A stretch of DNA of 64,000 nt, from the NCBI GenBank assembly GCA_949283655.1, contig CASDTH010000044.1, positions 1 to 64,000 on the forward strand, given 5' to 3'. Each line of letters begins with the position of its first letter. Within the stretch, counting starts at the first letter, position 1. This document shows, one piece after another, positions 1-64,000 of the stretch. The stretch is from an uncultured bacterium (GTDB lineage Bacteria; Bacillota; Clostridia; Oscillospirales; Acutalibacteraceae). A program made the translations under genes and the position numbers. Under the pieces are notes generated by a model that was not told the DNA's origin, did no database searches, and was given only the letters and a program-made list of their open reading frames with translations.

Positions 1-1
1 G

Positions 2-97
2 GGAGGCATCCCGATGCTGCCAACGAAGCCGGAGCGTGATGCGGCAGAGGCAGAAAAGCAGGAGCAGCAGAAGGAGGCGGCCGCCGCAAAGGCGTAA
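2..97 (+). CDS. C-terminal fragment of an unidentified protein
   Basis: The window opens inside a gene; only the last 31 codons are visible, ending in TAA at 95-97. The fragment begins GGIPMLPTKPERD and ends in a charged Ala/Glu/Lys/Gln-rich tail. It is followed about 28 bp later by a clear intrinsic terminator, which supports a real gene end. No domain can be assigned from so little sequence. Confidence 0.6.
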   Translation, partial: GGIPMLPTKPERDAAEAEKQEQQKEAAAAKA

Positions 98-124
98 ATG
101 GCCTTTTAAAAAGAATCTGGAATC

Positions 125-163
125 AAAAAACGGGTGCTGTTAAAACAACAGTACCCGTTTTTG
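125..163 (+). terminator. Intrinsic terminator of the partial gene
   Basis: A 12-bp stem (ACGGGTGCTGTT against AACAGTACCCGT, with one G-T pair) closes on an AAAA loop. It is followed by a T run and preceded by an A run, so it could act on both strands. Confidence 0.85.
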
Positions 164-265
164 CATTGCACAAGGGGAGAGAAGGGATTGCCCCTTGCAG
201 GTGTTAGCTCTTGCCGGCGCGGCGGCAAGAGGGGGGTATTTGATTTTTAGTGGCGGTGACGGATT

Positions 266-364
266 GGTCGCGTACAGCGAAACCAGGCACTCACTGAAAT
301 ATCAAATAGAATCTACTGGCCGCATCACAATTAAAAAATTGATTTTTACCCCGCTCAGGCCGCA
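266..364 (+). repeat. Degenerate copy of dispersed repeat R1
   Basis: This stretch aligns along its length with 51061-51159. Both begin with GGTCGCGTACAGCGAAACCA and both carry CTACTGGCCGCA and CCGCTCAGGCCGC at matching spacing. No credible gene overlaps it. It fills most of the gap between the first terminator and the convergent deacylase gene. Confidence 0.8.
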
Positions 365-384
365 TAGGTGCTTTGCAGGCCGGA

Positions 385-1995
385 TTACTTATTTTTTAAA
401 AGAATTTGCCCGGCGCCCAACAGAGAGCTTTCGTCGGCAACGCCATCTTTTACAACGCAACGGCCGTTGATATAAACCGAGTCAATTCCTCTGGGCCGGA
501 TCGGGTCATCCCCGTTGTTTGAAACGGTGGCAGCGTTAAACAGCGTCAAATCGGCGGCGTACCCTGGCTTTAGATAGCCGCGGCGCTCAATGGCGAAGCG
601 ATCCGCAACCGCGCCGGTCATTTTGCGAACGGTTGCCTCCAGGGGCAGCCCCCTGCCCTCGCGCGACCAGGCGAGAAATTTGGGGAAGCAGGAATAAGCC
701 GCAGCGTTTTGCACGCCCTTCTCTTCAATCCAGGCATCCGTCATAAAGATAGAGGGCTCGTGGCGGATCAACCGGGTGATAATATCATCATTATAATAGC
801 GGTACATATTGAGCCGCCCCTTACCCTCGCTGATATCTACAAGGCGAATGTAGGCCTCCAGATCCGATACGCCCCACTCCCGTGCGATTTCCGGCACGCG
901 CTTGCCGCAGAGATTCTCATAGCCTTCGCCAATCCAGGCCACGAGCATATCCTCAAAGCCAAAGCCAAGCAGCTTCACGGTGATGCCGATCATTGCCCTC
1001 AGTTTCAGGAGCGTCATGCGCGTGTGGCGCTGTGCCGGCGGCAGGGAGAGGTACCAGCTTGGCAAGACGACTGTGATCACGGAGACGCCGAAGGTCATGG
1101 AATACAGATCGTAGCAGAAATCGTACCCCTCCGAACGCACTTGGTCGATCAGCGCCAGGCTCTCCTCCACCGTTTTCCAGGAGGATTCCCCAACAAAAAT
1201 GAGGTGGGAATACTGCATTTTTACACCGGTACGTTTTGTGAGCTCGATCATTTCATCCAGCGCGCGCAGGTTGTGCGGCCTGCCGCCAAAGGGTGGATTA
1301 TAGGAGGTGGAGGCGGCAGAACAGGCGCGCTCGTGCACCGTGAGCACACCGCCGTGCTTTGCGACGATCCGCGCTGCGCTCTCCAACTCATCGGCTGTTG
1401 CATACCGGTCAGGCTCATACATCAGGCCAAAGGAGGCGCCGAATGCGCCGTCCGAAAGGGATTGCTCCAGAATTGCATCGCGCCGCTGAAGCTCGCTGTC
1501 AGTCAAAGGGCGATTTTCATAGCCGCAGATACCGATGCGCATAGGCCCGTGCCCCTGCAGGGGGATCAGGTTGAGCGGTGTTCGGATGGAGGCCGCCTCA
1601 CACCAGCCCGCGAAGGTGGAAAAATCCCCCTGCGCATCACCAACCTGGAACAGCCCGCTCCCCAGCAGATGCCGGTAGGGTGTATCCCTGTCGTACCCAA
1701 ACGGAGCGAAGCCGCAGTTGCCGACCACCTGTGTAGTGATCCCTTGCTCTGCAAAGGGAATGAAGAAGGGGAGCGGGTTTTGCCGCGCGGCGAACCAGTC
1801 GTTATGCGAATGTGCGTCAATAAACCCGGGCGCCAGAGTGAGCCCCGTGCAGTCAATGCGCTCGCCGTCAAAATCCTCCGGCGCTTTCCCGCAGAGGACG
1901 GCCTCAATCTGCCCGCCCTGCGTGATAACGCAGCCCTGGTAGGCAGGTGCACCGGAGCCGTCTACAATCGTGGCATTCTGAAAGAGTTTTTTCAT
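385..1995 (-). CDS. N-acyl-D-amino-acid deacylase (D-aminoacylase family amidohydrolase)
   Basis: The 536-aa product is a metal-dependent amidohydrolase expected to release free D-amino acids from N-acylated forms in the cytosol. Visible family features are the metal-binding HSHND at residues 62-66 after APGFID, the conserved Cys of VGNCGF (about residue 94) that bridges metal in D-aminoacylases, histidines in TVHER and QYSHL, the late Asp in FMTDAW, and the C-terminal GYAADLTLF beta-sandwich motif. Length fits the family (about 480-540). The ATG at 1995 has AAGGAG about six bases upstream. It stands alone behind a strong promoter at 2042-2070. Substrate cannot be read from sequence; related proteins include dihydroorotase-like and N-acyl-D-glutamate deacylases. 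Confidence 0.88.
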   Translation of the reverse strand: MKKLFQNATIVDGSGAPAYQGCVITQGGQIEAVLCGKAPEDFDGERIDCTGLTLAPGFIDAHSHNDWFAARQNPLPFFIPFAEQGITTQVVGNCGFAPFGYDRDTPYRHLLGSGLFQVGDAQGDFSTFAGWCEAASIRTPLNLIPLQGHGPMRIGICGYENRPLTDSELQRRDAILEQSLSDGAFGASFGLMYEPDRYATADELESAARIVAKHGGVLTVHERACSAASTSYNPPFGGRPHNLRALDEMIELTKRTGVKMQYSHLIFVGESSWKTVEESLALIDQVRSEGYDFCYDLYSMTFGVSVITVVLPSWYLSLPPAQRHTRMTLLKLRAMIGITVKLLGFGFEDMLVAWIGEGYENLCGKRVPEIAREWGVSDLEAYIRLVDISEGKGRLNMYRYYNDDIITRLIRHEPSIFMTDAWIEEKGVQNAAAYSCFPKFLAWSREGRGLPLEATVRKMTGAVADRFAIERRGYLKPGYAADLTLFNAATVSNNGDDPIRPRGIDSVYINGRCVVKDGVADESSLLGAGQILLKNK

Positions 1996-2041
1996 AAGAT
2001 GCTCCTTTCTGTAAAATAAATTTTTTAATTAAGATATTTTT

Positions 2042-2070
2042 AGTATAAAATGACGAAATTTTTATGTCAA
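2042..2070 (-). promoter_or_regulatory. Sigma-A promoter for the D-aminoacylase gene
   Basis: On the minus strand TTGACA (2070-2065) and TATACT (2047-2042) are separated by 17 bp in an AT-rich stretch, about 50 bp upstream of the ATG at 1995. Confidence 0.8.
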
Positions 2071-2174
2071 GCTCTTTTCAGTTACAAAAGCGCGCAAATT
2101 GTCGAAAAAGGGATGTGTCACACCGGGAGGGCGGCGCATACAATGGGGTAAACTGGTTTGATGGGGGCATAAAG

Positions 2175-3281
2175 ATGAAGCAGCAAGCTGACACACGCTT
2201 TCTGGGCGCAAACACGCCGGAAGGGTTCGTATCCCTGTTTGATGAGTTGTATGACCCTGCGGGGGATTGGCGCGCCTATGTGATCAAAGGGGGACCCGGC
2301 ACAGGCAAATCCGGGCTGATGCGCAGCGTAGCGGAGCGGCTGGAGCAGGCCGGCTATCAGGCGCAGCGTGTGCTGTGCTCCTCCGATCCTGCCTCGTTAG
2401 ACGGCGTAATTTTCCCGCAGCTGCGCGCATGCATTGCGGACGGCACCGCGCCCCATGTGATTGAACCCCGTTTCCCAGGCGCGGTGGAGGAACTGGTGGA
2501 CCTCGGCGCCTGCTGGAATGCGGAGCAACTGCGCGCACATGCGGAGGGCATCCGAACGGCTTCCCTCAAAAATAGCGCTTATCACCAGCGCTGTGTTGGC
2601 TTTCTCTCCGCCGCCGGGTCTTTGGCGAATGACACACTGCGGATTGTTCTGGAATGCGTCAATGCGGATAAAATCGCCGCATATGCTTCCCGCTTTGCGG
2701 CACGGGAATTTGGCACGGGGCATGGGCGTGTCGGCCGGGAGAACCGCTGCTTTTTAAGCGCGATTACACCGGAGGGGCTTGTGATGTGCTATGATACGGT
2801 TTCCTGCCTGTGCAGCCGAGTGATTGCGATTGACGATGCGTATGGCGCCGTATCCTCTCTGCTGCTGGACCGCCTGCGCTCCTATGCGTTGGCCGCCGGG
2901 CTGGATGTGACGGTCTGCCTATGCCCTATGAGCGCGGGCAAACGCATTGAGCATCTGCTGATTCCCGCAGCCGGTTTGTGCCTGTTCACGGCGAACCGGT
3001 TCCACTCTGCACCGGAAACGCCGCTGCGCCGGATTCACGCACGGCGGTTTATGGATGCTGAGCTCTTAAAAACACACCGTTATCGGCTCCATTTCAATGC
3101 GAAGGCGGAAGCAGAGCTACTTGCGGAAGCGGTGCGCATGCTAAAAAACGCAAAACGGACGCATGACGCGCTGGAGGCTTTCTATATCCCTGCAATGGAT
3201 TTTAAGAAGGTGGAAAAAAAGGGCGCGCAGCTTGCACGGGAGCTTTTGACCCGCGGGGAGCAGCTTGGACAGGAGGGGTAG
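2175..3281 (+). CDS. P-loop ATPase of the PRK06851 type
   Basis: The 368-aa protein has an N-terminal Walker A motif GGPGTGKSG soon after a leader resembling GGNTAKGF (here GANTPEGF), the signature of the PRK06851 family found in spore-forming Firmicutes; its role is unknown. Family members usually contain two ATPase halves. Here the second half (around VIAIDDAYGAVSSLLLDRL) keeps the fold context but has lost a recognisable GxxGxGK loop. An ORF is open upstream to 2064, but ATG 2175 begins at the family's conserved N-terminus and has a GGGGG stretch about eight bases upstream. The gene is followed by about 930 bp of repeats, so it appears monocistronic. Confidence 0.8.
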   Translation: MKQQADTRFLGANTPEGFVSLFDELYDPAGDWRAYVIKGGPGTGKSGLMRSVAERLEQAGYQAQRVLCSSDPASLDGVIFPQLRACIADGTAPHVIEPRFPGAVEELVDLGACWNAEQLRAHAEGIRTASLKNSAYHQRCVGFLSAAGSLANDTLRIVLECVNADKIAAYASRFAAREFGTGHGRVGRENRCFLSAITPEGLVMCYDTVSCLCSRVIAIDDAYGAVSSLLLDRLRSYALAAGLDVTVCLCPMSAGKRIEHLLIPAAGLCLFTANRFHSAPETPLRRIHARRFMDAELLKTHRYRLHFNAKAEAELLAEAVRMLKNAKRTHDALEAFYIPAMDFKKVEKKGAQLARELLTRGEQLGQEG

Positions 3282-3288
3282 GGCCAAA

Positions 3289-3448
3289 AATCAGACGTCA
3301 GACGTGGGAGCCGGAAGCAGTTACCCCAGAGACGGTGACAGAAAGCATTTTAACGGCTAGAATTTTTAGCCACCTGCCGCTGAGGTAAAAGCCTGAAGGG
3401 AACTACGTCTGACGTCTGATATCTGTCATCTGAAATCTGACTTCACGC
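3289..3448 (+). repeat. Composite TCTGA-tract repeat E1
   Basis: A core of about 100 bp (including GCCACCTGCCGC and TTTTAGCC) is bracketed by runs of degenerate TCTGACRTC-like units. The whole block is an inverted copy of 6177-6366, roughly 80 percent alike by eye. No ORF with an SD is present. Confidence 0.8.
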
Positions 3449-3460
3449 ACACGCATTTAG

Positions 3461-3823
3461 TGGCATCAAATGCTGCCTGGGCCTATGGCTTCGTTTGCGG
3501 CTCTGAACTGCTTGCGGGCTCCGGGAGAAACCTGGCGGGGCCTTCAGTCTGGCGCGGCGGTTGAAACCTTTCAGCAGGCCAGCGGCGGCAGGCTTTGCGC
3601 AGTTTCGGCGGGCTCGTGAGGGGACTTGCCTGCCGCCCGGCAGGCAAGCAGACGCCCAAACTGTTTGAGGCCACGTGAGTGGCCGAGTTTTTTGGGCGCT
3701 TTGCCGAACACCTCAAAGGGGGATAAAAACATACCAGTGCCGCCGCTGGCCATACAGAACGGCACCTTTTGCCTCCTTTTCCGGCCGGGCGGAAAAGGAG
3801 GGGCCCCGCAGCCCGAGCGGGAA
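3461..3823 (-). repeat. Modular repeat R2, inverted copy of 51143-51503
   Basis: The reverse complement aligns collinearly with 51143-51503 for about 350 bp. Shared landmarks include CTTGCCTGCCGCCCGGCAGG, GGGCTCGTGAGGGGACTTG, GAGTTTTTTGGG and GCCTCCTTTTCCGGCCG. It has several strong stem-loops, including GCCTGCCGCCCGGCAGGC and CCTCCTTTTCCG...CGGAAAAGGAGG. It is probably non-coding, although one frame stays open in both copies (see findings). Confidence 0.85.
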
Positions 3824-3857
3824 AACAGAAAACATAGCGCAATCCATAGAACACCCC

Positions 3858-4060
3858 GGAACGGTCTTGACCGTTCCCTACAAAGTTAGATTATAGAGAT
3901 TAGATATCGTTTTTTCAAACTTTTGCTACAGAGGCGGCGCGTTAAAACTTTTCCCTTCAAATGCTTTCTGCCAACTCTGCGGAGGCAGAAGCCTCCCGGC
4001 TTCCACATCTAATATCCAACAGCTGATGTCTAACATCTGACTTCTGACTTCGGACGATTT
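3858..4060 (+). repeat. Covarying palindrome plus TCTGA-tract repeat E2
   Basis: A perfect palindrome (GGAACGGTC, TT, GACCGTTCC at 3858-3877) is followed by CCTACAAAGTTAGA. A run of AGATTA-like units, a spacer containing CAGAAGCCTCCCGGCTTCC, and a closing run of TCTGACTTC-like units follow. The same order is seen at 52752-52915 with different but complementary palindrome arms. Confidence 0.8.
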
Positions 4061-4148
4061 TCGGCAAGCTGAGAGAAGGGGCGAAAAAGCTGCCCCTCTC
4101 TTCCCTATGATGCTGATTAATAAAAATACTTTAAGGCGAAATTAACGA

Positions 4149-4177
4149 TTGAATTTTAAGCCGGAATTGGTTACAAT
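4149..4177 (+). promoter_or_regulatory. Sigma-A promoter for the RING protein-galU operon
   Basis: TTGAAT (4149-4154) and TACAAT (4172-4177) are spaced by 17 bp, 33 bp upstream of the chosen TTG start. Confidence 0.7.
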
Positions 4178-4210
4178 GAGAATATCTTTCGAACGATCGG
4201 AGGAGTGTGC

Positions 4211-5170
4211 TTGGATCGATATGAAGGAGCTGTCTGCCCTGTGTGCGGACAGGCTTTTACAACTGCGGATGACGTTGTGGTTTGCCCCACGTGCGGGACG
4301 CCGCACCATCGCGCCTGCTGGATGCGGGAGGGCCGTTGCGCCAACGAAGGCAGGCATGTGGAGGGCTATGCTTGGCAAGGGCCGGAGACGCAGGAGCAAC
4401 CGGTGGAATCGGAGCCCGAGCAAGGCTCTATTTGCCCGCGTTGCGGGGCGCACAACCCGAAGGATACGCTTTTTTGCCCGCGCTGCGGACTGCCACTCGG
4501 CGCACGCCCGGCAGGGGAAGGGGCGTTTGGGCAAGGCAGCCCTTATACGCAAAGCTATGGCGAGGCTGAGGCTGTTTCGCCGGATGAAACGATCGACGGC
4601 ATTCCAGTGCGGGAGGTCGCTGCTTATGTGAGGACGGGAGCGCACAGCTATATCCCCAAATTCCTCCGGATGGACCGCACCAAAAAGAAAGCGGGCTGGA
4701 ATTGGGCCGCCTTTCTGTTTTCGCCGTTTTGGTTTTTTTACCGCAAGCTTTATGCGGCGGGAGCGGTTGCACTGAGCGCTCTGCTGGCGCTTTCGGTTGC
4801 ATTTTATGGCCCGGTGGAGGCGTATCTGGATGCCTATATGCAGCTGGGGGAGGTGCTTGCGCAGGAGTCTGCCGGCCAGGCTGCGGTGGAGGCGGCCATG
4901 CAGGCGCTGCAAAGCGCAATGCCGATGGCGGCGCTCTTCCTCATTTTGCAGTTGGTGCTGCACCTGACCTGTGCGCTGGTGGCGAACCGTTTGTATTTCA
5001 AAAAAACAACGGGGGATCTCCATGCGCTGATAGGGCAGGCGCAGGAGGGGCAGGCATACCGGCTGCAGCTGCTGCGGCGGGGCGGCACGTCCCTGCTGTT
5101 TGGCTTTAGTTCATATTTGCTGTATGATTTAGCATATATGCTGGTGATGCAACTTTTCACTATGTTTTAG
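4211..5170 (+). CDS. RING-finger/zinc-ribbon membrane protein with DUF2628-like region
   Basis: The 319-aa product starts with a prokaryotic RING-type zinc site (CPVC, then CPTCGTPHHRACW and a further Cys). A short linker leads to a zinc ribbon (CPRC...CPRCG). The C-terminal half has a GWNWAAFLFSPFWFFYRK segment typical of DUF2628 and at least three membrane segments. GTG at 4205 would abut the SD GGAGGA, so TTG at 4211, six bases after it, is the better start. It ends 13 bp before galU and shares its promoter. The function is unknown; metal binding and membrane attachment are firm inferences. Confidence 0.8.
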   Translation: MDRYEGAVCPVCGQAFTTADDVVVCPTCGTPHHRACWMREGRCANEGRHVEGYAWQGPETQEQPVESEPEQGSICPRCGAHNPKDTLFCPRCGLPLGARPAGEGAFGQGSPYTQSYGEAEAVSPDETIDGIPVREVAAYVRTGAHSYIPKFLRMDRTKKKAGWNWAAFLFSPFWFFYRKLYAAGAVALSALLALSVAFYGPVEAYLDAYMQLGEVLAQESAGQAAVEAAMQALQSAMPMAALFLILQLVLHLTCALVANRLYFKKTTGDLHALIGQAQEGQAYRLQLLRRGGTSLLFGFSSYLLYDLAYMLVMQLFTMF

Positions 5171-5183
5171 GGGGATTTACAAC

Positions 5184-6059
5184 ATGAAAATTAAAAAAGC
5201 GATCATTCCGGCTGCGGGCATGGGCACGCGTGTGCTGCCCGCCTCCAAGGCGGTGCCGAAGGAGATGCTCAATATTGTAGACAAGCCCGCCATCCAATAT
5301 ATTGTGGAGGAGGCTGTTGCAGCGGGCATTGAGGATATCCTGATCATCACCAACCGCGGCAAGGGTGTCATTGAGGATCATTTTGACCATGCGTTTGAGC
5401 TGGAGACAAATCTAAAGGATAACGCTTCTAAGCAGCATATTTATGAAGAGCTCAAAGCCATTGCCAACCTTGCCAACGTGTATTTCATCCGTCAGAAGGA
5501 GACAAAGGGCCTGGCCGATGCGATCCTGCGCGCCAAATCCTTTGTGGGCAATGAGCCCTTCGGAATCCTGTACGGGGATGATGTGATTCTTTCAGAGGAC
5601 CCTGTCATCGGGCAGCTGTGCAGAGCCTATGAGGAATTCGGCTTCGGCGCCGTAGGAGTCAAAGAGGTGCCCCGTGCGGAGGTGCCGAAATATTGCTCGC
5701 TGGATGTGACGCCGCTGCGTGACAATATCATGAAGTGCCACAACATCATCGAAAAACCATCGCCGGAGCAGATTATCTCCTGCTATTCTATCCTGGGCCG
5801 CGTTGTAATGCCGCCGGAAATTTTTGAGATCATTGAGCAGACGCCGGTGGATCAAAAGAGCGGTGAGGTCTATTTCACGGATTCTATGGTGACGCTGGCC
5901 AAGCAGAGCGGGTTGCTGGCGGTCGATTTCGTCGGCACGCGCTATGATATGGGCAATAAGCTCGGCATTATGAAGGCGAACTGTGAGGTGGCGCTCACGC
6001 ACCCGGAGATCGGCGAGGAGTTCAAGGCGTACCTCAAGGAGCTTGTGAAGACGTTTTAG
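5184..6059 (+). CDS. galU: UTP--glucose-1-phosphate uridylyltransferase
   Basis: The 291-aa enzyme makes UDP-glucose from UTP and glucose-1-phosphate for cell-wall, glycolipid and capsule synthesis in the cytosol. The nucleotidyltransferase signature AAGMGTRVLP is at residues 10-19, followed by KPAIQYIVEEA, the sugar-phosphate region with EKP (PSPEQ follows), and VDFVGTRYDMGNKLG near the end. Length is normal for bacterial GalU (about 290). It is the second gene of an operon with the RING protein. A GC-rich hairpin about 85 bp after the stop probably ends the transcript. Confidence 0.96.
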   Translation: MKIKKAIIPAAGMGTRVLPASKAVPKEMLNIVDKPAIQYIVEEAVAAGIEDILIITNRGKGVIEDHFDHAFELETNLKDNASKQHIYEELKAIANLANVYFIRQKETKGLADAILRAKSFVGNEPFGILYGDDVILSEDPVIGQLCRAYEEFGFGAVGVKEVPRAEVPKYCSLDVTPLRDNIMKCHNIIEKPSPEQIISCYSILGRVVMPPEIFEIIEQTPVDQKSGEVYFTDSMVTLAKQSGLLAVDFVGTRYDMGNKLGIMKANCEVALTHPEIGEEFKAYLKELVKTF

Positions 6060-6366
6060 GTTGGATTGTAAATTTAAGAAATTAGACAGTAAAGATGCAA
6101 TCCGGAAGGCATGAACCACAAAAAGAAGAGGCGGAAAACGTTGAGCCCCGGGAGAAACCTCCCGGGGCCCTTATTCAGATGTCAGATTTCAGACCTCAGA
6201 CGTGGTTCCCTTCAGGCTTCTGCCTCTGCGGCAGGTGGCTAAAAATTCTGACTGTTAAAATACTTTCTGCCATTGCCTCTAAGGCAAAAGCCTTTCGGCT
6301 CTCACATCTGGCGGCTAATGTTTGAAGCCTAATCTCTGAATTCTGGCATCTGAAATCTGGCGTCTG
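6060..6366 (-). repeat. Composite TCTGA-tract repeat E3, inverted relative to E1
   Basis: Positions 6177-6366 match the reverse complement of 3289-3448, with shared TTCCCTTCAGGCTT, GGCAGGTGGCTAAAAATTCT and TTAAAAT.CTTTCTG. The stretch before it (6060-6110) has AGAT/TTAGA units like those in E2. The block fills the gap between galU and the 55-aa gene. Confidence 0.8.
6144..6176 (+). terminator. Probable galU terminator hairpin
   Basis: A 9-bp stem CCCCGGGAG / CTCCCGGGG with an AAAC loop is followed by CCCTTATT. The same loop and similar arms recur within the modular repeats at 3511-3541, 50757-50783 and 51421-51452, so this terminator may itself derive from a repeat. Confidence 0.6.
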
Positions 6367-6369
6367 TTT

Positions 6370-6537
6370 TCAGCTCTGCCGGCCTTTCAAAATTTTTTCC
6401 GCCACGGCGCGCAGCTGTGTTTCATCCGCAATCTGCACGCCGGTTTGCGCAATCGTCTCCTGAACGAAGATGGGCAGCGTTTTAAAATATTGGTTCATCT
6501 TCGGATCTTCCCAAGCGGGGGTTGGCGTTTGTGCCAT
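6370..6537 (-). CDS. Small 55-aa protein of unknown function
   Basis: A short gene runs from ATG 6537 to TGA 6370 with GGGAGG about nine bases upstream. The product starts MAQTPTPAWEDPKMNQYF, contains LPIFVQETIAQTG and ends in a Lys/Arg-containing tail. It looks soluble, with two amphipathic helices and no membrane segment. A short helical protein with a similar LP.FVQE.I.Q.G pattern is, to my memory, common in Ruminococcaceae, but I cannot name a family. It sits downstream of the GPH transporter on the same strand, 143 bp after its stop, and may be a separate unit. Confidence 0.65.
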   Translation of the reverse strand: MAQTPTPAWEDPKMNQYFKTLPIFVQETIAQTGVQIADETQLRAVAEKILKGRQS

Positions 6538-6680
6538 CCGGAATGACCTCCCTTTTTGTTTTCGGAATGGATGCTTCCGGGGTTAGTATGCACAAAAGCC
6601 GGGGAAAAATCCGGCGAACGGAACTGCTTGCAGCCCTTTTAGCGGGAAGCCAAGCAGGCGCCGCTTTGGGCCTGCAGGGA

Positions 6681-8120
6681 TTATTCCGCGTTATTTTGCA
6701 GCGCCTGCGCGAGATCAAGCGGCTCGGCCGCCACGCCCAGCTCCTCCTTCATGGAGCGCTCCTTTTTCTTGTCAATGTTGTAAACCAGCAGCAGGGCGAC
6801 GGCCATAATGGCCGCCCCGACCAGCATCAGAAGAATCGACATGTTTTTCATCCGCTCCCCCACACCTGGGAGTTGGTCGGCACCGAGCTTTGCTTCATAC
6901 CCGACCCATGTCATGGAGAGGATAATGAGGGATGCACCCACGCCCTGCGCCAGCTTTCGGAAAAGGGAGTAGATCGCGTAGACGGAGCCCTCCTCCCGTA
7001 CGCCGGTTTGAAGCTGCTGGTAATCCGTGCAGTCCGCCACCATCGCCCAGCAAACCAGCTGAAATAATGCTCCGCCAAATTGGATCACGATCAGGCAAAG
7101 CATATAGATCACGGGCCCCGCTACCGTATCCTGTGGCATGGGGATCAGGAAAAAAACAGGGCCCAGCACCAGGCTAATCAGGAGCGGGACGGACACCGCC
7201 ATTTTTTTGCCGAATTTTTTCACGATCTTTCCGACAAAGGGGATCATGACCACTGTGGCAATCGAACCGACCAGATTGGCCACAGTCAACAGCTCCGTAT
7301 TATGAAAATAAATCTGATAAACCCATTTGGTCGTTTGCAGGTTGGAGGTGTAAAAAACCAGCAGCGCAAACGAGGCGATACACATTGCAATCAGTGGCCG
7401 GTTTTTCAGGATGCGGCGGAGCGTCTGAAAATAGTTAAACGAAACAGGCGGCTGCTCCACCTGGAAGCGCTCTGTCGTCATTTTCAGGCACAGGTGATAG
7501 GCGATGAACGCCACGCCGCCCAACACAAGCCCAATCCAGAAAAAACGCTCCCCGATGAGCACGTTATCTTCATACACAATCAGCGGCAGCAGCATCGTAA
7601 TCAGGCCGCCTGCTCCTGCGCCGATGCTCCGGTAGGTGGAGAGCATGGTGCGCTCGGTTGGATCTGCCGAGATAGCGGAATTCAGCGTGCCATAGGGCAC
7701 GTTGACCAGGGTATAAAAAATATCCCACGCCAGGTAAGTTACCACGCACACCGCCACGCGCACCGGATACGCCGCGTGCGGGATTGGCAAAAAGGCCAGC
7801 GCCCCCGCGACGATCAGACCGAAAGAGCCGATGCGGATCCACGGCTTATATTTGCTTTTTTTGCTGATGCGGCGGCTATCCATAATCCCGCCCATCATCG
7901 GGTCGTTGATGGCATCCCACACCTTCAAAATGATGATGATGACCGCCCAGGTCGCTTCCGTCAGGCCGATATACTGTGTGTAAAAATCGGCGAGATAGGT
8001 TGTGATCAGCGCAAAGCTCATCTGACAGCCAAAGTCGCCCAGCGCATAGCCGACTTTGTCGCGCATGCCAAATGGACGCTGCCCTGCCGGTGCGGTGGCT
8101 GCTTGCTGCGGCCGCTTCAT
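6681..8120 (-). CDS. GPH-family sugar:cation symporter (MelB-like MFS)
   Basis: The 479-aa, twelve-helix transporter matches the glycoside-pentoside-hexuronide:cation symporters. It has GYALGDFGCQMSFALITTYL at the start, WDAINDPMMGGIMD in the loop between helices 2 and 3 (typical of MelB/XynP), and Asp residues in helix 2 suited to Na+ or H+ coupling. It sits in the plasma membrane. The ATG at 8120 has GGGAGGGG about eight bases upstream. It follows the Gfo/Idh/MocA gene by 17 bp and is the last gene of that operon. The substrate is not deducible; the neighbours suggest a sugar, cyclitol or glycoside. Confidence 0.88.
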   Translation of the reverse strand: MKRPQQAATAPAGQRPFGMRDKVGYALGDFGCQMSFALITTYLADFYTQYIGLTEATWAVIIIILKVWDAINDPMMGGIMDSRRISKKSKYKPWIRIGSFGLIVAGALAFLPIPHAAYPVRVAVCVVTYLAWDIFYTLVNVPYGTLNSAISADPTERTMLSTYRSIGAGAGGLITMLLPLIVYEDNVLIGERFFWIGLVLGGVAFIAYHLCLKMTTERFQVEQPPVSFNYFQTLRRILKNRPLIAMCIASFALLVFYTSNLQTTKWVYQIYFHNTELLTVANLVGSIATVVMIPFVGKIVKKFGKKMAVSVPLLISLVLGPVFFLIPMPQDTVAGPVIYMLCLIVIQFGGALFQLVCWAMVADCTDYQQLQTGVREEGSVYAIYSLFRKLAQGVGASLIILSMTWVGYEAKLGADQLPGVGERMKNMSILLMLVGAAIMAVALLLVYNIDKKKERSMKEELGVAAEPLDLAQALQNNAE

Positions 8121-8137
8121 TGGGTTCCCCTCCCTTT

Positions 8138-9295
8138 TTATTTCAGGTTGGCCTTTTCTTCTGCAATCCGTTTTTTCAGCTCTGCAAGGTACAGCTCTTC
8201 ATCCAGCGGGAGCGTGACCTCGCGCCCCAGCCAGCTGGAGAGGTACACGGCGTTGGAGAGGGTGAGGCCGCGTATCCCCTCCTCCCCCGGTGCAATCAGC
8301 GGCTCGCCCATCAAAACGGCGCGGCTGAAATTGCGGAAGATATTCATGTGCTGGCCAATCAGGCCGAGACGCACAGCATTGGTCAGGCTTCCCGTTGTTT
8401 TTTTCTGAACCGTATGCGGGATTTGCGGCATGAATTTTTTGTTTTGCAGATTGAATTCACTTTCCGGTATTTTTAATTTATGGAAGGTCATTTTCTCCTT
8501 TAATAAGGTTTGCTCGATCACGATCCGGCCGCCGTCGCCGGAAATCTCCAACCGGTTGGTGCCGGGGTAATCGTGGGTGGAGGTGACAAAGACACCGCTC
8601 GCGCCGTTTTCATATTCCGTATAAAACGTCACATCGTTTTCCACGCTGATTTTTCGATGGACGCCAATGTGCGCATACCCGCGCACCTTCACAGGCATGC
8701 CGCCCAGCCATTGAAACAGGTCCAGCTGGTGCGGGCATTGGTTAATCAGCACGCCGCCGCCCTCGCCGCTCCAGGTGCCGCGCCAGCCGCCCTGGTCATA
8801 ATAGGCCTGCGGGCGGTACCAGTTGGTGATGATCCAGTTGATCCGCTTGAGCTCCCCCAGCGCGCCGCTGTCGATGATCCGCTTTGCCTCCCGGTAGAGC
8901 GGGTTGGTACGCTGATTATACATGATGCCGAAAACCTGCCCCTTTTTCTGCTGGGCGAGGCTGTTTAGCTCCCGGACAGCGCTTGTGTAAACGCCGGCCG
9001 GCTTTTCGATGAGAACGTGCTTGCCTGCGTTGAGCGCTTCTATCGCAATGCGGGGATGATCGTAGTGCGGTGTCGCCACGACAACGGCTTCCACCTCGTC
9101 GCACGCGAGCAGCTCGTGAAAATCCGAAAAACGGCGCACGCCGGGCAGCGCTTTCTCCGCCCAGGCCAAGCGCTCCGGCGCAATATCACAGACAGCGGCC
9201 AGCGCCCCGTTTGGATCCTTCCCTTCCTTGAGCTTTTTGGCGTGTGTGCCGCCCATTTTGCCGATACCGATGATCCCATAGCTTACCTTACGCAT
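8138..9295 (-). CDS. Gfo/Idh/MocA family NAD(P)-dependent oxidoreductase
   Basis: The 385-aa cytosolic enzyme has an N-terminal Rossmann fold with GIIGIGKMGGTHA (residues 7-19) and the diagnostic EKPAG motif near residue 95. A C-terminal alpha/beta domain contains NQCPHQLDLFQWL, supplying the usual catalytic His/Asp. Family members oxidise or reduce sugars and inositols. I place the start at ATG 9295 (MRKVSYG) because GGAGG lies five bases upstream. That ATG overlaps the stop of the preceding isomerase by eight bases (ATGCGTAA), so translation is probably coupled. An ATG at 9307 is in frame but lacks an SD. Substrate is unknown. Confidence 0.88.
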   Translation of the reverse strand: MRKVSYGIIGIGKMGGTHAKKLKEGKDPNGALAAVCDIAPERLAWAEKALPGVRRFSDFHELLACDEVEAVVVATPHYDHPRIAIEALNAGKHVLIEKPAGVYTSAVRELNSLAQQKKGQVFGIMYNQRTNPLYREAKRIIDSGALGELKRINWIITNWYRPQAYYDQGGWRGTWSGEGGGVLINQCPHQLDLFQWLGGMPVKVRGYAHIGVHRKISVENDVTFYTEYENGASGVFVTSTHDYPGTNRLEISGDGGRIVIEQTLLKEKMTFHKLKIPESEFNLQNKKFMPQIPHTVQKKTTGSLTNAVRLGLIGQHMNIFRNFSRAVLMGEPLIAPGEEGIRGLTLSNAVYLSSWLGREVTLPLDEELYLAELKKRIAEEKANLK

Positions 9296-10211
9296 ATTGG
9301 CCTCCAATCTCCTGTATCATAGCGACCAGGTTCTGATATTGACGCTGAAACGCCTGCTCTCTGCTGACGGCCTGCAATGGGCGGATACCCAGCCCGCCAT
9401 CCGTCTGCCGGAAAACACGCCCACGCCTTGTGCCGTGCAGAAAGGGCAGCAGGTAAAAAATACGTTTAAGTAATATGTATTGCAGGGCATGCGGCTCCAA
9501 TGTCAAAAAGCCGTCGTAGCCAGCATGGTTTAAATCGGAGAGAATCTCCGCGATTCGGCCCTGCCCGGTTCCCAGAGGGACTTCAATTCCCTCCGTGCAA
9601 TCCTTCATGTGGTAATACACGGTGTAATGCTTTGTCGACTGATAGGCCTCCCACGGGTCAACGCCGCACTGTATGTAGTTGGATGCGTCGTAGCAAAGGG
9701 CAAACTGCGGGTGGTTCAAAGAGCGGTAAAGGGCGAGAATTTGCGTGGGGGCCTCCCCATAAATCCTCTTTTCATTTTCATGCATCAAAATGACGCCGCT
9801 GCCCTCCGCCTCGCGCAGGAAACCGCCCAGTTTTTCCACCACCATCTCATGAATATTAACGCCCTTGGCGGCGGCCTTTGCGGTGTAAAACGAGAAAATG
9901 CGGAGATAAGAGCAACCCATTTCCTGCGCGATGGCAATGAGTTCCCGCAGCTGCCGGCGCTGGGCCTGATACGCCTCTTCATCCAGCAGGTCAATTTTAC
10001 CGATTGGGGAGCCGATGGAGGAAACTGTGACGCCGTTTTGCAGCAGCAGCGGGCGGATTTCTTTGCAGAATTCCTTTGCCGTGTATTGCGCGATGTTTTT
10101 ACCGTTTACATTCCGGGGGCATAAATAGTGCACACCCATTGTCCGCATGGCCTTTAACTGATTTAACAGGTTGGGATGGATCTCATCAAAAAAACCGGAT
10201 ATTTTAAACAT
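9288..10211 (-). CDS. Sugar phosphate isomerase/epimerase-like TIM barrel protein
   Basis: The 307-aa protein belongs to the xylose-isomerase-like (AP endonuclease family 2) superfamily. Likely metal ligands are Glu in MHENEKR, Asp in CYDASN, His in YYHMKD and Glu in LTLEPH, in the expected order. It probably isomerises or epimerises a keto-sugar or inosose together with the coupled oxidoreductase. ATG 10211 (MFKISGFF) is favoured, with AAGATGTGA as a weak SD; a TTG at 10232 is also in frame. It begins the operon isomerase-oxidoreductase-GPH transporter. Related IolE or IolI activity is possible but unproven. Confidence 0.82.
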   Translation of the reverse strand: MFKISGFFDEIHPNLLNQLKAMRTMGVHYLCPRNVNGKNIAQYTAKEFCKEIRPLLLQNGVTVSSIGSPIGKIDLLDEEAYQAQRRQLRELIAIAQEMGCSYLRIFSFYTAKAAAKGVNIHEMVVEKLGGFLREAEGSGVILMHENEKRIYGEAPTQILALYRSLNHPQFALCYDASNYIQCGVDPWEAYQSTKHYTVYYHMKDCTEGIEVPLGTGQGRIAEILSDLNHAGYDGFLTLEPHALQYILLKRIFYLLPFLHGTRRGRVFRQTDGGLGIRPLQAVSREQAFQRQYQNLVAMIQEIGGQYA

Positions 10212-10410
10212 AAAAATCACATCTTTTAACAAAAAATTATAATATCGGCCTTATTTTAGAAAAAGCGTGTTTGAAAATCAATCCCTTTTCAAATTATATA
10301 AACCGGGTTTTAAAAGGATGCAAACCGGCCGGGACGCACGCGGGCAACAAAAAACGGGGAATCCTTTTCAGATTCTATGCGGCCAATAGTCTCCGCACGC
10401 CAGGACAGCA

Positions 10411-10442
10411 AACGATCCCCCATCGTAGGATGGGAGATCGTT
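10411..10442 (-). terminator. Strong stem-loop after the second GPH transporter
   Basis: A 14-bp stem (AACGATCTCCCATC / GATGGGGGATCGTT on the minus strand, one G-T pair) closes on CTAC. It lies 17 bp past the stop of the 10459 gene. There is no good T run, so termination is likely but not certain. Confidence 0.55.
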
Positions 10443-10458
10443 CTGCTTGGTCCTATTT

Positions 10459-11889
10459 TTATTTTCCGGTGTTATATTCCTCTCTCTGTGCGAGGAGCCG
10501 GCTGTGAATCTCCTCTTTGAGCTTGCCTGTGAGCTTGTAGAAGAAGAAAGGAGCCCCGGCAAGGAACATCATGATCCCGTGAAATACCGTGTAGAAGAAC
10601 AGCATCCATAGCTTTGTTTTTAAAGACTGCATCGTGCCGTCTTCAATGCCCTGCATATATCCGCAAATAGAATTGTCACCATAAAGAATCAGTGGGGAAA
10701 GCGCGCCCGCGACCGTGCCGCTTACCATCGTGAAAATGCCGATGACAAACGAAAGCGAGGAATCCAGGCGCTTGCCCGTTTTGAGCTCGATATCCTCCAG
10801 CACATCCGCCTTGAACATTTCAGGCAGCAGATTTGAAGCGCCGAACTGCAAGCCGATCAGGAACAGGAACACGATAAACAAAACCTGAAGCGCTGCGCCG
10901 CCATTTTTAAAGTAAGCGTAGCCAACCGCAAATGCGGCGCCGTTTGCGATGACGGAATAAATCCCGCTTGCGATATATAGCTGCTTTGAATTGAATTTCT
11001 TCAACAACGCGTTAATCACGAGCATGCCTACCGCTGTACCGATGCCTGTGGGCAGGCCGAAAAGCAGGAATTTGCTGGAGCTCCCTAAAAGCGCTGCCGC
11101 AAGGAAGGGGCCCATATAAGTTGCAATGCCTCTGAAGTTTTTTACAAGCTCAGAGACAATAATCGTCCATGCATATTTGTTTTTAAGAATATCGGCAAAT
11201 CCGACCAGAGGATCTCCTCGCTTGCCGGCATATGCAATGCGCTCTCTCGTCATTTTCATGCCGAAAAGCATCGTTAATATGCCGATCACGCCGCTTAAAG
11301 CTGCGCAGACGATGAACTGCAGGGCCTGATTATCTTTCCAAATCAGATTGAGCACCACGATAACGACGAGAGACGCAGAGTTGCCGACAGCAGAAACAAT
11401 GCCCCTGAACGAAATGATGGTGTCCCGCTCCGTCAGGTTCGGCGACATCACAACGGCAATATTCGTGATTGTGCCGCCAAAGGTGTTCATCACGCTCCAA
11501 AGCACGGCAACAGTAATGATATAAATCATCAGGAGCGTCCCCGTGATGCCATTTGGCACCCAAAAGCTTAAAAACAAAAGAATGCCCATCGGCACGGCCG
11601 CAAGCATAACAAGCGGCCTGAACTTGCCGCTCTTGCCGATGCTTCTTCCGTCAATATACATCACAATAAAGAAGTTAAGCACCCACGGAATCACGCTTGT
11701 TGCGATGCTGAACAGGGAGGATTGTTTATTTGTAATTTGAACAATATCCACTAGGAAAGCATTTCGATACTGCCCGACAAAGCCCGTCATGTTGGTGTAG
11801 AAAAACACCGCAACCAGATACCATATGAACTCGCCTGGTTTCACATACTTCTCGTTTTGCGCCTGAGGCGGCAATCGTTTTTCTGACAT
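10459..11889 (-). CDS. GPH/MFS_2-type sugar transporter
   Basis: This 476-aa, roughly twelve-helix membrane protein resembles the MFS_2 (GPH) group. It has the early helix-loop pattern ending FFIVMYIDGRSIGKSGKFRPLV and a conserved TERDTIISFRG loop in the middle. It is only distantly similar to the GPH transporter at 6681. ATG 11889 (MSEKRLP) is chosen because GAGGAGG lies seven bases upstream; the ATG six bases earlier sits too near the SD. The gene follows the metallophosphoesterase by 15 bp. It therefore probably imports a compound that the esterase dephosphorylates, or exports its product; that link is inference. Confidence 0.85.
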   Translation of the reverse strand: MSEKRLPPQAQNEKYVKPGEFIWYLVAVFFYTNMTGFVGQYRNAFLVDIVQITNKQSSLFSIATSVIPWVLNFFIVMYIDGRSIGKSGKFRPLVMLAAVPMGILLFLSFWVPNGITGTLLMIYIITVAVLWSVMNTFGGTITNIAVVMSPNLTERDTIISFRGIVSAVGNSASLVVIVVLNLIWKDNQALQFIVCAALSGVIGILTMLFGMKMTRERIAYAGKRGDPLVGFADILKNKYAWTIIVSELVKNFRGIATYMGPFLAAALLGSSSKFLLFGLPTGIGTAVGMLVINALLKKFNSKQLYIASGIYSVIANGAAFAVGYAYFKNGGAALQVLFIVFLFLIGLQFGASNLLPEMFKADVLEDIELKTGKRLDSSLSFVIGIFTMVSGTVAGALSPLILYGDNSICGYMQGIEDGTMQSLKTKLWMLFFYTVFHGIMMFLAGAPFFFYKLTGKLKEEIHSRLLAQREEYNTGK

Positions 11890-11904
11890 AATCATTCCTC
11901 CTCG

Positions 11905-13212
11905 TTATGTGCTCTTTATGGTCAGGGTGGTTTCATAATCCCTTTGCCGCTCATCCCCGATCATGGAAAGAATAAAGGAGTCAATATCCGAAAGCACGGC
12001 ATTTTTGGAGCCCAGCTTTTTTTCAAGGATATGTGTGATTGGGTGAAGCCTTTTCAGAAGCTTTTCCATTGCTTCATAGATAGGCGTGCCTTTTACATAT
12101 GGCTCGTTTCCAATAAAAACATTCCTCACAAGCTCTATGCCCACATCCTTGGCAAGCCGGTTTTGAATGCTTTTATCCACCCGGAAGCAAAGGAATCTTC
12201 CAAGCTGTTTCAGCGTAAATTTGTCAAGTATTTTTTGGGCGGGCTTTGGCAGGAGCTCGCCCATCTGCCAGTTGATCATCCTGTTAAAGCGCCACTCCAA
12301 ATATTCCTGTGCGGTTTTGCCCTGCTTGTCATATTCAAAATTATTGATGGTGTAAGATTTTATTTCGGCATGATTACCGCTGAAGGTGATTTTTCGGTAA
12401 GCGCATGGACAGCCGACAAAGCAGCCGGTCTGCACATCTGTGATCGTGTTGCCGCTTCTCGTTGTGTATTCTGTGACTGCCTGCGCATGCATGTGACCAG
12501 TTAAAATCAAATCCAGCCCTGCGTCTGCAAGCCGGGTCGCTGTTTCTTCCCAGTTTGTAAGCTTCGCATCACCAATCAAATGCATAACCGGTGAAAATGG
12601 CAGGAGTGGATAATGCGTCATTGCAAATATGTATTGCCCGTCCTCATGCGCTTTTCGGATTTCATCCATTGCCCATTGGAGCTGATTTTCCCACAGGCCC
12701 TTGAAATCCTTACAGTCGCCGTCGCAGTTCAAAGCAAGAAGCCGCAGCCCCTCTCCAAGCTGCGCCACATAGCTCATGCTTTCCTTATGCTCGCTGATTG
12801 CTTCTTCAAACCCGAACTCTTTGTAAAAATCCCTGAGCTCTGCTCTCGGCATACCTTTAACCGGGATCATTTTATCTCCATCAAATTCACAGGGCTGCTC
12901 ATCTTCACAGTAATCGTGCCGTGCTGTGATAAGATAAATTTTTTTACCCTGCCCTTTGAGCCGATACAACCTGTCGCGGAAGCCGACATGGCTCTGATAC
13001 TCCCCGCGGTAGACGAGATCGCCCGGGATCAGGACGATATCCGTGCCCGTATCCGCCGCGATCTGTGCAAACCCCGCATCAATGATGGCGGGCGTTTCAG
13101 CAACGCACTTTTGGTCTGTTTTGCTTCTGGCTTCATAGGCGCTACCGCTTCTTTTGAACGAACTGTCATAGTAGTGCGGATCTGTTACAAGATAGACGCT
13201 TGTTTGTTTCAT
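11905..13212 (-). CDS. Calcineurin-like metallophosphoesterase
   Basis: The 435-aa protein carries the dimetal phosphoesterase motifs DPH (residues 11-13), GDLVYRG, THYP and GHMHA. The usual GNH(D/E) motif reads TARHDY, so the metal-bridging Asn is apparently replaced by Arg while His-Asp is kept. No signal peptide is visible, so it should act in the cytosol. ATG 13212 has GGGGTGG about six bases upstream. It is first in a two-gene operon with a GPH-type transporter, and the upstream region has two palindromes 20 bp apart that look like operators. Substrate is unknown; phosphodiesters or phosphosugars are possible. Confidence 0.83.
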   Translation of the reverse strand: MKQTSVYLVTDPHYYDSSFKRSGSAYEARSKTDQKCVAETPAIIDAGFAQIAADTGTDIVLIPGDLVYRGEYQSHVGFRDRLYRLKGQGKKIYLITARHDYCEDEQPCEFDGDKMIPVKGMPRAELRDFYKEFGFEEAISEHKESMSYVAQLGEGLRLLALNCDGDCKDFKGLWENQLQWAMDEIRKAHEDGQYIFAMTHYPLLPFSPVMHLIGDAKLTNWEETATRLADAGLDLILTGHMHAQAVTEYTTRSGNTITDVQTGCFVGCPCAYRKITFSGNHAEIKSYTINNFEYDKQGKTAQEYLEWRFNRMINWQMGELLPKPAQKILDKFTLKQLGRFLCFRVDKSIQNRLAKDVGIELVRNVFIGNEPYVKGTPIYEAMEKLLKRLHPITHILEKKLGSKNAVLSDIDSFILSMIGDERQRDYETTLTIKST

Positions 13213-13250
13213 AAATCCACCCCTTTGCCTTTTAAAATTTATTTTATCAT

Positions 13251-13285
13251 ATTTTTTATAAAAAATTGTAGTTTTTTATAAAAAT
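13251..13285 (-). promoter_or_regulatory. Twin AT-rich palindromes, putative operator
   Basis: A perfect 16-bp palindrome ATTTTTTATAAAAAAT (13251-13266) and a second, TTTTTATAAAAA (13273-13284), have centres 20 bp apart. They lie 40-75 bp upstream of the metallophosphoesterase start. The two-turn spacing suits a cooperative repressor. A sigma-A promoter is not obvious here. Confidence 0.5.
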
Positions 13286-13495
13286 AAACGCACCGCTGTG
13301 GCGCACAATTGATTCCAACGCAGCGAGACCGTTAATGGTTCTTTATATTTTTTATGACGAATTTCTCATCGCACAGGGTACCTTACGAGGCGAATTTTTA
13401 ATCAGACATTTTTATAAGAATTATAATTATAAAGGATGTGATCTTAAAATCAATCCTCCTTATCAATACGTTTGGGAAAATGCAAAGCAAAATAC

Positions 13496-13530
13496 AAAAA
13501 GGGCGGGGGAAGCTTTCGCTCCCTCCGCCC
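13496..13530 (-). terminator. Intrinsic terminator of the prfB-sanA operon
   Basis: On the minus strand GGGCGGAGGGAGC pairs with GCTTCCCCCGCCC around a GAAA loop and is followed by TTTTT. It lies 21 bp past the stop of the SanA-like gene. Confidence 0.9.
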
Positions 13531-13551
13531 GGGGATTAAGAAATCGATGCA

Positions 13552-14262
13552 CTACACCTGGTCATCCGTCTGCGCGCCGCTGCCGCTAATGGGGATCGCT
13601 TCGCCGAGATAGGTCGGCTCCGGCTTTGTGATAGTAGTGAAAAAATCCTTTACCCGCGCGAGACATTCCCGCACGTTGTTGTAAACCATGCTGCTGTAGG
13701 GCCGCGGGTCAGAGGCGACGCCATAGGCCTCCAGCCCCAGCGCCCGCGCGATATAAACGGCACGGTAGAGATGGTATCTCTGCGTGACGATGATGACTTT
13801 TTGAGCCTGAAAAACATCGCGAGCGCGGTACATGGTCTCATAGGTGGAAAAGCCGGCGTGATCCATAAAAACGTCGTCCGCAGGCACACCTTTGCCGACG
13901 GCGTATTTCTTCATGGCGTTTACCTCGTCGTAATCCTTCCGGCCATGGTCGCCGCTCATCAAAATTTTTTTCGCTCCGCTACGCTCGTAAACGTCGATTG
14001 CGCCGAGCACGCGATCCTCCAGCATGGGGCAGAGCGTCTCCTTGCCCCATACCATTGCGCCAAGGGCGATGACGCAATCCGCATTGATTGCGGGCGTCTG
14101 CTCCGGCTCCAGAAGATACCGCCGCGCGCTACCCACTACAACTGCGTTGATCACCAGCGGAGCAAGCAGCCCGACGGCCAGCAGAATGCAGAAAGCAACC
14201 AGCACACTCTTCTTCCCCTTTGAAAGCTTTTGCAGCCGAGCAGGCCGCTTCCTTCCCGTCAT
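13552..14262 (-). CDS. SanA/YdcF-like DUF218 envelope protein
   Basis: The 236-aa protein has a short basic N-terminus, one membrane anchor (residues about 15-38), and an extracytoplasmic DUF218 domain with CVIALGAMVW, SGDHGRKDYDEVNAMKKYA and TQRYHLYRAVYIA. This matches the SanA (vancomycin-exclusion) and ElyC group linked to cell-envelope integrity; the enzymatic role is unproven. The reading frame is open upstream to 14364, but ATG 14262 has AAGGAG about seven bases ahead and starts at a sensible anchor. It lies 28 bp after prfB on the same strand and shares its transcript. Confidence 0.85.
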   Translation of the reverse strand: MTGRKRPARLQKLSKGKKSVLVAFCILLAVGLLAPLVINAVVVGSARRYLLEPEQTPAINADCVIALGAMVWGKETLCPMLEDRVLGAIDVYERSGAKKILMSGDHGRKDYDEVNAMKKYAVGKGVPADDVFMDHAGFSTYETMYRARDVFQAQKVIIVTQRYHLYRAVYIARALGLEAYGVASDPRPYSSMVYNNVRECLARVKDFFTTITKPEPTYLGEAIPISGSGAQTDDQV

Positions 14263-14290
14263 AGGCACTCCTTCTACTGGGAGAGCAGGA

Positions 14291-15415
14291 TTACTCCTTC
14301 TTCTCCAGCTTTTCGAGGGACTCCATCTTGAGGTATGCATTGATGAAGCCGTCCAGATCCCCATCCATCACCGCGTTGATATTGCCGGATTCATAGCCGG
14401 TGCGGTGATCCTTGACCAGCGTATACGGCATAAAAACATAGGAGCGAATCTGGCTGCCCCAGGCGATTTCCTTCTGATCGCCCTTGATATCCTCAATCTT
14501 ATCCAGATGCTCGCGTTCCTTGATCTCCACCAGCTTTGATTTGAGCATGCGCATCGCGACCTCGCGGTTCTGGTGCTGGCTGCGCTCCACCTGGCAGGAG
14601 ACGACGATCCCCGTGGGGATATGCGTCAGCCGAACAGCGGAGGAGGTCTTATTCACCTTCTGCCCGCCTGCGCCGCTCGCGCGGTAAACATCCATTTTGA
14701 TATCCTCGGGGTTGATTTCAACATCAAAGGTATCGTCAATCTCGGGCATGACCTCCAGGGAGGCAAACGACGTATGCCTGCGGCCGGAGGAATCAAAAGG
14801 GGAGACGCGCACCAGCCGGTGCACGCCCATCTCGCTGCGCAAAAATCCGTAAGCGTTAAGCCCCTCTACCAGCACGACGGCGGATTTGAGGCCAGCCTCG
14901 TCTCCGTCCAGAAAATCGAGCGTGCTCATCTTGAAGCCGTGCTGCTCCCCCCAGTGGTTATACATGCGGAAGAGCATCTCGGCCCAATCCTGCGCCTCCG
15001 TGCCGCCGGCGCCGGCGTGAAAGGTTAAAATAGCGTTTTTGGAGTCAAACTCCCCGCTGAGCAGGGTGGAAAGGGTCTGCGCCTGAATCCCTTCCTTGAC
15101 CTTTTTGACGTTTGCCTGACACTCCGGCAGGAGCTCGAGATCGCCCTCCTCATCCGCCAGCTCGATCATCACCAGCGCATCGTCAAAATCGGCTTTCAGC
15201 GTTTCATAAGCGGAAATTCGGTTTTTGAGCATGCTGATGCGCTGCAGCACCTTTTGAGAATGAGCAAGATCGCCCCAGAAATCCTCCGCGGCAGTCTGTT
15301 CCTCCAAATCGGCCACCTCTTTACGCATTTCCTCCATGCCCAATGCGGAGGAGAGATCCTTGAGCGCATCCTCATCCTCAAGCAACTGTAAGCGGAGCTC
15401 TTCAAATTGTATCAT
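14291..15415 (-). CDS. prfB: Peptide chain release factor 2
   Basis: RF2 recognises UGA and UAA in the ribosomal A site and triggers peptide release. The 374-aa product has the GGQ catalytic motif in ASGAGGQKVNKT, the HAGAGGTEAQDW region and the class-I RF domain order. In many bacteria prfB contains an in-frame UGA near codon 25 with programmed +1 frameshifting; here the frame runs uninterrupted from ATG 15415 through that position (ALKDLSSALG), so autoregulation by frameshifting is absent. The SD is AAGGA, eight bases upstream. It has its own promoter and is cotranscribed with the SanA-like gene. Confidence 0.96.
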   Translation of the reverse strand: MIQFEELRLQLLEDEDALKDLSSALGMEEMRKEVADLEEQTAAEDFWGDLAHSQKVLQRISMLKNRISAYETLKADFDDALVMIELADEEGDLELLPECQANVKKVKEGIQAQTLSTLLSGEFDSKNAILTFHAGAGGTEAQDWAEMLFRMYNHWGEQHGFKMSTLDFLDGDEAGLKSAVVLVEGLNAYGFLRSEMGVHRLVRVSPFDSSGRRHTSFASLEVMPEIDDTFDVEINPEDIKMDVYRASGAGGQKVNKTSSAVRLTHIPTGIVVSCQVERSQHQNREVAMRMLKSKLVEIKEREHLDKIEDIKGDQKEIAWGSQIRSYVFMPYTLVKDHRTGYESGNINAVMDGDLDGFINAYLKMESLEKLEKKE

Positions 15416-15467
15416 CGTATCATCCTTAATCCTTAATAATCATGGCCTGAATGCCGATACGCAGTTT

Positions 15468-15496
15468 ATTATAAGGTGCTGGCAGCTGGATGTCAA
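15468..15496 (-). promoter_or_regulatory. Consensus sigma-A promoter for prfB
   Basis: On the minus strand TTGACA (15496-15491) and TATAAT (15473-15468) are 17 bp apart, a perfect consensus, 52 bp upstream of the prfB start. Confidence 0.88.
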
Positions 15497-15548
15497 TGCC
15501 GGCGCGCGCAGCCGTGCAAAAGCAGGTGTGCACGTTGCCTGGGGATTC

Positions 15549-15577
15549 TTGCGTTGCATTGGCGAAACTGTTACAAT
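15549..15577 (+). promoter_or_regulatory. Promoter for the APH-type kinase gene
   Basis: TTGCGT (15549-15554) and TACAAT (15572-15577) are spaced by 17 bp, with TG one base before the -10 (extended -10). It lies 49 bp before the ATG at 15627. Confidence 0.65.
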
Positions 15578-15626
15578 CAAAAAAGCAGATGCGCCGGAGA
15601 ATCAATGCATGGGGGAGGATTTTTGC

Positions 15627-16535
15627 ATGCGTGTGCCGCGCCCTTACACAACCGCTTTCGCGGCTAAACGATTGGAGGCTGCTTTCCCGGCCCTCAAAAT
15701 CGGAACCATCCAACGGCTGGGCGCAGGCTATCATAGCGAAGCGTTTCTTGTAAACCATGCTTTTGTTTTTAAACTGCCCAAAAGTGGACATGCTGGGCTG
15801 GCGCTGGAGAAGGAGGCGCAGGTGCTGCGGCATCTGGAGGGCAGGCTGCCGCTGGATATCCCGGTGATTCAATTTTATTCTCCGGGGAACGCCACCTTCG
15901 CTTACCCCATCATCGGCTATCGCTGTATCAAGGGGCGTATTTTGACGCCGCAGCTATATGGGGCGTTTACGCTGAGGGAAAAAGAGAAAGCCGCGCAAAC
16001 CATCGCCGATTTCCTAAAAGCGTTGCACCAATCTCCTGTACCCTCCGGCATTCCGGGCCTGCGAGAGGATTTTTTGCAGAAGCTAACGCAGGATTATGAA
16101 TTGATCCGGGCCCTGACGTTTCATAGAATTCCGGCCAGTGCGCAGGCGGCCGTGAGCGATTATTATGAAGCAGCCCTGCGGGATGCGGCTTTACAGCGGG
16201 GGAGCCAGGCGCTGATTCACTATGACCTCAGCTGTAATCATATTGTGCTCGATGGACAGCAAAATACCATTACGGGCATTATTGACTTTGGGGATGCGGC
16301 GGTTGCCGATACTGACTGGGATTTTATGTATTTAATGGAGGAGAGTGAAGAGGAGCTTGGCCGGGAATTTGGAGAAATGGTTTTGCAATACTATAGGCAT
16401 GAGGAGCCCGGCAGGCTCATGCGCAAGCTGAAGCTCCGGCAGGAAGGCGCATTGTTTGAGCAGATTTTATTTAGCCACGCGGCGAAGATAAAACCGCTTT
16501 ATCGCAGAGGGGTGAAAGCGCTCCAAAGGCTGTGA
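15627..16535 (+). CDS. APH-family phosphotransferase (aminoglycoside/kinase-like)
   Basis: The 302-aa cytosolic protein belongs to the aminoglycoside phosphotransferase/choline kinase superfamily. It has the catalytic loop IHYDLSCNHIVLD and the metal-binding IIDFGDA, with a nucleotide-site FKLPK lysine near the N-terminus. The HxDxxxxH pattern, with His in place of the more common Asn, recalls the APH(2'') branch. Substrate is unknown and resistance should not be assumed. The ORF is open upstream across the prfB promoter, but ATG 15627 has GGAGGA seven bases before it and lies downstream of a promoter. It is divergent from prfB. Confidence 0.82.
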   Translation: MRVPRPYTTAFAAKRLEAAFPALKIGTIQRLGAGYHSEAFLVNHAFVFKLPKSGHAGLALEKEAQVLRHLEGRLPLDIPVIQFYSPGNATFAYPIIGYRCIKGRILTPQLYGAFTLREKEKAAQTIADFLKALHQSPVPSGIPGLREDFLQKLTQDYELIRALTFHRIPASAQAAVSDYYEAALRDAALQRGSQALIHYDLSCNHIVLDGQQNTITGIIDFGDAAVADTDWDFMYLMEESEEELGREFGEMVLQYYRHEEPGRLMRKLKLRQEGALFEQILFSHAAKIKPLYRRGVKALQRL

Positions 16536-16629
16536 CCAGCGGAAACTGGCGCGCGAGCAAGAAATCACTGGCAAATTCGCGCTGCATATGCCGCAGCGGG
16601 AGAAAAACGCGGCGAGATTTGCCATCCCT

Positions 16630-16658
16630 TTGACAAGCCCTGCTTTCTGTTATATAAT
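16630..16658 (+). promoter_or_regulatory. Consensus sigma-A promoter for fba
   Basis: TTGACA (16630-16635) and TATAAT (16653-16658) are 17 bp apart, about 74 bp upstream of the fba ATG. The match to consensus is perfect, as expected for a highly expressed glycolytic gene. Confidence 0.92.
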
Positions 16659-16731
16659 AAAACACTGGTAAACCCGGGCAGGCCGGTGTGCCGGCTGTGC
16701 TGACCCAATAAATGAGTAAGGAGTGCTTTTT

Positions 16732-17667
16732 ATGCCACTGGTTACCACCACGGAAATGTTCAAAAAGGCCTATGAGAAGGGCTATGCCATCGGCGCCTTC
16801 AATGTGAACAACATGGAGATTGTTCAAGGCATCACGGCTGCCTGCAAAAAGCTCAACGCGCCTGTGATCCTGCAGGTTTCCTCCGGCGCGCGCAAGTATG
16901 CGCATCACGAGTACCTGGTTAAGCTTGTCGAGGCCGCTGTGGAGGAGACGGGCCTTCCGATTGCGCTGCACCTGGATCACGGCCCGGATTTTGAAACCTG
17001 CAAGAGCTGCATCGACGGCGGCTTCACCTCCGTGATGATTGACGGCTCCTCCAAGCCCTATGAGGAGAATGTGGAGCTGACCCGTAAGGTCGTCGAGTAT
17101 GCGCACGCGCACGGCGTGGTTGTAGAGGGAGAGCTTGGCAAGCTTGCCGGCATTGAGGATGACGTCAACGTTTCGGAGGATGACGCCAACTTCACCCAGC
17201 CGGAAGAGGTGGAGGATTTCGTCTCCCGCACAGGGGTTGACTCCCTCGCCATCGCCATTGGCACCAGCCACGGCGCTTATAAATTTAAGCCCGGCCAGAA
17301 GCCGCAGCTGCGGTTTGATATTCTGGCTGAGGTGGCGGAGAAGCTGCCTGGCTTCCCGATTGTGCTGCACGGCGCGAGCTCCGTTATGCCGGAGTATGTT
17401 AAGATGATCAACGAGTTCGGCGGCGAGATGCCGGATGCGATCGGCATCCCGGAGGAAATGCTGCGCAAGGCGGCGGGCATGGCTGTGTGCAAAATCAACG
17501 TGGATTCCGATATCCGTTTGGCCATGACGGCTTCCATCCGCAAGCATTTTGCGGAGTATCCGAGCCATTTTGACCCCCGCCAGTATCTCACTGATGCGCG
17601 CAATGCAATCGAGTCGATTGTGGAGCACAAGATCAATACGGTGCTTGGTTGCGCGGGCCAGGCATAA
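16732..17667 (+). CDS. fba: Class II fructose-1,6-bisphosphate aldolase
   Basis: The 311-aa zinc-dependent aldolase cleaves fructose-1,6-bisphosphate to DHAP and GAP in glycolysis. Visible motifs are ALHLDHG (catalytic Asp and zinc His), EGELGKLAGIED, the phosphate/zinc GTSHGAYK, VLHGASS, and INVDSD. Length fits the class II group. ATG 16732 has AAGGAG eight bases upstream; a GTG nine bases earlier is in frame but worse. The consensus promoter upstream and intrinsic terminator downstream indicate a monocistronic, strongly expressed gene. Related tagatose-bisphosphate aldolases share these motifs, so sugar preference is not absolute. Confidence 0.95.
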   Translation: MPLVTTTEMFKKAYEKGYAIGAFNVNNMEIVQGITAACKKLNAPVILQVSSGARKYAHHEYLVKLVEAAVEETGLPIALHLDHGPDFETCKSCIDGGFTSVMIDGSSKPYEENVELTRKVVEYAHAHGVVVEGELGKLAGIEDDVNVSEDDANFTQPEEVEDFVSRTGVDSLAIAIGTSHGAYKFKPGQKPQLRFDILAEVAEKLPGFPIVLHGASSVMPEYVKMINEFGGEMPDAIGIPEEMLRKAAGMAVCKINVDSDIRLAMTASIRKHFAEYPSHFDPRQYLTDARNAIESIVEHKINTVLGCAGQA

Positions 17668-17699
17668 ATTGCAGTTGCACCGCCAGGTGATGGCGGTCA

Positions 17700-17726
17700 C
17701 GGCGTCCGGTTCCGGGCGCCGTTTTT
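17700..17726 (+). terminator. Intrinsic terminator of fba
   Basis: CGGCGTCCGG pairs with CCGGGCGCCG around a TT loop (one G-T pair) and is followed by TTTTT. Confidence 0.88.
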
Positions 17727-17815
17727 GCTTTGCACAGGAGAGCATAGCGCAGGGCCATTATGTTGCCTCCTTGCAGTGGAGATTGACAGATTGAAATCAA
17801 TTGGGAGGGATACAG

Positions 17816-19006
17816 ATGAACGCTAGAATAGAAAAGCTGCTGGCGTTGGCCGGCTCCTTTGCGCTGGATTATGTGACGCCCAACGGCTATGTGCGGCTGC
17901 CAGGCGCGCCCGTTATCACGGCGGGACCGGCTGTTTTCGAGGTGGGGGATGGCTATGCCGTCTTGTGGGCCACTAGCGTAAAAGGCAGCGGCTGGCTGAC
18001 CTATACCTTTGAGGGAAAGGATTATACGGTTTATGATGCGGCCAGTGGCAATATCCGGACGAACGACACCGTCCATGTGGTCAAGGTGCCGAAGGCCCAT
18101 TTAGATGGGAACGCTTACCGGGTACATTCCCAAACCGTGCTGTTTAAATTTGGCTACACAGCGCTGAAGGGTGCTGTCGTCTCCAGCGGGTGGCGGAAAT
18201 TCCGTGGCTACCATGGCCAGGAGGAGATACGGATTTTATCTATCTCTGATGTACACGGGCATAAGGAGGAGATGTATGCGGCCTGCCGGGCTCTCTGCCC
18301 AGAGCGGGCGGATTTGCTTCTGCTGGGCGGCGATATCACCAATACAGATCTTGTTGCAAAAGCTCAGATGGTCAAGGATATCATCGGCGCCGCGTCTATG
18401 CTCTCCAGGGGGCGGTACCCGGTGGTGTACGTCCGCGGCAATCATGAAACACGCGGTGAGTTTGCCGCCAGCCTGAAGCGGTATTTCCCGACGGATACGG
18501 GGGAGCTGTATTTTACGTTTCAATATGGCCCGATTTCTGCCGTTGCCATCGACGTCGGAGAGGATAAAGCGGATGATCATATCGAATATAGCGGCCTAGT
18601 CGATTTTGAGGCTTATCGCCAGCAGGAATACCGTTGGCTCCGGCAATTGCAGCCCGAGCAGGCGGAGGGTGTGCAATACCGGCTTGCCCTTTCGCATTTT
18701 CCATCGCTTTCGGATCATTTCGGCATGGATTGGAGCGCGGAGCTCCGGCGGCTTGGCACGCAGCTGCAGCTCTCCGGGCACACGCATGACCTCGTTCTGA
18801 CAGAAAAAGACGCGCCCAATGGACCGGGCTACCCGGTGCTTGAGGATGGGGGCATTGGAAAGGATGGCGTATTTATCGCCTCCCGGATTACGCTTCGGGG
18901 CGGCAGCGCACATGTTTACGCAGTGAATCATAACGGCGCAGTAAAAATGGATGATACGCTGCCTCTTTCAGCAAGCGATATCAATACAAACCATCCGGCA
19001 TGTTGA
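17816..19006 (+). CDS. Metallophosphoesterase with an N-terminal beta-rich domain
   Basis: The 396-aa protein has an N-terminal region of about 130 residues rich in beta strands with no motif I recognise, then a calcineurin-like domain with DVHGH, LLGGDI, RGNHETR, LSHFPS and SGHTHD. All metal-ligand motifs are intact. There is no signal peptide, so it is likely cytosolic. ATG 17816 has GGGAGGG five bases ahead. The modular form resembles clostridial phosphohydrolases of unknown substrate. It follows the fba terminator and is probably transcribed on its own. Confidence 0.85.
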   Translation: MNARIEKLLALAGSFALDYVTPNGYVRLPGAPVITAGPAVFEVGDGYAVLWATSVKGSGWLTYTFEGKDYTVYDAASGNIRTNDTVHVVKVPKAHLDGNAYRVHSQTVLFKFGYTALKGAVVSSGWRKFRGYHGQEEIRILSISDVHGHKEEMYAACRALCPERADLLLLGGDITNTDLVAKAQMVKDIIGAASMLSRGRYPVVYVRGNHETRGEFAASLKRYFPTDTGELYFTFQYGPISAVAIDVGEDKADDHIEYSGLVDFEAYRQQEYRWLRQLQPEQAEGVQYRLALSHFPSLSDHFGMDWSAELRRLGTQLQLSGHTHDLVLTEKDAPNGPGYPVLEDGGIGKDGVFIASRITLRGGSAHVYAVNHNGAVKMDDTLPLSASDINTNHPAC

Positions 19007-19097
19007 GGAGATATTTTTAGAAATACGAGTGCCCCGATATAAAAGAGAGCGGTCTTTCCCTCTTTTTTACTTTGATAAAATTGTGAGAGGTGTTCTT

Positions 19098-19778
19098 ATG
19101 AATCATCAAATCATCGGTGAGCCGACGCCTGCCGTTATCTGTACGCTGGCGCAGGGGGAATCCATGATTACAGAGCGCGGCTCCATGTGCTGGATGAGCC
19201 CGAATATGAAAATGGAAACCTCAGCGGGCAGCTTGGGCAAAGCGTTCGGCCGGATGTTCTCCGGAGAATCTATTTTCCAAAATATTTATACAGCGCAGGG
19301 GGGCGCGGGTATGATTGCATTTGCCTCCAGCTTCCCGGGCTCGATCCGTGCTGTGCAAATCACGCCGGAACATTCGGTGATTGTGCAGAAGGCCGGCTTC
19401 CTTGCCTCTGAATCCGGGGTGGAGCTCTCCACTCATTTTCAAAAGCGTGTGTCAGCAGGCTTTTTCGGCGGGGAGGGGTTCGTCCTGCAAAAACTGAGCG
19501 GGCAGGGGATTGCTTTTATTGAAATAGACGGTTATGCGGTAGAATATACACTGCAACGCGGGCAAAGCATGGTAGTGGATACCGGAAACCTGGCCATGAT
19601 GGACGATTCCTGCTCTATCGAGGTGCAGACCGTTAAGGGTGTGAAAAATATGCTCTTTGGCGGGGAGGGCATTTTTAACACCATTGTGACCGGCCCTGGC
19701 AAGATTGTTTTGCAGACCATGCCTGTCAGCGGCGTTGCGGCTGCATTGGCACCGTTTTTCCATTCCAGCAGCAATTGA
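19098..19778 (+). CDS. AIM24/TIGR00266 family protein
   Basis: The 226-aa protein matches the TIGR00266 (AIM24, tubby-like beta-barrel) family. It has a Gly-rich repeated beta structure, the ERGSMCWMS segment, GGAGMIAFASSFPGSI, KRVSAGFFGGEGF and the closing GPGKIVLQTMP motif. Bacterial members are conserved but functionally uncharacterised; the yeast homologue is mitochondrial. ATG 19098 has GAGAGGTG seven bases upstream. Length (about 220-260) is normal. It is followed by a terminator shared with the convergent tRNA cluster. Confidence 0.88.
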   Translation: MNHQIIGEPTPAVICTLAQGESMITERGSMCWMSPNMKMETSAGSLGKAFGRMFSGESIFQNIYTAQGGAGMIAFASSFPGSIRAVQITPEHSVIVQKAGFLASESGVELSTHFQKRVSAGFFGGEGFVLQKLSGQGIAFIEIDGYAVEYTLQRGQSMVVDTGNLAMMDDSCSIEVQTVKGVKNMLFGGEGIFNTIVTGPGKIVLQTMPVSGVAAALAPFFHSSSN

Positions 19779-19814
19779 TTATGCGCTCCCAAAGCGGATC
19801 AAATAAAGCAAACA

Positions 19815-19866
19815 AATAAAAACCACGCAGCCAAGGCGATAAACCTTGTAGCTGCGTGGCTTTTTA
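19815..19866 (-). terminator. Bidirectional terminator between the AIM24 gene and tRNAs
   Basis: A long stem CCACGCAGC...GCTGCGTGG, extended by CAAGG/CCTTG around CGATAAA, has a T run on one side and an A run on the other. It can end both the AIM24-like mRNA and the tRNA transcript. Confidence 0.85.
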
Positions 19867-19943
19867 TGGTGGACACGAACGGACTCGAACCGTTGACCTC
19901 TCGCGTGTGAGGCGAGCGCTCTAACCAGCTGAGCTACGCGTCC
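19867..19943 (-). tRNA. tRNA-Val (anticodon CAC)
   Basis: The minus strand gives a full cloverleaf. Acceptor GGACGCG pairs with CGTGTCC, the D arm is GCTCAGCTGGTTAGAGC, and the anticodon stem CTCGC/GCGAG encloses CTCACAC. The T arm has GGTTCGAGTCC and CCA is encoded. Confidence 0.97.
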
Positions 19944-19985
19944 TTCTTGCTTACGGGAGCTGAAAGCAGCCCCCGCTGAAAAGAA

Positions 19986-20060
19986 TGGTGACCCGGACGA
20001 GAATCGAACTCGTGTTACCGCCGTGAAAGGGCGGTGTCTTAGCCGCTTGACCACCGGGCC
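19986..20060 (-). tRNA. tRNA-Glu (anticodon TTC)
   Basis: Acceptor GGCCCGG pairs with CCGGGTC. The anticodon stem CCGCC/GGCGG holds CTTTCAC, the T loop is TTCGATT and CCA is encoded. It is the middle gene of a three-tRNA cluster. Confidence 0.97.
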
Positions 20061-20063
20061 GCT

Positions 20064-20140
20064 TGGTAGCGGCAGTCGGATTTGAACCAACGACACTTCG
20101 GGTATGAACCGAATGCTCTAGCCAACTGAGCTATGCCGCC
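20064..20140 (-). tRNA. tRNA-Met (anticodon CAT, elongator type)
   Basis: Acceptor GGCGGCA pairs with TGCCGCT. The anticodon stem TTCGG/CCGAA holds TTCATAC and CCA is encoded. The first pair is G-T and the sequence lacks the initiator pattern, so elongator Met is likely; a lysidine-modified Ile tRNA is a minor alternative. Confidence 0.95.
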
Positions 20141-20170
20141 ATATAACCATACCCATAACGGGCGAAAATT

Positions 20171-20200
20171 ATTATAATATAACCGCTGGCGGCTTGTCAA
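20171..20200 (-). promoter_or_regulatory. Promoter of the tRNA-Met-Glu-Val cluster
   Basis: On the minus strand TTGACA (20200-20195) and TATAAT (20176-20171) are 18 bp apart, about 30 bp upstream of tRNA-Met. Confidence 0.88.
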
Positions 20201-20246
20201 CTGTTTTTGCAAAAATCGCCGCCGCTTTTCTCAAAATTCTTTTGAC

Positions 20247-20289
20247 CCAGCAGCGGACGCCTCAGGGAGAAATGCCCGCTGCTGGGGCC
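20247..20289 (-). terminator. Probable terminator of the dacF-like gene
   Basis: CCCAGCAGCGG pairs with CCGCTGCTGGG across an 18-nt loop, 15 bp beyond the stop. The T run that follows is weak. Confidence 0.55.
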
Positions 20290-20303
20290 CTCAACGAATG
20301 GGG

Positions 20304-21665
20304 TTATTTTTTCTTTCTGCCTATATCCCGGTAGCCATGCACCACACGGATACGCTTTTTCTTCTTTTTATAGTGATATAAAACGTTGACCACCACATAA
20401 AAGAGGATCACCAGCACCACAGCCGCAATGATGAGCTTGCCCACAGTGGATTGAAGGCCCTCCTTTAACAGGTTGCCAACATAAAGGATCAGGCTACGGC
20501 GCGCGCTCTCCTCCGCTACCAGCTCCACTGTGCCGATGACCTGCCCGGCATAGAGGATATTTGCCGTGCCGATGACCTCGCCCTCTTTTACCGGCGCATC
20601 GATGGACTCCGGCATGCTGTCATCCGGCTCGATCATCACACCGGAGGCGTCCAGCCCCTGGGGAACCAGCGCCCGTACCTCCCCTTTGGGCAGCAGGCGG
20701 ACATAGTCCCTCTGGAAGGAGAGGTTAACAGCCACCTCAGAGACCACCTGCGCAGGGTCGGCAACCGTTTCCAGCCGGAGATTATCAAACGCCCAGTCAA
20801 ACATCTTCCGGCAGTTGGTGAAAGCGGAGCCCGTTTGATCCGCCAGGATGTTACCGGCGCTGTCTTTATAGGGCGCGCGCATTACAATGCCAAGGTAGCG
20901 GTATCCGTCACGGGAGGCAACAGAGGCCACGCACCGCCCGGCGTTTGTGGTGGTGCCAGTTTTGATGCCTTTAGCGCCCTCATAGTAATACGCGTTGGAG
21001 GGGATAATCAGCCCATTTGTGGATAAAAGCGTTTGTTCCTCGCGGAGGTTACTTTTGGGAAGCGTAAAGCGCACCGTATTCGTAATCTTTTCAAACACTG
21101 GAAGGCGGAGCGCATATTGAATGATTTTCGCAAGGTCCGCTGCCGTGGTATAGTGGCCCTCCTCATCCAGGCCGTGTGCGTTGACAAAGTGCGTATCCTT
21201 GCAGCCAAGCTTTTGCACAAAGGTGTTCATGAGCTCTACAAAACGCGGGATGCTCCCGCCGCCGATATATTCCGCAATGATGTTGGCGGATTCATTGGCA
21301 CTGTGTATCATCATGCAGTAGAGCAGGTTGAGCATGCTAATCTGCTCCCCCGGCTTGATGCCAACCATGGAGCTGCCTGTGCCATCCAGCGAGTGGATCG
21401 CCTCGTAGGAGGCGGTGATGATGGTGTTTTCCAGATCGTCGCAGTTCTCAATGGCTACAATTGCGGTTATAATTTTGGTCAGCGAGGCGGGCGCGGTGCG
21501 CTGCTCTGCGTTTTTATCAAAGATGACCGTGCCGTTATCGAGGCTTACCAACATGGCGATTTCAGCATCCAGCTGGATTTCACCATTGTAGGAGGCAGAC
21601 GCCGGGGAAATAACGCCTGCAACAATTACCAGAATACAACAGAAAAAAATTATTGCTTTTTTCAT
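20304..21665 (-). CDS. D-alanyl-D-alanine carboxypeptidase (DacF-type low-molecular-weight PBP)
   Basis: The 453-aa penicillin-binding protein trims the terminal D-Ala of peptidoglycan stem peptides outside the membrane. It has a signal peptide (MKKAIIFFCC... ending ASA near residue 22), the active-site SLTK, HSANES and KTGTT motifs in order, a PBP5-type C-terminal beta domain, then a C-terminal membrane helix and a Lys/Arg-rich tail. The frame is open upstream to 21776, but ATG 21665 starts the signal peptide and has GGGAG seven bases before it. A promoter at 21835 leaves a leader of about 165 nt. It is probably monocistronic. Confidence 0.93.
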   Translation of the reverse strand: MKKAIIFFCCILVIVAGVISPASASYNGEIQLDAEIAMLVSLDNGTVIFDKNAEQRTAPASLTKIITAIVAIENCDDLENTIITASYEAIHSLDGTGSSMVGIKPGEQISMLNLLYCMMIHSANESANIIAEYIGGGSIPRFVELMNTFVQKLGCKDTHFVNAHGLDEEGHYTTAADLAKIIQYALRLPVFEKITNTVRFTLPKSNLREEQTLLSTNGLIIPSNAYYYEGAKGIKTGTTTNAGRCVASVASRDGYRYLGIVMRAPYKDSAGNILADQTGSAFTNCRKMFDWAFDNLRLETVADPAQVVSEVAVNLSFQRDYVRLLPKGEVRALVPQGLDASGVMIEPDDSMPESIDAPVKEGEVIGTANILYAGQVIGTVELVAEESARRSLILYVGNLLKEGLQSTVGKLIIAAVVLVILFYVVVNVLYHYKKKKKRIRVVHGYRDIGRKKK

Positions 21666-21834
21666 GGACAGTCTCCCTCTAAATGATGTATGATAGAAGA
21701 AAAGGCAGGCACGGTGCACGGCGCCCTCTCTGAGGGCTGTTTCTGCCGGCGAAGTTTGTCTGCATGGAAAAAACACAGTTTGTCAGCTGCGCACGGCTTT
21801 TTATAAGGCAGCCGTTCGTTGCGGCTATTTTTAT

Positions 21835-21862
21835 AGTATAACAGCATTGCGGGAAAAAGCAA
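21835..21862 (-). promoter_or_regulatory. Promoter of the dacF-like gene
   Basis: On the minus strand TTGCTT (21862-21857) and TATACT (21840-21835) are 16 bp apart. The resulting 5' leader of about 165 nt holds imperfect stem-loops but no riboswitch I recognise. Confidence 0.65.
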
Positions 21863-21918
21863 ATCGTTTTTTACGCGCTTTTCCGCAAGGCAGCAATCAA
21901 TGATGGAGGGATCGTTCC

Positions 21919-22614
21919 ATGGTTTATGTAACCGGCGATATGCATGGCGATATCAGCCGCTTCGGCGACCCGCGCCTGAAAAAACTCAAAAAAGGAGATA
22001 CGTTGCTTATCTGCGGAGACTTCGGTTTTTTATGGAAGGGCGGCAAGGCAGAGCAGAAGCTGCTCCGGCAGATTGGCAGCAAAAAATATAATGTTTGCTT
22101 CGTGGATGGAACGCATGAGAATTTTGAACTGCTCAAAGGCTACGACATCACTGAATGGAACGGCGGCAAGGTGCAGCAGATTTATAAAAACCTGTACCAC
22201 CTGATGCGGGGGCAACTCTATGAAATTGAGGGCCTGAAGATTTTTGCCATGGGCGGAGGAGAAAGCCCGGATATCGACATCCGCTTTGATAACGATGCGT
22301 GGTCGCGTGACGAAATCCCCACGCAGGCAGAGCTCCTGGAGGGTGCGAACAATCTGGAGAAGGTGGATTGTAAGGTGGATATCGTCCTCACGCATGAGCC
22401 ACCGGCAACCATCAAAGGCTTTTTGACTTTAAAGGAGAAATCTCCCGTGCGCGTTACCGCGTTGAATGCTTATTTTGAGGAGCTCGGTAAATCTGCCACG
22501 TTTCAAAAGTGGTATTTTGGGAGCATGCACATCGACAAATACATCTCCAGCACGCACACGGCCGTTTTTACACATGTTTTGGATGTGCGCACGGGGGAGC
22601 AGCTCCGCAAATGA
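21919..22614 (+). CDS. Metallophosphoesterase
   Basis: The 231-aa protein is a compact calcineurin-like phosphoesterase with GDMHGD at residues 6-11, LLICGDFGF, VDGTHENFE (GTHE in place of GNHE), and LTHEPP. The last GHxH element is replaced by a weaker GSMHIDK. This form is common in Firmicutes as a stand-alone phosphatase of unknown substrate. ATG 21919 has GGAGGG about nine bases upstream. It ends shortly before an intrinsic terminator. Confidence 0.83.
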   Translation: MVYVTGDMHGDISRFGDPRLKKLKKGDTLLICGDFGFLWKGGKAEQKLLRQIGSKKYNVCFVDGTHENFELLKGYDITEWNGGKVQQIYKNLYHLMRGQLYEIEGLKIFAMGGGESPDIDIRFDNDAWSRDEIPTQAELLEGANNLEKVDCKVDIVLTHEPPATIKGFLTLKEKSPVRVTALNAYFEELGKSATFQKWYFGSMHIDKYISSTHTAVFTHVLDVRTGEQLRK

Positions 22615-22628
22615 ACATCTGTTTTTGG

Positions 22629-22664
22629 GCTCCGCTTTGTCTCTTCGGAGGCGGCGGAGCTTTT
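22629..22664 (+). terminator. Intrinsic terminator of the 21919 gene
   Basis: GCTCCGC pairs with GCGGAGC over an 18-nt loop and is followed by TTTT, 15 bp past the stop. Confidence 0.75.
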
Positions 22665-22812
22665 GCGATGAGAGAATCGTGAAATCGAGTTTTCCCTGCC
22701 GGAGGATTGCAAAAAGCGCTTCGGGTAAGGGAAAGACGTACAATCATGACGCCTGTGGGAACAAAGGGCTGTTGCCAGATGGAACGGTTTCCACACAAAG
22801 GGGAGAGCATGT

Positions 22813-23453
22813 ATGGAAATAAAAGATAACGTGTTGAAGGAATGCTTGAAAAATGTTTATTTTGTGACGGGAACCCCCTGCGGGGGCAAAACAACAATTT
22901 CCCGCGCCTTAGCTCAAAAATATGGCTTTATTGTTTATGATGTTGATGAAAAATTTGAGGAACATCAGCTTTTGTCCAATCGGATAGACCAGCCCGCAAT
23001 GAATCAGAGCTTTGCAAATGCAGATGAATTTTTTTAAGGCCTTATAAGACGTATGAACAGTGGCTGATCGATAACACCAGGGAACAGTTGGATTTTATTA
23101 TCACGGATCTGATTCGGTTGGCCCAAAACCAAATCGTCATATGTGATTTGCATCTGAGCTTAAAGGAAGCAATGCAGCTTACCGCCCCGGAACGTATCGT
23201 TTTTTTGCTGAGAAACCCGCAAAATGTCATTGAGGATTATTGCAACAGGCGGGATCACGAAGATTTTAATCAGTTCATCAACAGTGCTTCGAACCCTGCG
23301 CTTGCGAAGGAACGCTGCAATAAAGTGCTGGAATCCCTTAACAGGGGAAGATATGAGGCGATTAAAAAAAGCCAATATTTTTGGGTGGAAAGAGACGAAA
23401 GCAGCACCATTGAAAGCACGCTGTTTCTGGTGGCAAAACATTTTGGCTTTTAG
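22813..23453 (+). pseudogene. P-loop kinase-like gene broken by a frameshift in a T run
   Basis: The first part (22813-23037) encodes a P-loop GTPCGGKTT at about residues 19-27 and VYDVDEKF, then stops at TAA 23035-23037 inside TTTTTTTAA (23029-23037). The coding sense continues at once in another frame (RPYKTYEQWLIDNT) to TAG at 23451-23453, with ICDLHL and LLRNP. One extra T, or a -1 ribosomal slip, would restore a protein of about 212 aa. It resembles small shikimate/nucleoside kinase-like ATPases found next to unrelated genes in Clostridia. ATG 22813 has GGGGAG upstream. A sequencing error, real pseudogene, phase variation or recoding are all possible. Confidence 0.7.
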
Positions 23454-23459
23454 TTTGTT

Positions 23460-23494
23460 GAGAAACAGATGAAAGATATCCTCGGCTGTTTCTC
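23460..23494. terminator. Stem-loop between convergent kinase-like and MocR genes
   Basis: GAGAAACAG pairs with CTGTTTCTC over a 17-nt loop. It lies between two convergent stops and lacks a T run, so its role as terminator is tentative. Confidence 0.4.
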
Positions 23495-23534
23495 TACTGT
23501 GGCATCATATGGGAACAGAGCCTGGCGGCTATCC

Positions 23535-24920
23535 TCACGGAGCTTCCGGCGTGCCGCATATCGCCGCTTGCAGCGCACGCATTGCCTCGCGGAAGGAATC
23601 TGCCGGGACGCCTGTGCTGGCCAACAGCAGGCTGGCATTGCCGTCTCCCGCGCTCTCGACGCGCACGGCAATGCCAGCCTGCTGTGCTTTTTGCTGCAAA
23701 GCAAGGGCCGGCTCTCCGCCGGATAAAGTTAGGCGCACCATCAGCCCAGAGGCGCAGACCTCCGCCTGTGCCTGCGGCCCAAACGCCAGACCGGCCGCTT
23801 CACACAGCGCGCGGCTTTTGCCCATATACAGCTTGCGTGCCTTGCGAATCTGGGCGGCCAGATGGCCATCGCGGATAAACTGGCACAGGGCGATCTGCTC
23901 CGCCTTGGAGGCGGTCTGATTATAAAGGCCGCCCCGCTGCTTATAGGCATCCATCAGGGAGGAGGGCAGCACCATAAAGCTCAACCGCAGCGAGGGCAGC
24001 AGCAGCTTGGAAAACGTGGCCATATAGAGCACGCTTCGCCCGCCGTCCAGCCCTTGCAGGGAAGGGACAGGATGCGTGAAATAGCGAAATTCACTGTCGT
24101 AATCATCCTCTACCACCAGACAACCGGCACGCCGGGCCACCTCGAGTAGCCTGAGCCTCTGCGAGACGGGCATCACGCTCCCCATCGCATCCATATGAGA
24201 AGGGGAGAGATACAGCAGCCGGACGCCATCCCGCTCCAGAGCAGAAAAATCATCGGCCGCCTGCCTGTAATGGCGGATGGAGAAGCCGTGGTCCTCCAGC
24301 ACGGCCTGGCCCTGTGCGAAGGAGTTGTTCCAAAAGCCGGCAGACGAACGATTCCCCAGCAGGGCGCACAGGATGTGCAACAGGCTTTGCACGCCGGCGC
24401 CAATCACAATTTGCTCCGGTGAGCAGACGACGTTCCGGCTTTGCGCCACATAGCCGCATATTGCAGCGCGCAGATCCGGCTCGCCCTGCGGTTCTCCATA
24501 GGAGAGCAGCCGCTGATCTGCACGCAGCGCACTTTTGATATAGCGGCGCCACAGGGCAAAATCAAAGCTTTCAGCATCCACGGAGGCGGAGGCAAAGTCA
24601 AACCGGAGAGGGGGCTTCTTCGGTATGCTGTGCGGCTTGGGCAGCAGGCCTGCATTCTCCGGGTTATAATCGAGGCGCGCAGCGTAGAATCCACTTTGCG
24701 GCCGTGCGACGGCATATCCTTCCGCCGCCAGCTGCGCATAAGCAGCCTCCACCGTGGTGCGGCTGACCTCCAGCTCCTGCGCACACCGCCGGATGGAGGG
24801 TAACCGTGCGCCCGCAGGCAGCTGGCCGGAGCTGATCAAATCCTTATAATGGCTGTAAACACGCAGATAAAGCGGCCCGCCAGAGCCGCTCTCCTGCCGG
24901 AATAAATCCTTGTTTTTCAT
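23535..24920 (-). CDS. MocR/PdxR-type regulator (GntR HTH fused to aminotransferase fold)
   Basis: The 461-aa protein joins an N-terminal winged helix (LPAGARLPSIRRCAQELEVS... RTTVEAAYAQL, residues about 35-75) to a fold-type I PLP aminotransferase domain. The aminotransferase part has the Asp of VVEDDYDSEFRY and the PLP lysine in ATFSKLLLPSLRL. Such proteins sense PLP or an aldimine and control vitamin B6, GABA or D-amino-acid genes. No pdxST, gabT or dat gene is adjacent, so the target is unknown and may be its own promoter. Divergent from the 25090 gene. Start ATG 24920 follows a promoter at 24973. Confidence 0.9.
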   Translation of the reverse strand: MKNKDLFRQESGSGGPLYLRVYSHYKDLISSGQLPAGARLPSIRRCAQELEVSRTTVEAAYAQLAAEGYAVARPQSGFYAARLDYNPENAGLLPKPHSIPKKPPLRFDFASASVDAESFDFALWRRYIKSALRADQRLLSYGEPQGEPDLRAAICGYVAQSRNVVCSPEQIVIGAGVQSLLHILCALLGNRSSAGFWNNSFAQGQAVLEDHGFSIRHYRQAADDFSALERDGVRLLYLSPSHMDAMGSVMPVSQRLRLLEVARRAGCLVVEDDYDSEFRYFTHPVPSLQGLDGGRSVLYMATFSKLLLPSLRLSFMVLPSSLMDAYKQRGGLYNQTASKAEQIALCQFIRDGHLAAQIRKARKLYMGKSRALCEAAGLAFGPQAQAEVCASGLMVRLTLSGGEPALALQQKAQQAGIAVRVESAGDGNASLLLASTGVPADSFREAMRALQAAICGTPEAP

Positions 24921-24972
24921 AAACTGACCTGCCTTATTTCCGATTTTTCACAAAAACAAAAAGTCCAATTTT

Positions 24973-25001
24973 AGTATAACTGGCGTTTACGGATTTGGCA
25001 A
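24973..25001 (-). promoter_or_regulatory. Promoter of the MocR-type gene
   Basis: On the minus strand TTGCCA (25001-24996) and TATACT (24978-24973) are 17 bp apart, about 52 bp upstream of the start. Confidence 0.7.
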
Positions 25002-25089
25002 GCGAAGATACATATTTGCAGGCCCTGCGCAGAAACTAGAGATACATGGGGGAATGCTCGTTCCCCTTTCAAAGAAAGGAGCGATTTCT

Positions 25090-25536
25090 ATGCCGGCAGA
25101 GCCGCAGGACCGTAATATTGAATGCCTGAATAAGATCTATCAAGGGGCGAAGATGGGATGCGAATCCATTTCCTTCCTGACGGAAAAGGTAACGGATGCA
25201 AACCTGCTCAATGATTTGCAGGAGCAGCATGACCAATATGCCAAGATTTCATGCCAGGCCTCGCAGGCGCTTTCGCAGCGCAAGGCGATGCCAAAGGATA
25301 AGGGACCGCTTGCACAGGCCGGGCTTTGGTCGGGTGTGCAGATGAATACCCTGATGGACAAATCCCCCAATCACATTGCAGAGATCATGATCAATGGCAA
25401 CACAATGGGATTGATCGAAACCACACGCACGATGAAGCAGTATTCCGACGTGCAGCCGGAGGTGCAATCCCTCGGCCAGGCGCTGATCCAAACGGAAGAG
25501 GCGGGCATTCAGAAGATGAAGCAATATCTTTCCTGA
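25090..25536 (+). CDS. Helical-bundle protein of unknown function (ferritin-like fold suspected)
   Basis: The 148-aa protein is predicted almost wholly alpha-helical, with QDRNIECLNKIYQGAKMG at the start and AEIMINGNTMGLIETTR in the second half. The pattern fits a four-helix bundle of the ferritin-like superfamily common in Ruminococcaceae. I see no full set of iron-ligand Glu/His residues, so metal binding is not claimed. ATG 25090 has AAAGGAG nine bases upstream; an in-frame start at 25054 lacks an SD. It is divergent from the MocR gene and ends at a strong terminator, so it is monocistronic. Confidence 0.7.
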   Translation: MPAEPQDRNIECLNKIYQGAKMGCESISFLTEKVTDANLLNDLQEQHDQYAKISCQASQALSQRKAMPKDKGPLAQAGLWSGVQMNTLMDKSPNHIAEIMINGNTMGLIETTRTMKQYSDVQPEVQSLGQALIQTEEAGIQKMKQYLS

Positions 25537-25544
25537 AGGGTTTT

Positions 25545-25587
25545 CGGGCGGTGTACAGAGTTGTCTGTGCACCGCCCGGATTTTTTA
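25545..25587 (+). terminator. Intrinsic terminator of the 25090 gene
   Basis: CGGGCGGTG pairs with CACCGCCCG, extended by TACAGA/TCTGTG around GTT, and is followed by ATTTTTTATTTT. Confidence 0.92.
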
Positions 25588-25589
25588 TT

Positions 25590-25910
25590 TTGTCTATTTT
25601 CGGCGGCAACCACACAAAGGCCCTGAGCGGGGAGCCTTATGTGCTTTCAACCCTGCCTAACTTTAAATAGGCCAATGCCGGTTTTTTTACAAAAGCAGGG
25701 GAATGAAAGTGTGTACAACGTAATCGGGCACCCATTAAACGATCAAATAAAGCTTACTGACCGCTGTTCACAATCAAAATTGATCTGTTTGCCCGCTCAG
25801 GCTGCAGGGGACCATGCCTTTCCCCCATCGGACAATGGGCCGCTTGCACGGTAGCGCAAAGGCGCTTCGGGCGTCAGATGCAAAGCTGACGCCCGCCCTC
25901 TAACCTTCTT
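25590..25910. other. Gene-free spacer between the 25090 and 25911 genes
   Basis: About 320 bp with no ORF that has an SD. The only structure is a stem GGGCGTCAG/CTGACGCCC at 25870-25895, possibly the terminator of the convergent 25911 gene although no T run follows. Confidence 0.5.
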
Positions 25911-26957
25911 TCAGCTCAGCTGCATTGGCCATGTGAGATAGTCGTTATACGGCATTTTTTCCACCGTATAAAATCCGGGAGGCGCCTTTAATAGCCATGG
26001 AATCCGATTCACAACCGTAGCGCAGGTGTGCTCCACTGTCGCCGGATGGCGGATGGAGCAATCCACATCCGGTTCGCCGAAAATTTTCCAATCGTTTAGG
26101 TCGCTTTCCCCAGGGGCGTAAACCTTGCCGACGCACTGGGTCACAATCGTAATGCCCTGCATGGTCTCTGTTGTCACCACGGCGGACATCCCCGTGCAGT
26201 CGCCCTTTGGAATCGTCTGGCCCAGTGTTTGGGAGTAGATATCCTCCTGGTGAAAGGTAGGGATACATTTCTGCGAGATACTGCGGATTGTCCACCCCAT
26301 CTTGGAGCAAAGTGCTTCGTTGGAATTCCAGACATAGGCCGGATCGCTATCTGCGCTGGCAATCGTCCGCTCAAACTCCTCTTTGCGCAAGCCCGCTCCG
26401 TGCGCCTGCGCCAGCGCCAACCCATAATCCTCTACATTGTAGCTTGTGATGCCCTCAATGCGGTCAATGCGATGGCAGCCGCCCGCCAGCACGCTGATGA
26501 GGTTGCACCAAAAAATATCCTGCATGCCGGTGCCGGTCAGCGTGCAGCCCTGTTGCTTTGCCAGGCGGTCCAACCGGTTGGTGATGCCTGGCGAGGTCGT
26601 CCATGGATAGAAGGCCTCCTCGCAGGTAGAGATCGCGTTGATACCGCGCTGCGCGCATTTTTCAAAAAACGGCTCCATATCCGTCATAAAGCTGAACAAC
26701 GTCAGGATTGCCACCTGTGCGTCGCAGCTGTCGAGCACTGCATCCGCATCGCCGCTGATGAGGATGCCCGTGCGATACCCCAACCCTGCAAAATCACCGA
26801 TATCCATGCCGGCAAGCTCCGGGTTCGTGTCGATTGCGCCGACGATCTCCGCTCCCTTCTCTACCAGATAACGAATCAGCACCTTGGCCATTTTACCGCA
26901 GCCGTATTGCACAACGCGGATTTTTTCAGGGAACGCACCCATCTCATAGGAACTCAT
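25911..26957 (-). CDS. DapB-like dehydrogenase, 2,4-diaminopentanoate dehydrogenase family
   Basis: The 348-aa protein has a Rossmann fold starting [17 protein letters not shown], with [16 protein letters not shown] following. This matches the NAD(P)H amine dehydrogenase group typified by 2,4-diaminopentanoate dehydrogenase (Ord) of Clostridial ornithine fermentation. Motifs [10 protein letters not shown] and GTGMQDIFW fit the C-terminal catalytic half. No other ornithine-pathway gene (oraS/E, ortA/B) is nearby, so the substrate could differ. ATG 26957 has AAGGAG nine bases upstream; the open frame to 27059 lacks an SD. It is probably its own transcription unit downstream of tcdA's terminator. 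Confidence 0.8.
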
Positions 26958-27016
26958 TTGGAAACACTCCTTTTCCCCGGCCGGGCCGGGGTTTGTTTGG
27001 CACTCCTCCCGACCGG

Positions 27017-27051
27017 AAAAAAGTGCCGCCGGAATTATTGTATCCGGCGGC
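27017..27051 (-). terminator. Intrinsic terminator of tcdA
   Basis: On the minus strand GCCGCCGGA pairs with TCCGGCGGC around a 9-nt loop and is followed by AC then TTTTTT. It lies 33 bp past the stop of tcdA. Confidence 0.88.
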
Positions 27052-27083
27052 TTGTGCAATATACCAGAGCGCAGCAGGCCCAG

Positions 27084-27788
27084 TTACCCCCTGCTCAGGG
27101 TGCGGATGACCTCGCCGGCGAGCAGTAGCCCCGCCACGGGAGGCACAAAGGAGAGGCTCCCTGGCACGGCCCGTTTCTCCCCCTCTGCACAGGGGGCGGG
27201 CTGCACCGGCTCCTCCCGGGAATAGACCACTCGCAGCGACCGGACGCCTCGCTTCTTCAGCTCCCGGCGCATCACGCGGCAGAGCGGGCACACCTGCGTG
27301 TCATACACATCAGCCACCTCAAAGCGGGAAGGGTCCAGCTTGTTGCCCGTGCCCATGCAGGAGATGATAGGCGTTCCCATCTCCTGCGCGCGGCAGGCAA
27401 GGTCGATCTTCGCGCTGACAGTATCGACGGCATCCAAAATAAAATCATACTGCGCCTCCCAAAACCGCGGCGCATTCTCCGGCAGATAAAATTCCGGCAC
27501 AGGGTGCACAACGCACGCGGGGTTAATATCCAACACCCGCTCGCAGGCCACTTCCACCTTGAACCTGCCCAGCGTGGAGTGCAGGGCGAAAAGCTGGCGG
27601 TTGAGATTCGTCGGGGAGACGGTATCGTGATCCACCAGCGTCAACTCCCCGATTCCGGCGCGGGCAAGGGCTTCCACCGCAAAGGATCCCACGCCGCCAA
27701 GACCAAATACGATCACATGGCTGCGCTGTAAGCGCGCTACGGCCGCCTCCCCCAGAAGCATCCGCTCGCGTAAAAATGCATCCGCCAC
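27084..27788 (-). CDS. tcdA: tRNA threonylcarbamoyladenosine dehydratase (TcdA/CsdL)
   Basis: The 234-aa ThiF/E1-like enzyme uses ATP to convert t6A37 to cyclic ct6A in ANN-decoding tRNAs. The N-terminal ATP loop is VFGLGGVGSFAVEALARAG, followed by LVDHDTVSPTNLNRQ, DAVDTVSAKI and the Cys-containing CPLCRVMRRELKKRG and VVYSREEP motifs typical of YgdL. Length is slightly under the E. coli protein (268). The start at ATG 27788 gives the family N-terminus (FLRERMLLGEAA). It appears monocistronic; an extended -10 TGCTACAAT lies about 30-40 bp upstream. ThiF and MoeB relatives are less likely because of the YSREEP motif. Confidence 0.88.
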   Translation of the reverse strand: MADAFLRERMLLGEAAVARLQRSHVIVFGLGGVGSFAVEALARAGIGELTLVDHDTVSPTNLNRQLFALHSTLGRFKVEVACERVLDINPACVVHPVPEFYLPENAPRFWEAQYDFILDAVDTVSAKIDLACRAQEMGTPIISCMGTGNKLDPSRFEVADVYDTQVCPLCRVMRRELKKRGVRSLRVVYSREEPVQPAPCAEGEKRAVPGSLSFVPPVAGLLLAGEVIRTLSRG

Positions 27789-27944
27789 AAAGCTCCCCCC
27801 TATCGCGTTTCTCTGGCTTTATTGTAGCACAAGGGGGCGCTGTATGCCAGATGGTTCTTTTGCAGAGCCGGTAATATGCGAGGTGCTTCTACCCACCGCT
27901 GCGTTTTATCAGCCAGCGCGGTGCTTATAAAGCAGAAAATACGG

Positions 27945-27973
27945 TTGCGTTTTCGCTGCAATCATGCTATATT
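27945..27973 (+). promoter_or_regulatory. Promoter of the GH20 gene
   Basis: TTGCGT (27945-27950) and TATATT (27968-27973) are 17 bp apart, with TGC directly before the -10. Confidence 0.7.
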
Positions 27974-28005
27974 GACCGGGATGAAAAACAATGGGGGTTC
28001 CAATT

Positions 28006-30435
28006 ATGCGCAGAATCAGAAAAAAAGAGCTGGCGGCCGGCAAAAAAGCGCCGCTCACCATCGCCTATGACGCTTCTAGCCAGAAGATCCGGCTCTCTGT
28101 GCCGGAGGGCTATCAGGCCGTGCTCCACGGCACGGATTGCCCACAGATTGTCGCAAGGGATTTGACCGTTCACCCGCCGCTGACTGAACAGGAGGTGCTG
28201 CTCTCCTTCGAGGTGAGCAGCCCTGCGGGCGAGCAGGTGATAACCGGGGATTATTCGATTCAAATCCCGGGCCTTTACCACACAAAGCCCGCGCACCCAA
28301 AGCCTGCCGTGATCCCGGAGCTTGCGCAATGGCACAGTGCGGATGGCGGCTGGTTTTGCCCCTCCGAGAGCTCCGCGCTGACCGTATCCTCCGGCGCGGC
28401 TGCGCTTCTTTCCAGTGTAGCGGAGGAATTCCGGCAGGATTACCGGGAGATCACCGGTATGGAGCTGCCGCTGCGCAGCGGCACGCCGCAGAATGGGGAT
28501 TTTTATCTGTCGCTGGAGGAAGAGGAGGCTTATCTTGGGGAGGAGGGCTACCGCATTGAAACCGGCGCATGCATCCGGCTGATCTCCAGCCATCCGTGCG
28601 GTGTCTACTGGGCAACACGCACGATCCTGCAAATGCTGCGGCAAAGCGGCGCCCCTTACCGCCTGCCCTGTGGGGAGATTCGGGATTACCCCAAATACCC
28701 GCTGCGCGGTTTTATGCTGGACGTGGGCCGGCGGCCCTTTTCGCTGGAGATTCTGCGCGATGTGATCCGCAACATGGCTTGGTATAAAATGAACGACCTC
28801 CAGCTGCATTTGAGCGATAACTACATCTGGCTGGAAGATTATAACCAGAGCGGCCAGGAGCGGGACAGCTTCGATGCCTACGAGGCGATGCGGCTGGAAT
28901 CCAGCCTGCACAACGAGGCGGGCCAGACGGCTACAGCGAAGGACTACTCCTATTCCAAGGCCGACTTTAAGGCCCTGATCGAGGAGGCGCGGGAGCGCTT
29001 TCATGTGCATATCGTGCCAGAGATCGACGTGCCTGCGCACGCACTTTCCTTTACCAAGGTGTTCCCCGAATGCATGGTGGAGGGGCAGACCTCTCCCCTG
29101 CAAAAGGGGCGCCCGCTGACGGACCACTTGGATATCAGCAGGCCAGAGGCGATTGAACTGGTCAAACGGATTTATGACGACTATACCCACGGGGATGCTC
29201 CCGTGTTCGATGCGGAAACCACCGTCCACATCGGTGCAGACGAATTTTTGTCGGATTACGGCGCATACCGCCGCTTTGTCAACACCCTGGTGCCGTATTT
29301 GAAGCAGACAAACCCCGTCCGGCTCTGGGGCGGCTTTACGTGGATTAAGGATCAGCCTGTTACCCCAATTCTCCCTGAGGCAATTGAAAACGTGCAGCTG
29401 AACCTTTGGTCCAACAGCTGGGCGGACGGCATGGAGATGTATGAGATGGGCTTCCAGCTCATCAACACGATCGATCACCTGCTGTACATGGTGCCCAACG
29501 GAAAGGGGCGGCGGGGCAGTTACATGGACTTGCTCCATAAAAAACGGGTTTTCAAGCTGTTTGAGCCGCGCAAAATTCGCCTAAAAAACGGCAAATACCG
29601 GGCGCTGCCCGCAGGAGACCCACAAATGCTTGGCGCGGCCTACGCTTTATGGAACGATAACATTGACAAAAAGGCCTCCGGCCTGACGGAGGCGGATCTT
29701 TTCCTCCGGTTTTTTGACGCACTGCCGCTCTTTTCAGAGAAAACCTGGGCCAACGGGCAGGAAAAGGGCAGCGCAGCCGCAATTGACAAGCTTGCCTGCC
29801 GGCTCGCATTCGCCCCGGGCAGCAATCCGCTGCGCCGTTCCCCGGCAGCAAAAGGATTGTTTGCGGATTACCGCTTTGACAATGAGCAGCCGCAGAAGGA
29901 TCGCTCCGGCAACGGACGCGATCTGGCGGAGCCGGTGGGGGCGGATTTCGGCAAGGGCCTTTCCCTGCACGGAGGCGCAAGCTATGTGCCGGCGGTTACC
30001 GGCAGCCTGGAGCCCGGCAGCTTCCTGGAGATGGAACTCACGCTGGAGGAGAACGCGCCCGGCCAGATTCTGCTGGAAAGCGACGCCCCCTATGGCGCAT
30101 ACGACATCCGTATCACCGCAGGTGGGAAGCTCGGTTTCACACGAGAGGGCTATGAATATGAATTCCCCTGTGGGCTCCCGCTGCACACGAAGCTAACCCT
30201 GCGGATTGAAACCCGGCTGCAAAAGACAACGCTCACCGTCAATGGCGGCAAGCCGGTTCCGGCTGTGGGGAAATTCATTCACAACGGCACAGTCCGGTGC
30301 GAAGGGCTCACAAATGCTACCCTCTTCCTGCCGGTGGGGCGCATCGGCTCCCAAACGAACGCCGCCAAGGCTGTGCTTGCCTCGTTGCGAATGGGCAAGC
30401 TTCCAAAGGAACGCAAAAAAACAATTTTTCAATAA
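28006..30435 (+). CDS. GH20 beta-N-acetylhexosaminidase
   Basis: The 809-aa glycosidase removes terminal GlcNAc/GalNAc by substrate-assisted catalysis. It has an N-terminal chitobiase/GH20b-like domain, the barrel start PLRGFMLDVGRRPF, MNDLQLHLSDN, EIDVPAHALSF, the catalytic Asp-Glu pair in HIGADEF, and LNLWSN. A C-terminal region (about 620-800) reads as a LamG/concanavalin-like domain (DRSGNGRDL, FLEMELTLEE). No signal peptide is seen, so it may act inside the cell on imported oligosaccharides. ATG 28006 has GGGGG eight bases upstream; ATG 27991 is an equal in-frame option. It is downstream of a clear promoter and appears monocistronic. Confidence 0.92.
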   Translation: MRRIRKKELAAGKKAPLTIAYDASSQKIRLSVPEGYQAVLHGTDCPQIVARDLTVHPPLTEQEVLLSFEVSSPAGEQVITGDYSIQIPGLYHTKPAHPKPAVIPELAQWHSADGGWFCPSESSALTVSSGAAALLSSVAEEFRQDYREITGMELPLRSGTPQNGDFYLSLEEEEAYLGEEGYRIETGACIRLISSHPCGVYWATRTILQMLRQSGAPYRLPCGEIRDYPKYPLRGFMLDVGRRPFSLEILRDVIRNMAWYKMNDLQLHLSDNYIWLEDYNQSGQERDSFDAYEAMRLESSLHNEAGQTATAKDYSYSKADFKALIEEARERFHVHIVPEIDVPAHALSFTKVFPECMVEGQTSPLQKGRPLTDHLDISRPEAIELVKRIYDDYTHGDAPVFDAETTVHIGADEFLSDYGAYRRFVNTLVPYLKQTNPVRLWGGFTWIKDQPVTPILPEAIENVQLNLWSNSWADGMEMYEMGFQLINTIDHLLYMVPNGKGRRGSYMDLLHKKRVFKLFEPRKIRLKNGKYRALPAGDPQMLGAAYALWNDNIDKKASGLTEADLFLRFFDALPLFSEKTWANGQEKGSAAAIDKLACRLAFAPGSNPLRRSPAAKGLFADYRFDNEQPQKDRSGNGRDLAEPVGADFGKGLSLHGGASYVPAVTGSLEPGSFLEMELTLEENAPGQILLESDAPYGAYDIRITAGGKLGFTREGYEYEFPCGLPLHTKLTLRIETRLQKTTLTVNGGKPVPAVGKFIHNGTVRCEGLTNATLFLPVGRIGSQTNAAKAVLASLRMGKLPKERKKTIFQ

Positions 30436-30551
30436 TTTTCATTCAAAATGACTCGCACTGTTTTTGTGCTTTGTGCTTGTTACCTGAGAAGGTGGAGAAA
30501 AGATGCGGCCCTTTTGCAGATTAGGGGCAAAGCCGGTCATTCTAAATCAGC

Positions 30552-30596
30552 GCCCCACGGCAGTTCGTACAACCTGCCGTGGGGCGCCTTTTCATC
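30552..30596 (+). terminator. Terminator-like hairpin after the GH20 gene
   Basis: GCGCCCCACGGCAG pairs perfectly with CTGCCGTGGGGCGC around TTCGTACAAC and is followed by CTTTTC. It lies about 120 bp past the GH20 stop and between convergent genes. Confidence 0.7.
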
Positions 30597-30707
30597 GGTT
30601 TCGTTTGCATGGGAGAGCAGAGGGCGGCAGCGGATTTTTTCAGCGCTGCCTGGTCCGCCTGCGCAAAGGGCGTTCTCCTCTGAATCAGCCTCGCTTTGGG
30701 CAACGGC

Positions 30708-32870
30708 TCAAAACACCAAAAGGCGGAACAGGAGCTTCTGCCAGAGCGGCAGCGCATCGTAAGTGGTGTGTTCCGCCCGCAGCGCTTCGCCAAGGAGGCG
30801 CTCCAGCTCCTCCGAGGTGAGCGTGTGACGGCTGAATTTTGCCTTGCGGGCAAGCGCCTGCGCCTCCCCGCTGATTGTGTAGCCAAAGCGGGCGAGGCGG
30901 CAGAGATAGGCGTAAACTGCCAGGGCCGCCCGGTTCCGATCCTTTTGGGCAAACGAGAGCTTTCTGCGCCGCGTCAGCTCCAGCCGCACGGCGACCAGCG
31001 CAATGAGCAGCAGGCCAACAAGCGCTGAGGCCAGCCAATAGGCGGTTTTTGGCTCCTCCGGGGCAGCTGCGTCCCCTTGCGTAGGCGCCTGGGTAGGCAG
31101 CGTCTCATGGGAGGCGGCGTCCGTATCCGATTCCTCCCGGAGGGTGGCCGCTCCGCCGGGCGTCGCCTCCACCGGAGTCCAGCCCTGGCCGTCAACCCAG
31201 ACTTCCACCCAGGCATGCGCTTGCCGGTCTGGGATTTCGGCATTGCCCTCCGCATTGAAATTATTTTCTTTTACCGTATAGCCCTCTACATACCGCGCCG
31301 GCACATCCAGCGCACGCATCAGAGCAGCCGCCGCGCTCGCGAAGTGGATGCAGTAGCCCTGTGGCCGCTCCGTCAGGAAATAGAGGACAAAATCCTCCCC
31401 CTCCGGAAGGGGACCCGGGCGCTCTGTATAGGCACCGGCCCCGGCCACCACGCTGGCCACCGCCTGTGCGGTGCGCAGCCAATCCTCCGGGCCCGCAGAA
31501 GCCTCTAGCCCGGCTTGCTCCGCATAGGCAAGCAATTCTGCCCGGATGCCCTCCGGCAGCTGCGTGTAAAGCTGCTCTATCTGGCGCTCATAGGCGCGCT
31601 CCCGCTCCTTGACGCGGGCAGAAATACGCGCTTGCACCGCCTCGCGAAGAGGGCTGTAGAACGAGAGGGTGTAGACCCCGTCAATCGAGCCAATGTAGGC
31701 ATCCTGCGTAAAGGACAGCTCCGCCTGCGGGCTTTCCAGACGGGCAAGCTGATAGGGGTGATACAAATAGGCGCGGTTGGCCGAGATGTTTTCCACTGTG
31801 AGCGAAAACGCTTCTGGCAAATCGCCCCCTCCGCCGAGCCCCTCGAGCGCATCCCGCGTGTAGAGCAGCGGCTGAAACGAAACGCCCATTTCTTCATACG
31901 CCTCTGCGGAAGGCACCTCCCAGGAAGATCCCGTGTAAACAGCGCCCGCCCAAGCGCGCAGGTAGAGCGATTGCGGCTGCTCCATCTGCACGCGCAGCGC
32001 CGTTTGCCCGGTGAAATTCAGCTCGCCAGCATTTGTTAGATCCGTACTGCCGGGCGAGCCTGTCATCGGCGCGCCCAGGGTGGGGCTGGGGGATGCGCTC
32101 TCGCCGGCCTCCAGCAGCTCGGAAGCCGCCTGAAGCAGCTCGCTGCGCACCCGCGCAACGGAGTCGGAGGGGCGGTAGCTATCCGGAGGGGCGCATAAGA
32201 CCAGAAGCGCGGTTAAAAGAAATGCAAAGGGGGCGAGAATGAGACCGGCTTTTGCCGCCGGCAGCTGCCCGGCGCGGCTGGCCCTGCCGGAGAGCAGCAG
32301 CGCCGCCCAAAAGCCCACGAGCAGCACCAGCGCCCAAGCGGAGGGGAGAAGCCCCACGACAGCGGCGATCCCCAAAAACGGGGCCGTAGCGAGAAACGAA
32401 AAGAAAAAGCTGCGCGCTTTGATAACCGCCCAGGCGAGGTAACCCACCAGCGGAAATTGCACCACGCGGAAAAACATACGGCATGCCGCCAGATCCTCCT
32501 GCGATTGCGGCGGGGCAAAATGGCCAAGCCCGGTGAAAACCACCGACGCCTGGGTGGAGAATTGCTCTGCCACAAACACCGCCCCACTGACCACCTGCCG
32601 AAGAGCGAGAGCGGACAGCGCCCCCCACACCAAAAAAGCGGCGAGGTAGGCAATCCCACGATGTTTGGGGAGTAAAAAAAGGGTCAGGAATAACAGCGCC
32701 GTTGGCAGCGCCCAATACAAGGCAGTCTGCGCCTCGGGCAAATAAAACGATTGAAAAAAGCAAAACAACGTGCCGTATACACCGGACAGCAGCAACATGG
32801 CGCCGCTAAAAAAACGCACAGCATAACCGGCAACCTGCCCGGCAGTGCGAGAGGATGCAGGCGATTTCAT
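30708..32870 (-). CDS. Membrane-anchored transglutaminase-like protein (TgpA type)
   Basis: The 720-aa protein has about six N-terminal membrane helices (residues 15-240), an extracytoplasmic transglutaminase core with Cys in PQGYCIHFASAA, His in RQAHAWVEVW and the third position in TPVEATPGG, then a late membrane helix and a cytosolic DUF4129-like tail. In the canonical triad the third residue is Asp; here it is Glu. The gene overlaps the upstream DUF58 gene by ATGA and completes the moxR-DUF58-TGc operon, a widespread arrangement thought to act on the cell envelope. Its ATG has GGAGGGAG seven bases upstream. Confidence 0.9.
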   Translation of the reverse strand: MKSPASSRTAGQVAGYAVRFFSGAMLLLSGVYGTLFCFFQSFYLPEAQTALYWALPTALLFLTLFLLPKHRGIAYLAAFLVWGALSALALRQVVSGAVFVAEQFSTQASVVFTGLGHFAPPQSQEDLAACRMFFRVVQFPLVGYLAWAVIKARSFFFSFLATAPFLGIAAVVGLLPSAWALVLLVGFWAALLLSGRASRAGQLPAAKAGLILAPFAFLLTALLVLCAPPDSYRPSDSVARVRSELLQAASELLEAGESASPSPTLGAPMTGSPGSTDLTNAGELNFTGQTALRVQMEQPQSLYLRAWAGAVYTGSSWEVPSAEAYEEMGVSFQPLLYTRDALEGLGGGGDLPEAFSLTVENISANRAYLYHPYQLARLESPQAELSFTQDAYIGSIDGVYTLSFYSPLREAVQARISARVKERERAYERQIEQLYTQLPEGIRAELLAYAEQAGLEASAGPEDWLRTAQAVASVVAGAGAYTERPGPLPEGEDFVLYFLTERPQGYCIHFASAAAALMRALDVPARYVEGYTVKENNFNAEGNAEIPDRQAHAWVEVWVDGQGWTPVEATPGGAATLREESDTDAASHETLPTQAPTQGDAAAPEEPKTAYWLASALVGLLLIALVAVRLELTRRRKLSFAQKDRNRAALAVYAYLCRLARFGYTISGEAQALARKAKFSRHTLTSEELERLLGEALRAEHTTYDALPLWQKLLFRLLVF

Positions 32871-33883
32871 CGGCTCCCTCCCTCTTCCTCGCCCAAAACG
32901 GTGATTCCATCCGGATGGATGAGAAATAGCAGATCCGCTTCCGGCGCATTCAATTGCTCGCGGTATGCTTCCACGCGCTGCTCTGTTTCCTCCATCGGAT
33001 GGGAGCAGGCCTCACGCATGGCCGCAAGGAAGGACGCCTGATCCTCTACCAGATGCGTGGGAAGCTCCGCCTGCGCAGCGTCATACCATTGCAGGCTGTG
33101 CGCGCATTGACGGGCCAGCAGTTCCTGCGAGAGGCCCGTCACCCGGGCAAGTGTTTGATCCGCCTGCTCTGGCTCGCCGCTCAGGCAGAACGCCAGCACA
33201 ACGCTTGGCTGCGGCGACTGCTCCGCCTCCCGCACCATGAGCTTTTGCAGCTTGGAGGAGAGCTTCCAGTGCACATCCCGCAGCTGATCCCCATCCTGAA
33301 ACTCCCGCACTGCGCTGCGCTCCTCGCCACCCTTGCCCGCAGCAACGGATGCGCCCGCTTGCGCGGCGCCGGGCAGAAGCAACGCCACATCCCCCTGAAA
33401 GGGGAGCGCCTGTGGCGACACCAGCACCTTCACAGGCTGCGGTAAGGCAACGCGGAAGGAAAATAACCCCATCAAATCAACCAGCCGCGCACTGGTGACA
33501 CGGCAACGCACCGTGCCGCAATGCTCCCATAGGCAGGGCAGCTCCGCACACGGCGCTCCCCGCGATGGGAAGCAGCCTTTTTTATCCGCTTCTTCCCCTG
33601 TCAGCAGGTTTTGGCAGTGTAAACGCAGGCGGACCCCATGGACCGGGAAGCGCGACGAAATTTCAACCCGCGCAGTCAGCACCCCGCCCTGACGCAGCGT
33701 TTCCTGATCTGCCATCAGGCGCAGGCGCAGGGTGAAAAGCCCCGGCAGGCTGAGCAGCACCTCCAGCGGCACGAGCAGCAAAAGCAGCGTCAGCAGCAGC
33801 CAGGATAAATAGCGTGTGTCAATCACATAATAGGCTGCGGCCATGGCCAACAGCCAGAGATATAAAATACGATACCGGTTCAT
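32867..33883 (-). CDS. DUF58 domain-containing membrane protein
   Basis: The 338-aa protein has two N-terminal membrane helices (residues about 5-55) followed by a beta-rich part. It ends with the DUF58 signature EFQDGDQLRDVHWKLSSK, which in this family forms a vWA-like domain. DUF58 proteins partner with MoxR ATPases. ATG 33883 (MNRYRIL) lies four bases after the moxR stop with AGGTGA as SD; the longer frame to 33940 overlaps moxR and is unlikely. The stop overlaps the transglutaminase start. No metal-ion-dependent adhesion site motif is obvious. Confidence 0.88.
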   Translation of the reverse strand: MNRYRILYLWLLAMAAAYYVIDTRYLSWLLLTLLLLLVPLEVLLSLPGLFTLRLRLMADQETLRQGGVLTARVEISSRFPVHGVRLRLHCQNLLTGEEADKKGCFPSRGAPCAELPCLWEHCGTVRCRVTSARLVDLMGLFSFRVALPQPVKVLVSPQALPFQGDVALLLPGAAQAGASVAAGKGGEERSAVREFQDGDQLRDVHWKLSSKLQKLMVREAEQSPQPSVVLAFCLSGEPEQADQTLARVTGLSQELLARQCAHSLQWYDAAQAELPTHLVEDQASFLAAMREACSHPMEETEQRVEAYREQLNAPEADLLFLIHPDGITVLGEEEGGSR

Positions 33884-33887
33884 CGCG

Positions 33888-34817
33888 TCACCTGAGCTTG
33901 GGCGCAGGCGTTTTGTGCAGGAGCCCGGCAAGCAGCTCACGCGGCTGCTGGCCCTGCGATTTGGCCTGTGCGGTCAAAAGGAGCCGGTGCGCTGCGCAAT
34001 CCGGATAAATCGCGCGCACATCCTCCGGCACAACATAATCGCGCCCATCCATCCAGGCGCAGGCCTGCGCAAGCGCCATAGCCGCCACAGAGCAGCGCGG
34101 GCTTACGCCCTGCCGGATGAAAGGATGCTCGCGCGTTGCGCGGGCAAGGCGCACAATATAATCATAGATTTCATCATGGACGAATACGCGGGAGACCTCC
34201 TCCCGCATTTGCAGCAGTGCCTGTGCATCCGCAACCTTTTGGACAGCCTGATTACGGGCCTCCCCATGCTTGCGGCGGAGCATCTCCCGCTCGGCCGCCG
34301 CTTCCGGGTAGCCAATGGAGAGGCGCATCATAAACCTGTCCAGCTGAGAGTCCGGCAGCAGCTGCGTCCCCGCAGAGCCGGTGGGATTCTGCGTAGCGAT
34401 CACGGTAAACGGCTGTGGGATGCGGTGCGTTACGCCGTCCACCGTCACGCTGCCCTCCTCCATCGCCTCCAACAGCGCCGACTGCGTGCGGGAGGAGGCG
34501 CGGTTGATCTCATCCGCCAGCAGCAGGTTGCAGATGGCGGCGCCGGGCTGATATTCCATTGCGCCTGTTTCACGGCGGTAAATAGAAAAGCCCGTAATAT
34601 CGGACGGCAGGACATCCGGCGTAAACTGAATGCGCTTATATTGCAAATCCGTCGCGTTGGAAAACGCAACGGCGAGAGTTGTTTTCCCCACGCCTGGGAT
34701 ATCCTCCAGCAGCACATGCCCGCCGGCGAGCATTGTCATCAGGATTTTGCGCGCTACGTCCCTTTTCCCGACAAACGCTCTTTTGACCTGTGCGAGAATT
34801 TCATCGCATGGATTCAT
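33888..34817 (-). CDS. MoxR-family AAA ATPase
   Basis: The 309-aa cytosolic AAA+ ATPase has Walker A DIPGVGKTT (residues about 40-48), Walker B LLLADEINRA, the sensor region IATQNPTG and the arginine-finger region LLPDSQLDRFMMR. MoxR ATPases act as chaperones that assemble or activate partners carrying vWA/DUF58 domains. It is the first gene of the moxR-DUF58-transglutaminase operon, with a promoter at 34853-34879. The ATG at 34817 has GGGGAGGG about six bases upstream. Length is typical (about 310). Confidence 0.94.
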   Translation of the reverse strand: MNPCDEILAQVKRAFVGKRDVARKILMTMLAGGHVLLEDIPGVGKTTLAVAFSNATDLQYKRIQFTPDVLPSDITGFSIYRRETGAMEYQPGAAICNLLLADEINRASSRTQSALLEAMEEGSVTVDGVTHRIPQPFTVIATQNPTGSAGTQLLPDSQLDRFMMRLSIGYPEAAAEREMLRRKHGEARNQAVQKVADAQALLQMREEVSRVFVHDEIYDYIVRLARATREHPFIRQGVSPRCSVAAMALAQACAWMDGRDYVVPEDVRAIYPDCAAHRLLLTAQAKSQGQQPRELLAGLLHKTPAPKLR

Positions 34818-34852
34818 GGGTTGCCCTCCCCAACTTGGTATTTTTCTTTTAT

Positions 34853-34879
34853 ATTATAGGACTGTTGGTAGAAAGTCAA
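34853..34879 (-). promoter_or_regulatory. Promoter of the moxR operon
   Basis: On the minus strand TTGACT (34879-34874) and TATAAT (34858-34853) are spaced 15 bp; reading the -10 two bases on (TAATAT) gives 17 bp. Confidence 0.6.
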
Positions 34880-35115
34880 ATCCATTTTTGTCTGTAAAAA
34901 CTGTTTTAACGCGTTTGTACGCGCATATTTTTGGGGAATCGCACAAACCCACTTGCAATAGGGAGGGAAAAATAGTAAACTATAGGCATATTCCGGGTGC
35001 TCCCAACGGCATTATGGCAGCGCCTCTGTGAGCTGCCCCGCGCACAGGAGCTGGGAGGAGCCCCGCAAACATACCAAACGCCGTCTGTACGGCGGCCTTT
35101 GGAGAGAAGGAAGGA

Positions 35116-36333
35116 ATGAATCCCATGTGGCCAATCAAAAAAGCATGGTACCGCACCTATCAGGCGGTTTTCCGTGTGCTCGTCTGCTTTCTGGACTGGA
35201 CGGAGCCGGAGCGGCTCGAGGGCCCCGGCGCAATCAAGCGCTTGCCGGAGCTGATCAAATCCAAGGGCGTGGCGAAGGTGCTCATCGTCACGGATAAAGG
35301 CCTGATGAACCTGCACCTGCTCGACCCGCTGTTTGAAAAGCTGACCGAGGCCGGCATCCAGTACACGCTCTATGACGGCACGCAGCCAAACCCCACGTTT
35401 GATAACATTGAGGATGCCCGCCGCCTGTATGTGGAAAACAACTGCGAGGCAATTATCGCCTTTGGCGGCGGCTCCCCCATGGATTGTGCTAAGGTTGCCG
35501 CTGCGCGCGTTGTGCGCCCGAATACGCCGATCCCGAAGATGCGCGGCGTGCTCAAGGTGCTGCGCAAGCTGCCGCCGTTCTTTGCGGTGCCCACCACGGC
35601 CGGCACCGGCTCGGAGACGACGATTGCCGCTGTTGTGACCAATCCGGCGACGCACGAAAAATATGCCATCAACGACCCTGTGCTTCGCCCGAAATACGCG
35701 GTGCTTGACCCGGAGCTGACCGTCGGCCTGCCGCCGCACATCACCTCCACCACCGGATTGGATGCGCTTACGCACGCTGTGGAGGCTTATATCGGCCGCA
35801 GCAACACACGCGATACGGAGGAGAAGGCAAAGCTAGCGGTGAAGATGATCTTTGCCAACATCGAAAAGGTATATCAAAATGGCAAGGATATCGAGGCGCG
35901 CGGCCAGATGCTGCTGGCCTCCTACTATGCGGGCGTCGCTTTCACGCGCGCGTATGTGGGCTATGTGCATGCAATCGCTCACAATCTCGGCGGCCTGTAT
36001 GGCATTGCGCACGGCCTTGCCAATGCAATCATCCTCCCCTATGTGCTTGAATATTATGGCGAAAGCGCCCATCACCGGCTGGCGGACTTGGCGGATGTGG
36101 CTGGCATCACGCAGCCGGGCATGACGGATGCGCAGAAAGCGGAGGCCTTCATTGAGGCGATTCGCCAGTTCAACCGCGATATGAACATCCCGGATAAAAT
36201 TGAACAGATTCAGGAGAAGGATATTCCTACACTGGTTGAGCGCGCGTTGAAGGAAGCCAACCCCCTTTACCCGGTGCCGAAGATTATGAACGAAGCGGAT
36301 TGCGAAATGGTGATCCGCCGCCTGATGCCGTAA
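35116..36333 (+). CDS. Iron-containing alcohol dehydrogenase
   Basis: The 405-aa enzyme is a group III metal-dependent alcohol dehydrogenase, likely NAD(P)-linked. It has the nucleotide site AFGGGSPMDCAKV, TTAGTGSE, and iron ligands in DALTHAVEAYI, AIAHNLGG and GIAHGLAN. It may reduce aldehydes such as butyraldehyde or acetaldehyde during fermentation; the true substrate is not evident. ATG 35116 has GAAGGAAGG directly upstream; MNPMWP is followed by an unusual aromatic N-terminal extension before the Rossmann half. It is monocistronic with its own terminator. Confidence 0.92.
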   Translation: MNPMWPIKKAWYRTYQAVFRVLVCFLDWTEPERLEGPGAIKRLPELIKSKGVAKVLIVTDKGLMNLHLLDPLFEKLTEAGIQYTLYDGTQPNPTFDNIEDARRLYVENNCEAIIAFGGGSPMDCAKVAAARVVRPNTPIPKMRGVLKVLRKLPPFFAVPTTAGTGSETTIAAVVTNPATHEKYAINDPVLRPKYAVLDPELTVGLPPHITSTTGLDALTHAVEAYIGRSNTRDTEEKAKLAVKMIFANIEKVYQNGKDIEARGQMLLASYYAGVAFTRAYVGYVHAIAHNLGGLYGIAHGLANAIILPYVLEYYGESAHHRLADLADVAGITQPGMTDAQKAEAFIEAIRQFNRDMNIPDKIEQIQEKDIPTLVERALKEANPLYPVPKIMNEADCEMVIRRLMP

Positions 36334-36359
36334 ACAAAGTCACAGCAATCCTGCAAAAA

Positions 36360-36395
36360 CGCCTCAAGGCACGGAACCGGCCTTGAGGCGTTTTT
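36360..36395 (+). terminator. Intrinsic terminator of the alcohol dehydrogenase gene
   Basis: CGCCTCAAGGC pairs with GCCTTGAGGCG around ACGGAACCG and is followed by TTTTT. Confidence 0.92.
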
Positions 36396-36502
36396 CATTT
36401 ATGAATTGTTTACCGCTGCGGCTGCCTGCCGTGTAGCTGCGCCAGATGGATTGCTGCGTACTGCCTGGGGCGCGCATCCGGCAGGCGAAAGGAGCCGGCC
36501 GC

Positions 36503-37027
36503 TTATTTTGTGTGAGCAAAAATATGTGCGGCTGCGCCGCTTTTTTCAAGCGCCGCGCCGAAGGGGAGCCCCAGCAGATAACAAACCGCCAGCTGGCCGA
36601 GCCCCACCTGCGCCGCGCTGATCAGAAACCCTGCCCAGGAAGCCGCCTCGCCGGGGGTAAAAAACGTGATTTGCAGGCCGACGATCACGGCGTTGACCAG
36701 CACCGGCGGAAGCGGCGCCAGCACAGGGAGGTTTTTCACCCGAATGCGGCGCACCGCGCGTGTTAAAACGGCGGCGATCAGCGAAGCCGCCGTGCCAAAC
36801 ACCAGATCCAACGGATAGGGACTTGCCAGGTTGCCGATAAAGCATCCGATTGCAAGGCCCGGCACTGCGGCGGGTGTTAGGATGGGTAAAACCGTCAGCG
36901 CTTCGGAGAAGCGGAATTGCACGCTGCCATAGGCAAGGTTTAGCGCCATTGCAAGATAGGTCAGCGCTGCGTAAAGGGCGGCGATCATGCCCGCCTGGGC
37001 AAGATAGGGCAGAGTTCTTCTCTTCAT
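36503..37027 (-). CDS. queT: Queuosine precursor transporter QueT (ECF S component)
   Basis: The 174-aa membrane protein has about six hydrophobic helices and the QueT family signatures SVQFRFSEALTVLPIL and GCFIGNLASPYPLDLVFGT. In this family it serves as the substrate-binding component of an energy-coupling-factor transporter importing a queuosine precursor. The ECF ATPase and EcfT are not nearby and are presumably shared. The assignment is strengthened by a preQ1 riboswitch in its leader that would mask its SD. The ATG at 37027 has TGGAG upstream. Confidence 0.92.
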   Translation of the reverse strand: MKRRTLPYLAQAGMIAALYAALTYLAMALNLAYGSVQFRFSEALTVLPILTPAAVPGLAIGCFIGNLASPYPLDLVFGTAASLIAAVLTRAVRRIRVKNLPVLAPLPPVLVNAVIVGLQITFFTPGEAASWAGFLISAAQVGLGQLAVCYLLGLPFGAALEKSGAAAHIFAHTK

Positions 37028-37037
37028 TCTGTTTTCA

Positions 37038-37081
37038 CTCCATAGTTTTATTTAACGTCAGGATGGTTTCGAACTGACGTG
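37038..37081 (-). promoter_or_regulatory. PreQ1-I riboswitch controlling queT translation
   Basis: On the minus strand a 7-bp P1 (ACGTCAG / CTGACGT) closes a 12-nt loop TTCGAAACCATC. It is followed by an A-rich tail TTAAATAAAACTATGGAG. Loop CCAT can pair with tail ATGG, forming the H-type pseudoknot of preQ1-I aptamers and covering the SD. Ligand binding should shut off translation. Confidence 0.88.
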
Positions 37082-37117
37082 TTTGGCAAAAAGAGCTCCG
37101 TAAAAATGCGGACCGGC

Positions 37118-39568
37118 TCAGATGGAATTCAAGAATTCCTTCAAATGCGCCAGGGCGCGGATAAAGCCGATAATAATCTTCTTCCAGCCCATGGGGGCGT
37201 TTTGCCCGTTTAGGATCATCAGCAGGCCCTGCGCCATATCTTCTGTGAACATGCTGGCGCTCATGCCGACAAAGCCGCGCACCGGCATCTGCAGCGCCAT
37301 AGCGGAGAGCATCTGCGCGGTTTCCTCATTGCCGTTGGCAAGCTTGAGCGTAACAGTGTGGACGATTTTATTCAGACGCGCGCCCCAGGGTGTTTCTTTT
37401 GCATCCTCCAGCGTACAGTTGAGATCGAGCGGCTCGCCCTTTTTGCGCTGTGCAGGCGGAAGCGGCCGGCCAAGCAACACCTCAAACTGATCGGCGGGGA
37501 TCTCCTGGAGCTCCCCTGTATAGTAGGCCGGGGCCGTCTGCCGGTAATCCGGCGCCGCTACCTCCGGCTGCGCGCTTGCCACCTCGACGGCGCCCCTGAG
37601 GCGGATATCCCGGCTGGAAGCGCCGACCAAAATCTGATATGCGCCGCTCTCCACATGCCAATCATGCAGGCCGGTGTGATAATAGGCAAAGGCACGCTCC
37701 GCCAGCGTGACGGTCACCTTTTTCTGCTCGCCGGCCTTCAGGAACACTTTGGCAAAGCCCCGGAGCTCTTTCGGCGCCTTGAAAATCATGCTCTCCGGAG
37801 CGGCTACATAGACCTGCGCGATCTCAGCGCCATCTACCTTACCGGTGTTTTTCACCTGGAAGGAGACGGTAAGCTCCTCGCCCTGCTGGATGGATTTTTT
37901 GCTCAACCGCAAATTAGAGTAGGCAAACTCCGTATAGGAGAGGCCGAACCCGAATGGGAACTGCACAGGCTTCTCCACCTTATCATAATAGCGATAACCC
38001 ACAAAAATACTCTCGCGGTATTCCGTTGTCTCCTGTGCGCCGGGGAACGTGTGCGCTGTGGGGGTATCCGCAAGGCAAAGCGGATAGGTTTCCGCCAGCT
38101 TGCCGCTGGGGTTCACCTTGCCGGTGACGATATCAGCAATCGCACCGCCGCCCGCCTGGCCGCCAAGGTATCCATTGAGCAGGGCCTTCACCCGGCCAAT
38201 CCAGGGCATCTCCACCGGCGCGCCGCCGGAGAGGATAACCACCACGTTTTCATTCGCCTCGCTGACGGCCTCTACCAGCGCATTATGGTTTGCAGGCAGG
38301 CGCAGATGCAGCCTATCATAGCCCTCTGCCTCGTAGCTGTCCGTCAGGCCGATAAAGAGCAGCACCACATCAGCCTTTGCCGCTGTTCGGCAGGCATCCC
38401 GGATCAGGCCGTCATCCGGCTGATCCGTCGTTTTATTGTAGCCCGGCGCATAAAGCACACTCACACCCGCGCTAAGCAGGCAGTCAAAGGCGGAATCCAG
38501 CTGCGTGGGGTTGATCAGGGAGCTGCCCGCGCCCTGATAGCGCGGCGAACGCGCCATCTCACCGATGACAGCCACCTTCTGCCCCGTTTTGAGTGGCAGA
38601 AGCCCGCCCTCATTTTTGAGCAGCACCATGGATTCGCCTGCAATCCGCCGCGCGAGGCGATGATTCGCCTCGTGATCACAGGAGTGGGCATAGGCCTTTG
38701 TCTGCTCGGCACGGCAGATCAAATCGATAATCTGATCCACACGCTCATCCAGCAGGGCCTCATCCACCTCACCCGCGCGCACGGCATCCACAATCTTCTG
38801 ATCGTTCAGGCCGCCGGAGGCAGGCATTTCAAGGTTCTGGCCGGCGATTAGGCCTGGCACGCGCTGGTTGTTTGCGCCCCAGTCTGTTACCACAAGGCCC
38901 TGGAAGCCCCACCTTTTACGCAGTACATCGGTAAGCAGCCAGCCGTTTTCGGAGCAAAACGTTCCGTTAATCCGGTTATAGGCGCTCATCACCGTCCACG
39001 GTTGCGCTTTTTTGACCGCCGTCTCAAACGGTGCAAGGTAAATCTCATGTAGCGCCCGCTCGTCTACAACGGAATCCACCTTCATCCGCCGTGTCTCCTG
39101 ATTGTTGCAGGCAAAGTGCTTGAGCGAGGTGCCAACCCCCTTCTCCTGCGCGCCATTGATGAACGCCGCGCCCATCTCGCCCGCGAGCAGAGGCTCCTCC
39201 GAAAAATACTCAAAATTGCGGCCGCACAGTGGCGAGCGCTTGATGTTCACACCGGGGCCAAGCACAACGCTCACACCCTCGGCCAGTGCCTCCTGCGCGA
39301 TTGCACCGCCCATCTCATGCAGCAGCTCCGGGTTCCAGGAGCAGGCGGAGGTCGCCGCCGTTGGGAAGCAGGTGGCCGGCTCGCTGCCGTTGATGCCGAG
39401 GTTATCCTGACTGCCCGTCTGCTTGCGCAAGCCGTGCGGGCCATCGCACACCATGATCTCAGGAATATTCCATTTTTCGAGCCCCTTCAGGTGCCAGAAA
39501 TCCTTGCCGGAGCAGAGGCTCGCCTTCTCCTCCAGCGTCATTTTGCTGATCAGATCCTGATGTTTCAT
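37118..39568 (-). CDS. GH3 beta-glucosidase/exo-glycosidase
   Basis: The 816-aa hydrolase has the two GH3 catalytic domains. The first contains CDGPHGLRKQ, LGPGVNIKRSPLCGRNFEYFSEEP, LKHFACNNQE and the nucleophile Asp in VVTDWGA. The second holds LLFIGLTDSYEAEGYDR. A C-terminal fibronectin-III-like domain (SKKSIQQGEELTVSFQVKN) follows, then about 130 extra residues of unknown nature. No signal peptide is visible. ATG 39568 has GGAGGG eight bases upstream. The esterase gene ends 21 bp before it, so the two form an operon suited to acylated plant glycosides. Exact sugar preference (glucose, xylose, GlcNAc) is uncertain. Confidence 0.93.
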   Translation of the reverse strand: MKHQDLISKMTLEEKASLCSGKDFWHLKGLEKWNIPEIMVCDGPHGLRKQTGSQDNLGINGSEPATCFPTAATSACSWNPELLHEMGGAIAQEALAEGVSVVLGPGVNIKRSPLCGRNFEYFSEEPLLAGEMGAAFINGAQEKGVGTSLKHFACNNQETRRMKVDSVVDERALHEIYLAPFETAVKKAQPWTVMSAYNRINGTFCSENGWLLTDVLRKRWGFQGLVVTDWGANNQRVPGLIAGQNLEMPASGGLNDQKIVDAVRAGEVDEALLDERVDQIIDLICRAEQTKAYAHSCDHEANHRLARRIAGESMVLLKNEGGLLPLKTGQKVAVIGEMARSPRYQGAGSSLINPTQLDSAFDCLLSAGVSVLYAPGYNKTTDQPDDGLIRDACRTAAKADVVLLFIGLTDSYEAEGYDRLHLRLPANHNALVEAVSEANENVVVILSGGAPVEMPWIGRVKALLNGYLGGQAGGGAIADIVTGKVNPSGKLAETYPLCLADTPTAHTFPGAQETTEYRESIFVGYRYYDKVEKPVQFPFGFGLSYTEFAYSNLRLSKKSIQQGEELTVSFQVKNTGKVDGAEIAQVYVAAPESMIFKAPKELRGFAKVFLKAGEQKKVTVTLAERAFAYYHTGLHDWHVESGAYQILVGASSRDIRLRGAVEVASAQPEVAAPDYRQTAPAYYTGELQEIPADQFEVLLGRPLPPAQRKKGEPLDLNCTLEDAKETPWGARLNKIVHTVTLKLANGNEETAQMLSAMALQMPVRGFVGMSASMFTEDMAQGLLMILNGQNAPMGWKKIIIGFIRALAHLKEFLNSI

Positions 39569-39589
39569 GTAAACATCCCTCCAATTTCA

Positions 39590-40441
39590 CTAAAATCCGT
39601 AAAAGAGCAGCCACTCATTCATCAGGCGGCTCCAGCGGGCAGTCAACGGGTGGTAGCCGTCATCGTTCTCCGGCGCGGCGAGCCCCTGCCCATGATCACC
39701 GTAGGGGAACAGGTGCATCTCCACCGGGACGTTGCGCTTTGCCAGCGTGTCGCACAGCGTCAGCGCAGTGTTGTAATTGATCAGCCCATCCCGCATGGAT
39801 TGCCAGAGGAAGGTGGGCGGGAACTGCATCTCCTTTTCCAGCACCACGTCAAAATAAGCGACGAGGTCAAACTCATCGTCCTCCTCATATTCCTCCTTGA
39901 ACATCACGGCAGCATAGCCCATCAGCAGCGCATCTGGCCGGGAGGAAACGCGCTCCACCGGATCCTCTGCGGCCGGGTTGCCGTCATCCCCATAGGCGCA
40001 GGAGATAAACGCCAGGTTGCCGCCGGCGGAGAAGCCGAGCACGCCGATCTTATCCGGCAAGATCCCCAGCTCCTGCGCATGATAGCGCAGATACCGCACC
40101 GCCCGCTTTGCATCCAGCAGGATCACATCGCGGGAATAGGGCACCACGCGGTAATCCAGCACAGCGGCATGGATGCCCGCCTCATTGATCCTTTGGGCGA
40201 CAACCTTGCCCTCATGCACGGATTTGCTCGTGTAGGAGCCCCCGGCCATGACGATCACACAGCCGCGCTTTTCTCCACCCGGAGCGGGGAAAAAGGTGAC
40301 GGACGGTTGCCTCTGCCCCAGGGCATCCTCAAAGCCGGGGACCTCTCCCCCCCACAGCGGCAACTGCGTATCCTCGCTTAGCATCTCCGCCCAGGGGGCG
40401 TCGGGGTTCAAATTGCCCCAGATATCGTATGTATCGGCCAA
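39590..40441 (-). CDS. Alpha/beta-hydrolase, probable carbohydrate esterase
   Basis: The 283-aa protein has an alpha/beta-hydrolase fold with nucleophile serine in LGFSAGGNLA, an oxyanion region VIVMAGGSYTS, and catalytic His in PYGDHGQGLA. It resembles acetyl-xylan or related sugar esterases. The long frame to 40522 begins at a GTG that lies inside the -10 box of the promoter, so it cannot be the start. TTG 40441 (LADTYDIWG) has GGGAGG eight bases upstream. It is the first gene of the esterase-GH3 operon. Lipase or peptidase activity remains possible. Confidence 0.82.
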   Translation of the reverse strand: MADTYDIWGNLNPDAPWAEMLSEDTQLPLWGGEVPGFEDALGQRQPSVTFFPAPGGEKRGCVIVMAGGSYTSKSVHEGKVVAQRINEAGIHAAVLDYRVVPYSRDVILLDAKRAVRYLRYHAQELGILPDKIGVLGFSAGGNLAFISCAYGDDGNPAAEDPVERVSSRPDALLMGYAAVMFKEEYEEDDEFDLVAYFDVVLEKEMQFPPTFLWQSMRDGLINYNTALTLCDTLAKRNVPVEMHLFPYGDHGQGLAAPENDDGYHPLTARWSRLMNEWLLFYGF

Positions 40442-40513
40442 TCCAATAACCTCCCTGCCGCCAAAGCGGCCTGATTGGCGGCAAAAGCCGCCTGTTGCTC
40501 TCGATTCAAACAG

Positions 40514-40542
40514 ATTATACACGGTTGCAGAAAAGAGTGCAA
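40514..40542 (-). promoter_or_regulatory. Promoter of the esterase-GH3 operon
   Basis: On the minus strand TTGCAC (40542-40537) and TATAAT (40519-40514) are 17 bp apart, with a TG near the -10. Confidence 0.75.
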
Positions 40543-40778
40543 TCTCTATTTCCGCCCGATGGCGAATCGCGCTTTAACGATTTGTTTATCTTTCTTTCCA
40601 AATGGATAGAAATTCTTGATTAAAAATTAAAGGTAAAACCACAGCGGGATAAATGGCGCCGTTTACTCGATTTATAATAAATACCATACCGCTTTCCGGA
40701 AAGACTGCCCATGAAAGAAAAGTCTTTCTGTTTTTCGCAATTCCCATTCATTTCTGTGGCGGAGCAAGGAGTATCGCA

Positions 40779-41723
40779 ATGAAATCAATCCCGAAAAAAA
40801 TAGCCGCTCTGGCAGCGGCAGCCTGCTTTCTTTTTTCACTGGCCGCATGCCGTGGGGCAGAAAATGCTCCGGAAGCTTCCTCTGAGGAGAGTGGGCCTTC
40901 CCCATCGTCCGGGGTTTCGGCGGCCGCTTCAGAGCTCGCTTCCTCCTTGCTGGAGCAGTCCGCTGTGGACGTCGGACCTTCCGCCGCCTCTGAGACGGAT
41001 GCCGCCTCCAGTTCCGCTCAGGAGACAGCAGCGCCTTCCACCGCAACTACCGCAGGGGAAGCGGCAACCACCGGAGCGGAGAGAGCAAAGCCCTCCTCCA
41101 AGGCGGAAATCGTAGCTTATTTCAACGAGGCGGCGAACCGGGTAAAGACGGAAAAGCCTGGCCTGACGAAAACCGAAAAAATATCCTTCCAGATAGAGGG
41201 CGGAGGCGCAGTGGCCGGCATTGCCAGCCAGGTGCAGAAGGCACTGAAAAGCGTGCTGAACCCCGACCCGGTTACCGTCAAAAAAGGGGAGAGCCACAAT
41301 GCCGCCTTCCCGGTGGAAAACCAGAGCTGGGCCAGCCGCCTCTCTCCCAATGCGGTTGCCTCCGCCTCCTGCGAGGAAAAGAGCAATGTATACGCCATCA
41401 CCATCCGTATGAAGCAGGAGCGTATCTCCTATGAGCAGGCAAAGCAACCGCTTCAGACAGCTCATGGGCAGGTGGCCGATATTCTCCAAACCAGTGAAAT
41501 TGAAGAGCAGATGGCCGGGCTGAGCTGGCTGGTTACCCTGCACGATGTGGATCAAACCTATACAGGCACTGTAATTACCTGCACGATTGATAAGCAAAGC
41601 GGGCGCATGCGCGCAGCGCAGTACCATATTGTCAGCCGGGCCGCCATTCGGGCAAGCGCCCCCCTCATCGGGGAAACCACTGTAAACGCCACACTCACCT
41701 TCCACCAGAATTATCAATTTTAG
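40779..41723 (+). CDS. Secreted lipoprotein of unknown function
   Basis: The 314-aa product has a lipoprotein signal peptide with lipobox LAAC (Cys about residue 27). A low-complexity Ser/Ala/Glu/Thr linker follows to about residue 110, then a folded domain of about 200 residues with repeated beta strands (KISFQIEGGG, YTGTVITCTIDKQSGRMRAAQYH). It should be anchored to the outer face of the membrane. ATG 40779 has AAGGAG seven bases upstream; the upstream open frame lacks an SD. I do not recognise the folded domain. It is monocistronic, ending at a bidirectional terminator. Confidence 0.8.
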   Translation: MKSIPKKIAALAAAACFLFSLAACRGAENAPEASSEESGPSPSSGVSAAASELASSLLEQSAVDVGPSAASETDAASSSAQETAAPSTATTAGEAATTGAERAKPSSKAEIVAYFNEAANRVKTEKPGLTKTEKISFQIEGGGAVAGIASQVQKALKSVLNPDPVTVKKGESHNAAFPVENQSWASRLSPNAVASASCEEKSNVYAITIRMKQERISYEQAKQPLQTAHGQVADILQTSEIEEQMAGLSWLVTLHDVDQTYTGTVITCTIDKQSGRMRAAQYHIVSRAAIRASAPLIGETTVNATLTFHQNYQF

Positions 41724-41743
41724 GATGCCCTTTATGTTACGAA

Positions 41744-41774
41744 GAAAGCCCGCATGGAAAATGCGGGCTTTCTG
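41744..41774. terminator. Bidirectional terminator between lipoprotein and XRE genes
   Basis: AGAAAGCCCGCAT pairs perfectly with ATGCGGGCTTTCT around GGAAA, between two convergent genes. Confidence 0.85.
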
Positions 41775-41800
41775 TGATATAATAAGCGTATGGTCGGGCG

Positions 41801-42436
41801 CTACCGCAGTTCCCGGCCGGAGAGATATTGATCTATATTGCGCCTGATATAATTTTCTGATTCTGTAATCAGCGTCTGCACGCATTGAGGAAGGGCCTGG
41901 ATTTGGGGCTCAGGCGCTTCCTGCCCAGCTTTCCCTGACCCGGCGATGGAGTGTGTAATCGCTGTCATCATTCCGCTGCTGAGCAATGCCGCTGCTTGTG
42001 GGTCAAAATGAATGGCGCCTTGCGATAGGAACCCTGCCTGGGAGGAGGCGGTCAGGCCATTGTAGACAGACAGGGCAAAAAGCCACTGCAACCGGTCCCC
42101 CAGCACTGGGTCAGTCTCTATATGAACGGCCTCCAGCATCCTAGCTGCCGCGCGGTAGATGGTGCTGATGCTCATTTCACGATCCTGCTCCAGCTCCTCC
42201 GCCGTAAAAAAGCCGGTCAGCCCCGTCCGGCTGTCGCTGCAGCCGAGCAGATAATCACATGTCACGTGGTAAAATTCTGCCGCGCGCGTTACAAAATCCA
42301 GCCCGCATTCCCGGATTCCCTTTTCATAATGCGAAAGCAGGGCTTGCGAAACGCCCAAGGCGGCGGCCGCCTCCTTTTGGCTCATGCCGCGCTCCTTGCG
42401 CAGCAGAACCATCCGCGTTGAAAAGCTCTTATTCAT
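41801..42436 (-). CDS. XRE-family transcriptional regulator
   Basis: The 211-aa protein has an N-terminal helix-turn-helix (LRKERGMSQKEAAAALGVSQ... LLSHYEKGIRE, residues about 12-45). The C-terminal region of about 130 residues is helical and resembles nothing I can name. ATG 42436 (MNKSFSTRM) has GAGGG about eight bases upstream; an open frame to 42499 lacks an SD. Just upstream is a TTACAA-N8-TTGTAA palindrome overlapping the divergent promoter region, which suggests autoregulation and possibly control of the phosphatase-like gene. Confidence 0.88.
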   Translation of the reverse strand: MNKSFSTRMVLLRKERGMSQKEAAAALGVSQALLSHYEKGIRECGLDFVTRAAEFYHVTCDYLLGCSDSRTGLTGFFTAEELEQDREMSISTIYRAAARMLEAVHIETDPVLGDRLQWLFALSVYNGLTASSQAGFLSQGAIHFDPQAAALLSSGMMTAITHSIAGSGKAGQEAPEPQIQALPQCVQTLITESENYIRRNIDQYLSGRELR

Positions 42437-42455
42437 CCTCACATCCCTCACAATA

Positions 42456-42475
42456 TTACAAACGGTATATTGTAA
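42456..42475. promoter_or_regulatory. Palindromic operator candidate of the XRE gene
   Basis: TTACAA (42456-42461), eight bases, then TTGTAA (42470-42475). It sits 20-40 bp upstream of the XRE start. On the minus strand TTGTCA precedes it, so it overlaps a likely promoter. Confidence 0.55.
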
Positions 42476-42553
42476 CGAAATTATTATAAATGACAACATT
42501 CGATTTGTATAGAGTCATTCCCACTAAAAATCAAAAAATATTTTGGAGGAGCA

Positions 42554-43279
42554 ATGAAAACATATCAAATCCATCTTATTCGAAACGGCCGGACGGATTC
42601 CAGCGCCTCTGGCCGCTACATCGGCCACACGGATGTAATCCTCAGCCCAGAGGGCGTGGCGGAGATTCACCGGCTGAAAAGCGAGGCGGTTTACCCGCAG
42701 GCGGAGGCCGTTTTTACAAGCCCGTTGAAGCGCTGTACCCAAACGGCACACGCCATTTTCCCCGAGCGGGAGCCGATCGAAATGCGTGAGCTAATGGAAT
42801 ATGACTTCGGCGAGTATGAGGGAAAGACCCCAGAGCAGCTCGCCAGTGACGAGGGCTTCGCCATGTGGCTGGCCGGAGGGCCGGAGGCTGCGCCCCCATT
42901 TGGCGAGAGCAATGCGGAATTCTCTGCGCGCGTATGCAGCTGCTTTGCCAAAATTGTGGAGGGGATGATGAAAGCGCAGGTGCCCAGCGCTGCAATTATC
43001 ACGCACGGCGGTGTGATTATGACGCTGCTCTCCGCCTTTGGCATTCCGGAGCTGCCCATGACGGAGTGGCGCACGCCAAATGCCTGTGGTTATACGGTGC
43101 GTATTACACCTTCTGTTTGGATGCGCGGCCAAAAGGTAGAGGTGATTGCGGAGATCCCAACTTTTCCACAGGAGAAAGCGCCCACGCCGGATCTTGAGAC
43201 GCAGGCGTTTTATGTAGATTTGGAAGAACTGCGCGCACAGGAAGCGGAACAGACAGAAACGCCGCAGGGAAGCCGGTAG
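42554..43279 (+). CDS. Histidine-phosphatase superfamily protein lacking the catalytic histidine
   Basis: The 241-aa protein has the phosphoglycerate-mutase/CobC-like fold: SGRYIGHTDVILSPEG, SPLKRCTQTA, ELMEYDFGEYEGKT and ITHGGVIM. The catalytic RHG motif at residues 10-12 reads RNG (IHLIRNGRTDS), so the phospho-accepting His is Asn while the second His (ITHGG) and Arg residues are kept. It is therefore probably not a standard phosphatase. It may be a pseudoenzyme or bind phosphate as a regulator. ATG 42554 has GGAGGAG directly upstream. It is divergent from the XRE gene and ends at a terminator. Confidence 0.85.
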   Translation: MKTYQIHLIRNGRTDSSASGRYIGHTDVILSPEGVAEIHRLKSEAVYPQAEAVFTSPLKRCTQTAHAIFPEREPIEMRELMEYDFGEYEGKTPEQLASDEGFAMWLAGGPEAAPPFGESNAEFSARVCSCFAKIVEGMMKAQVPSAAIITHGGVIMTLLSAFGIPELPMTEWRTPNACGYTVRITPSVWMRGQKVEVIAEIPTFPQEKAPTPDLETQAFYVDLEELRAQEAEQTETPQGSR

Positions 43280-43302
43280 GCCGGCCCCTCTGCGGCGTTT
43301 TG
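43256..43302 (+). terminator. Terminator of the 42554 gene
   Basis: AAACGCCGCAG pairs with CTGCGGCGTTT, enclosing a second stem GCCGG/CCGGC, and ends in TTTT. It overlaps the 3' end of the coding region. Confidence 0.8.
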
Positions 43303-43337
43303 ACGACACAAGAGTATTTTTATCTGTACTGCTCTCC

Positions 43338-43371
43338 CCGCCGGCAGCTTTTGCCTGCTCCGGCGGGGATT
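43338..43371 (-). terminator. Hairpin after the surface-protein gene
   Basis: CCCCGCCGG pairs with CCGGCGGGG over a 15-nt loop, between the two convergent genes. No T run follows on the minus strand. Confidence 0.4.
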
Positions 43372-43402
43372 CTAAATCCTGCTAGGCGGCTGGGGCGCTC
43401 TG

Positions 43403-45925
43403 TTATTTGCGCTTTTTGCGGCTGACCGCAACAGAGGCGGCGGCGCCCAGGGTCAAGACTGCCAGCATTGCAACAGACAGGCTGCCTGTGTCTGGAATGT
43501 CGATTTTACCGGCGTCGGCGGCCGGCTCCTCCTGCCCGGCCGTTGTAGTGGAGGAAGAAGGATCCTGCCCCTGGGGGTTCCCCTCCTCCGGGGCTGGCTG
43601 CGTATTACCCGCGGGCGCCTCGCCGCGCGTGACCGTCAACGTATACACAGCGGTTTCGCTCCCGTCGATGGAGGCAGTTTCGATCCGGATCTCGTTTTCC
43701 CCCTCCTGGAGGGCAAGCTGCATAGCACCTGTTGCCGGCGCGCCGTTTACTGTTACCGCTGTGCCGGCGTCCGCTCCGATAGCCGTCAGACGAATCGTCT
43801 CCACATCCTTGTCAACCGCAGCTACATACTGCGTCACAGCAGGGTCAAACGAAAGCTCCAGTCCTTCAACGGAGAGTGTTTTCAACTGCGCCGTAATCTC
43901 ATTCATCTTCCAAAGCTGCGCACCGTAGAAGGGGTTCGCCGTACCGATATATAGCCCGTCCGAGCCGACGATAAAGGAGCGGCAGCCATAGTTAAAGCGG
44001 TCGTAAAAGCCGTGGTCGATAATCTGCGTGTAATGCACGCCATCCTCTGTGCTGTAGAGCTCAAAGCCGCCTGTATTCTCCATAATGGTATTGGAGATGC
44101 GGATATAACGCTCCAGGCCTTCCACATTCACATTGGCAATGGCATTGTAAATATCCTGCAGCGCCTTTAGCCCCTGCATGGAACTGGCAGCTGCTGTAAA
44201 CCAATCTGCGTTGATAATCCGGTCGAGCACCGGGCGGACCCGGTCAAAGGCCTTTTTAAACTGGAGCACGCCCTCCAGCAGCTGCTTGACGGATTGCTCT
44301 GTCGCCTCCTTATCGACGAGGCTGTTGATCGTACCCAGGATCTTCACCAGCAGCTCCTCTGTATTATCGTCAATGAGCTGCTTTTCCCCAAGCAAGTTGA
44401 TCAAATCGACGGCATAGCGGATCTGGCTCTCGCATTCGTCCGCCGGCATACCGATCAAATCGCCATTGGTCAGCTTTGTAAAGGCATGGTAGAGCGTAGA
44501 GGCATCAAAGGTGCCGAAGATCAATTTCCCATTATATTCTGCCGCCCTCCAGATATACTGGAGGCAGCTCAGACCATCCGTTTCAGAGAAGCCACCATAG
44601 GTTTCAGAGAGATAGTTCCCTTTTTCTTCGTTGAAGTATTCATCCGGCGAGCCCATCACCATCTCAACCTTCTGATCTCCGTCGAGACGATAGATGGTCG
44701 CCTTATTCTGCATGCTGCTCTCCATAATCTTCAGAGAGTCAAAATACTGATTGATATCGCCCGATTGCAGGAAGGACAGTGTCCCCAGCAGGCCCGCGAT
44801 AACAGCATCCACAGCGTTGGAGAGCACGAAATAGTAGAGATCCCCTTTGTATACAACGGGGGAAACCGCATAGTTTTTCGCATTGCCAAATCCGGCGGGG
44901 TAAATCGGATCGCTCTGGACCCCAATCCCGTTGCCGATATATTCGGTCCACTTCCATCCGTAAGCATTGGCGCCAGGCGCCCCCTTGCCGACCTCTACGC
45001 CCTTGTAGACGGCCGCGCCCAGGTTCGTGACAAGCGAAAGATAAACCTCGCCCTTATAGACGACCAGATCCCACACATCGCCTGCTACATTGACGTTTTC
45101 CAATGTATTGTAAGGATAAAAATCGCGCGGGCAAGCAATCGTTTCAAAATGCTCGCCATCCGTCGTGGTCTGGATATGCACGGCGGCGGAAATGTTATCC
45201 GCTTTATCCTGCTCTGTCAGCAGCGTTCCATCCGTCCCGCCGATGTAAAGCCGCTCGCCATCATCCGTAACGTCGTAAGCGCGGATATTACCCATGCCGG
45301 TGCCATCCGGCTTGGTCATATGCACGATGATCTCCGGCAGGTCACCCGGCTCGAAATCCGGCCCAATGCGGATGAGCATGGTGTTCTCGGAGCCCGTCGT
45401 GCCGAAATACAAGGACCCCTTGAACTCCACGCACATCCGGTAACCCGTGATATCGTTAAAGGGGGAGGGCATATTTTTGTTGGGCTCGAACGCCGTTTCC
45501 ATTTCGCCCGTCGTTTTATTGTAGCGGACGATGACACCGCCTTTATCCAGATCCTCATCCGGTGTTACGGCAATCTCATCATTGGTGAACGCCTTCAGGA
45601 TTGTGCTGAGCGCTTCCTTTGACACGCCCATTGCGGCTGCATAAGAGGTGGCTGTGCCGCCGACCAGATTCCGGTTGGAACCGACATAAATATAATCGCC
45701 CAGCTCGCCGGTTGCCCAGCCGTAACTGTTGAACCGGTCCCCTGGAGTGACCAGCCCGTCCGCCTCCCCTTCGCCCAGGGTGGGGTTGGAGAGCTTTTGC
45801 ATATAGTAGCCACCCTCCGCTATGGTGATTCCTTCCTGGCTGGCTGCTGACGCTGCTGGCGCCAGCAAAGCGGAGCATACCAGCAGAACGGTTAAGGCAC
45901 ATGCCAGGCATTTTTTCCACAACAT
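43403..45925 (-). CDS. Large surface-anchored protein with cadherin-like beta-sandwich domain
   Basis: The 840-aa product has a signal peptide (hydrophobic stretch then ASAAS, cleavage near residue 28). A long region with repeated Tyr/Trp-rich beta strands (such as DYIYVGSNRNL, GSLYFGTTGSE, GKLIFGTFDAS) suggests a beta-propeller. A cadherin-like domain follows around residues 690-770 (LSFDPAVTQYVAAVDKDVE). The C-terminus is a Pro/Glu-rich linker, an IPDTG sorting-like motif, a hydrophobic helix and SRKKRK. It should be sortase-linked or membrane-anchored on the cell surface. The ATG has AAGGAGG about nine bases upstream. Ligand and function are unknown. Confidence 0.85.
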   Translation of the reverse strand: MLWKKCLACALTVLLVCSALLAPAASAASQEGITIAEGGYYMQKLSNPTLGEGEADGLVTPGDRFNSYGWATGELGDYIYVGSNRNLVGGTATSYAAAMGVSKEALSTILKAFTNDEIAVTPDEDLDKGGVIVRYNKTTGEMETAFEPNKNMPSPFNDITGYRMCVEFKGSLYFGTTGSENTMLIRIGPDFEPGDLPEIIVHMTKPDGTGMGNIRAYDVTDDGERLYIGGTDGTLLTEQDKADNISAAVHIQTTTDGEHFETIACPRDFYPYNTLENVNVAGDVWDLVVYKGEVYLSLVTNLGAAVYKGVEVGKGAPGANAYGWKWTEYIGNGIGVQSDPIYPAGFGNAKNYAVSPVVYKGDLYYFVLSNAVDAVIAGLLGTLSFLQSGDINQYFDSLKIMESSMQNKATIYRLDGDQKVEMVMGSPDEYFNEEKGNYLSETYGGFSETDGLSCLQYIWRAAEYNGKLIFGTFDASTLYHAFTKLTNGDLIGMPADECESQIRYAVDLINLLGEKQLIDDNTEELLVKILGTINSLVDKEATEQSVKQLLEGVLQFKKAFDRVRPVLDRIINADWFTAAASSMQGLKALQDIYNAIANVNVEGLERYIRISNTIMENTGGFELYSTEDGVHYTQIIDHGFYDRFNYGCRSFIVGSDGLYIGTANPFYGAQLWKMNEITAQLKTLSVEGLELSFDPAVTQYVAAVDKDVETIRLTAIGADAGTAVTVNGAPATGAMQLALQEGENEIRIETASIDGSETAVYTLTVTRGEAPAGNTQPAPEEGNPQGQDPSSSTTTAGQEEPAADAGKIDIPDTGSLSVAMLAVLTLGAAASVAVSRKKRK

Positions 45926-46195
45926 TTCTAAATTCCTCCTTATTTATGCAGAATTTTAGCACTTTTATTATAAACACGATGTCTATTATTATTTTTATTA
46001 TTTTGAAATATTTGCAATTGTATCTATTTTTTTTCCGGAACACCGGGCGCCAAAGACTGTTTTGCAAGCCGGATTTTTCAAATAACACACAAAAAAACGG
46101 CGCTTCAAGCAGTTATTAAAAATCTGCCAGAAACGCTGTTTTGTTGGAATTTTCTGTTTTGCAGGCAACTGGCGCACCCGTGTGCGCGGGGCGCT
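45926..46195. other. AT-rich upstream region of the surface-protein gene
   Basis: About 270 bp holding the SD and a run of TATAATA-like sequence (45966-46005) that could serve as promoter for the surface-protein gene. No other gene is seen. Confidence 0.5.
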
Positions 46196-46348
46196 TTAGT
46201 AGAGCTGGCTCTCCGCATCAAGCACGGCGGCCAGGGTCATCGCCTTGCGCACCTTCCGCCAGGAGAGGCGCTTCTCGTGCTCAAGATCCTTTATAATTTT
46301 CATGCTGCACTCATGATACATCTTTCTCTCTTCATAAGTTGACAACAT
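46196..46348 (-). CDS. Small 50-aa charged protein, unknown function
   Basis: ATG 46348 to TAA 46196, with AAAGGA nine bases upstream and a consensus promoter just behind it. The product starts MLSTYEERKMYHECSMK, is rich in Lys, Arg and Glu, and reads as two helices with a hydrophobic AMTLAAVLDA segment near the end. No family is recognised. It is too short to judge by coding statistics, but promoter, SD and start are well placed. It could be a small DNA- or RNA-binding protein. It lies between the surface-protein gene and the serS T-box, each separately promoted. Confidence 0.65.
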   Translation of the reverse strand: MLSTYEERKMYHECSMKIIKDLEHEKRLSWRKVRKAMTLAAVLDAESQLY

Positions 46349-46378
46349 TGTTCATCATCCTTTCCTGAGATTGCTCTT

Positions 46379-46407
46379 ATCTTATCATCAACTTGTGCAT
46401 ATGTCAA
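46379..46407 (-). promoter_or_regulatory. Promoter of the 50-aa gene
   Basis: On the minus strand TTGACA (46407-46402) and TAAGAT (46384-46379) are 17 bp apart, about 30 bp upstream of the ATG. A TTGTGCA motif overlaps the spacer. Confidence 0.75.
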
Positions 46408-46532
46408 GGCATGTTGCACAGTTTAATAGCTTTGTGTTTGTGCAATATAACCAATTAAAGCCGCGCATTTTTCCTTGTGCTGTTTCACAGAAGCACAGCG
46501 CTGCATGGCAAACAATTAGATTTTTTGCACAA
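46393..46532. promoter_or_regulatory. Cluster of TTGTGCA/TGCACAA motifs
   Basis: TTGTGCA or its complement occurs at 46393-46399, 46414-46420, 46439-46445 and 46525-46531. The second and third form TTGCACA-N18-TGTGCAA. They lie over and upstream of the 50-aa gene's promoter and upstream of the serS promoter. Confidence 0.45.
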
Positions 46533-46677
46533 ATCGGGCCCTTTATATTTGTGAATATCGCTTTGTTTAAGACGGCCGCTGGAGCTGACACACAAAAAGT
46601 TTGTGAAATTTTTCTCAATATATGCCGCTCTAAAGCCCTGCCTTATGGGACGAGAGCGTAAAAAAGCAAAATCACTC

Positions 46678-46706
46678 TTGTCAAATGCGGAGGAATCGGC
46701 TATACT
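46678..46706 (+). promoter_or_regulatory. Promoter of the T-box/serS transcript
   Basis: TTGTCA (46678-46683) and TATACT (46701-46706) are 17 bp apart, placing the start of transcription just before the T-box. Confidence 0.8.
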
Positions 46707-46714
46707 AACCCTGA

Positions 46715-47000
46715 AATAGACGCTGTTGAGCTCTGCGCGCCGTAGGCGCCGGGCGTCCTCAGGGTTTATTCTGTGACCAGCGATGAGGAAAGCCGCAGGC
46801 CTGATCCCCCTTTTGCAGAGAGCCGGTGGTTGGTGAAAACCGGAAAAGGCGCAGGCCCGCCTCCACTTTCGGAGCTGCCGGTGAGGAGCCGGCGGGAGCG
46901 CGCCCGTTACAGCGCGGTAAAAGCGGCCGGGAGACCGGCAAAATGGGTGGCACCGCGGAGGATACAGCTTCGTCCCATAACAGGGATGGGGCTTTTTTAT
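46715..47000 (+). ncRNA. Serine T-box riboswitch
   Basis: The leader has the T-box hallmarks: GATGAGGAAAG, AGAGAGCCGG with GGTTGGTGAAAACC, a specifier TCC (Ser) at 46862-46864 before ACTTTCGGAG, and the antiterminator bulge TGGGTGGCACCGCGG (46944-46958). The terminator stem is GCTTCGTCCC/GGGATGGGGC with TTTTTT to 46998. Uncharged tRNA-Ser should permit readthrough into serS. Confidence 0.95.
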
Positions 47001-47040
47001 TTTGCCGCCAGGCTCCCACGGATGAGAAAGGAGATTGCTT

Positions 47041-48321
47041 ATGTTAGACATCAAATTCCTGCGAGCAAACCCGGATGTGGTGAAGGAGAATATCCGGAAA
47101 AAATTTCAGGAGGAAAAGCTCCCGCTTGTGGATGAAGTGATCGCACTTGACGAGAAATGCCGGGCCGCGCGCACGCGCTGCGAATACCTGCGCAGCCAGC
47201 GTAACGCGATCAGCAAGCAGATCGGCGCGCTGATGGCCAAGGGCCAGCGGGAAGAGGCAGAGCAGGCCAAAAAGAGCGTTTCTGCCATGGCAGAGGAAAT
47301 GGCTGCGCTGGATACCGAGGTAAACGAGCTCTCCGCGCAGATTCGCGAGCGGATGCTGGTGATCCCGAATATTATCGACCCCTCCGTCCCCATCGGGAAG
47401 GATGACAGCGAAAACGTGGAGCTTGAGCGCTTCGGCGAGCCCCGCGTGCCGGAGTTTGAGGTGCCGTATCATGTGGATATCATGGAGCGGCTGAATGGCA
47501 TCGATCTCGACAGCGCGCGCAGGACGAGCGGCAACGGCTTTTATTACCTGCGCGGCGACATTGCCCGCCTGCACTCGGCAATCCTCTCCTACGCACGGGA
47601 TTTCATGATCGATAAGGGCTTTACCTATTATGTACCCCCCTTCATGATTCGTGGCAACGTCGTAGATGGCGTGATGAGCTTTACCGAGATGGAAAACATG
47701 ATGTATAAGATCGAGGGGGAGGATCTTTATCTCATCGGCACAAGCGAGCACTCCATGATCGGCAAATTCATTGACACCCTCCTGGAGGAGAAGGAGCTGC
47801 CCCAGACGCTGACCAGCTATTCCCCCTGCTTCCGCAAAGAGGTGGGCGCCCATGGGATTGAGGAGCGCGGGGTTTACCGCATCCATCAGTTTGAAAAGCA
47901 GGAGATGGTGGTTGTCTGCCAGCCGGAGGAGAGCCCGGAGTGGTTTGAGAAGCTATATCATTATACAGTGGAATTCTTCCGCAGCCTCGATATCCCGGTG
48001 CGTTCGCTGGAGTGCTGCTCCGGAGATCTGGCGGATCTGAAGGTTAAGAGCGTGGATGTGGAGGCATGGTCGCCCCGGCAGAAAAAATATTTTGAGGTGG
48101 GCAGCTGCTCCAACCTTGGTGACGCACAGGCCCGCAGGCTGGGTATCCGCGTGCGCAGCAAGGAGAAGGGCAACTACTTCCCCCACACGCTTAATAACAC
48201 GGTGGTCGCGCCGCCGCGCATGCTCATCGCATTTTTAGAGAATAACCTGCAAGCGGATGGCTCCATCGCCATCCCGGAGCCGCTGCGCATGTATATGGGC
48301 GGCAAGGCGGAAATTCGCTAA
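47041..48321 (+). CDS. serS: Serine--tRNA ligase
   Basis: The 426-aa class II synthetase charges tRNA-Ser and tRNA-Sec with serine. The N-terminal long coiled-coil arm that grips tRNA spans about residues 1-105. Class II motif 2 is in FRKEVGAHGIEERGVYRIHQFEKQE and motif 3 in NNTVVAPPRMLIAFLENN near the C-terminus. ATG 47041 has AAGGAG six bases upstream; two codons of open frame before it are not used. Expression is set by the T-box directly in front. No terminator is evident before the IS3 remnant that begins about 50 bp after the stop. Confidence 0.97.
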   Translation: MLDIKFLRANPDVVKENIRKKFQEEKLPLVDEVIALDEKCRAARTRCEYLRSQRNAISKQIGALMAKGQREEAEQAKKSVSAMAEEMAALDTEVNELSAQIRERMLVIPNIIDPSVPIGKDDSENVELERFGEPRVPEFEVPYHVDIMERLNGIDLDSARRTSGNGFYYLRGDIARLHSAILSYARDFMIDKGFTYYVPPFMIRGNVVDGVMSFTEMENMMYKIEGEDLYLIGTSEHSMIGKFIDTLLEEKELPQTLTSYSPCFRKEVGAHGIEERGVYRIHQFEKQEMVVVCQPEESPEWFEKLYHYTVEFFRSLDIPVRSLECCSGDLADLKVKSVDVEAWSPRQKKYFEVGSCSNLGDAQARRLGIRVRSKEKGNYFPHTLNNTVVAPPRMLIAFLENNLQADGSIAIPEPLRMYMGGKAEIR

Positions 48322-48369
48322 ACAATAAAAGTAGAACGAAAAGCCCACAGCCGGCAGCACCTGAACCGC

Positions 48370-48660
48370 CCCATATTGTGCGGACAGTACAAAAAGGCCC
48401 TGGTAGGAAATATCATGTTTTAGGAGGAGAGGCGTCGCGCCAGCGGCGCCTCTCCCGTTTTGAGCTGGATGCGCTCGTGGTTGTAGAAGTGGATAAATTG
48501 ATCAATCATTTGGTTGGCCTCAGAGAAGGTGGCCGGCTTGCGCCGGTAGATGCGCTCTGTTTTGAGAATAGAGAAGAAATTTTCCGCCATGGCATTGTCA
48601 TACGGGTTTCCCCGTCTTGACATGGAGGGCGCTTGACAACCGCATAGCGAAGGCGCTGTG
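48370..48660 (-). mobile_element. IS3-family insertion sequence remnant
   Basis: The segment keeps the 3' end of an IS3-type orfB (next entry) and what looks like the right terminal sequence (TGTGCGGACAGTACAAAAAGG on the plus strand near 48377). The left end, orfA and most of orfB are gone. Sequence beyond about 48660 no longer reads as transposase. Confidence 0.7.
48420..48655 (-). pseudogene. Truncated IS3-family transposase orfB (C-terminal end)
   Basis: About 67-75 codons survive. They carry the highly conserved SMSRRGNPYDNAMAENFFS block containing the third acidic residue of the DDE motif and the following HFYNHERIQ. A full IS3 orfB has about 280 residues, so roughly the first 200 are missing. 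The frame continues a few codons upstream of the ATG at 48623 (QAPS) before similarity stops. It cannot be active. It marks a past insertion between serS and the AT-rich pair of genes that follows. Confidence 0.88.
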
Positions 48661-48691
48661 AATCTAGACGCCCAAAAGAATATTGGGAAAT

Positions 48692-48784
48692 TTGACTATT
48701 TTAGATTAAATATTATACTGCTTCGCAATTTTTTTACATATATCGACTGAAAGTGTTTACTTCCGGAAAAGAGTATGCTATGAT
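48692..48784 (+). promoter_or_regulatory. Two candidate promoters for the AT-rich gene pair
   Basis: TTGACT (48692-48697) with TATACT (48714-48719) at 16 bp, and TTTACT (48756-48761) with TATGAT (48779-48784) at 17 bp. Both lie upstream of the 48923 gene in AT-rich DNA. Confidence 0.55.
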
Positions 48785-48922
48785 TACATTGTAATTTATG
48801 GGAATTCATTCTAGAGGCCGGGTTTCTGCCGTCTTGGAAGGAGGGAGAGGAAGCCTCGATTCATCCAAAAAGTTATTTTTTAAAACAACTTCTCGATAGA
48901 GATGCAAAAAGGGGGGATGATT

Positions 48923-49357
48923 ATGACGAAGCATCAAAAGAAAGTTCTTTTGGATGCTGCTATCCAGCCGGATTTACTGGAAAAGGTAGAGAATTATTTA
49001 AAGGATATTCAGGCAGTGCTCACCGGAAGCGTGCATGAGAGGGAATCCCATGTGGATATGCTTTGCGATGATATTGCCGATTATCTCAGCGAGAAGCCGG
49101 AGGCAACCATCCATGATATCGTGCGCGAGTTCGGTTCACCGGAACTACAGGGGAATGTCGCACTGGAAGAGGAGTTAGACTCCTTTCCTGAAAAAATTAG
49201 GCGAAAAATGTCTCTTCGAAGGGTGGTCGTGGTAGCCGCGGTTCTGGTTGTGACGATTGTTGGCATTGTATATGCGGGCGCATTAATCGAAAATCATGTT
49301 ATAGCTACTGGTGCCGGAGAAGAAACAATTCAAAACGTAGAAGTTGAAACCATGTAA
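48923..49357 (+). CDS. HAAS/DUF6120-like membrane protein
   Basis: The 144-aa product has an N-terminal helical region of about 85 residues with ADYLSEKPEATIHDIVREFGSPEL, the pattern of HAAS/DUF1700-type domains that precede membrane helices. One transmembrane segment (about 95-117) and a short outside tail follow. ATG 48923 has GGGGGG six bases upstream; ATG 48917 is too close to it. The next gene starts 18 bp after its stop, so the two form an operon. Clostridial pairs annotated DUF6120 and DUF6147 have this layout; that identity is from memory and should be tested. Confidence 0.7.
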   Translation: MTKHQKKVLLDAAIQPDLLEKVENYLKDIQAVLTGSVHERESHVDMLCDDIADYLSEKPEATIHDIVREFGSPELQGNVALEEELDSFPEKIRRKMSLRRVVVVAAVLVVTIVGIVYAGALIENHVIATGAGEETIQNVEVETM

Positions 49358-49374
49358 TGAAAGGATAGTAATGA

Positions 49375-49851
49375 ATGAAACGAAAGATAATGGCTGTAAT
49401 AGCTTGTATGATCCTCTCATTTTGTTTAGTGGCTAATGTTAGCGCTTTCATGGTTACTGAAGCCGAGCCTCGTATAGAATATTTTAGTGATGGAAGCTAT
49501 GTGACAACGGATATTATCGAAACGACAGATATTACAACTAGAGGAACGCTCTATAATAAATCAGCCGATAAAGTTTATACCTATCGAGATGCGAAAGGAA
49601 ATGAACAGTATAAGATTATCCTTCATGGAAAATTCAGAGTAGATAGTGGGGTAAGTTCTACTTGTATTGAGGCTACCGTCAGGGTTGAAATTACAAATGA
49701 TGATTGGAAAGTAATTTCACAATCTGCATGGGCGTCTGGTTCACAGGCAATTGCATCTGTAACATTAAAAAGATATTTATTGTTTATTCCGGTTGATACC
49801 GTAGAGAAAACCATTACTTTAACTTGCGACAAAAATGGGAATCTCACTTAA
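49375..49851 (+). CDS. Small secreted protein (DUF6147-like)
   Basis: The 158-aa product has a signal peptide (MKRKIMAVIACMILSFCLV... ending VSA near residue 24). A beta-rich secreted domain of about 130 residues contains EYFSDGSYVTTDII and HGKFRVDSGVSSTC. Base composition is clearly more AT-rich than most neighbours, which with the IS3 remnant upstream hints at acquisition by transfer. It is cotranscribed with the membrane protein before it. No enzymatic motif is visible; role unknown. The start ATG 49375 has AAAGGATAG upstream, a moderate SD. Confidence 0.75.
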   Translation: MKRKIMAVIACMILSFCLVANVSAFMVTEAEPRIEYFSDGSYVTTDIIETTDITTRGTLYNKSADKVYTYRDAKGNEQYKIILHGKFRVDSGVSSTCIEATVRVEITNDDWKVISQSAWASGSQAIASVTLKRYLLFIPVDTVEKTITLTCDKNGNLT

Positions 49852-50268
49852 ACCCACTATTCCTTTCTGTGCATTCGTAAAGTCCAGCTTTCAGCGAGGA
49901 ATCGTTAGAATTGTTTCTGCCGGATGGCGGCGGCAGCCGGCTATTTTTGCCTACCGCTTATCCGGCAGGAGCAGGCCTTGCCCGGAGCGCACATCTGCAT
50001 GCAAGGCGGCGGCAGCCACCTGGCTTGGCGTACACCTCACATGTCGCATCCCCTGCGGATGCGTGGATTTATAAAAGTTTCCGCAGCGCCTTGGCGGCGC
50101 TTTTTATCACTTACGGGGCGACCTATCCACAGCAGCTATACATAATGTATACGTATTTGACCTGGCAAGAGCCAGTGCGGCCCCTGTTCTTTCGTAAAAA
50201 CCCTTATCCTACAAAAATATGAGAAAAGTTACAGCTTTCCCGATTTTAATGCCTTTTCAGCTTTAAAA
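49852..50268. other. Gene-free spacer with several stem-loops
   Basis: No ORF here has convincing coding signs. Structures seen are GCCGG...CCGGC followed by TATTTTT (49919-49957, likely terminator of the DUF6147-like gene), CGCATCC/GGATGCG at 50045-50062, and AGCGCC/GGCGCT followed by TTTT at 50085-50105. A small RNA between 49950 and 50105 is possible but unsupported. Confidence 0.45.
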
Positions 50269-50271
50269 CTA

Positions 50272-50280
50272 TGCTATACT
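50272..50280 (+). promoter_or_regulatory. Extended -10 promoter of the RHH gene
   Basis: TGCTATACT forms an extended -10 element 40 bp upstream of the start of the ribbon-helix-helix gene; no clear -35 is needed or seen. Confidence 0.55.
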
Positions 50281-50320
50281 TTTGGCAATTTCGATAAGCA
50301 GAAAGGATGAGGGACTCCCC

Positions 50321-50524
50321 ATGAAGCAGGAAGACGTTCGTTTCACCATGTGCATCAGCAAAAGCCTGTTTGACCGGCTGAGTTATGTGGCCAATTTTTA
50401 TGGCTGCCCCAAATCACACACCGTTCGCCGGATGATCGAACAGCATGTAACGCAATTTGAGCGCCGATTTGGCCCCATCCCGCTCAGCCGGGACACAGGC
50501 GCAGGCGGTGGCGTGCGGCATTAA
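50321..50524 (+). CDS. Small ribbon-helix-helix-like protein
   Basis: The 67-aa product begins MKQEDVRFTMCISKSLFDRL, the beta-strand-then-helix pattern of Arc/MetJ-type DNA-binding proteins, with a second helix around HTVRRMIEQHVTQF. Such proteins act as dimeric repressors or antitoxins; no toxin gene is adjacent. ATG 50321 has GAGGG seven bases upstream; the in-frame TTG/ATT region before it is not used. It lies directly upstream of the repeat mosaic. Confidence 0.7.
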   Translation: MKQEDVRFTMCISKSLFDRLSYVANFYGCPKSHTVRRMIEQHVTQFERRFGPIPLSRDTGAGGGVRH

Positions 50525-50542
50525 CACGCGCCAGCCGGGGAA

Positions 50543-50590
50543 ACGCTCCATGCCATAATAAAAAGGCATGGGGCGTATATTTTTGCTGCA
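50543..50590 (+). repeat. 48-bp direct repeat, left copy
   Basis: Identical to 51871-51917 apart from one extra A. It contains the stem CCATGCC/GGCATGG and ends GTATATTTTTGCTGCA. The two copies bracket a 1.3-kb block of repeats. Confidence 0.9.
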
Positions 50591-50721
50591 AACCAGGCAC
50601 TCACAAAAAATCAAAGAAAACCTACTGGTTGCACCACAAATGAAACATTGATGTTTATTCCGCTCGGGCCGCGGAGGCCCCTCCTTTTCCGTTCGGCCGG
50701 AAAAGGAGGCAAAAGGGGCCG
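50591..50721 (+). repeat. Repeat R1, copy 2
   Basis: About 130 bp nearly identical to 51077-51206, with only a handful of differences. Shared parts include AACCAGGCACTCACAAAAAA, ACAAATGAAACATTGATG and the stem CCTCCTTTTCCG...CGGAAAAGGAGG. Confidence 0.9.
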
Positions 50722-51060
50722 ATTGAAAGGCTCTTCCTCCGTGCCAGACTGAAGGCCCCCGGAAGGTTTCTCCCGGAGCCTGTAAGTAGTTTGGAGACTC
50801 AAGCGTAACGATAGGCCCAGGCGGCAACTACTGTCACTCAATGCGTGCACGTGAGGGAACTTTTTGGCCCGAAGGGCAAAAAGCGAACCTTCCCGCATGT
50901 TTGAAGCCGCGTGAGCGGCTGAGTTCGGGAAGCGTTCGCCGAACGCGCGGTGGTGTGGAAAGTTTAACAACCGCAGCCGCAGTGCCGTTCGCGGGGTCGT
51001 GGGGCTAAGCCCCCGGCTGTTTCTCTTGCCTCGTTCTCTTGTCAGCCAACAAGAGAATGA
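50722..51060 (+). repeat. Shuffled modules of repeat R2
   Basis: The part 50722-50830 matches 51390-51495 (GATTGAAAGGCTCT, CGGAGCCTG.AAGTAGT, AACGATAGGCCCAGGCGGCA). The part 50890-50945 matches 3658-3712 in the direct sense (TGTTTGA.GCC.CGTGAG.GGC). Order and orientation differ from the other copies, so the family is modular. Confidence 0.75.
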
Positions 51061-51206
51061 GGTCGCGTACAGCGAAACCAGGCACTCACAAAAAATCAAA
51101 GAAAACCTACTGGCCGCACCACAAATGAAACATTGATGTTTATTCCGCTCAGGCCGCGGAGGCCCCTCCTTTTCCGCTCGGCCGGAAAAGGAGGCAAAAG
51201 GGGCCG
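51061..51206 (+). repeat. Repeat R1, copy 3 (best-preserved)
   Basis: Matches 50591-50721 closely over its last 130 bp and the degenerate copy at 266-364 over its first 100 bp. Confidence 0.9.
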
Positions 51207-51503
51207 TTCTGCACGGCCAGCGGCGGCACTGAGATGCTCATGTATCTCTTTTAAGTGTTCGGCAAGCCACCCAAAAAACTCGCTGCCTCACGGCAGCTCA
51301 GACATTTTGGGCGTTTGCTTGCCTGCCGGGCGGCAGGCAAGTCCCCTCACGAGCCCGCCAGAACTGTGTGGAGCCTGCCTCCGCTGGCCTATTGAAAGGC
51401 TCTGCTTCCGCACCAGACTGCAGGCTCCGGGAGAAACCTCCCGGAGCCTGCAAGTAGTTCTGACCCGCAAGCGGAACGATAGGCCCAGGCGGCATCAGAT
51501 GCC
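51143..51503 (+). repeat. Modular repeat R2, reference copy
   Basis: Collinear with the reverse complement of 3461-3823. It contains GCCTGCCGGGCGGCAGGC and the stem GGCTCCGGGAG/CTCCCGGAGCC with AAAC loop (51423-51449). A further partial module (GGAGCCTGCCGCCGCTGGCCT) repeats at 51531-51551. Confidence 0.88.
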
Positions 51504-51639
51504 ACCCCTCACGGGCCCCCGGGAATGTGCGGAGCCTGCCGCCGCTGGCCTGTGGAAAGGCTTCAGCCACTCCGAAAGACGGAAGGGATCGAGAGGCTTT
51601 TCCCGGGACCAACGCTTTCTGTCTCTTGCTTTTTATGGC

Positions 51640-51800
51640 TCATGCCTTCCGGCTTCCACGTCTGGCGTCTCATGTCCGAAATCTGACGTCTGACTTGGCC
51701 GTTCCCTACAAAGCTGGAGGGTAGATTTTAAAGATTGGTTGTTAGATTTGAGACTGCGAAAATTGGAGATTGGATGGGAAAGCCGGAAGGCAGGTGCCTC
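51640..51800 (+). repeat. Composite TCTGA-tract repeat E4
   Basis: Runs of GTCTGACTTGG-like units (51655-51695), a half palindrome GGCCGTTCCCTACAAAG, AGATT/GATTGG units (51722-51775), then AGCCGGAAGGCAGG. The order matches E2 but the left palindrome arm is missing. Confidence 0.7.
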
Positions 51801-51870
51801 CGAAGGGAAAACAGAGGCATTTTTGCCCGGCTGGGGAGGATGTGCCTTACCAGCTTTTTCCGACAGGCTG

Positions 51871-51917
51871 ACGCTCCATGCCATAATAAAAGGCATGGGG
51901 CGTATATTTTTGCTGCA
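51871..51917 (+). repeat. 48-bp direct repeat, right copy
   Basis: 47 bp, equal to 50543-50590 except for one A. It lies about 95 bp upstream of nth and may shape its leader. Confidence 0.9.
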
Positions 51918-52012
51918 GACGAGGCTTGGCGGACTGCGTCAAATACAGTATAATAAAGCCGGACTGGCGCTTGAACCCGAGCGCCAGAGCATGAAAGGAA
52001 GAAGGGCTTTGC

Positions 52013-52645
52013 ATGACCAAAAAGCAACGCGCCCAGATGGCTGTGGATGCGCTGAAAAAAGAATACCCGGATGCGGTTTGCTCCCTGCGGGCGGAGGAGC
52101 CCTTGCAGCTGCTTATCGCCACCCGCCTCTCGGCCCAATGCACGGATGCACGAGTCAACCTTGTGACGCCGGCTCTGTTTGCAAAATACCCCACGCTGGA
52201 GGCCTTTTGCGAGGCACGCGTGGAGGATGTAGAGGCAATCATCCACTCCTGCGGCTTTTACCATGGAAAGGCGCGGGATATCATCGGCATGTCGCAAAAA
52301 ATCCGGGATGAATTCGGCGGCGTTGTACCGGATACGGTCGAGGCGCTCACCACGCTGCCAGGCGTTGGCCGGAAAACGGCCAACCTCATTGTGGGGGATG
52401 TTTACGGCAAGCCGGCCGTCGTTGCGGATACGCACTTTATCCGTATGTCGAACCGGCTGGGCTTTGTCAGCACAAAGGACCCTTATAAGGTTGAAGTGGA
52501 GATGCGCAAGCTCCTGCCGCCGGAGGAGAGCAATGATTTTTGCCACCGCTGCGTGCTGCATGGACGGGCCTGCTGCACTGCGCGCAAGGCGATGTGCGAT
52601 AGCTGCTGCATGGCGGAATTCTGCCCTAAGCAGGGCGTTGCCTGA
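52013..52645 (+). CDS. nth: Endonuclease III
   Basis: The 210-aa base-excision repair enzyme removes oxidised pyrimidines and cuts the abasic site. It has the helix-hairpin-helix LPGVGRKTANLIVGD with catalytic Lys, the catalytic Asp in VADTHFIRMSNRLG, and a C-terminal [4Fe-4S] cluster loop with Cys in CHRCVLHGRACC and CDSCC...FCP. Length is normal (about 210). ATG 52013 has AGGAAGAAGG upstream. It stands alone between repeat blocks and is followed by a probable terminator. Confidence 0.95.
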   Translation: MTKKQRAQMAVDALKKEYPDAVCSLRAEEPLQLLIATRLSAQCTDARVNLVTPALFAKYPTLEAFCEARVEDVEAIIHSCGFYHGKARDIIGMSQKIRDEFGGVVPDTVEALTTLPGVGRKTANLIVGDVYGKPAVVADTHFIRMSNRLGFVSTKDPYKVEVEMRKLLPPEESNDFCHRCVLHGRACCTARKAMCDSCCMAEFCPKQGVA

Positions 52646-52675
52646 CAGAGGGACGCGCCTCTCTGTGCAGAAAGG

Positions 52676-52716
52676 ACCGGGGCGCCTGGGGCGGCGCTCC
52701 GGCCCCGATTTTGCAT
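52676..52716 (+). terminator. Probable terminator of nth
   Basis: CGGGGC pairs with GCCCCG, with a further GCGCC-rich part inside, and is followed by ATTTTG, about 30 bp past the stop. Confidence 0.6.
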
Positions 52717-52751
52717 AGATACCTGTGAACGGTTTCACGGGGTAGATTTGC

Positions 52752-52915
52752 GCCCGGCCGGGTCTTGACCCGGCCCCTACGAAGTTAGATGTTGGACTGG
52801 GGAAATTGGATAGTAGACTTGGTTTCATGCAGGCTCCTGCCGCAGAGGCGGGGGCTTTTTCGGCTTTCTCATCCAGCCGCTCATTTCCCAAATCTACCAT
52901 CTAAATTTGTGGAAA
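52752..52915 (+). repeat. Covarying palindrome plus AGAT-tract repeat E5
   Basis: The palindrome GGCCGGGTC, TT, GACCCGGCC (52756-52775) is followed by CCTACGAAGTTAGAT. AGATG/GGATAG units, a core with CTGCCGCAGAGGC and AATCTACCATCTAAAT follow. The layout equals E2 at 3858-4060, but three arm positions differ on both sides so that pairing is kept. Confidence 0.8.
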
Positions 52916-53104
52916 ACGGCCGTGACCGTTTCGGCCGAACGAATCCTTGTGAGCCGCTTTGAAGGCGCCCACCTCCCGGCCCCTACAGCAAATCTTCACA
53001 ATCCCGAACCTAACTTGATTGCTTCTGCCCATTTTTTTGACGAGAGCAAACACCGAGCCCTGGCACGACCTTCTCTTCTTGATCGAAAAATTAAAATTTG
53101 ATAT
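52916..53104. other. Gene-free spacer upstream of hemW
   Basis: It holds a degenerate palindrome (AAACGGCC.TGACCGTTT at 52916-52937), a CCCGGCCCCTACAGCAAATC half element (52976-52996) like those in E2 and E5, and no convincing ORF. Confidence 0.5.
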
Positions 53105-53132
53105 TTGAATTTATGTAAGCGAAAAATATGCT
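53105..53132 (+). promoter_or_regulatory. Promoter of hemW
   Basis: TTGAAT (53105-53110) and TATGCT (53127-53132) are spaced 16 bp, 41 bp before the start. Confidence 0.55.
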
Positions 53133-53173
53133 ATGCTGTAGCAGAATCATAAAACAGCGGGGAGGGGAGCGCG

Positions 53174-54292
53174 ATGGAGCCGGCCGGGCTTTATCTGCAC
53201 ATTCCGTTTTGCCGCGGAAAGTGCCCCTATTGCGATTTTTATTCCATGTATGCGGATGACGCTTGTATGGATACCTATACGCAGGCCTTGCTTGCTGCAT
53301 TAAACGGATGGGCTGCCAAGGCCGGCCGGGCTGCGGATACGCTCTATTTTGGCGGCGGCACGCCCTCCTTGCTCGGTGGGGCCCGCCTGGAATCACTTGT
53401 GCGGGCCGCGCGCGCCTGCTTTGGCCTGCGTGATGCGGAGATCACGGTGGAGTGCAACCCCTCCGATGCGGATGGGCGGCTGTTTGAGGTGCTGGCCGGG
53501 GCGGGCGTCAATCGCGTTTCACTCGGCTTACAGTCCGCCGTGGAGGAGGAGCGCCGTGCGCTGGGCCGCCGTGCGGGCGTTGAGCAGGCGCAGGCGTGCA
53601 TTCGGCTGGCTAGGGCGGCTGGCATCCAAAACCTTTCGCTCGATCTGATGCTTGGTATTCCGGGGCAGACGCAGGAGAGCCTACGCCGCAGCGTGGCGTT
53701 CTGCGCGCAGGCAGGGGTGACGCACGTCAGCGCTTATCTTTTAAAAATAGAGGAGGGCACGGCATTTGCCCGGCGGCGGGATACTCTGCAACTGCCGGAT
53801 GAGGATACCGTGTGCGATTTGTATGAGCAGGCATGCACGATGCTGGAGCAGGCAGGTTTCCGGCAATATGAAATTTCAAATTTTGCCCGCCACGGCTTTG
53901 AGAGCCGCCATAATTTGAAATATTGGAACGCAGAGGAGTATTTGGGGATTGGCGCTTCCGCGCACTCCTTTTTTGAGGGAAAGCGTTTTTATTACCCAAG
54001 GGATTGGAGCGCGTTCGTCAGGGGCTGCGCCCCTGTGCTGGATGGGCAGGGCGGTTCGTTTGAGGAGTATGCGATGCTCCGCCTGCGCTTGACGGAGGGG
54101 CTGCGGGAGGAGCTTGTGCAGCAGCGCTATGGGCACGGCATCCCGGAGGGGCTGCGCGCGGCGGCGCAGCGGTTGGGATGCTACGGTGTGCTGGAGCAGG
54201 ATGCGGGTGCGATCCGGTTGACACGCAAGGGCTTTTTGCTCTCCAACACGGTGATTGGAGAGCTGCTTGCAGCATTTGAAACGGTGGAATAA
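53174..54292 (+). CDS. hemW: Radical SAM heme chaperone HemW
   Basis: The 372-aa protein is a radical-SAM relative of coproporphyrinogen dehydrogenase that binds and delivers heme. The [4Fe-4S] motif is CRGKCPYCDF (Cys at residues about 13, 17, 20), with YFGGGTPS, VECNPSD, GVNRVSLGLQS and LMLGIPGQT following. A HemN C-terminal domain contains YEISNFARHGFESRHNLKYW. HemW differs from HemN by the extra Phe after the CxxxCxxC and the shorter length, as here. ATG 53174 has GGGGAGGGG upstream. Annotated often as HemN-like. Confidence 0.93.
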   Translation: MEPAGLYLHIPFCRGKCPYCDFYSMYADDACMDTYTQALLAALNGWAAKAGRAADTLYFGGGTPSLLGGARLESLVRAARACFGLRDAEITVECNPSDADGRLFEVLAGAGVNRVSLGLQSAVEEERRALGRRAGVEQAQACIRLARAAGIQNLSLDLMLGIPGQTQESLRRSVAFCAQAGVTHVSAYLLKIEEGTAFARRRDTLQLPDEDTVCDLYEQACTMLEQAGFRQYEISNFARHGFESRHNLKYWNAEEYLGIGASAHSFFEGKRFYYPRDWSAFVRGCAPVLDGQGGSFEEYAMLRLRLTEGLREELVQQRYGHGIPEGLRAAAQRLGCYGVLEQDAGAIRLTRKGFLLSNTVIGELLAAFETVE

Positions 54293-54460
54293 GCTGGATT
54301 TGAGCAGAAAATGGGCTTTATTTTTGAAATAACTCTGTACAAAGGCGGGCAAAACCGCTATGATAAATAACCAGCGTGCATGCGGAGCAGAGCGGCTCTG
54401 CCGGGGCCCGGCAAACGCGCTCTGACAAGCAGATAAGCAGGAAAGAAAGAGGTGCCTTTT

Positions 54461-55648
54461 ATGTACGCACTGCTGCTGGCGATCATCTATGTGGCCTTTA
54501 TCAGCCTTGGGCTGCCGGATTCTCTGCTCGGCTCGGCATGGCCGGTGATGTATGGAGAATTGGGGGTGACGCTCTCTTCCGCCGGTGTGATCACCATGAT
54601 TATTTCGGGCGGTACGATTGTATCCAGCCTCCTCTCCGACAGGCTCACAAGAAAATTTGGGGCAGGCCTGGTTACAGCCGTGAGCGTGCTGATGACGGCG
54701 GTGGCGCTGTTTGGCTTCTCTGTTTCAAACGCCTTCTGGATGCTGTGCCTGTGGGCGGTGCCGTATGGGCTGGGGGCCGGCGCTGTAGACGCCGCGCTGA
54801 ATAATTATGTCGCACTGCACTATGCCTCCCGCCATATGAGCTGGCTGCATTGCTTCTGGGGCGTCGGCGCGGCAGTGAGCCCCTATATTATGAGCTATTG
54901 CCTGACGGGCGGCTTGGGCTGGCACAATGGGTACCGGATTGTTTCCCTTGTGCAGATCGTTTTGGCAGCGTTTCTCTTCGTCAGCCTCCCTCTTTGGCGG
55001 CGGAAGCGGGCGCAGCAGGCGCAGGCGGAAAAGCCGGCTAGGACGCTGAGCCTGCGCCAGGCGGTGCGGGTCAAGGGCGTGCCGCTGGTGATGGCCACGT
55101 TTTTTGGCTACTGTGCGCTGGAGCAGACGGCGGGTCTCTGGGCAAGCAGCTACCTGGTGCAGTTGCGTGGAATTTCGGAGGAGACGGCCGCGAGCTTTGC
55201 CTCGCTATTTTTTCTCGGGATTACGTTCGGCCGCTTTTTGTGCGGATTTGTCGCCGACCGGCTGGGCGACCGGCGGATGATCCGAATCGGGATTTTGACC
55301 GCAATGGCAGGCATCCTGCTGGTGACGCTCCCCGTCTCAAATGATGCGTTTGCCCTTGCGGGACTGATCGTCATCGGCCTGGGCTGCGCCCCTATTTATC
55401 CTTCCATTATCCATGCAACGCCCGCGAACTTTGGCGAGGAGAATTCGCAGGCGATCATCGGCATCCAGATGGCGAGCGCCTATGTGGGCACCACCTTTAT
55501 GCCGCCACTGTTTGGCTTGATTGCAGCGCATATCCATATCGGGCTTTACCCCGTTTATCTTCTGGCGCTGGCCGCACTGATGCTCTGCATGTCAGAGCGG
55601 CTGAACCGGACGGTTGCAAAGGAGCGCGCGGCGGACAGCGCCGCTTGA
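54461..55648 (+). CDS. MFS transporter (FucP/Bypass-of-stop type)
   Basis: The 395-aa protein has twelve predicted helices. MFS signatures are the helix 2-3 loop SDRLTRKFGAGLV and the central loop FVADRLGDRRMIRIG. AVPYGLGAGAVDAALNNYVALHY in helix 4-5 resembles sugar MFS carriers of the FucP/NagP line. Substrate unknown. ATG 54461 has AGAGGTG eight bases upstream; the nine-base extension to 54452 is not used. It precedes the alanine symporter by 27 bp and may share its transcript. Confidence 0.87.
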   Translation: MYALLLAIIYVAFISLGLPDSLLGSAWPVMYGELGVTLSSAGVITMIISGGTIVSSLLSDRLTRKFGAGLVTAVSVLMTAVALFGFSVSNAFWMLCLWAVPYGLGAGAVDAALNNYVALHYASRHMSWLHCFWGVGAAVSPYIMSYCLTGGLGWHNGYRIVSLVQIVLAAFLFVSLPLWRRKRAQQAQAEKPARTLSLRQAVRVKGVPLVMATFFGYCALEQTAGLWASSYLVQLRGISEETAASFASLFFLGITFGRFLCGFVADRLGDRRMIRIGILTAMAGILLVTLPVSNDAFALAGLIVIGLGCAPIYPSIIHATPANFGEENSQAIIGIQMASAYVGTTFMPPLFGLIAAHIHIGLYPVYLLALAALMLCMSERLNRTVAKERAADSAA

Positions 55649-55675
55649 ATGATTACATAAAAAGGAGCAATGGCC

Positions 55676-57055
55676 TTGTCGTTTTTACAAACCGCCGTTG
55701 AATCGGCCAACCACTATCTTTGGGATTACCTGCTTTTATTTTTGCTGTGCGGCACTGGGATCTATTTCACCTTCCGGCTGAAATTCATTCAGGTGCGCCG
55801 TTTTGGCGAGAGCTTTCGCCGGACGTTCGGCGGCCTCCGCCTGCGCGGGGCCAAAGCGGGCGATGGGGGGATGAGCTCCTTCCAGTCCTTTGCCACAGCC
55901 GTTGCCGCTCAGGTTGGCACCGGTAATCTCGCGGGTGCGGCCACAGCGCTCATCGGCGGCGGCCCTGGCGCGATCTTCTGGATGTGGATGAGCGCCTTCT
56001 TCGGCATGGCTACCATTTTTGCGGAGGCCACATTGGCGCAAAAGTATAAAACCACGCGCGATGGCGAGGTCACCGGCGGCCCGGCTTACTACATCCGGGC
56101 GGCGTTCCGGGGCCGTTTCGGTAAGGTGCTGGCCGGAGTTTTTTCTGTTTTGGTCATTTGCGCGCTCGGTTTTATGGGAAATATGGTGCAATCCAATTCG
56201 ATTGGAGCGGCGTTTCAAAATGCGTTTGATATCCCTCCGCTGGCGGTCGGTGTAGTGGTGGCGGCCATTGCCGGGTTTATCTTCCTGGGTGGGGTGCAGC
56301 GGATTGCGAGCGTAACAGAAAAAATTGTGCCGGTCATGGCGCTGTTTTATATTGTCGGTGCGTTGATCATTGTTGCCATCCATTTTCGCAGGATTCCAGA
56401 GGCTTTTGCGCAGATTTTTACCGGCGCGTTTTCTCCCCAGGCAGTTACAGGCGGCGTGATTGGGATCACAGTGCAGAAATCCATTCGCTTCGGTGTGGCA
56501 CGCGGCTTGTTTTCCAATGAGGCGGGCATGGGGTCCACCCCGCACGCCCATGCGATTGCGAAGGTCAAGCACCCCTGCGATCAGGGAATTGTCGCCATGA
56601 TGGGCGTGTTTTTGGATACTTTTATTATTTTAACGCTGACGGCCCTTGTCGTGCTTGTTACAGGCGTGCTACCGCGGGGCTACAGCGGTGAGCTGCAGGG
56701 CGTTGATCTGACGCAGGCGGGCTTTGAATCGGTGTTTGGCTATGGCGGCACGGTGTTTATTGCCATCTGTATGTTCTTTTTTGCGTTTTCCACAATCGTG
56801 GGCTGGTATTTCTTTGGGGAGGTCAACATCCGCGCGTTGTTCGGCAAAAGGGGCGTGAAGGTGTATGCGCTGCTGGTGTGCATCTTTGTGGCTGTTGGCT
56901 CCACGCTGAAGGTGGATCTTGTCTGGAGCCTTTCTGACACCTTTAACGGCCTGATGGTGATTCCGAACCTGCTGGGCCTGATTGGATTAAGCAAAACGGT
57001 TTCCCGGCTTTACCAGGCGTATACGCAGCGCAAGGCGCAAAAAGAGGATTCCTGA
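55676..57055 (+). CDS. Alanine/glycine:cation symporter (AGCS family)
   Basis: The 459-aa membrane protein imports alanine or glycine with Na+ or H+. Family motifs are FQSFATAVAAQVGTGNLAGAATAL (substrate/Na+ site), GGPAYYI, FSNEAGMGSTPHAHA and the late TIVGWYFFGE. About ten helices are predicted. ATG 55670 lies only two bases from AAGGAG, while TTG 55676 is eight bases away, so TTG is the likely start. It sits between an MFS gene and the deoxyinosine glycosylase gene, 2 bp apart from the latter. Confidence 0.93.
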   Translation: MSFLQTAVESANHYLWDYLLLFLLCGTGIYFTFRLKFIQVRRFGESFRRTFGGLRLRGAKAGDGGMSSFQSFATAVAAQVGTGNLAGAATALIGGGPGAIFWMWMSAFFGMATIFAEATLAQKYKTTRDGEVTGGPAYYIRAAFRGRFGKVLAGVFSVLVICALGFMGNMVQSNSIGAAFQNAFDIPPLAVGVVVAAIAGFIFLGGVQRIASVTEKIVPVMALFYIVGALIIVAIHFRRIPEAFAQIFTGAFSPQAVTGGVIGITVQKSIRFGVARGLFSNEAGMGSTPHAHAIAKVKHPCDQGIVAMMGVFLDTFIILTLTALVVLVTGVLPRGYSGELQGVDLTQAGFESVFGYGGTVFIAICMFFFAFSTIVGWYFFGEVNIRALFGKRGVKVYALLVCIFVAVGSTLKVDLVWSLSDTFNGLMVIPNLLGLIGLSKTVSRLYQAYTQRKAQKEDS

Positions 57056-57057
57056 AA

Positions 57058-57555
57058 ATGGGCATAGTGAGGCACCCGCTGGAGCCTGTTTATGATACAC
57101 AGTCCCGCGTGCTGATCCTTGGCACAATGCCTTCCCCCAAATCGCGGGAGGCCGGCTTTTATTACGCGCATCCGCAAAACCGCTTCTGGCGGATTTTTGC
57201 GGCGTTGTTCCAAGAGCCGCTGCCCGTGAGCAATGCGGAAAAGCGCGCGTTTGTGCTGGCGCACCGCATCGCGCTGTGGGATGTGCTGGCCTCCTGTGAG
57301 ATACAGGGCGCGGCGGATCACAGCATCCGCCGCCCGGTGGCAAACGACCTGCGGCCGGTGCTGGAGGCAGCGCCGGTGCAGGCCATTTTTACAACCGGGA
57401 GGAAGGCGACGGAGCTCTACCGCCGGCTGTGCCTCCCCCAGACCGGGCGGGCAAGCGAATATTTGCCCTCGCCAAGCGCGGCGAACTGCCGCAATTGCAC
57501 GCTGGAGCAGCTTGTGCGCGCTTACAGTGTGGTTTTAAAATATACGGATTTTTAA
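57058..57555 (+). CDS. DNA-deoxyinosine glycosylase (UDG family 6)
   Basis: The 165-aa repair enzyme belongs to the uracil-DNA glycosylase superfamily, hypoxanthine-DNA glycosylase branch (TIGR04274 type). Visible are RVLILGTMPSPKSREAGFYYAHPQNRFW at the active site and LWDVLASCEIQGAADHSI, with the C-terminal LPSPSAANCRN motif. It should remove deaminated adenine from DNA. ATG 57058 starts 2 bp after the symporter stop with GAGGA eight bases ahead, so translation is coupled. mutY follows within 70 bp, linking two excision-repair genes. Confidence 0.9.
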   Translation: MGIVRHPLEPVYDTQSRVLILGTMPSPKSREAGFYYAHPQNRFWRIFAALFQEPLPVSNAEKRAFVLAHRIALWDVLASCEIQGAADHSIRRPVANDLRPVLEAAPVQAIFTTGRKATELYRRLCLPQTGRASEYLPSPSAANCRNCTLEQLVRAYSVVLKYTDF

Positions 57556-57623
57556 GCCGGAGCATGGCACCCGGGCTCTGGCTGGGAGTAGGCACGCCAT
57601 TGTGGAAAAGAGGAGAAATACCG

Positions 57624-58682
57624 TTGGATACCACCGGTTTGACGAAGATATCCGCGCCGCTGCTTAGATGGTACCGGCAGAATGCGCGCAGCCTCCCCTG
57701 GCGGGATATGCCCACACCATACCGCGTGTGGGTTTCTGAAATCATGCTGCAGCAAACCAGGGTGGAGGCTGTCAAGCCCTATTTTGAGCGCTTTATGGAG
57801 GCATTGCCGGATATTCGAGCGCTAGCAGAGGCCCCGGAGGAGACCTACCTGAAGCTCTGGGAGGGGCTGGGATACTACAGCCGCGTGCGCAACCTGCACA
57901 GAGCCGCCTGCCAGGTGGTGGAGCGCTATGGTGGGGAGCTGCCCCGCAGCTATGAGGCACTGCTTTCCCTACCGGGGATTGGGCCCTATACGGCAGGCGC
58001 GATCGCCTCTATTGCTTATGGGCTCCCGACCCCGGCGGTGGATGGGAACGTGCTGCGCGTCGTCACCCGTGTTACGGCGGATCCGTCGAATATCAGCGAT
58101 TCAAAAGTGAAAAAACAGATTGAGCAGCGGGTGCGCTCTGCCATCCCGGCGGATGAGCCCGGGGCCTTCAATCAGGCGCTGATGGAGCTCGGCGCTACGG
58201 TTTGCCTGCCCAACGGGGCGCCGCAGTGCGGAGCCTGCCCGTTGCAATCGCTTTGCGCAGGCTGTGCAGGGGGGAACCCCTGCGCCTTCCCTGTGAAGGC
58301 GGCAAAAAAGGCGCGCCGGGTCGAGCAGCGCGCGGTTTTTTTATTTTTGTGCGGCGGAAAGCTCGCTCTGCACCGCAGGCCAGGCCGGGGCCTGCTGGCC
58401 GGGCTCTGGGAGCTGCCCAATGAACTGGTTGATGCAGATGCACCGCAGGCGGCCCGTGCGGCGGTGGAAAAATGGGGCCTGCAAGCGCTCCGAATTGAAA
58501 AATGTGGGTGGGCAAAGCATATTTTTACCCATGTGGAGTGGCACATGACCGCTTACCGCATCCGCGTGGAGGAGGCGCTGCCAGGCGCGGGCCTCTGCTG
58601 GGTAACACCGCATGAGCTGGCGGCCCAGTATACGTTGCCCTCGGCGTTCCGCCCCTTTTTGGAGGCGTTTCGGCTTGGGTGA
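57624..58682 (+). CDS. mutY: A/G-specific adenine DNA glycosylase
   Basis: The 352-aa enzyme removes adenine mispaired with 8-oxoguanine. It has LPWRDMPTPYRVWVSEIMLQQTRVE, the helix-hairpin-helix LPGIGPYTAGAIASIA, catalytic Asp in AVDGNVLRV, cluster cysteines (CGACPLQSLCAGC), and a C-terminal NUDIX-like 8-oxoG recognition domain (GLLAGLWELPNEL, KHIFTHVEWHM). TTG 57624 has GAGGAG eight bases ahead and starts at the family N-terminus; the frame is open far upstream but overlaps the previous gene. Length is normal. Confidence 0.94.
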   Translation: MDTTGLTKISAPLLRWYRQNARSLPWRDMPTPYRVWVSEIMLQQTRVEAVKPYFERFMEALPDIRALAEAPEETYLKLWEGLGYYSRVRNLHRAACQVVERYGGELPRSYEALLSLPGIGPYTAGAIASIAYGLPTPAVDGNVLRVVTRVTADPSNISDSKVKKQIEQRVRSAIPADEPGAFNQALMELGATVCLPNGAPQCGACPLQSLCAGCAGGNPCAFPVKAAKKARRVEQRAVFLFLCGGKLALHRRPGRGLLAGLWELPNELVDADAPQAARAAVEKWGLQALRIEKCGWAKHIFTHVEWHMTAYRIRVEEALPGAGLCWVTPHELAAQYTLPSAFRPFLEAFRLG

Positions 58683-58712
58683 GAGGCCAGGCTGCATTGT
58701 GCTGCCGGATGC

Positions 58713-58741
58713 TTGCCAAGGGCCTGTGTTGTGGGTATAAT
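58713..58741 (+). promoter_or_regulatory. Promoter of the sufC-sufB operon
   Basis: TTGCCA (58713-58718) and TATAAT (58736-58741) are spaced 17 bp. The leader of about 95 nt contains the stem CTGTGC/GCACAG and a wider GCCGGCTGCTACG-type pairing but no known riboswitch. Confidence 0.78.
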
Positions 58742-58840
58742 GAAGAGGGCCGCCGCATAGGAGCCGGGTTCGCCTGTGCTTTTGCACAGCGTAGCAGCCG
58801 GCCCTTGTGCGAAAAGACGGCCAGGAAAGAGGTTATTCAA

Positions 58841-59578
58841 ATGCTGGAGTTAAAAAATATTTCCTTTCAAGTGCAGTCGGAGGGTGCACAGCACGAAATT
58901 CTGGAGAATGTGAGCTTGACCGTACCGGATGGGAAATTTGTGGTGATAACAGGGCCGAATGGCGGTGGAAAATCCACGCTGGCCCGCATTATTATGGGGA
59001 TTGAAAAGCCGACGGCGGGCCAGATCCTCTTTAACGGAGAGGAGATCACGGGCCTCGGCATCACCGAGCGCGCCCGGCTTGGCATCGGCTATGCGTTTCA
59101 GCAGCCGCCACGCTTCAAGGGGCTGACGGTGCGTAGGCTGCTAAGCCTCGCGCATGGCAGTGAGCTGCCGGAGGATGCGTGCTGTGCCTACCTGACAAAT
59201 GTGGGGCTTTGTTCAAAAGATTATCTCAACCGTGAGGTGGATGCGTCTCTATCCGGCGGAGAGGTCAAGCGCATTGAGATTGCTACGCTGATGGCGCGCA
59301 ATCTGAAGCTAGCCATCTATGACGAGCCGGAGGCCGGGATTGACCTGTGGAGCTTCACCATGCTGGTGGATAGCTTCCGTGCCATGGGCGCCAACCGCCA
59401 CGAGAGTGTGATCATCATCTCGCATCAGGAGAGGATTATGAAGCTTGCGGATGAGATCGCCGTGATTGCGGATGGCAAAATCCGCAGCATGGGCAGCCGC
59501 GAGGAAATGCTGCCGAAGCTTTTGGGAGAATTTGACGATGCCTGCGCCTTCCGGAAGAGCCCGGCGAGAGCGGAGTGA
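58841..59578 (+). CDS. sufC: Fe-S cluster assembly ATPase SufC (SmsC-like)
   Basis: The 245-aa ABC ATPase has Walker A GPNGGGKST (residues about 36-44), Q-loop YAFQQPPRFKG, signature LSGGEVKR (the SufC form SGGExKR), Walker B AIYDEPEAGIDLW and the H-loop ISHQ. SufC drives ATP-dependent rearrangement of the SufB/D scaffold. The next gene, 31 bp on, is the only SufB/D-type partner; no sufS, sufU, sufE or sufD is nearby. This two-gene form is the SUF-like minimal system of anaerobes. ATG 58841 has AAGAGG upstream; earlier in-frame starts are less good. Confidence 0.93.
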   Translation: MLELKNISFQVQSEGAQHEILENVSLTVPDGKFVVITGPNGGGKSTLARIIMGIEKPTAGQILFNGEEITGLGITERARLGIGYAFQQPPRFKGLTVRRLLSLAHGSELPEDACCAYLTNVGLCSKDYLNREVDASLSGGEVKRIEIATLMARNLKLAIYDEPEAGIDLWSFTMLVDSFRAMGANRHESVIIISHQERIMKLADEIAVIADGKIRSMGSREEMLPKLLGEFDDACAFRKSPARAE

Positions 59579-59609
59579 GCGCCTCCCACACAGAAAGGAT
59601 GATAGCAGA

Positions 59610-60527
59610 ATGAACCGGATAGACGAGCAGTTATTGGAATCCATTGCCGGCTTGCACGGCACGCCGGTAGGCGCCTATAATATTCGAAAAAACGGGGCCG
59701 GCGTCGCACGCCGTTCCACCGCGAACATTGAGATCGTCCCCAAGCAGGATAAGCCGGGAATCGATATCATCGTGAAGCCATATACCAAAAACGAGAGCGT
59801 GCATATCCCCGTAATCGTAACGGACACCGGGCTGGATGATATGGTATATAACCATTTTGAGATCGGTGAGGGCGCGGATGTGCTGATTGTGGCGGGCTGC
59901 GGCATCCACAATGACGGCAGCGCCAAAAGCGAGCACGACGGCATCCACACCTTCCACATTGGGAAGAATGCGCGTGTGCGCTATGTGGAGAAGCACTACG
60001 GCGAAGGGGACGGTAGTGGCGAGCGCGTTTTAAACCCCACCACCGAGGTGGAGATGGAAGAGGGCGCCTATTGCGAGATGGAGATGGTGCAGATCAAGGG
60101 CGTGGATTCCACCGTGAGGGAAACTACGGCGCACCTTGCGGCCGGTGCGAAGCTGGTGCTGGTGGAGAAGCTGATGACGCACGGCCAGCAGTCGGCCCGC
60201 TCCAATATGGAAATTGACCTGGATGGGGAGGGCGCAAGTGCGCAGATCATCTCCCGCTCCGTTGCAAGGGATGCTTCCGAGCAAGTGTTTTACCCCCGCG
60301 CGGTGGGCAATGCTGGATGCCGGGCGCATGTGCAGTGCGACTCAATCATTATGGATCACGCCAAGATCCGTTCCATCCCTGAGATTGCAGCGAACCATCC
60401 GGATGCTCAGATTGTCCATGAGGCTGCGATCGGCCGCATTAACAATGACCAGCTGCTTAAGCTGCAAACCTTTGGGATGACGCAGGAAGAGGCGGAGGGG
60501 GTTATCATACAGGGATTCCTAAAATAA
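59610..60527 (+). CDS. sufB: SufB/SufD-family Fe-S scaffold protein (SmsB-like)
   Basis: The 305-aa protein has the SufBD beta-helix core with HNHFEIGEGADVLIV-like and CGIHNDGSAKSEHDGIHTF segments, and the C-terminal MDHAKIRSIPEIAANHPDAQIVHEAAIGRIN... QEEAEGVIIQGF typical of the family. It is much shorter than SufB (about 490) and shorter than SufD (about 430), as in minimal systems where one protein forms a homodimer on two SufC subunits. ATG 59610 has AAAGGATG upstream. Cys at CGIH (about residue 95) and His/Glu residues are candidate ligands. Ends the operon. Confidence 0.92.
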   Translation: MNRIDEQLLESIAGLHGTPVGAYNIRKNGAGVARRSTANIEIVPKQDKPGIDIIVKPYTKNESVHIPVIVTDTGLDDMVYNHFEIGEGADVLIVAGCGIHNDGSAKSEHDGIHTFHIGKNARVRYVEKHYGEGDGSGERVLNPTTEVEMEEGAYCEMEMVQIKGVDSTVRETTAHLAAGAKLVLVEKLMTHGQQSARSNMEIDLDGEGASAQIISRSVARDASEQVFYPRAVGNAGCRAHVQCDSIIMDHAKIRSIPEIAANHPDAQIVHEAAIGRINNDQLLKLQTFGMTQEEAEGVIIQGFLK

Positions 60528-60598
60528 AGTGCTTTGACTTGAACGCTATAAAAAAGGCGCCTTGCTGTTAAGATTTTATGAATTTCTGCCTGCAAAGC

Positions 60599-60627
60599 TT
60601 GCGCTTATACAGGAAACCGTTTATAAT
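60599..60627 (+). promoter_or_regulatory. Promoter of the 60683 gene
   Basis: TTGCGC (60599-60604) and TATAAT (60622-60627) are 17 bp apart. A strong stem CCGGCCG/CGGCCGG (60646-60664) then precedes the SD. Confidence 0.7.
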
Positions 60628-60682
60628 AATCAACGTCTATTTTCCGGCCGGAGAGCGGCCGGCTGAAGAAGGAGCTGAAGGA

Positions 60683-62467
60683 ATGGATCCCATTAAAGTG
60701 GATTTCACGAAAAAAAAGGACGATGAGATTTATCTCACGCCTGCAAAAGCCGGGCTGAAGATTTTTCTCAACATCCTGATTACGCTGGTGGGCGCGGGCA
60801 TTGCCTACTACATTATGCTGCCGCCCATGAATTTTAAATCGACGGATATGTATATTTTCTTCGCCATCGTCGCGGTGATTTACTGCGCGGCGGCGGCGGT
60901 CACCTCCGGTGCGCTGCGCAAAGGGGAGTATATCCCCTACGTCAAGCGGCAGTCTATTGTGCCGGTGATCATCATTGGCGTACTGGCCGTTGTGTTCGTG
61001 ATCGGCCTGGTGGTATCATCCGTTGTGTTCCGTGCCAATTCCTACAAGGATATCATCCAGGTGCAGGAGGGCAACTTCACAGAAGAAGTGGATACCATTG
61101 ACTTCTCCAGCGTGCCGCGGATTGACCGCGCGGCGGCGGTGACGATCGCCAACCGCCGCATGGGCGAGCTGAGCGAGCTTGTTTCTCAATTTAAAGTTAA
61201 TATGACGGAAACAGGAAAGGACGCTCAGATTAACTACCAAAATACGCCGGTGCGTGTGGTACCGCTGGAATATGCCAACCTGATCAAGTGGTTCACAAAC
61301 CACTCTGAGGGCCTTCCAGGCTACATTGTGGTGAATCTGGTGAATCAGTCCGCTGAGGTGAAGACAGTGGAGGGCGGCATCAAATACACCACCGCCGAGC
61401 ACTTCAACCGCTACCTGATGCGCCACCTGCGCTTCCAGTACCCGACGTATATGTTTGCGGAGCCGAATTTTGAGATCAATGAGGAGGGCGAGCCCTACTG
61501 GATCTGCCCGGTGGAGGATAAGACCATCGGCCTCTTCGGCGGTACGGATATCAAGGGCGCGGTGCTTGTCAACGCCACAACGGGCGAGAGCACCTACCAC
61601 ACCATGGATGAGCTGCGCAACGATACGGCGCTGCAGTGGGTGGACCGTGTGTATTCCGACAACCTGCTGGTGGAGCAGTTTAACTACTATGCGCAGTATC
61701 AGAAGGGCTTCTTTAACTCCATCCTTGGCCAGGAGGGCGTGCGCAAGACGACGGAGGGCACAAACTTCCTCGCGATAGACGATGACGTGTATATGTACAC
61801 TGGCGTGACCTCGATTACGAGCGATGAATCCATTGTGGGCTTTATTCTGATTAACCAGCGCACGAAGGAAGCGAAATTCTACCCCATGGAGGGCGGCGCG
61901 ACGGAAACCTCCGCCATGATCTCCGCACAGGATAATGTGCAGGATCTGGGCTATAAAGCCACCTTCCCGCTATTGCTGAACATCAGCGGCCAGCCGACCT
62001 ACTTCATGTCCCTGAAGGGCGACTCCGAGCTGGTGAAAAAATATGCCATGGTCAACGTGTATGACTTTGCGATTGTGGCAATCGGTGACACTGTGGAGCA
62101 GTGCATGAACAGCTATGCGGACCTGATGGAGGAGCGCAAGGGCGTTGACCTGGATGTTGACATGACCGGCATCCATGAAGGGGAGGACGATTCTCAGCAG
62201 CAGGAGGAGCAGCCTAAGACCCAAACGGTCACCGGTGCGGTTGCGGATATCCGCACGGCGGTCAAGGGCGGCGAGAGTTACTATTATGTAAGGCTTGAGC
62301 AGGGCGCCTCCTATTATGCCATCAAGGCCGCTGATGCGGAAACAGTCGTCATCCTCAACCAGGGCGATACCGTTACGGTGACAATCCCAGCTGATGCGAA
62401 GGGTGACATCATTGCGGCTTCCGCCATTGCAAAGGGCGCGCCGCAAGCAGAAAACGACGCAGCATAA
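60683..62467 (+). CDS. Large membrane-anchored protein of unknown function
   Basis: The 594-aa product has a short cytosolic N-terminus (MDPIKVDFTKKKDD), three membrane helices (about 22-45, 52-75, 85-115), then about 400 residues outside the membrane. The outer part has mixed alpha/beta strands with NSILGQEG and FPLLLNISGQPTYFMSLKGDSE. An acidic Gln/Glu linker (about residues 500-515) leads to a C-terminal OB-like domain (TVTGAVADIRTAVKGGESYYYVRLEQG). ATG 60683 has AAGGAG eight bases upstream and follows a promoter. Recognised as a conserved-looking clostridial membrane protein but not as any family I can name. Confidence 0.8.
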   Translation: MDPIKVDFTKKKDDEIYLTPAKAGLKIFLNILITLVGAGIAYYIMLPPMNFKSTDMYIFFAIVAVIYCAAAAVTSGALRKGEYIPYVKRQSIVPVIIIGVLAVVFVIGLVVSSVVFRANSYKDIIQVQEGNFTEEVDTIDFSSVPRIDRAAAVTIANRRMGELSELVSQFKVNMTETGKDAQINYQNTPVRVVPLEYANLIKWFTNHSEGLPGYIVVNLVNQSAEVKTVEGGIKYTTAEHFNRYLMRHLRFQYPTYMFAEPNFEINEEGEPYWICPVEDKTIGLFGGTDIKGAVLVNATTGESTYHTMDELRNDTALQWVDRVYSDNLLVEQFNYYAQYQKGFFNSILGQEGVRKTTEGTNFLAIDDDVYMYTGVTSITSDESIVGFILINQRTKEAKFYPMEGGATETSAMISAQDNVQDLGYKATFPLLLNISGQPTYFMSLKGDSELVKKYAMVNVYDFAIVAIGDTVEQCMNSYADLMEERKGVDLDVDMTGIHEGEDDSQQQEEQPKTQTVTGAVADIRTAVKGGESYYYVRLEQGASYYAIKAADAETVVILNQGDTVTVTIPADAKGDIIAASAIAKGAPQAENDAA

Positions 62468-62489
62468 GTTAAGGCTTCAAATGCATAGG

Positions 62490-62525
62490 AAAAGGGCCGC
62501 TGAGAAATCAGCGGCCCTTAGTTTG
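62490..62525 (+). terminator. Terminator of the 60683 gene
   Basis: AAGGGCCGCTGA pairs perfectly with TCAGCGGCCCTT around GAAA, followed by AGTTT. The T run is short but the stem is very stable. Confidence 0.75.
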
Positions 62526-62618
62526 CCAAAAAGGTTTAAGATGTGAATATGTAACGCTTGCCGGCACTGTGGCCTGAGCGAGAAAATAGAAGCGCCTGTG
62601 AAGCGGGGCTGAAAGCGC

Positions 62619-62873
62619 TTATCCCTCCAGAGAACCGGCTTGTGTGCAGCAGCTTTGGCAAAGAGAAATTCCATGAATTTTTGTCAGAGGGCCTGGCGAA
62701 CCGCAAAAAAAGCAAGCGCAGCTCCTCTTTTGCAAAAGAAAGGAACCGCCCTCCTGCAAAATAAATTCTACATGGGTGTTTGGCGCAATGTCAAACGCTC
62801 TACGCAGCGCGAGCGGCAGCACAATTCCGCCTCGTTTATCCACTTTACAAAGGCTATGCCTGAATGATTCCAT
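62619..62873 (-). CDS. AbrB-family regulator with C-terminal zinc knuckle (paralogue B)
   Basis: The 84-aa protein has a swapped-hairpin AbrB/SpoVT DNA-binding domain (KVDKRGGIVLPLALRRAFDI, residues 10-29). A C-terminal zinc motif CFFCG...CQSCC follows, about residues 57-77. ATG 62873 has GGAGGG nine bases upstream. It starts 19 bp after the paralogue's stop, so both are cotranscribed. AbrB-type proteins regulate transition-phase and sporulation genes; a zinc knuckle of this kind is typical of clostridial versions. Pairs of paralogues may form heterodimers; this is inference. Confidence 0.85.
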   Translation of the reverse strand: MESFRHSLCKVDKRGGIVLPLALRRAFDIAPNTHVEFILQEGGSFLLQKRSCACFFCGSPGPLTKIHGISLCQSCCTQAGSLEG

Positions 62874-62892
62874 GGTGCCCTTCCCTCCTGTT

Positions 62893-63162
62893 TTAAGCCT
62901 GCTGTGGGGGCCATTCATCGGCGGCCTTTTTCAGAAGAGCGCGGCATTTGGCGCAGATTGGGAAGGTGCGATAGACCGCCAGCCCTTCCTTTTCGCCGCA
63001 TAAAAAGCAGGAGGACACGTATTTTTGCACAACAATGCAACTGCCCTCGGCTTGCATTTTCAGCGGATTCTGCCGGGAAAAACCGAGGCTTTCCCGTAGG
63101 GAGAGCGGGAGAGAGACGCGCCCGACCTTGTCTACCTTGCGGACAATGTTGGTGTTGACCAT
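62893..63162 (-). CDS. AbrB-family regulator with C-terminal zinc knuckle (paralogue A)
   Basis: The 89-aa protein has the AbrB core VRKVDKVGRVSLPLSLRESLGF (residues 7-28) and a zinc site CFLCG...CAKC in the second half. ATG 63162 has AAAGGAGG upstream. It is the first of two tandem paralogues, about 40 percent alike by eye, so one arose by duplication. DNA target is unknown. Confidence 0.87.
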   Translation of the reverse strand: MVNTNIVRKVDKVGRVSLPLSLRESLGFSRQNPLKMQAEGSCIVVQKYVSSCFLCGEKEGLAVYRTFPICAKCRALLKKAADEWPPQQA

Positions 63163-63414
63163 CCCTTTTCCTCCTTTATTTTATACTGATTCAATTATTT
63201 ATCCGGATTCCCTTCTTCTTCCAGGAGAACTGCTTATAGTATAGCATTTTTGGACAAAGCTGCGTTAAAAATGTGAATATTGTTCAACTGATGCCCGAAA
63301 ACGTTTTGACCTTTTTAAAGGATAAACATAAAAGCGGGAGGGAAGCAACCTAGCGGTCGGTAAAAAATACATGTTATAGAATTTATTTTCTGTTTATAAT
63401 TTTGTTAAAATCTA
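63163..63414. other. Divergent regulatory region of the AbrB pair and GDSL gene
   Basis: About 250 AT-rich bases with no ORF. An AAAACGTTTT palindrome sits at 63299-63308, and GTTATAGAATTT and TTTATAAT stretches follow. Either could be a binding site for the AbrB pair. Confidence 0.45.
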
Positions 63415-63444
63415 TTGACAAAGTAATTTGCAAGATGCTAAAGT
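63415..63444 (+). promoter_or_regulatory. Promoter of the GDSL hydrolase gene
   Basis: TTGACA (63415-63420) and TAAAGT (63439-63444) are 18 bp apart with TGC before the -10. The leader has a stem GCTA...TAGC with CCC/GGG inside (63469-63489). Confidence 0.65.
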
Positions 63445-63516
63445 AAAATTCACAACCCGTTAGCGGAAGCTAGGCCCTGATGGGATAGCGTTCAATATTT
63501 TAGGGGGCATTTTATT

Positions 63517-64000
63517 ATGAAAAAAAGCAAGCGATTCTTGGTGGTGCTGCTGAGCTTAGCACTGTTGGTTGGCGTAGTGGCAACCGGGGCGGGCGCTCTG
63601 GCGCCGGGCAAGCACTGGGTCGGCTCCTGGAGCGCCGGGATGACGGATATTTCCATCTCCCTTCTGGAAGGGCAGGAGAATAGCGACGGCCTGAAGCTTT
63701 CGGCCTTTGCGAAAAATATGACGGCGCGCATCCGTCTGACACCAACGCTTGGCGGCAACAAGCTTCGCTTCTGCCTGTCAAATGAAAACGGCACGGCGCC
63801 TCTGGTGCTCCACGAAGTCAGCATTGCCCGTGCGGCAGGGGATTCCGGCTCCGCAATCGTGGAGGGGAGCAGCATCCCCGTCACGTTTGGCGGCAGCCGT
63901 GAAGTGACGATCCCGGCAGGTGAGATCGTCTATTGCGACCCGGTGGAGATGGAGGTGCGCGCGCTGGAGGATTTGTGCGTCACCTATTATGTGCAGGATT
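63517..64000 (+). CDS. SGNH/GDSL hydrolase, N-terminal part (runs off the window)
   Basis: At least 161 residues are visible. A signal peptide (MKKSKRFLVVLLSLALLVG... ending GALA near residue 30) is followed by WVGSWSA. Beta-rich motifs MTARIRLTPTLGGNKLRFCLSNENG, ITVTFGG-like VTFGGSREVTIPAGE and CDPVEMEV match the N-terminal domain of secreted SGNH/GDSL esterases. The catalytic Ser block would lie past position 64000. ATG 63517 has AGGGGGC about nine bases upstream. It should be an exported lipase or carbohydrate esterase. Confidence 0.8.
   Translation, partial: MKKSKRFLVVLLSLALLVGVVATGAGALAPGKHWVGSWSAGMTDISISLLEGQENSDGLKLSAFAKNMTARIRLTPTLGGNKLRFCLSNENGTAPLVLHEVSIARAAGDSGSAIVEGSSIPVTFGGSREVTIPAGEIVYCDPVEMEVRALEDLCVTYYVQD

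Follow-up and report, generated by a model that had tools for sequence, protein, structure and literature searches.

What kind of sequence occupies positions 3461-3823 of this 64,000-nucleotide stretch of DNA (the window; C44:1-64000 of a 2.59-Mb, 50-contig assembly that is 99.35% complete) and recurs in inverted orientation 47 kb away? The sequence-only reading had described a collinear inverted copy at 51143-51503, shuffled blocks at 50722-51060, and a structured mobile RNA or DNA element or the remnant of one. Self-BLAST of the window indeed aligns 3460-3827 with the reverse complement of 51505-51137 over 370 columns (81.4% identity, E 3.4e-95), placing the proposed pair to within a few bases, and the shuffled blocks are equally real, as 3443-3573 matches 50854-50724 and 3760-3827 matches 50721-50652. 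Open reading frames across the window copies have no Pfam match at E<=0.1, and a coding reading was dropped in favor of non-coding DNA of the kind that MITEs consist of.

A 411-base query produced 76 alignments in the genome, and 84 came from a 618-base query taken at the second site. Genome-wide, the repeat occupies ~60 places and ~30 kb in total, and when the 59 fetched segments were all compared with one another, 58 of them held material at a repeat depth of at least 10 (29.6 kb summed). Copies are ~10-25% divergent, often block by block, and their unique flanks differ. By inspection, ~30 of the 100 contig ends fall inside the repeat, which is therefore probably a main cause of assembly breaks and helps to account for such breaks in the genus; with many copies sitting at contig ends, whole elements are seen incompletely.

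The module map and alignments reveal a plan in which two homologous arms are inverted around a central module M with a dyad and each read outward, the order within an arm being an X core followed by end module B or D. Module B consists of a hairpin (CCTCCTTTTCCG..CGGAAAAGGAGG) and then GCGGCCTGAGCGG, module D of GGGGC..GCCCC and CTCTTG..CAAGAG hairpins and a tail. A full D-X-M-X-D element at C46:22454-23246 is 76% self-complementary across ~700 bp, and many loci are single arms or shuffled arrays. The element is GC-rich, measures about 0.4-1.1 kb and has inverted-repeat ends as MITEs do, with GCGGCCTGAGCGG-type ends facing outward, while the variable order of distinct modules M, X, B and D is that of BOX-type repeats.

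At the first window site, on the plus strand, the central palindromic segment M (3443-3576; common to 50724-50854 and many genome copies) lies upstream of an A-type X core (3614-3713) and of end module B (3760-3827), which includes a 30-bp hairpin at 3772-3801 and the terminal GCAGCCCGAGCGG. The second site (50590-51606) reads B-M-X-D, then B-X-M. It begins with a leftward-reading, minus-strand B module with a D-like tail (50590-50721; 97% identical to 51075-51206), followed on the plus strand by M (50717-50848; self-BLAST, module map and alignment), a C-type X core (50849-50948) and the alternative 3' module D with its tail (50973-51160; genome search and module map). The second element there lies on the minus strand, with module B at 51137-51206, an A-type X core at 51253-51352 and M at 51370-51505, which contains a perfect 15-bp dyad (51419-51452); its B and M modules were placed by self-BLAST and the module map. 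A further, partial M/X copy follows at 51505-51606 (minus strand; 76%, E 4e-12), and a solo D tail is found at 266-363 (plus strand; 87% to 51061-51157).

Several other repeats accompany these modules. Two 56-bp blocks (50543-50598 and 51871-51925, 95% alike) flank the repeat cluster of the second site and have a terminator-like hairpin (CCATGCCATAATAAAAGGCATGGGG) at their center. The H repeat, a second dispersed family that often adjoins the structured repeat, has TCTGANN-periodic 7-bp inverted ends; its ~165-bp copy at 3281-3445 (plus strand) adjoins the element, is 81% identical to the window's second copy at 6324-6174 (found by self-BLAST on the minus strand, 6174-6324) and has ~ten matching places in the genome. 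Four D modules (C16:115740-116150, L102; C32:94560-94980, L103; C2:12060-12520, L091; C14:29200-29660, L008) have the usual hairpin loop replaced by a near-identical ~300-bp block flanked by CATCGGCGTACAGGGGG and CCCCCTGTGCACCGATG, which looks like the youngest insertion layer.

The X core of ~100 nt folds as a three-way junction of a short helix P1, formed around GTGAGGG / CCGAACAC, a P2 hairpin and a long bulged P3 that ends in an internal loop (TGTTTGA / GAGTT) and leads to P4, capped by a GTGA loop. The hairpin GCCTGCCGCCCGGCAGGC singled out by the sequence-only reading is P2 of the first window core (3628-3645, plus strand). Pairing is kept across different versions of each stem: GCCTG/CAGGC, TTTTCGCC/GGCGAAAA and TTTTTCG/CGAAAAA for P2; GCCCAAAA/TTTTGGGT, GCACAAA/TTTGTGC and CTTCCCG/CGGGAAG for P3; and GGCCAC/GTGGCC, GCCGCC/GGCGGT, AGCCGC/GCGGCT and GCTGCC/GGCAGC for P4. 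Inspection also leads us to propose a long-range closing helix, P0, in which GGCCAGCGGCGGCA (3577-3590) would pair with its exact complement TGCCGCCGCTGGCC (3738-3751), 147 nt apart on the plus strand; P0 apparently takes the form GGCGGC/GCCGCC in C-type copies and GGCAGC/GCTGCC in those of the sister species described below.

A covariance model (R1) built from 23 A-type copies, among them the window cores at 3614-3713 (114.5 bits) and 51253-51352 (113.2 bits), detects at least 76 X cores in this genome (E<=3e-14). Trained on A-type copies only, it also recovers copies of the C type and of the sister species, mostly at 54-79 bits, and scores the C-type core of the window at 70.2 bits (E 1e-17). 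In an alignment of 79 distinct rows (A4), 94.8% of cells are paired, compared to 72.2% in shuffled and less than 47% in slid controls, double changes occur in 22 of 31 pairs, and the covariation score is 0.606 versus 0.203 shuffled and 0.063-0.143 slid; as the rows were aligned by fitting to the model and come from related copies, cells do not equal independent events. Free folding of the same alignment with RNAalifold recovers P2, P3 and P4 with a covariation term of -8.2, and the stem variants are readable by eye in unfitted MAFFT alignments. Paired columns hold their pairing at a mean entropy of 0.83 bits, compared to 0.44 bits in unpaired columns. It is the shape of the core rather than its sequence that is kept, with stems replaced wholesale and loops conserved.

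The family is also present in the independently assembled Ruminococcaceae bacterium UBA1691, a sister species of the same genus, where R1 has 14 matches (best 76 bits). Modules, including B, recur there, and a mosaic order with alternative B and D ends is seen in both species. UBA1691 has stems that are absent from this genome, namely P4 GACGAT/ATCGTC, P3 AAAAGGCTTC/GAAGCCTTTT and a 20-bp P2; the latter hairpin (TTTTTAGCGAGAGGCAGGC...), far longer than elsewhere, belongs to the X copy at C72:553-672 (L137). Carriers number 2 of 40 relatives by blastn and 2 of 98 genomes by R1, and with model R2 this genome is the only one among 394 drawn from the order; the scans of 98 and 394 genomes used strict filters that may lose weak matches. 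Among the 98, one genome of another family (G087) gave a weak match (24 bits, E 0.004 per genome) that has none of the conserved loops and was judged to be chance. None of ~490 further genomes from the family and order has a credible match, and among the genomes sampled the repeat is confined to one genus. Phage and plasmid records contain no match, nor does a viral collection searched with two exact patterns.

At one site, the comparison with UBA1691 bears directly on gain and loss. The orthologues of the genes flanking 3281-4205 (84% and 71% identical) are adjacent there, with a gap of ~0.14 kb instead of 0.92 kb and no repeat between them; either one lineage has gained the insertion or the other has lost it. 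This is the one clean empty site, and it does not align across the junction, the element ends merging into other repeats such as the H heptads. At a second site (C45:25459-26129), UBA1691 also has no X after the orthologous gene, and we did not count it given that synteny is broken beyond; a UBA1691 match to the gene at 51728-52900 was set aside as partial and containing stops. As the sequence-only reading had noted, no transposase is linked to the repeat in the window, where Pfam matches of the neighbors are ordinary or absent. Genome-wide, neighboring genes are ordinary and unrelated, with no family recurring in more than 2 of 77, and none of these 77 neighbors offered a tie to a particular gene. 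A genome-wide search for possible movers that covered Y1_Tnp (RAYT), RVT_1 (reverse transcriptase) and Cas12f1-like_TNB (TnpB) found none of the three in this genome.

The earlier suggestion of a structured mobile element or its remnant is thus supported by many dispersed copies, covariation that beats both controls and one empty orthologous site. We consider the family to be, more likely than not, a BOX/MITE-like mobile repeat that is non-autonomous, restricted to one genus and unusual in the complexity of its conserved fold, its mobility being deduced from distribution and the empty site rather than observed. Copies might spread by DNA transposition, with the folded strand excised or copied by a putative mover acting in trans, either a transposase or a replication-linked activity. 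Recombination between copies could shuffle the modules, and the fold may be retained as the feature that the mobilizing machinery recognizes. If copies are co-transcribed with their neighbors, the hairpins would fall in 3' untranslated regions and mRNA ends may change as a side effect.

Alternatively, the copies could be dispersed elements kept for the benefit of the host, with the fold working as an mRNA 3'-end stabilizer, a transcription attenuator or a chromosome-organizing site. Such a role would agree with the retention of the fold in nearly all copies, the stems of which change yet pair, with the nearly universal GNRA-like GTGA loop above P4 and with a mirror-image layout that gives an outward X on either strand. 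The orientation of adjacent genes would fit as well: where both neighbors are visible, 12 sites are convergent, 15 tandem and 2 divergent, a depletion of divergent sites (2 of 29 copies versus 12 of 33 window gaps of at least 40 bases, p 0.007 with a crude ORF caller), which we count in favor of the mobile repeat as well. Conversely, a service to the host is difficult to reconcile with a distribution that takes in two congeneric species but none of the ~490 other genomes, with the empty orthologous site and with neighbors that have no function in common, and we regard it as unlikely while taking it seriously.

Could an ordinary MITE-like repeat owe its perfect hairpins to mutation instead, by template switching between arms or gene conversion, without selection for a fold? 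The limited set of stem block variants, recombined in different combinations, is what gene conversion would be expected to leave behind, and in the strand test, when distinct types are counted, G-U does not significantly exceed A-C (13 versus 8, p 0.38). By cells, however, G-U outnumbers A-C by 92 to 40, or 91 to 6 once the often-failing pairs 10-148 and 92-144 are left out. Copying between local arms also poorly explains how both strands of P3 come to change with a hairpin in between or how P1 and P0 span the whole core. Further points against mutation alone are the conservation of loops and junction amid changing stems and a junction that two species share despite different stems. Purely mutational hairpins strike us as rather improbable.

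The same strand-specific counts lean, without being decisive, toward RNA of the outward strand over single-stranded DNA. One further possibility is a mobile element that is protein-free in cis and in which selection acts on a three-way-junction RNA transcribed outward, ~100 nt long or perhaps ~175 nt with P0; its divergent twin units with interchangeable 3' modules would be mobilized or maintained by host machinery that reads the RNA fold. We put forward this possibility as a doubtful one; if it were true, the family would represent a class of structured, modular repeat not seen before in bacteria.

The complex junction, conserved loops and multicopy nature might suggest divergence from a known RNA family such as HEARO or another Rfam RNA, but this origin is highly improbable in view of Rfam 15 covariance models, which match only tRNAs in the window at gathering level, have no match at E<=1 in 3281-3900 and give only sub-threshold chance matches in one further element (L017). 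An assembly artefact or the one-off segmental duplication that the sequence-only reading had anticipated for the case of just these copies without covariation, superficially plausible from two copies in one window and many copies stopping at contig borders, has practically no standing: both are refuted by copy number, with ~60 places that diverge from each other by ~20% and have unique flanks of their own, and by the second, independently assembled genome, and the strong paired-site covariation also runs counter to the anticipated case.

Simple palindromes are the usual form of dispersed repeats in bacteria, and a multi-helix junction kept by compensatory stem replacement over dozens of paralogous copies in two species sets the family apart. 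With more than 70 natural variants in one genome, it offers rich data on the question of selection for folded RNA or folded single-stranded DNA, and its covariance models are usable for annotating other genomes. BIME/REP elements with RAYT are mosaic palindromic intergenic repeats built of short REP hairpins. Our family shares the mosaic palindromic intergenic character but has ~100-nt three-way-junction units, and the Y1 TnpA-REP protein by which REP/BIME-RAYT systems are recognized was not detected in this genome (no match to Y1_Tnp, PF01797, which five control genomes do match). Like bacterial MITEs, it is non-autonomous, intergenic and bounded by inverted repeats, and stable folded transcripts are predicted for MITEs (PMC10969869); unlike them, it is not AT-rich and has imperfect inverted arms that are much longer, and neither a target-site duplication nor a parental insertion sequence was identified.

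For the structured-motif side, the category of mobile/repeat sequence candidates (MRSC) seems nearest (PMC11109978), the combination of many copies and covariation being found here with at least 76 cores and 22 of 31 pairs. MRSC-65-2 resembles our family as a covariation-supported motif with dozens of copies per genome that is viewed as selfish and whose RNA or DNA form is undecided (PMC11109978). MRSC-65-2 itself consists of one long stem carrying a UYCCGG repeat, occurs in diverse phyla and sometimes lies near a transposase (PMC11109978), whereas our family is a modular multi-helix junction of one genus. We also looked for the UYCCGG signature, and the element locus that we checked shows no enrichment of TYCCGG. 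In architecture, the nearest analogue appears to be the BOX elements of Streptococcus pneumoniae and S. suis, the latter having alternative end modules boxA/C and boxE/F (PMC3049150). The repeat is filed as working like BOX and MRSC systems, not as a member by homology: it differs from BOX in having a three-way-junction core whose stems have been replaced, with strong compensation, from copy to copy and from one species to the other, and the GC-rich, ~0.4-1.1-kb elements of this Ruminococcaceae-type Clostridium host carry their cores head-to-head around a palindrome.

Follow-up and report, generated by a model that had tools for sequence, protein, structure and literature searches.

A structured mosaic repeat array between two copies of a predicted terminator at a derived gene junction upstream of nth

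The block at positions 50543–51917 of the window (the whole stretch of DNA analysed, 64,000 nucleotides) is one locus among several dozen arrays of an uncatalogued, hairpin-rich mosaic family. It is best read as a new structured mosaic repeat resembling BIME and BOX elements, beside a predicted terminator that is itself ordinary. Taken as a whole, the reading that we favour with moderate confidence is that this BIME/BOX-like array sits at a rearrangement junction and that the terminator was copied jointly with it.

The repeat block and its flanking hairpins

The first-pass annotation described the block as bracketed by 48-bp direct repeats that differ by one A, and direct reading bears this out (48 and 47 nt). 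The sequence at 50543–50590 is ACGCTCCATGCCATAATAAAAAGGCATGGGGCGTATATTTTTGCTGCA, and that at 51871–51917 is identical minus one A; a weak match between the copies runs on for 8 nt further (AACCAGGC and GACGAGGC). Each half of the 48-mer has two sites in the window, compared with 0–0.05 expected from shuffles, and a gapped pattern of its stem has two sites in the whole 2.59-Mb genome, both of them here. With two places only, a widespread 48-mer occurring alone, which had been proposed as grounds for setting the block aside, is ruled out. The pair of flanks scores 30–32, against a best score of 14–15 in 500–1000 control pairs taken 1 kb apart.

The 48-mer forms a hairpin with a stem of 12 bp (−22 kcal/mol, z about −5) that leads into a T-rich GTATATTTTT tail. 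This GC-rich hairpin followed by a T run, placed behind a gene, is predicted to be an intrinsic (Rho-independent) terminator; it differs from a typical one in being present twice, flanking a repeat array. Copy 1 starts approximately 18 nt beyond the small upstream gene's stop codon, and the orthologue of this gene in the one available congener (G001) has a different hairpin at a similar place, still containing GGCATGGGGC. Copy 2 ends no more than 5 nt from position 51922, the start of blastn homology to the G001 nth region. From these placements, copy 1 is taken to be native and copy 2 to have been added. None of the other fetched arrays of the repeat family carries the 48-mer, which is therefore not a terminus of that family.

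Between the 48-mers, the repeat finder confirmed the two copies of R1 and the two versions of R2 (about 80% alike) reported earlier, the latter pair being output as two ungapped families (Table 1). The last base of the first 48-mer is also the first base of R1, an overlap that corrects the earlier description. Four ORFs lie inside the block; they have no Pfam match at E≤0.1 and were rejected as coding, in agreement with the earlier statement that no gene lies between the repeats. Coverage by fetched family loci is high from approximately 50590 to 51600, drops between 51600 and 51700 and is approximately 0 at 51701–51870 and over the 48-mers. The boundaries of the array fall within family modules and not at the ends of a complete element. 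Module G, found at 51606–51700, at 6072–6290 and elsewhere, is a second dispersed repeat (TCTGGCGTCTCATGTCTGAAATCTGA-like) that often abuts arrays.

Table 1. Features of the block and of the genes on either side of it (positions in the window)
Feature	Position	Strand	Basis or remark
Small gene, 67 aa	50321–50524	+	ORF list; match in G001:C61 (71%), at another locus
Predicted terminator, copy 1 (48 bp)	50543–50590	+	Hairpin and T-rich tail; native to small gene
Module A (R1), copy 1, from A position 9	50590–50721	+	Repeat finder, module mapping
Module B (R2), version 1, fused to A via shared GGCC; D and E missing	50717–50837	+	Repeat finder, module mapping
Module C, with one putative structured unit at 50848–50944 (+)	50838–50989	+	Model match, 71.6 bits
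Modules C2 and Hp (hairpins)	50990–51066	+	Similar sequence after unit in G160
Module A (R1), copy 2	51067–51206	+	97% to copy 1 (repeat-finder match 51075–51206)
Modules D and E, with one putative structured unit at 51257–51353 (−)	51207–51385	+	Model match, 105.5 bits
Module B (R2), version 2	51386–51504	+	Module mapping (repeat-finder match 51386–51505)
Another E copy plus tail, with module G	51505–51700	+	Coverage, module mapping
Stretch nearly without match in other fetched family loci	51701–51870		Coverage 0–1; weak matches
Predicted terminator, copy 2 (47 bp), added	51871–51917	+	Within 5 nt of synteny breakpoint 51922
Likely nth promoter, TTGGCG-17-TATAAT	51926–51954	+	Conserved in G001
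nth (endonuclease III)	52013–52645	+	HhH-GPD, 3.5e-23

A dispersed family with a covarying 96-nt unit

The block sequence has about 100 matches in the 2.59-Mb genome. Mapping of modules over about 35 loci gave a recurrent order, A-D-E-B-C-C2-Hp-A, in which the D-to-C core occurs in either orientation relative to C2-Hp-A. The family thus has the makeup of an interspersed mosaic repeat, with many intergenic copies built from a shared set of modules in varying order and orientation. Two more members lie within the window, at 266–363 and at about 3290–3830. Of 100 contig ends, 21 have a family match at most 100 bp away, indicating that the assembly breaks at the family. The family thereby accounts for many breaks in the assembly of this genome. 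The arrays lie at gene 3′ ends; for 17 arrays, counted on their own with a simple ORF caller, the neighbouring ORF pairs are convergent in nine cases, tandem in seven and divergent in one.

A search of Rfam gave no match for the block at E≤1, and six other loci gave only sub-threshold matches at chance level, so a known RNA family was rejected. Phage and plasmid records held no match for the block either, and an origin from these sources was likewise rejected; one viral-contig pattern had no match and a second had 16 short exact matches. In a comparison with 60 relatives, matches to the first part of the block came only from this genome, its one congener and, marginally, G025. A covariance search of 296 genomes, run with strict filters that may lose weak matches, found the unit described below in this genome, in the congener and in G160, from another genus (E 4.8e-5). 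The G160 copy (L255, 1501–1590) is a single one, in another genus of the same taxonomic family, and has a GAGA loop; the sequence after it resembles C2-Hp of the congener (local score 30.5; shuffle maximum, 16). By our reading, the G160 unit adjoins an ORF resembling NAD synthetase.

The core (D-E-B-C, about 450 nt) is quasi-palindromic, its D and C ends being inverted relatives of each other. Each end holds one unit of approximately 96 nt, and the two units are divergent, one on each strand. A unit comprises a hairpin (H2), an outer helix, an internal loop (UGUUUGA/GAGUU(U)), an inner helix and a GUGA loop. In a set of 20 copies, 99.6% of cells are paired and 78 are doubly changed. In a larger set of 48 copies, which are non-independent and were aligned by fitting to the model, hence leaning towards its structure, 97.4% of cells are paired and double changes occur in 20 of 23 pairs. 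For these 48 copies the covariation score was reached by 0 of 500 shuffles, and slid controls pair at most about half of the cells. Judged from these alignments, the helices of the unit covary as those of a structured RNA would.

Read on the strand of the unit, 10 columns contain G.U and 2 contain A.C, both small column counts. A count on a single strand of the entire core, in which the two units have opposite sense, gives about 16 and 15 columns, the nearly even split to be expected of a G.U bias tied to the strand of the unit. Of the 41 distinct sequences that have letters at the loop, 38 read GUGA. Because the stems covary, the GNRA loop is conserved and G.U lies mainly on one strand, structure at the RNA level is likely, and selection at the DNA level is possible as well.

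Single-sequence folds of the whole core gave alternative long-range pairings; we prefer the local-unit model because the covariation supports the local unit. RNAalifold was also applied to the full set of units aligned with MAFFT; its result was discarded as poor (15–17 pairs) because replaced stems misalign, and a structure set by hand on one class of units resolved the misalignment. With one unit at each core end, on opposite strands, a transcript arriving from either side carries one unit in the right sense. By analogy with what has been proposed for BIME and BOX repeats, we infer that the units would function as RNA at gene 3′ ends, where they may fold, stabilise or end the 3′ tails of neighbouring transcripts.

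Comparison with known repeat systems

The family is similar to the RAYT-associated REP/BIME sequences (PMC2817692) in being intergenic, in having many copies with modules in both orientations and in keeping its palindromes by complementary changes. REP/BIME sequences are built on a 20–40-nt palindrome with a GTAG/GTGG head (PMC2817692), whereas the core here is approximately 450 nt long with several hairpins, and both its GNRA loop and its bias towards G.U suggest RNA. A further difference is that no Y1 (RAYT-type) transposase (PF01797) was found in this genome by a search that was positive in five control genomes, and a RAYT origin was rejected on that ground.

The pneumococcal BOX, RUP and SPRITE repeats are over-represented between convergent genes, and SPRITE is terminator-like (PMC3049150). 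The family shares with them a composite modular build, strong predicted RNA structure and convergent-gene placement; it differs in belonging to another genus, in its larger modules and double-headed core, and in that the block has no Rfam match. Under the definition of a MITE given in PMC3049150, the likeness lies in the high degree of base-pairing and in the inverted outer modules around the core of some copies (L047). Such inverted modules, which would correspond to terminal repeats, are present in some arrays and absent from others, and the family differs further from MITEs in being GC-rich and apparently without constant ends, a constant target-site duplication or an identified transposase.

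The class is known chiefly through short REPs, and this family adds to it a large, strongly covarying and apparently orientation-independent member that has no Y1 transposase. The family also offers a concrete way to test whether repeats of this sort mark rearrangement breakpoints and copy terminators.

The junction with nth and the origin of the block

The downstream gene is nth, as annotated in the first pass (Table 1). The RHH label given to the upstream gene has no support from Pfam, in which the 67-aa protein has no match. This gene is the last part of a three-gene cluster (48902–50524) that is kept together in G001:C61 and consists of a DUF6120/HAAS-like protein (below cut-off), a possible secreted protein and the small protein. 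Upstream of the cluster, at 48420–48620 (−), lies a truncated fragment of an IS3-type transposase (integrase core, Pfam rve_2, 1.5e-10).

The junction of small gene, block and nth is derived and lineage-specific, as judged by comparisons that rest on one congener (G001) and draft assemblies. In G001 and G003, nth adjoins a divergent glyA without an array, and nth and glyA lie within 1 kb of each other in 15 of the 109 nth loci examined (G001 and G003 included). Since these loci come from several lineages, and the divergent pair without an array is also found elsewhere in the order, it is likely to be the ancestral state. The glyA gene of this genome lies at a different place, next to a transporter cluster, and the small gene lies at another locus in G001, with a terminator of its own and no array; it is the nth-glyA pairing in G001 and G003, together with this placement of the small gene, that marks the junction as derived. 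The block is accordingly not at the same place in all relatives, being absent from the nth loci of G001 and G003. An Nth search of genome contigs returned no close member of the genus (best match, 79% identity). By eye, a lone 5S rRNA appears to lie in this genome at about 1125–1240 of L202, between the Crp/transporter cluster and glyA.

In the reading that we favour, a rearrangement would have parted nth from its ancestral neighbour glyA and brought it downstream of the small gene. That rearrangement would also have supplied the array and the second terminator, together or in quick succession and probably in a single event, by copying at the hairpin (template switch or repair synthesis) and not by clean transposition of a complete element. 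A simple reciprocal inversion (glyA|nth against transporter|small gene) was rejected; the gene orders of G000:C20 and G001:C61 misfit one exchange. The last 20 kb of the window contain many other breaks in synteny with G001, so array and breakpoint may fall together by chance, and their coincidence is weak evidence that arrays cause breaks.

Strong flanking repeats were found in 3 of 18 arrays, this one included. L051 has a direct flanking hairpin repeat (26/30 positions) and L047 an inverted one (31/31), with control maxima of 14–15 in both cases. In G001, too, arrays adjoin two of the genes concerned, the one to the right of L051 and the one to the left of L047. Terminator-like hairpins beside arrays thus seem to have been duplicated or replaced repeatedly.

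The earlier suggestion that the block was duplicated or moved as one piece holds in so far as the block is foreign to the ancestral locus and belongs to a dispersed family; it holds less well in that the 48-mer is predicted to be the terminator of a gene and the array starts and ends in mid-module. No empty site that retains a single 48-bp copy was found, and movement as one piece is one of several possible ways to this structure. In its specific form, the block would have been inserted as one mobile piece into the terminator of a small gene that was already the neighbour of nth, duplicating a 48-bp target as a long target-site duplication or a recombinase att-like site. This course fits the near identity of the 48-mers and a duplicated segment that ends at the start of the array on the left and at the start of the nth flank on the right, and L051 is likewise flanked by a direct hairpin repeat. 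We nevertheless consider it somewhat unlikely: the array starts inside module A and not at the end of a complete element, most of the 18 arrays are without such repeats and the copies at L047 are inverted, the genome has no Y1 transposase and no integrase was seen beside the block. A duplication of 48 bp is, moreover, long for a transposon.

Very unlikely, in our judgement, is a course in which a local tandem duplication first doubled the terminator and recombination with other arrays later placed the array between the two copies. In favour of this course, the copies in the array are pieces of a tandem family that is rearranged everywhere, and the two A copies are 97% alike; it calls, however, for two independent events at one spot, with an insertion exactly at the edge of copy 1. 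Least probable, and highly improbable, is that a mis-join in a short-read draft produced the repeat order seen between the 48-mers: the family does break the assembly, as the contig ends attest, but a one-base difference separates the 48-mers and their unique flanks differ, with the true nth promoter region on the right and the true gene end on the left.

A further reading, which we hold to be decidedly doubtful, is that the arrays are a double-headed, structured repeat of a new class. Its two divergent RNA units would allow it to act in either orientation at the 3′ ends of genes, and it would spread by placing copies of itself beside terminator hairpins, which are duplicated in the process. 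A hairpin around GGGCGCGTTGCAGAATGAATATCTGCAACGCGCCC is common to the flanks of three arrays (L057, L062 and L063), so flanks may travel with arrays. At about 11311–11340 of L052, one CRISPR-like repeat, GTCGCCCTCCGGGGCGTGGATTGAAAT, was noticed by eye beside an array.
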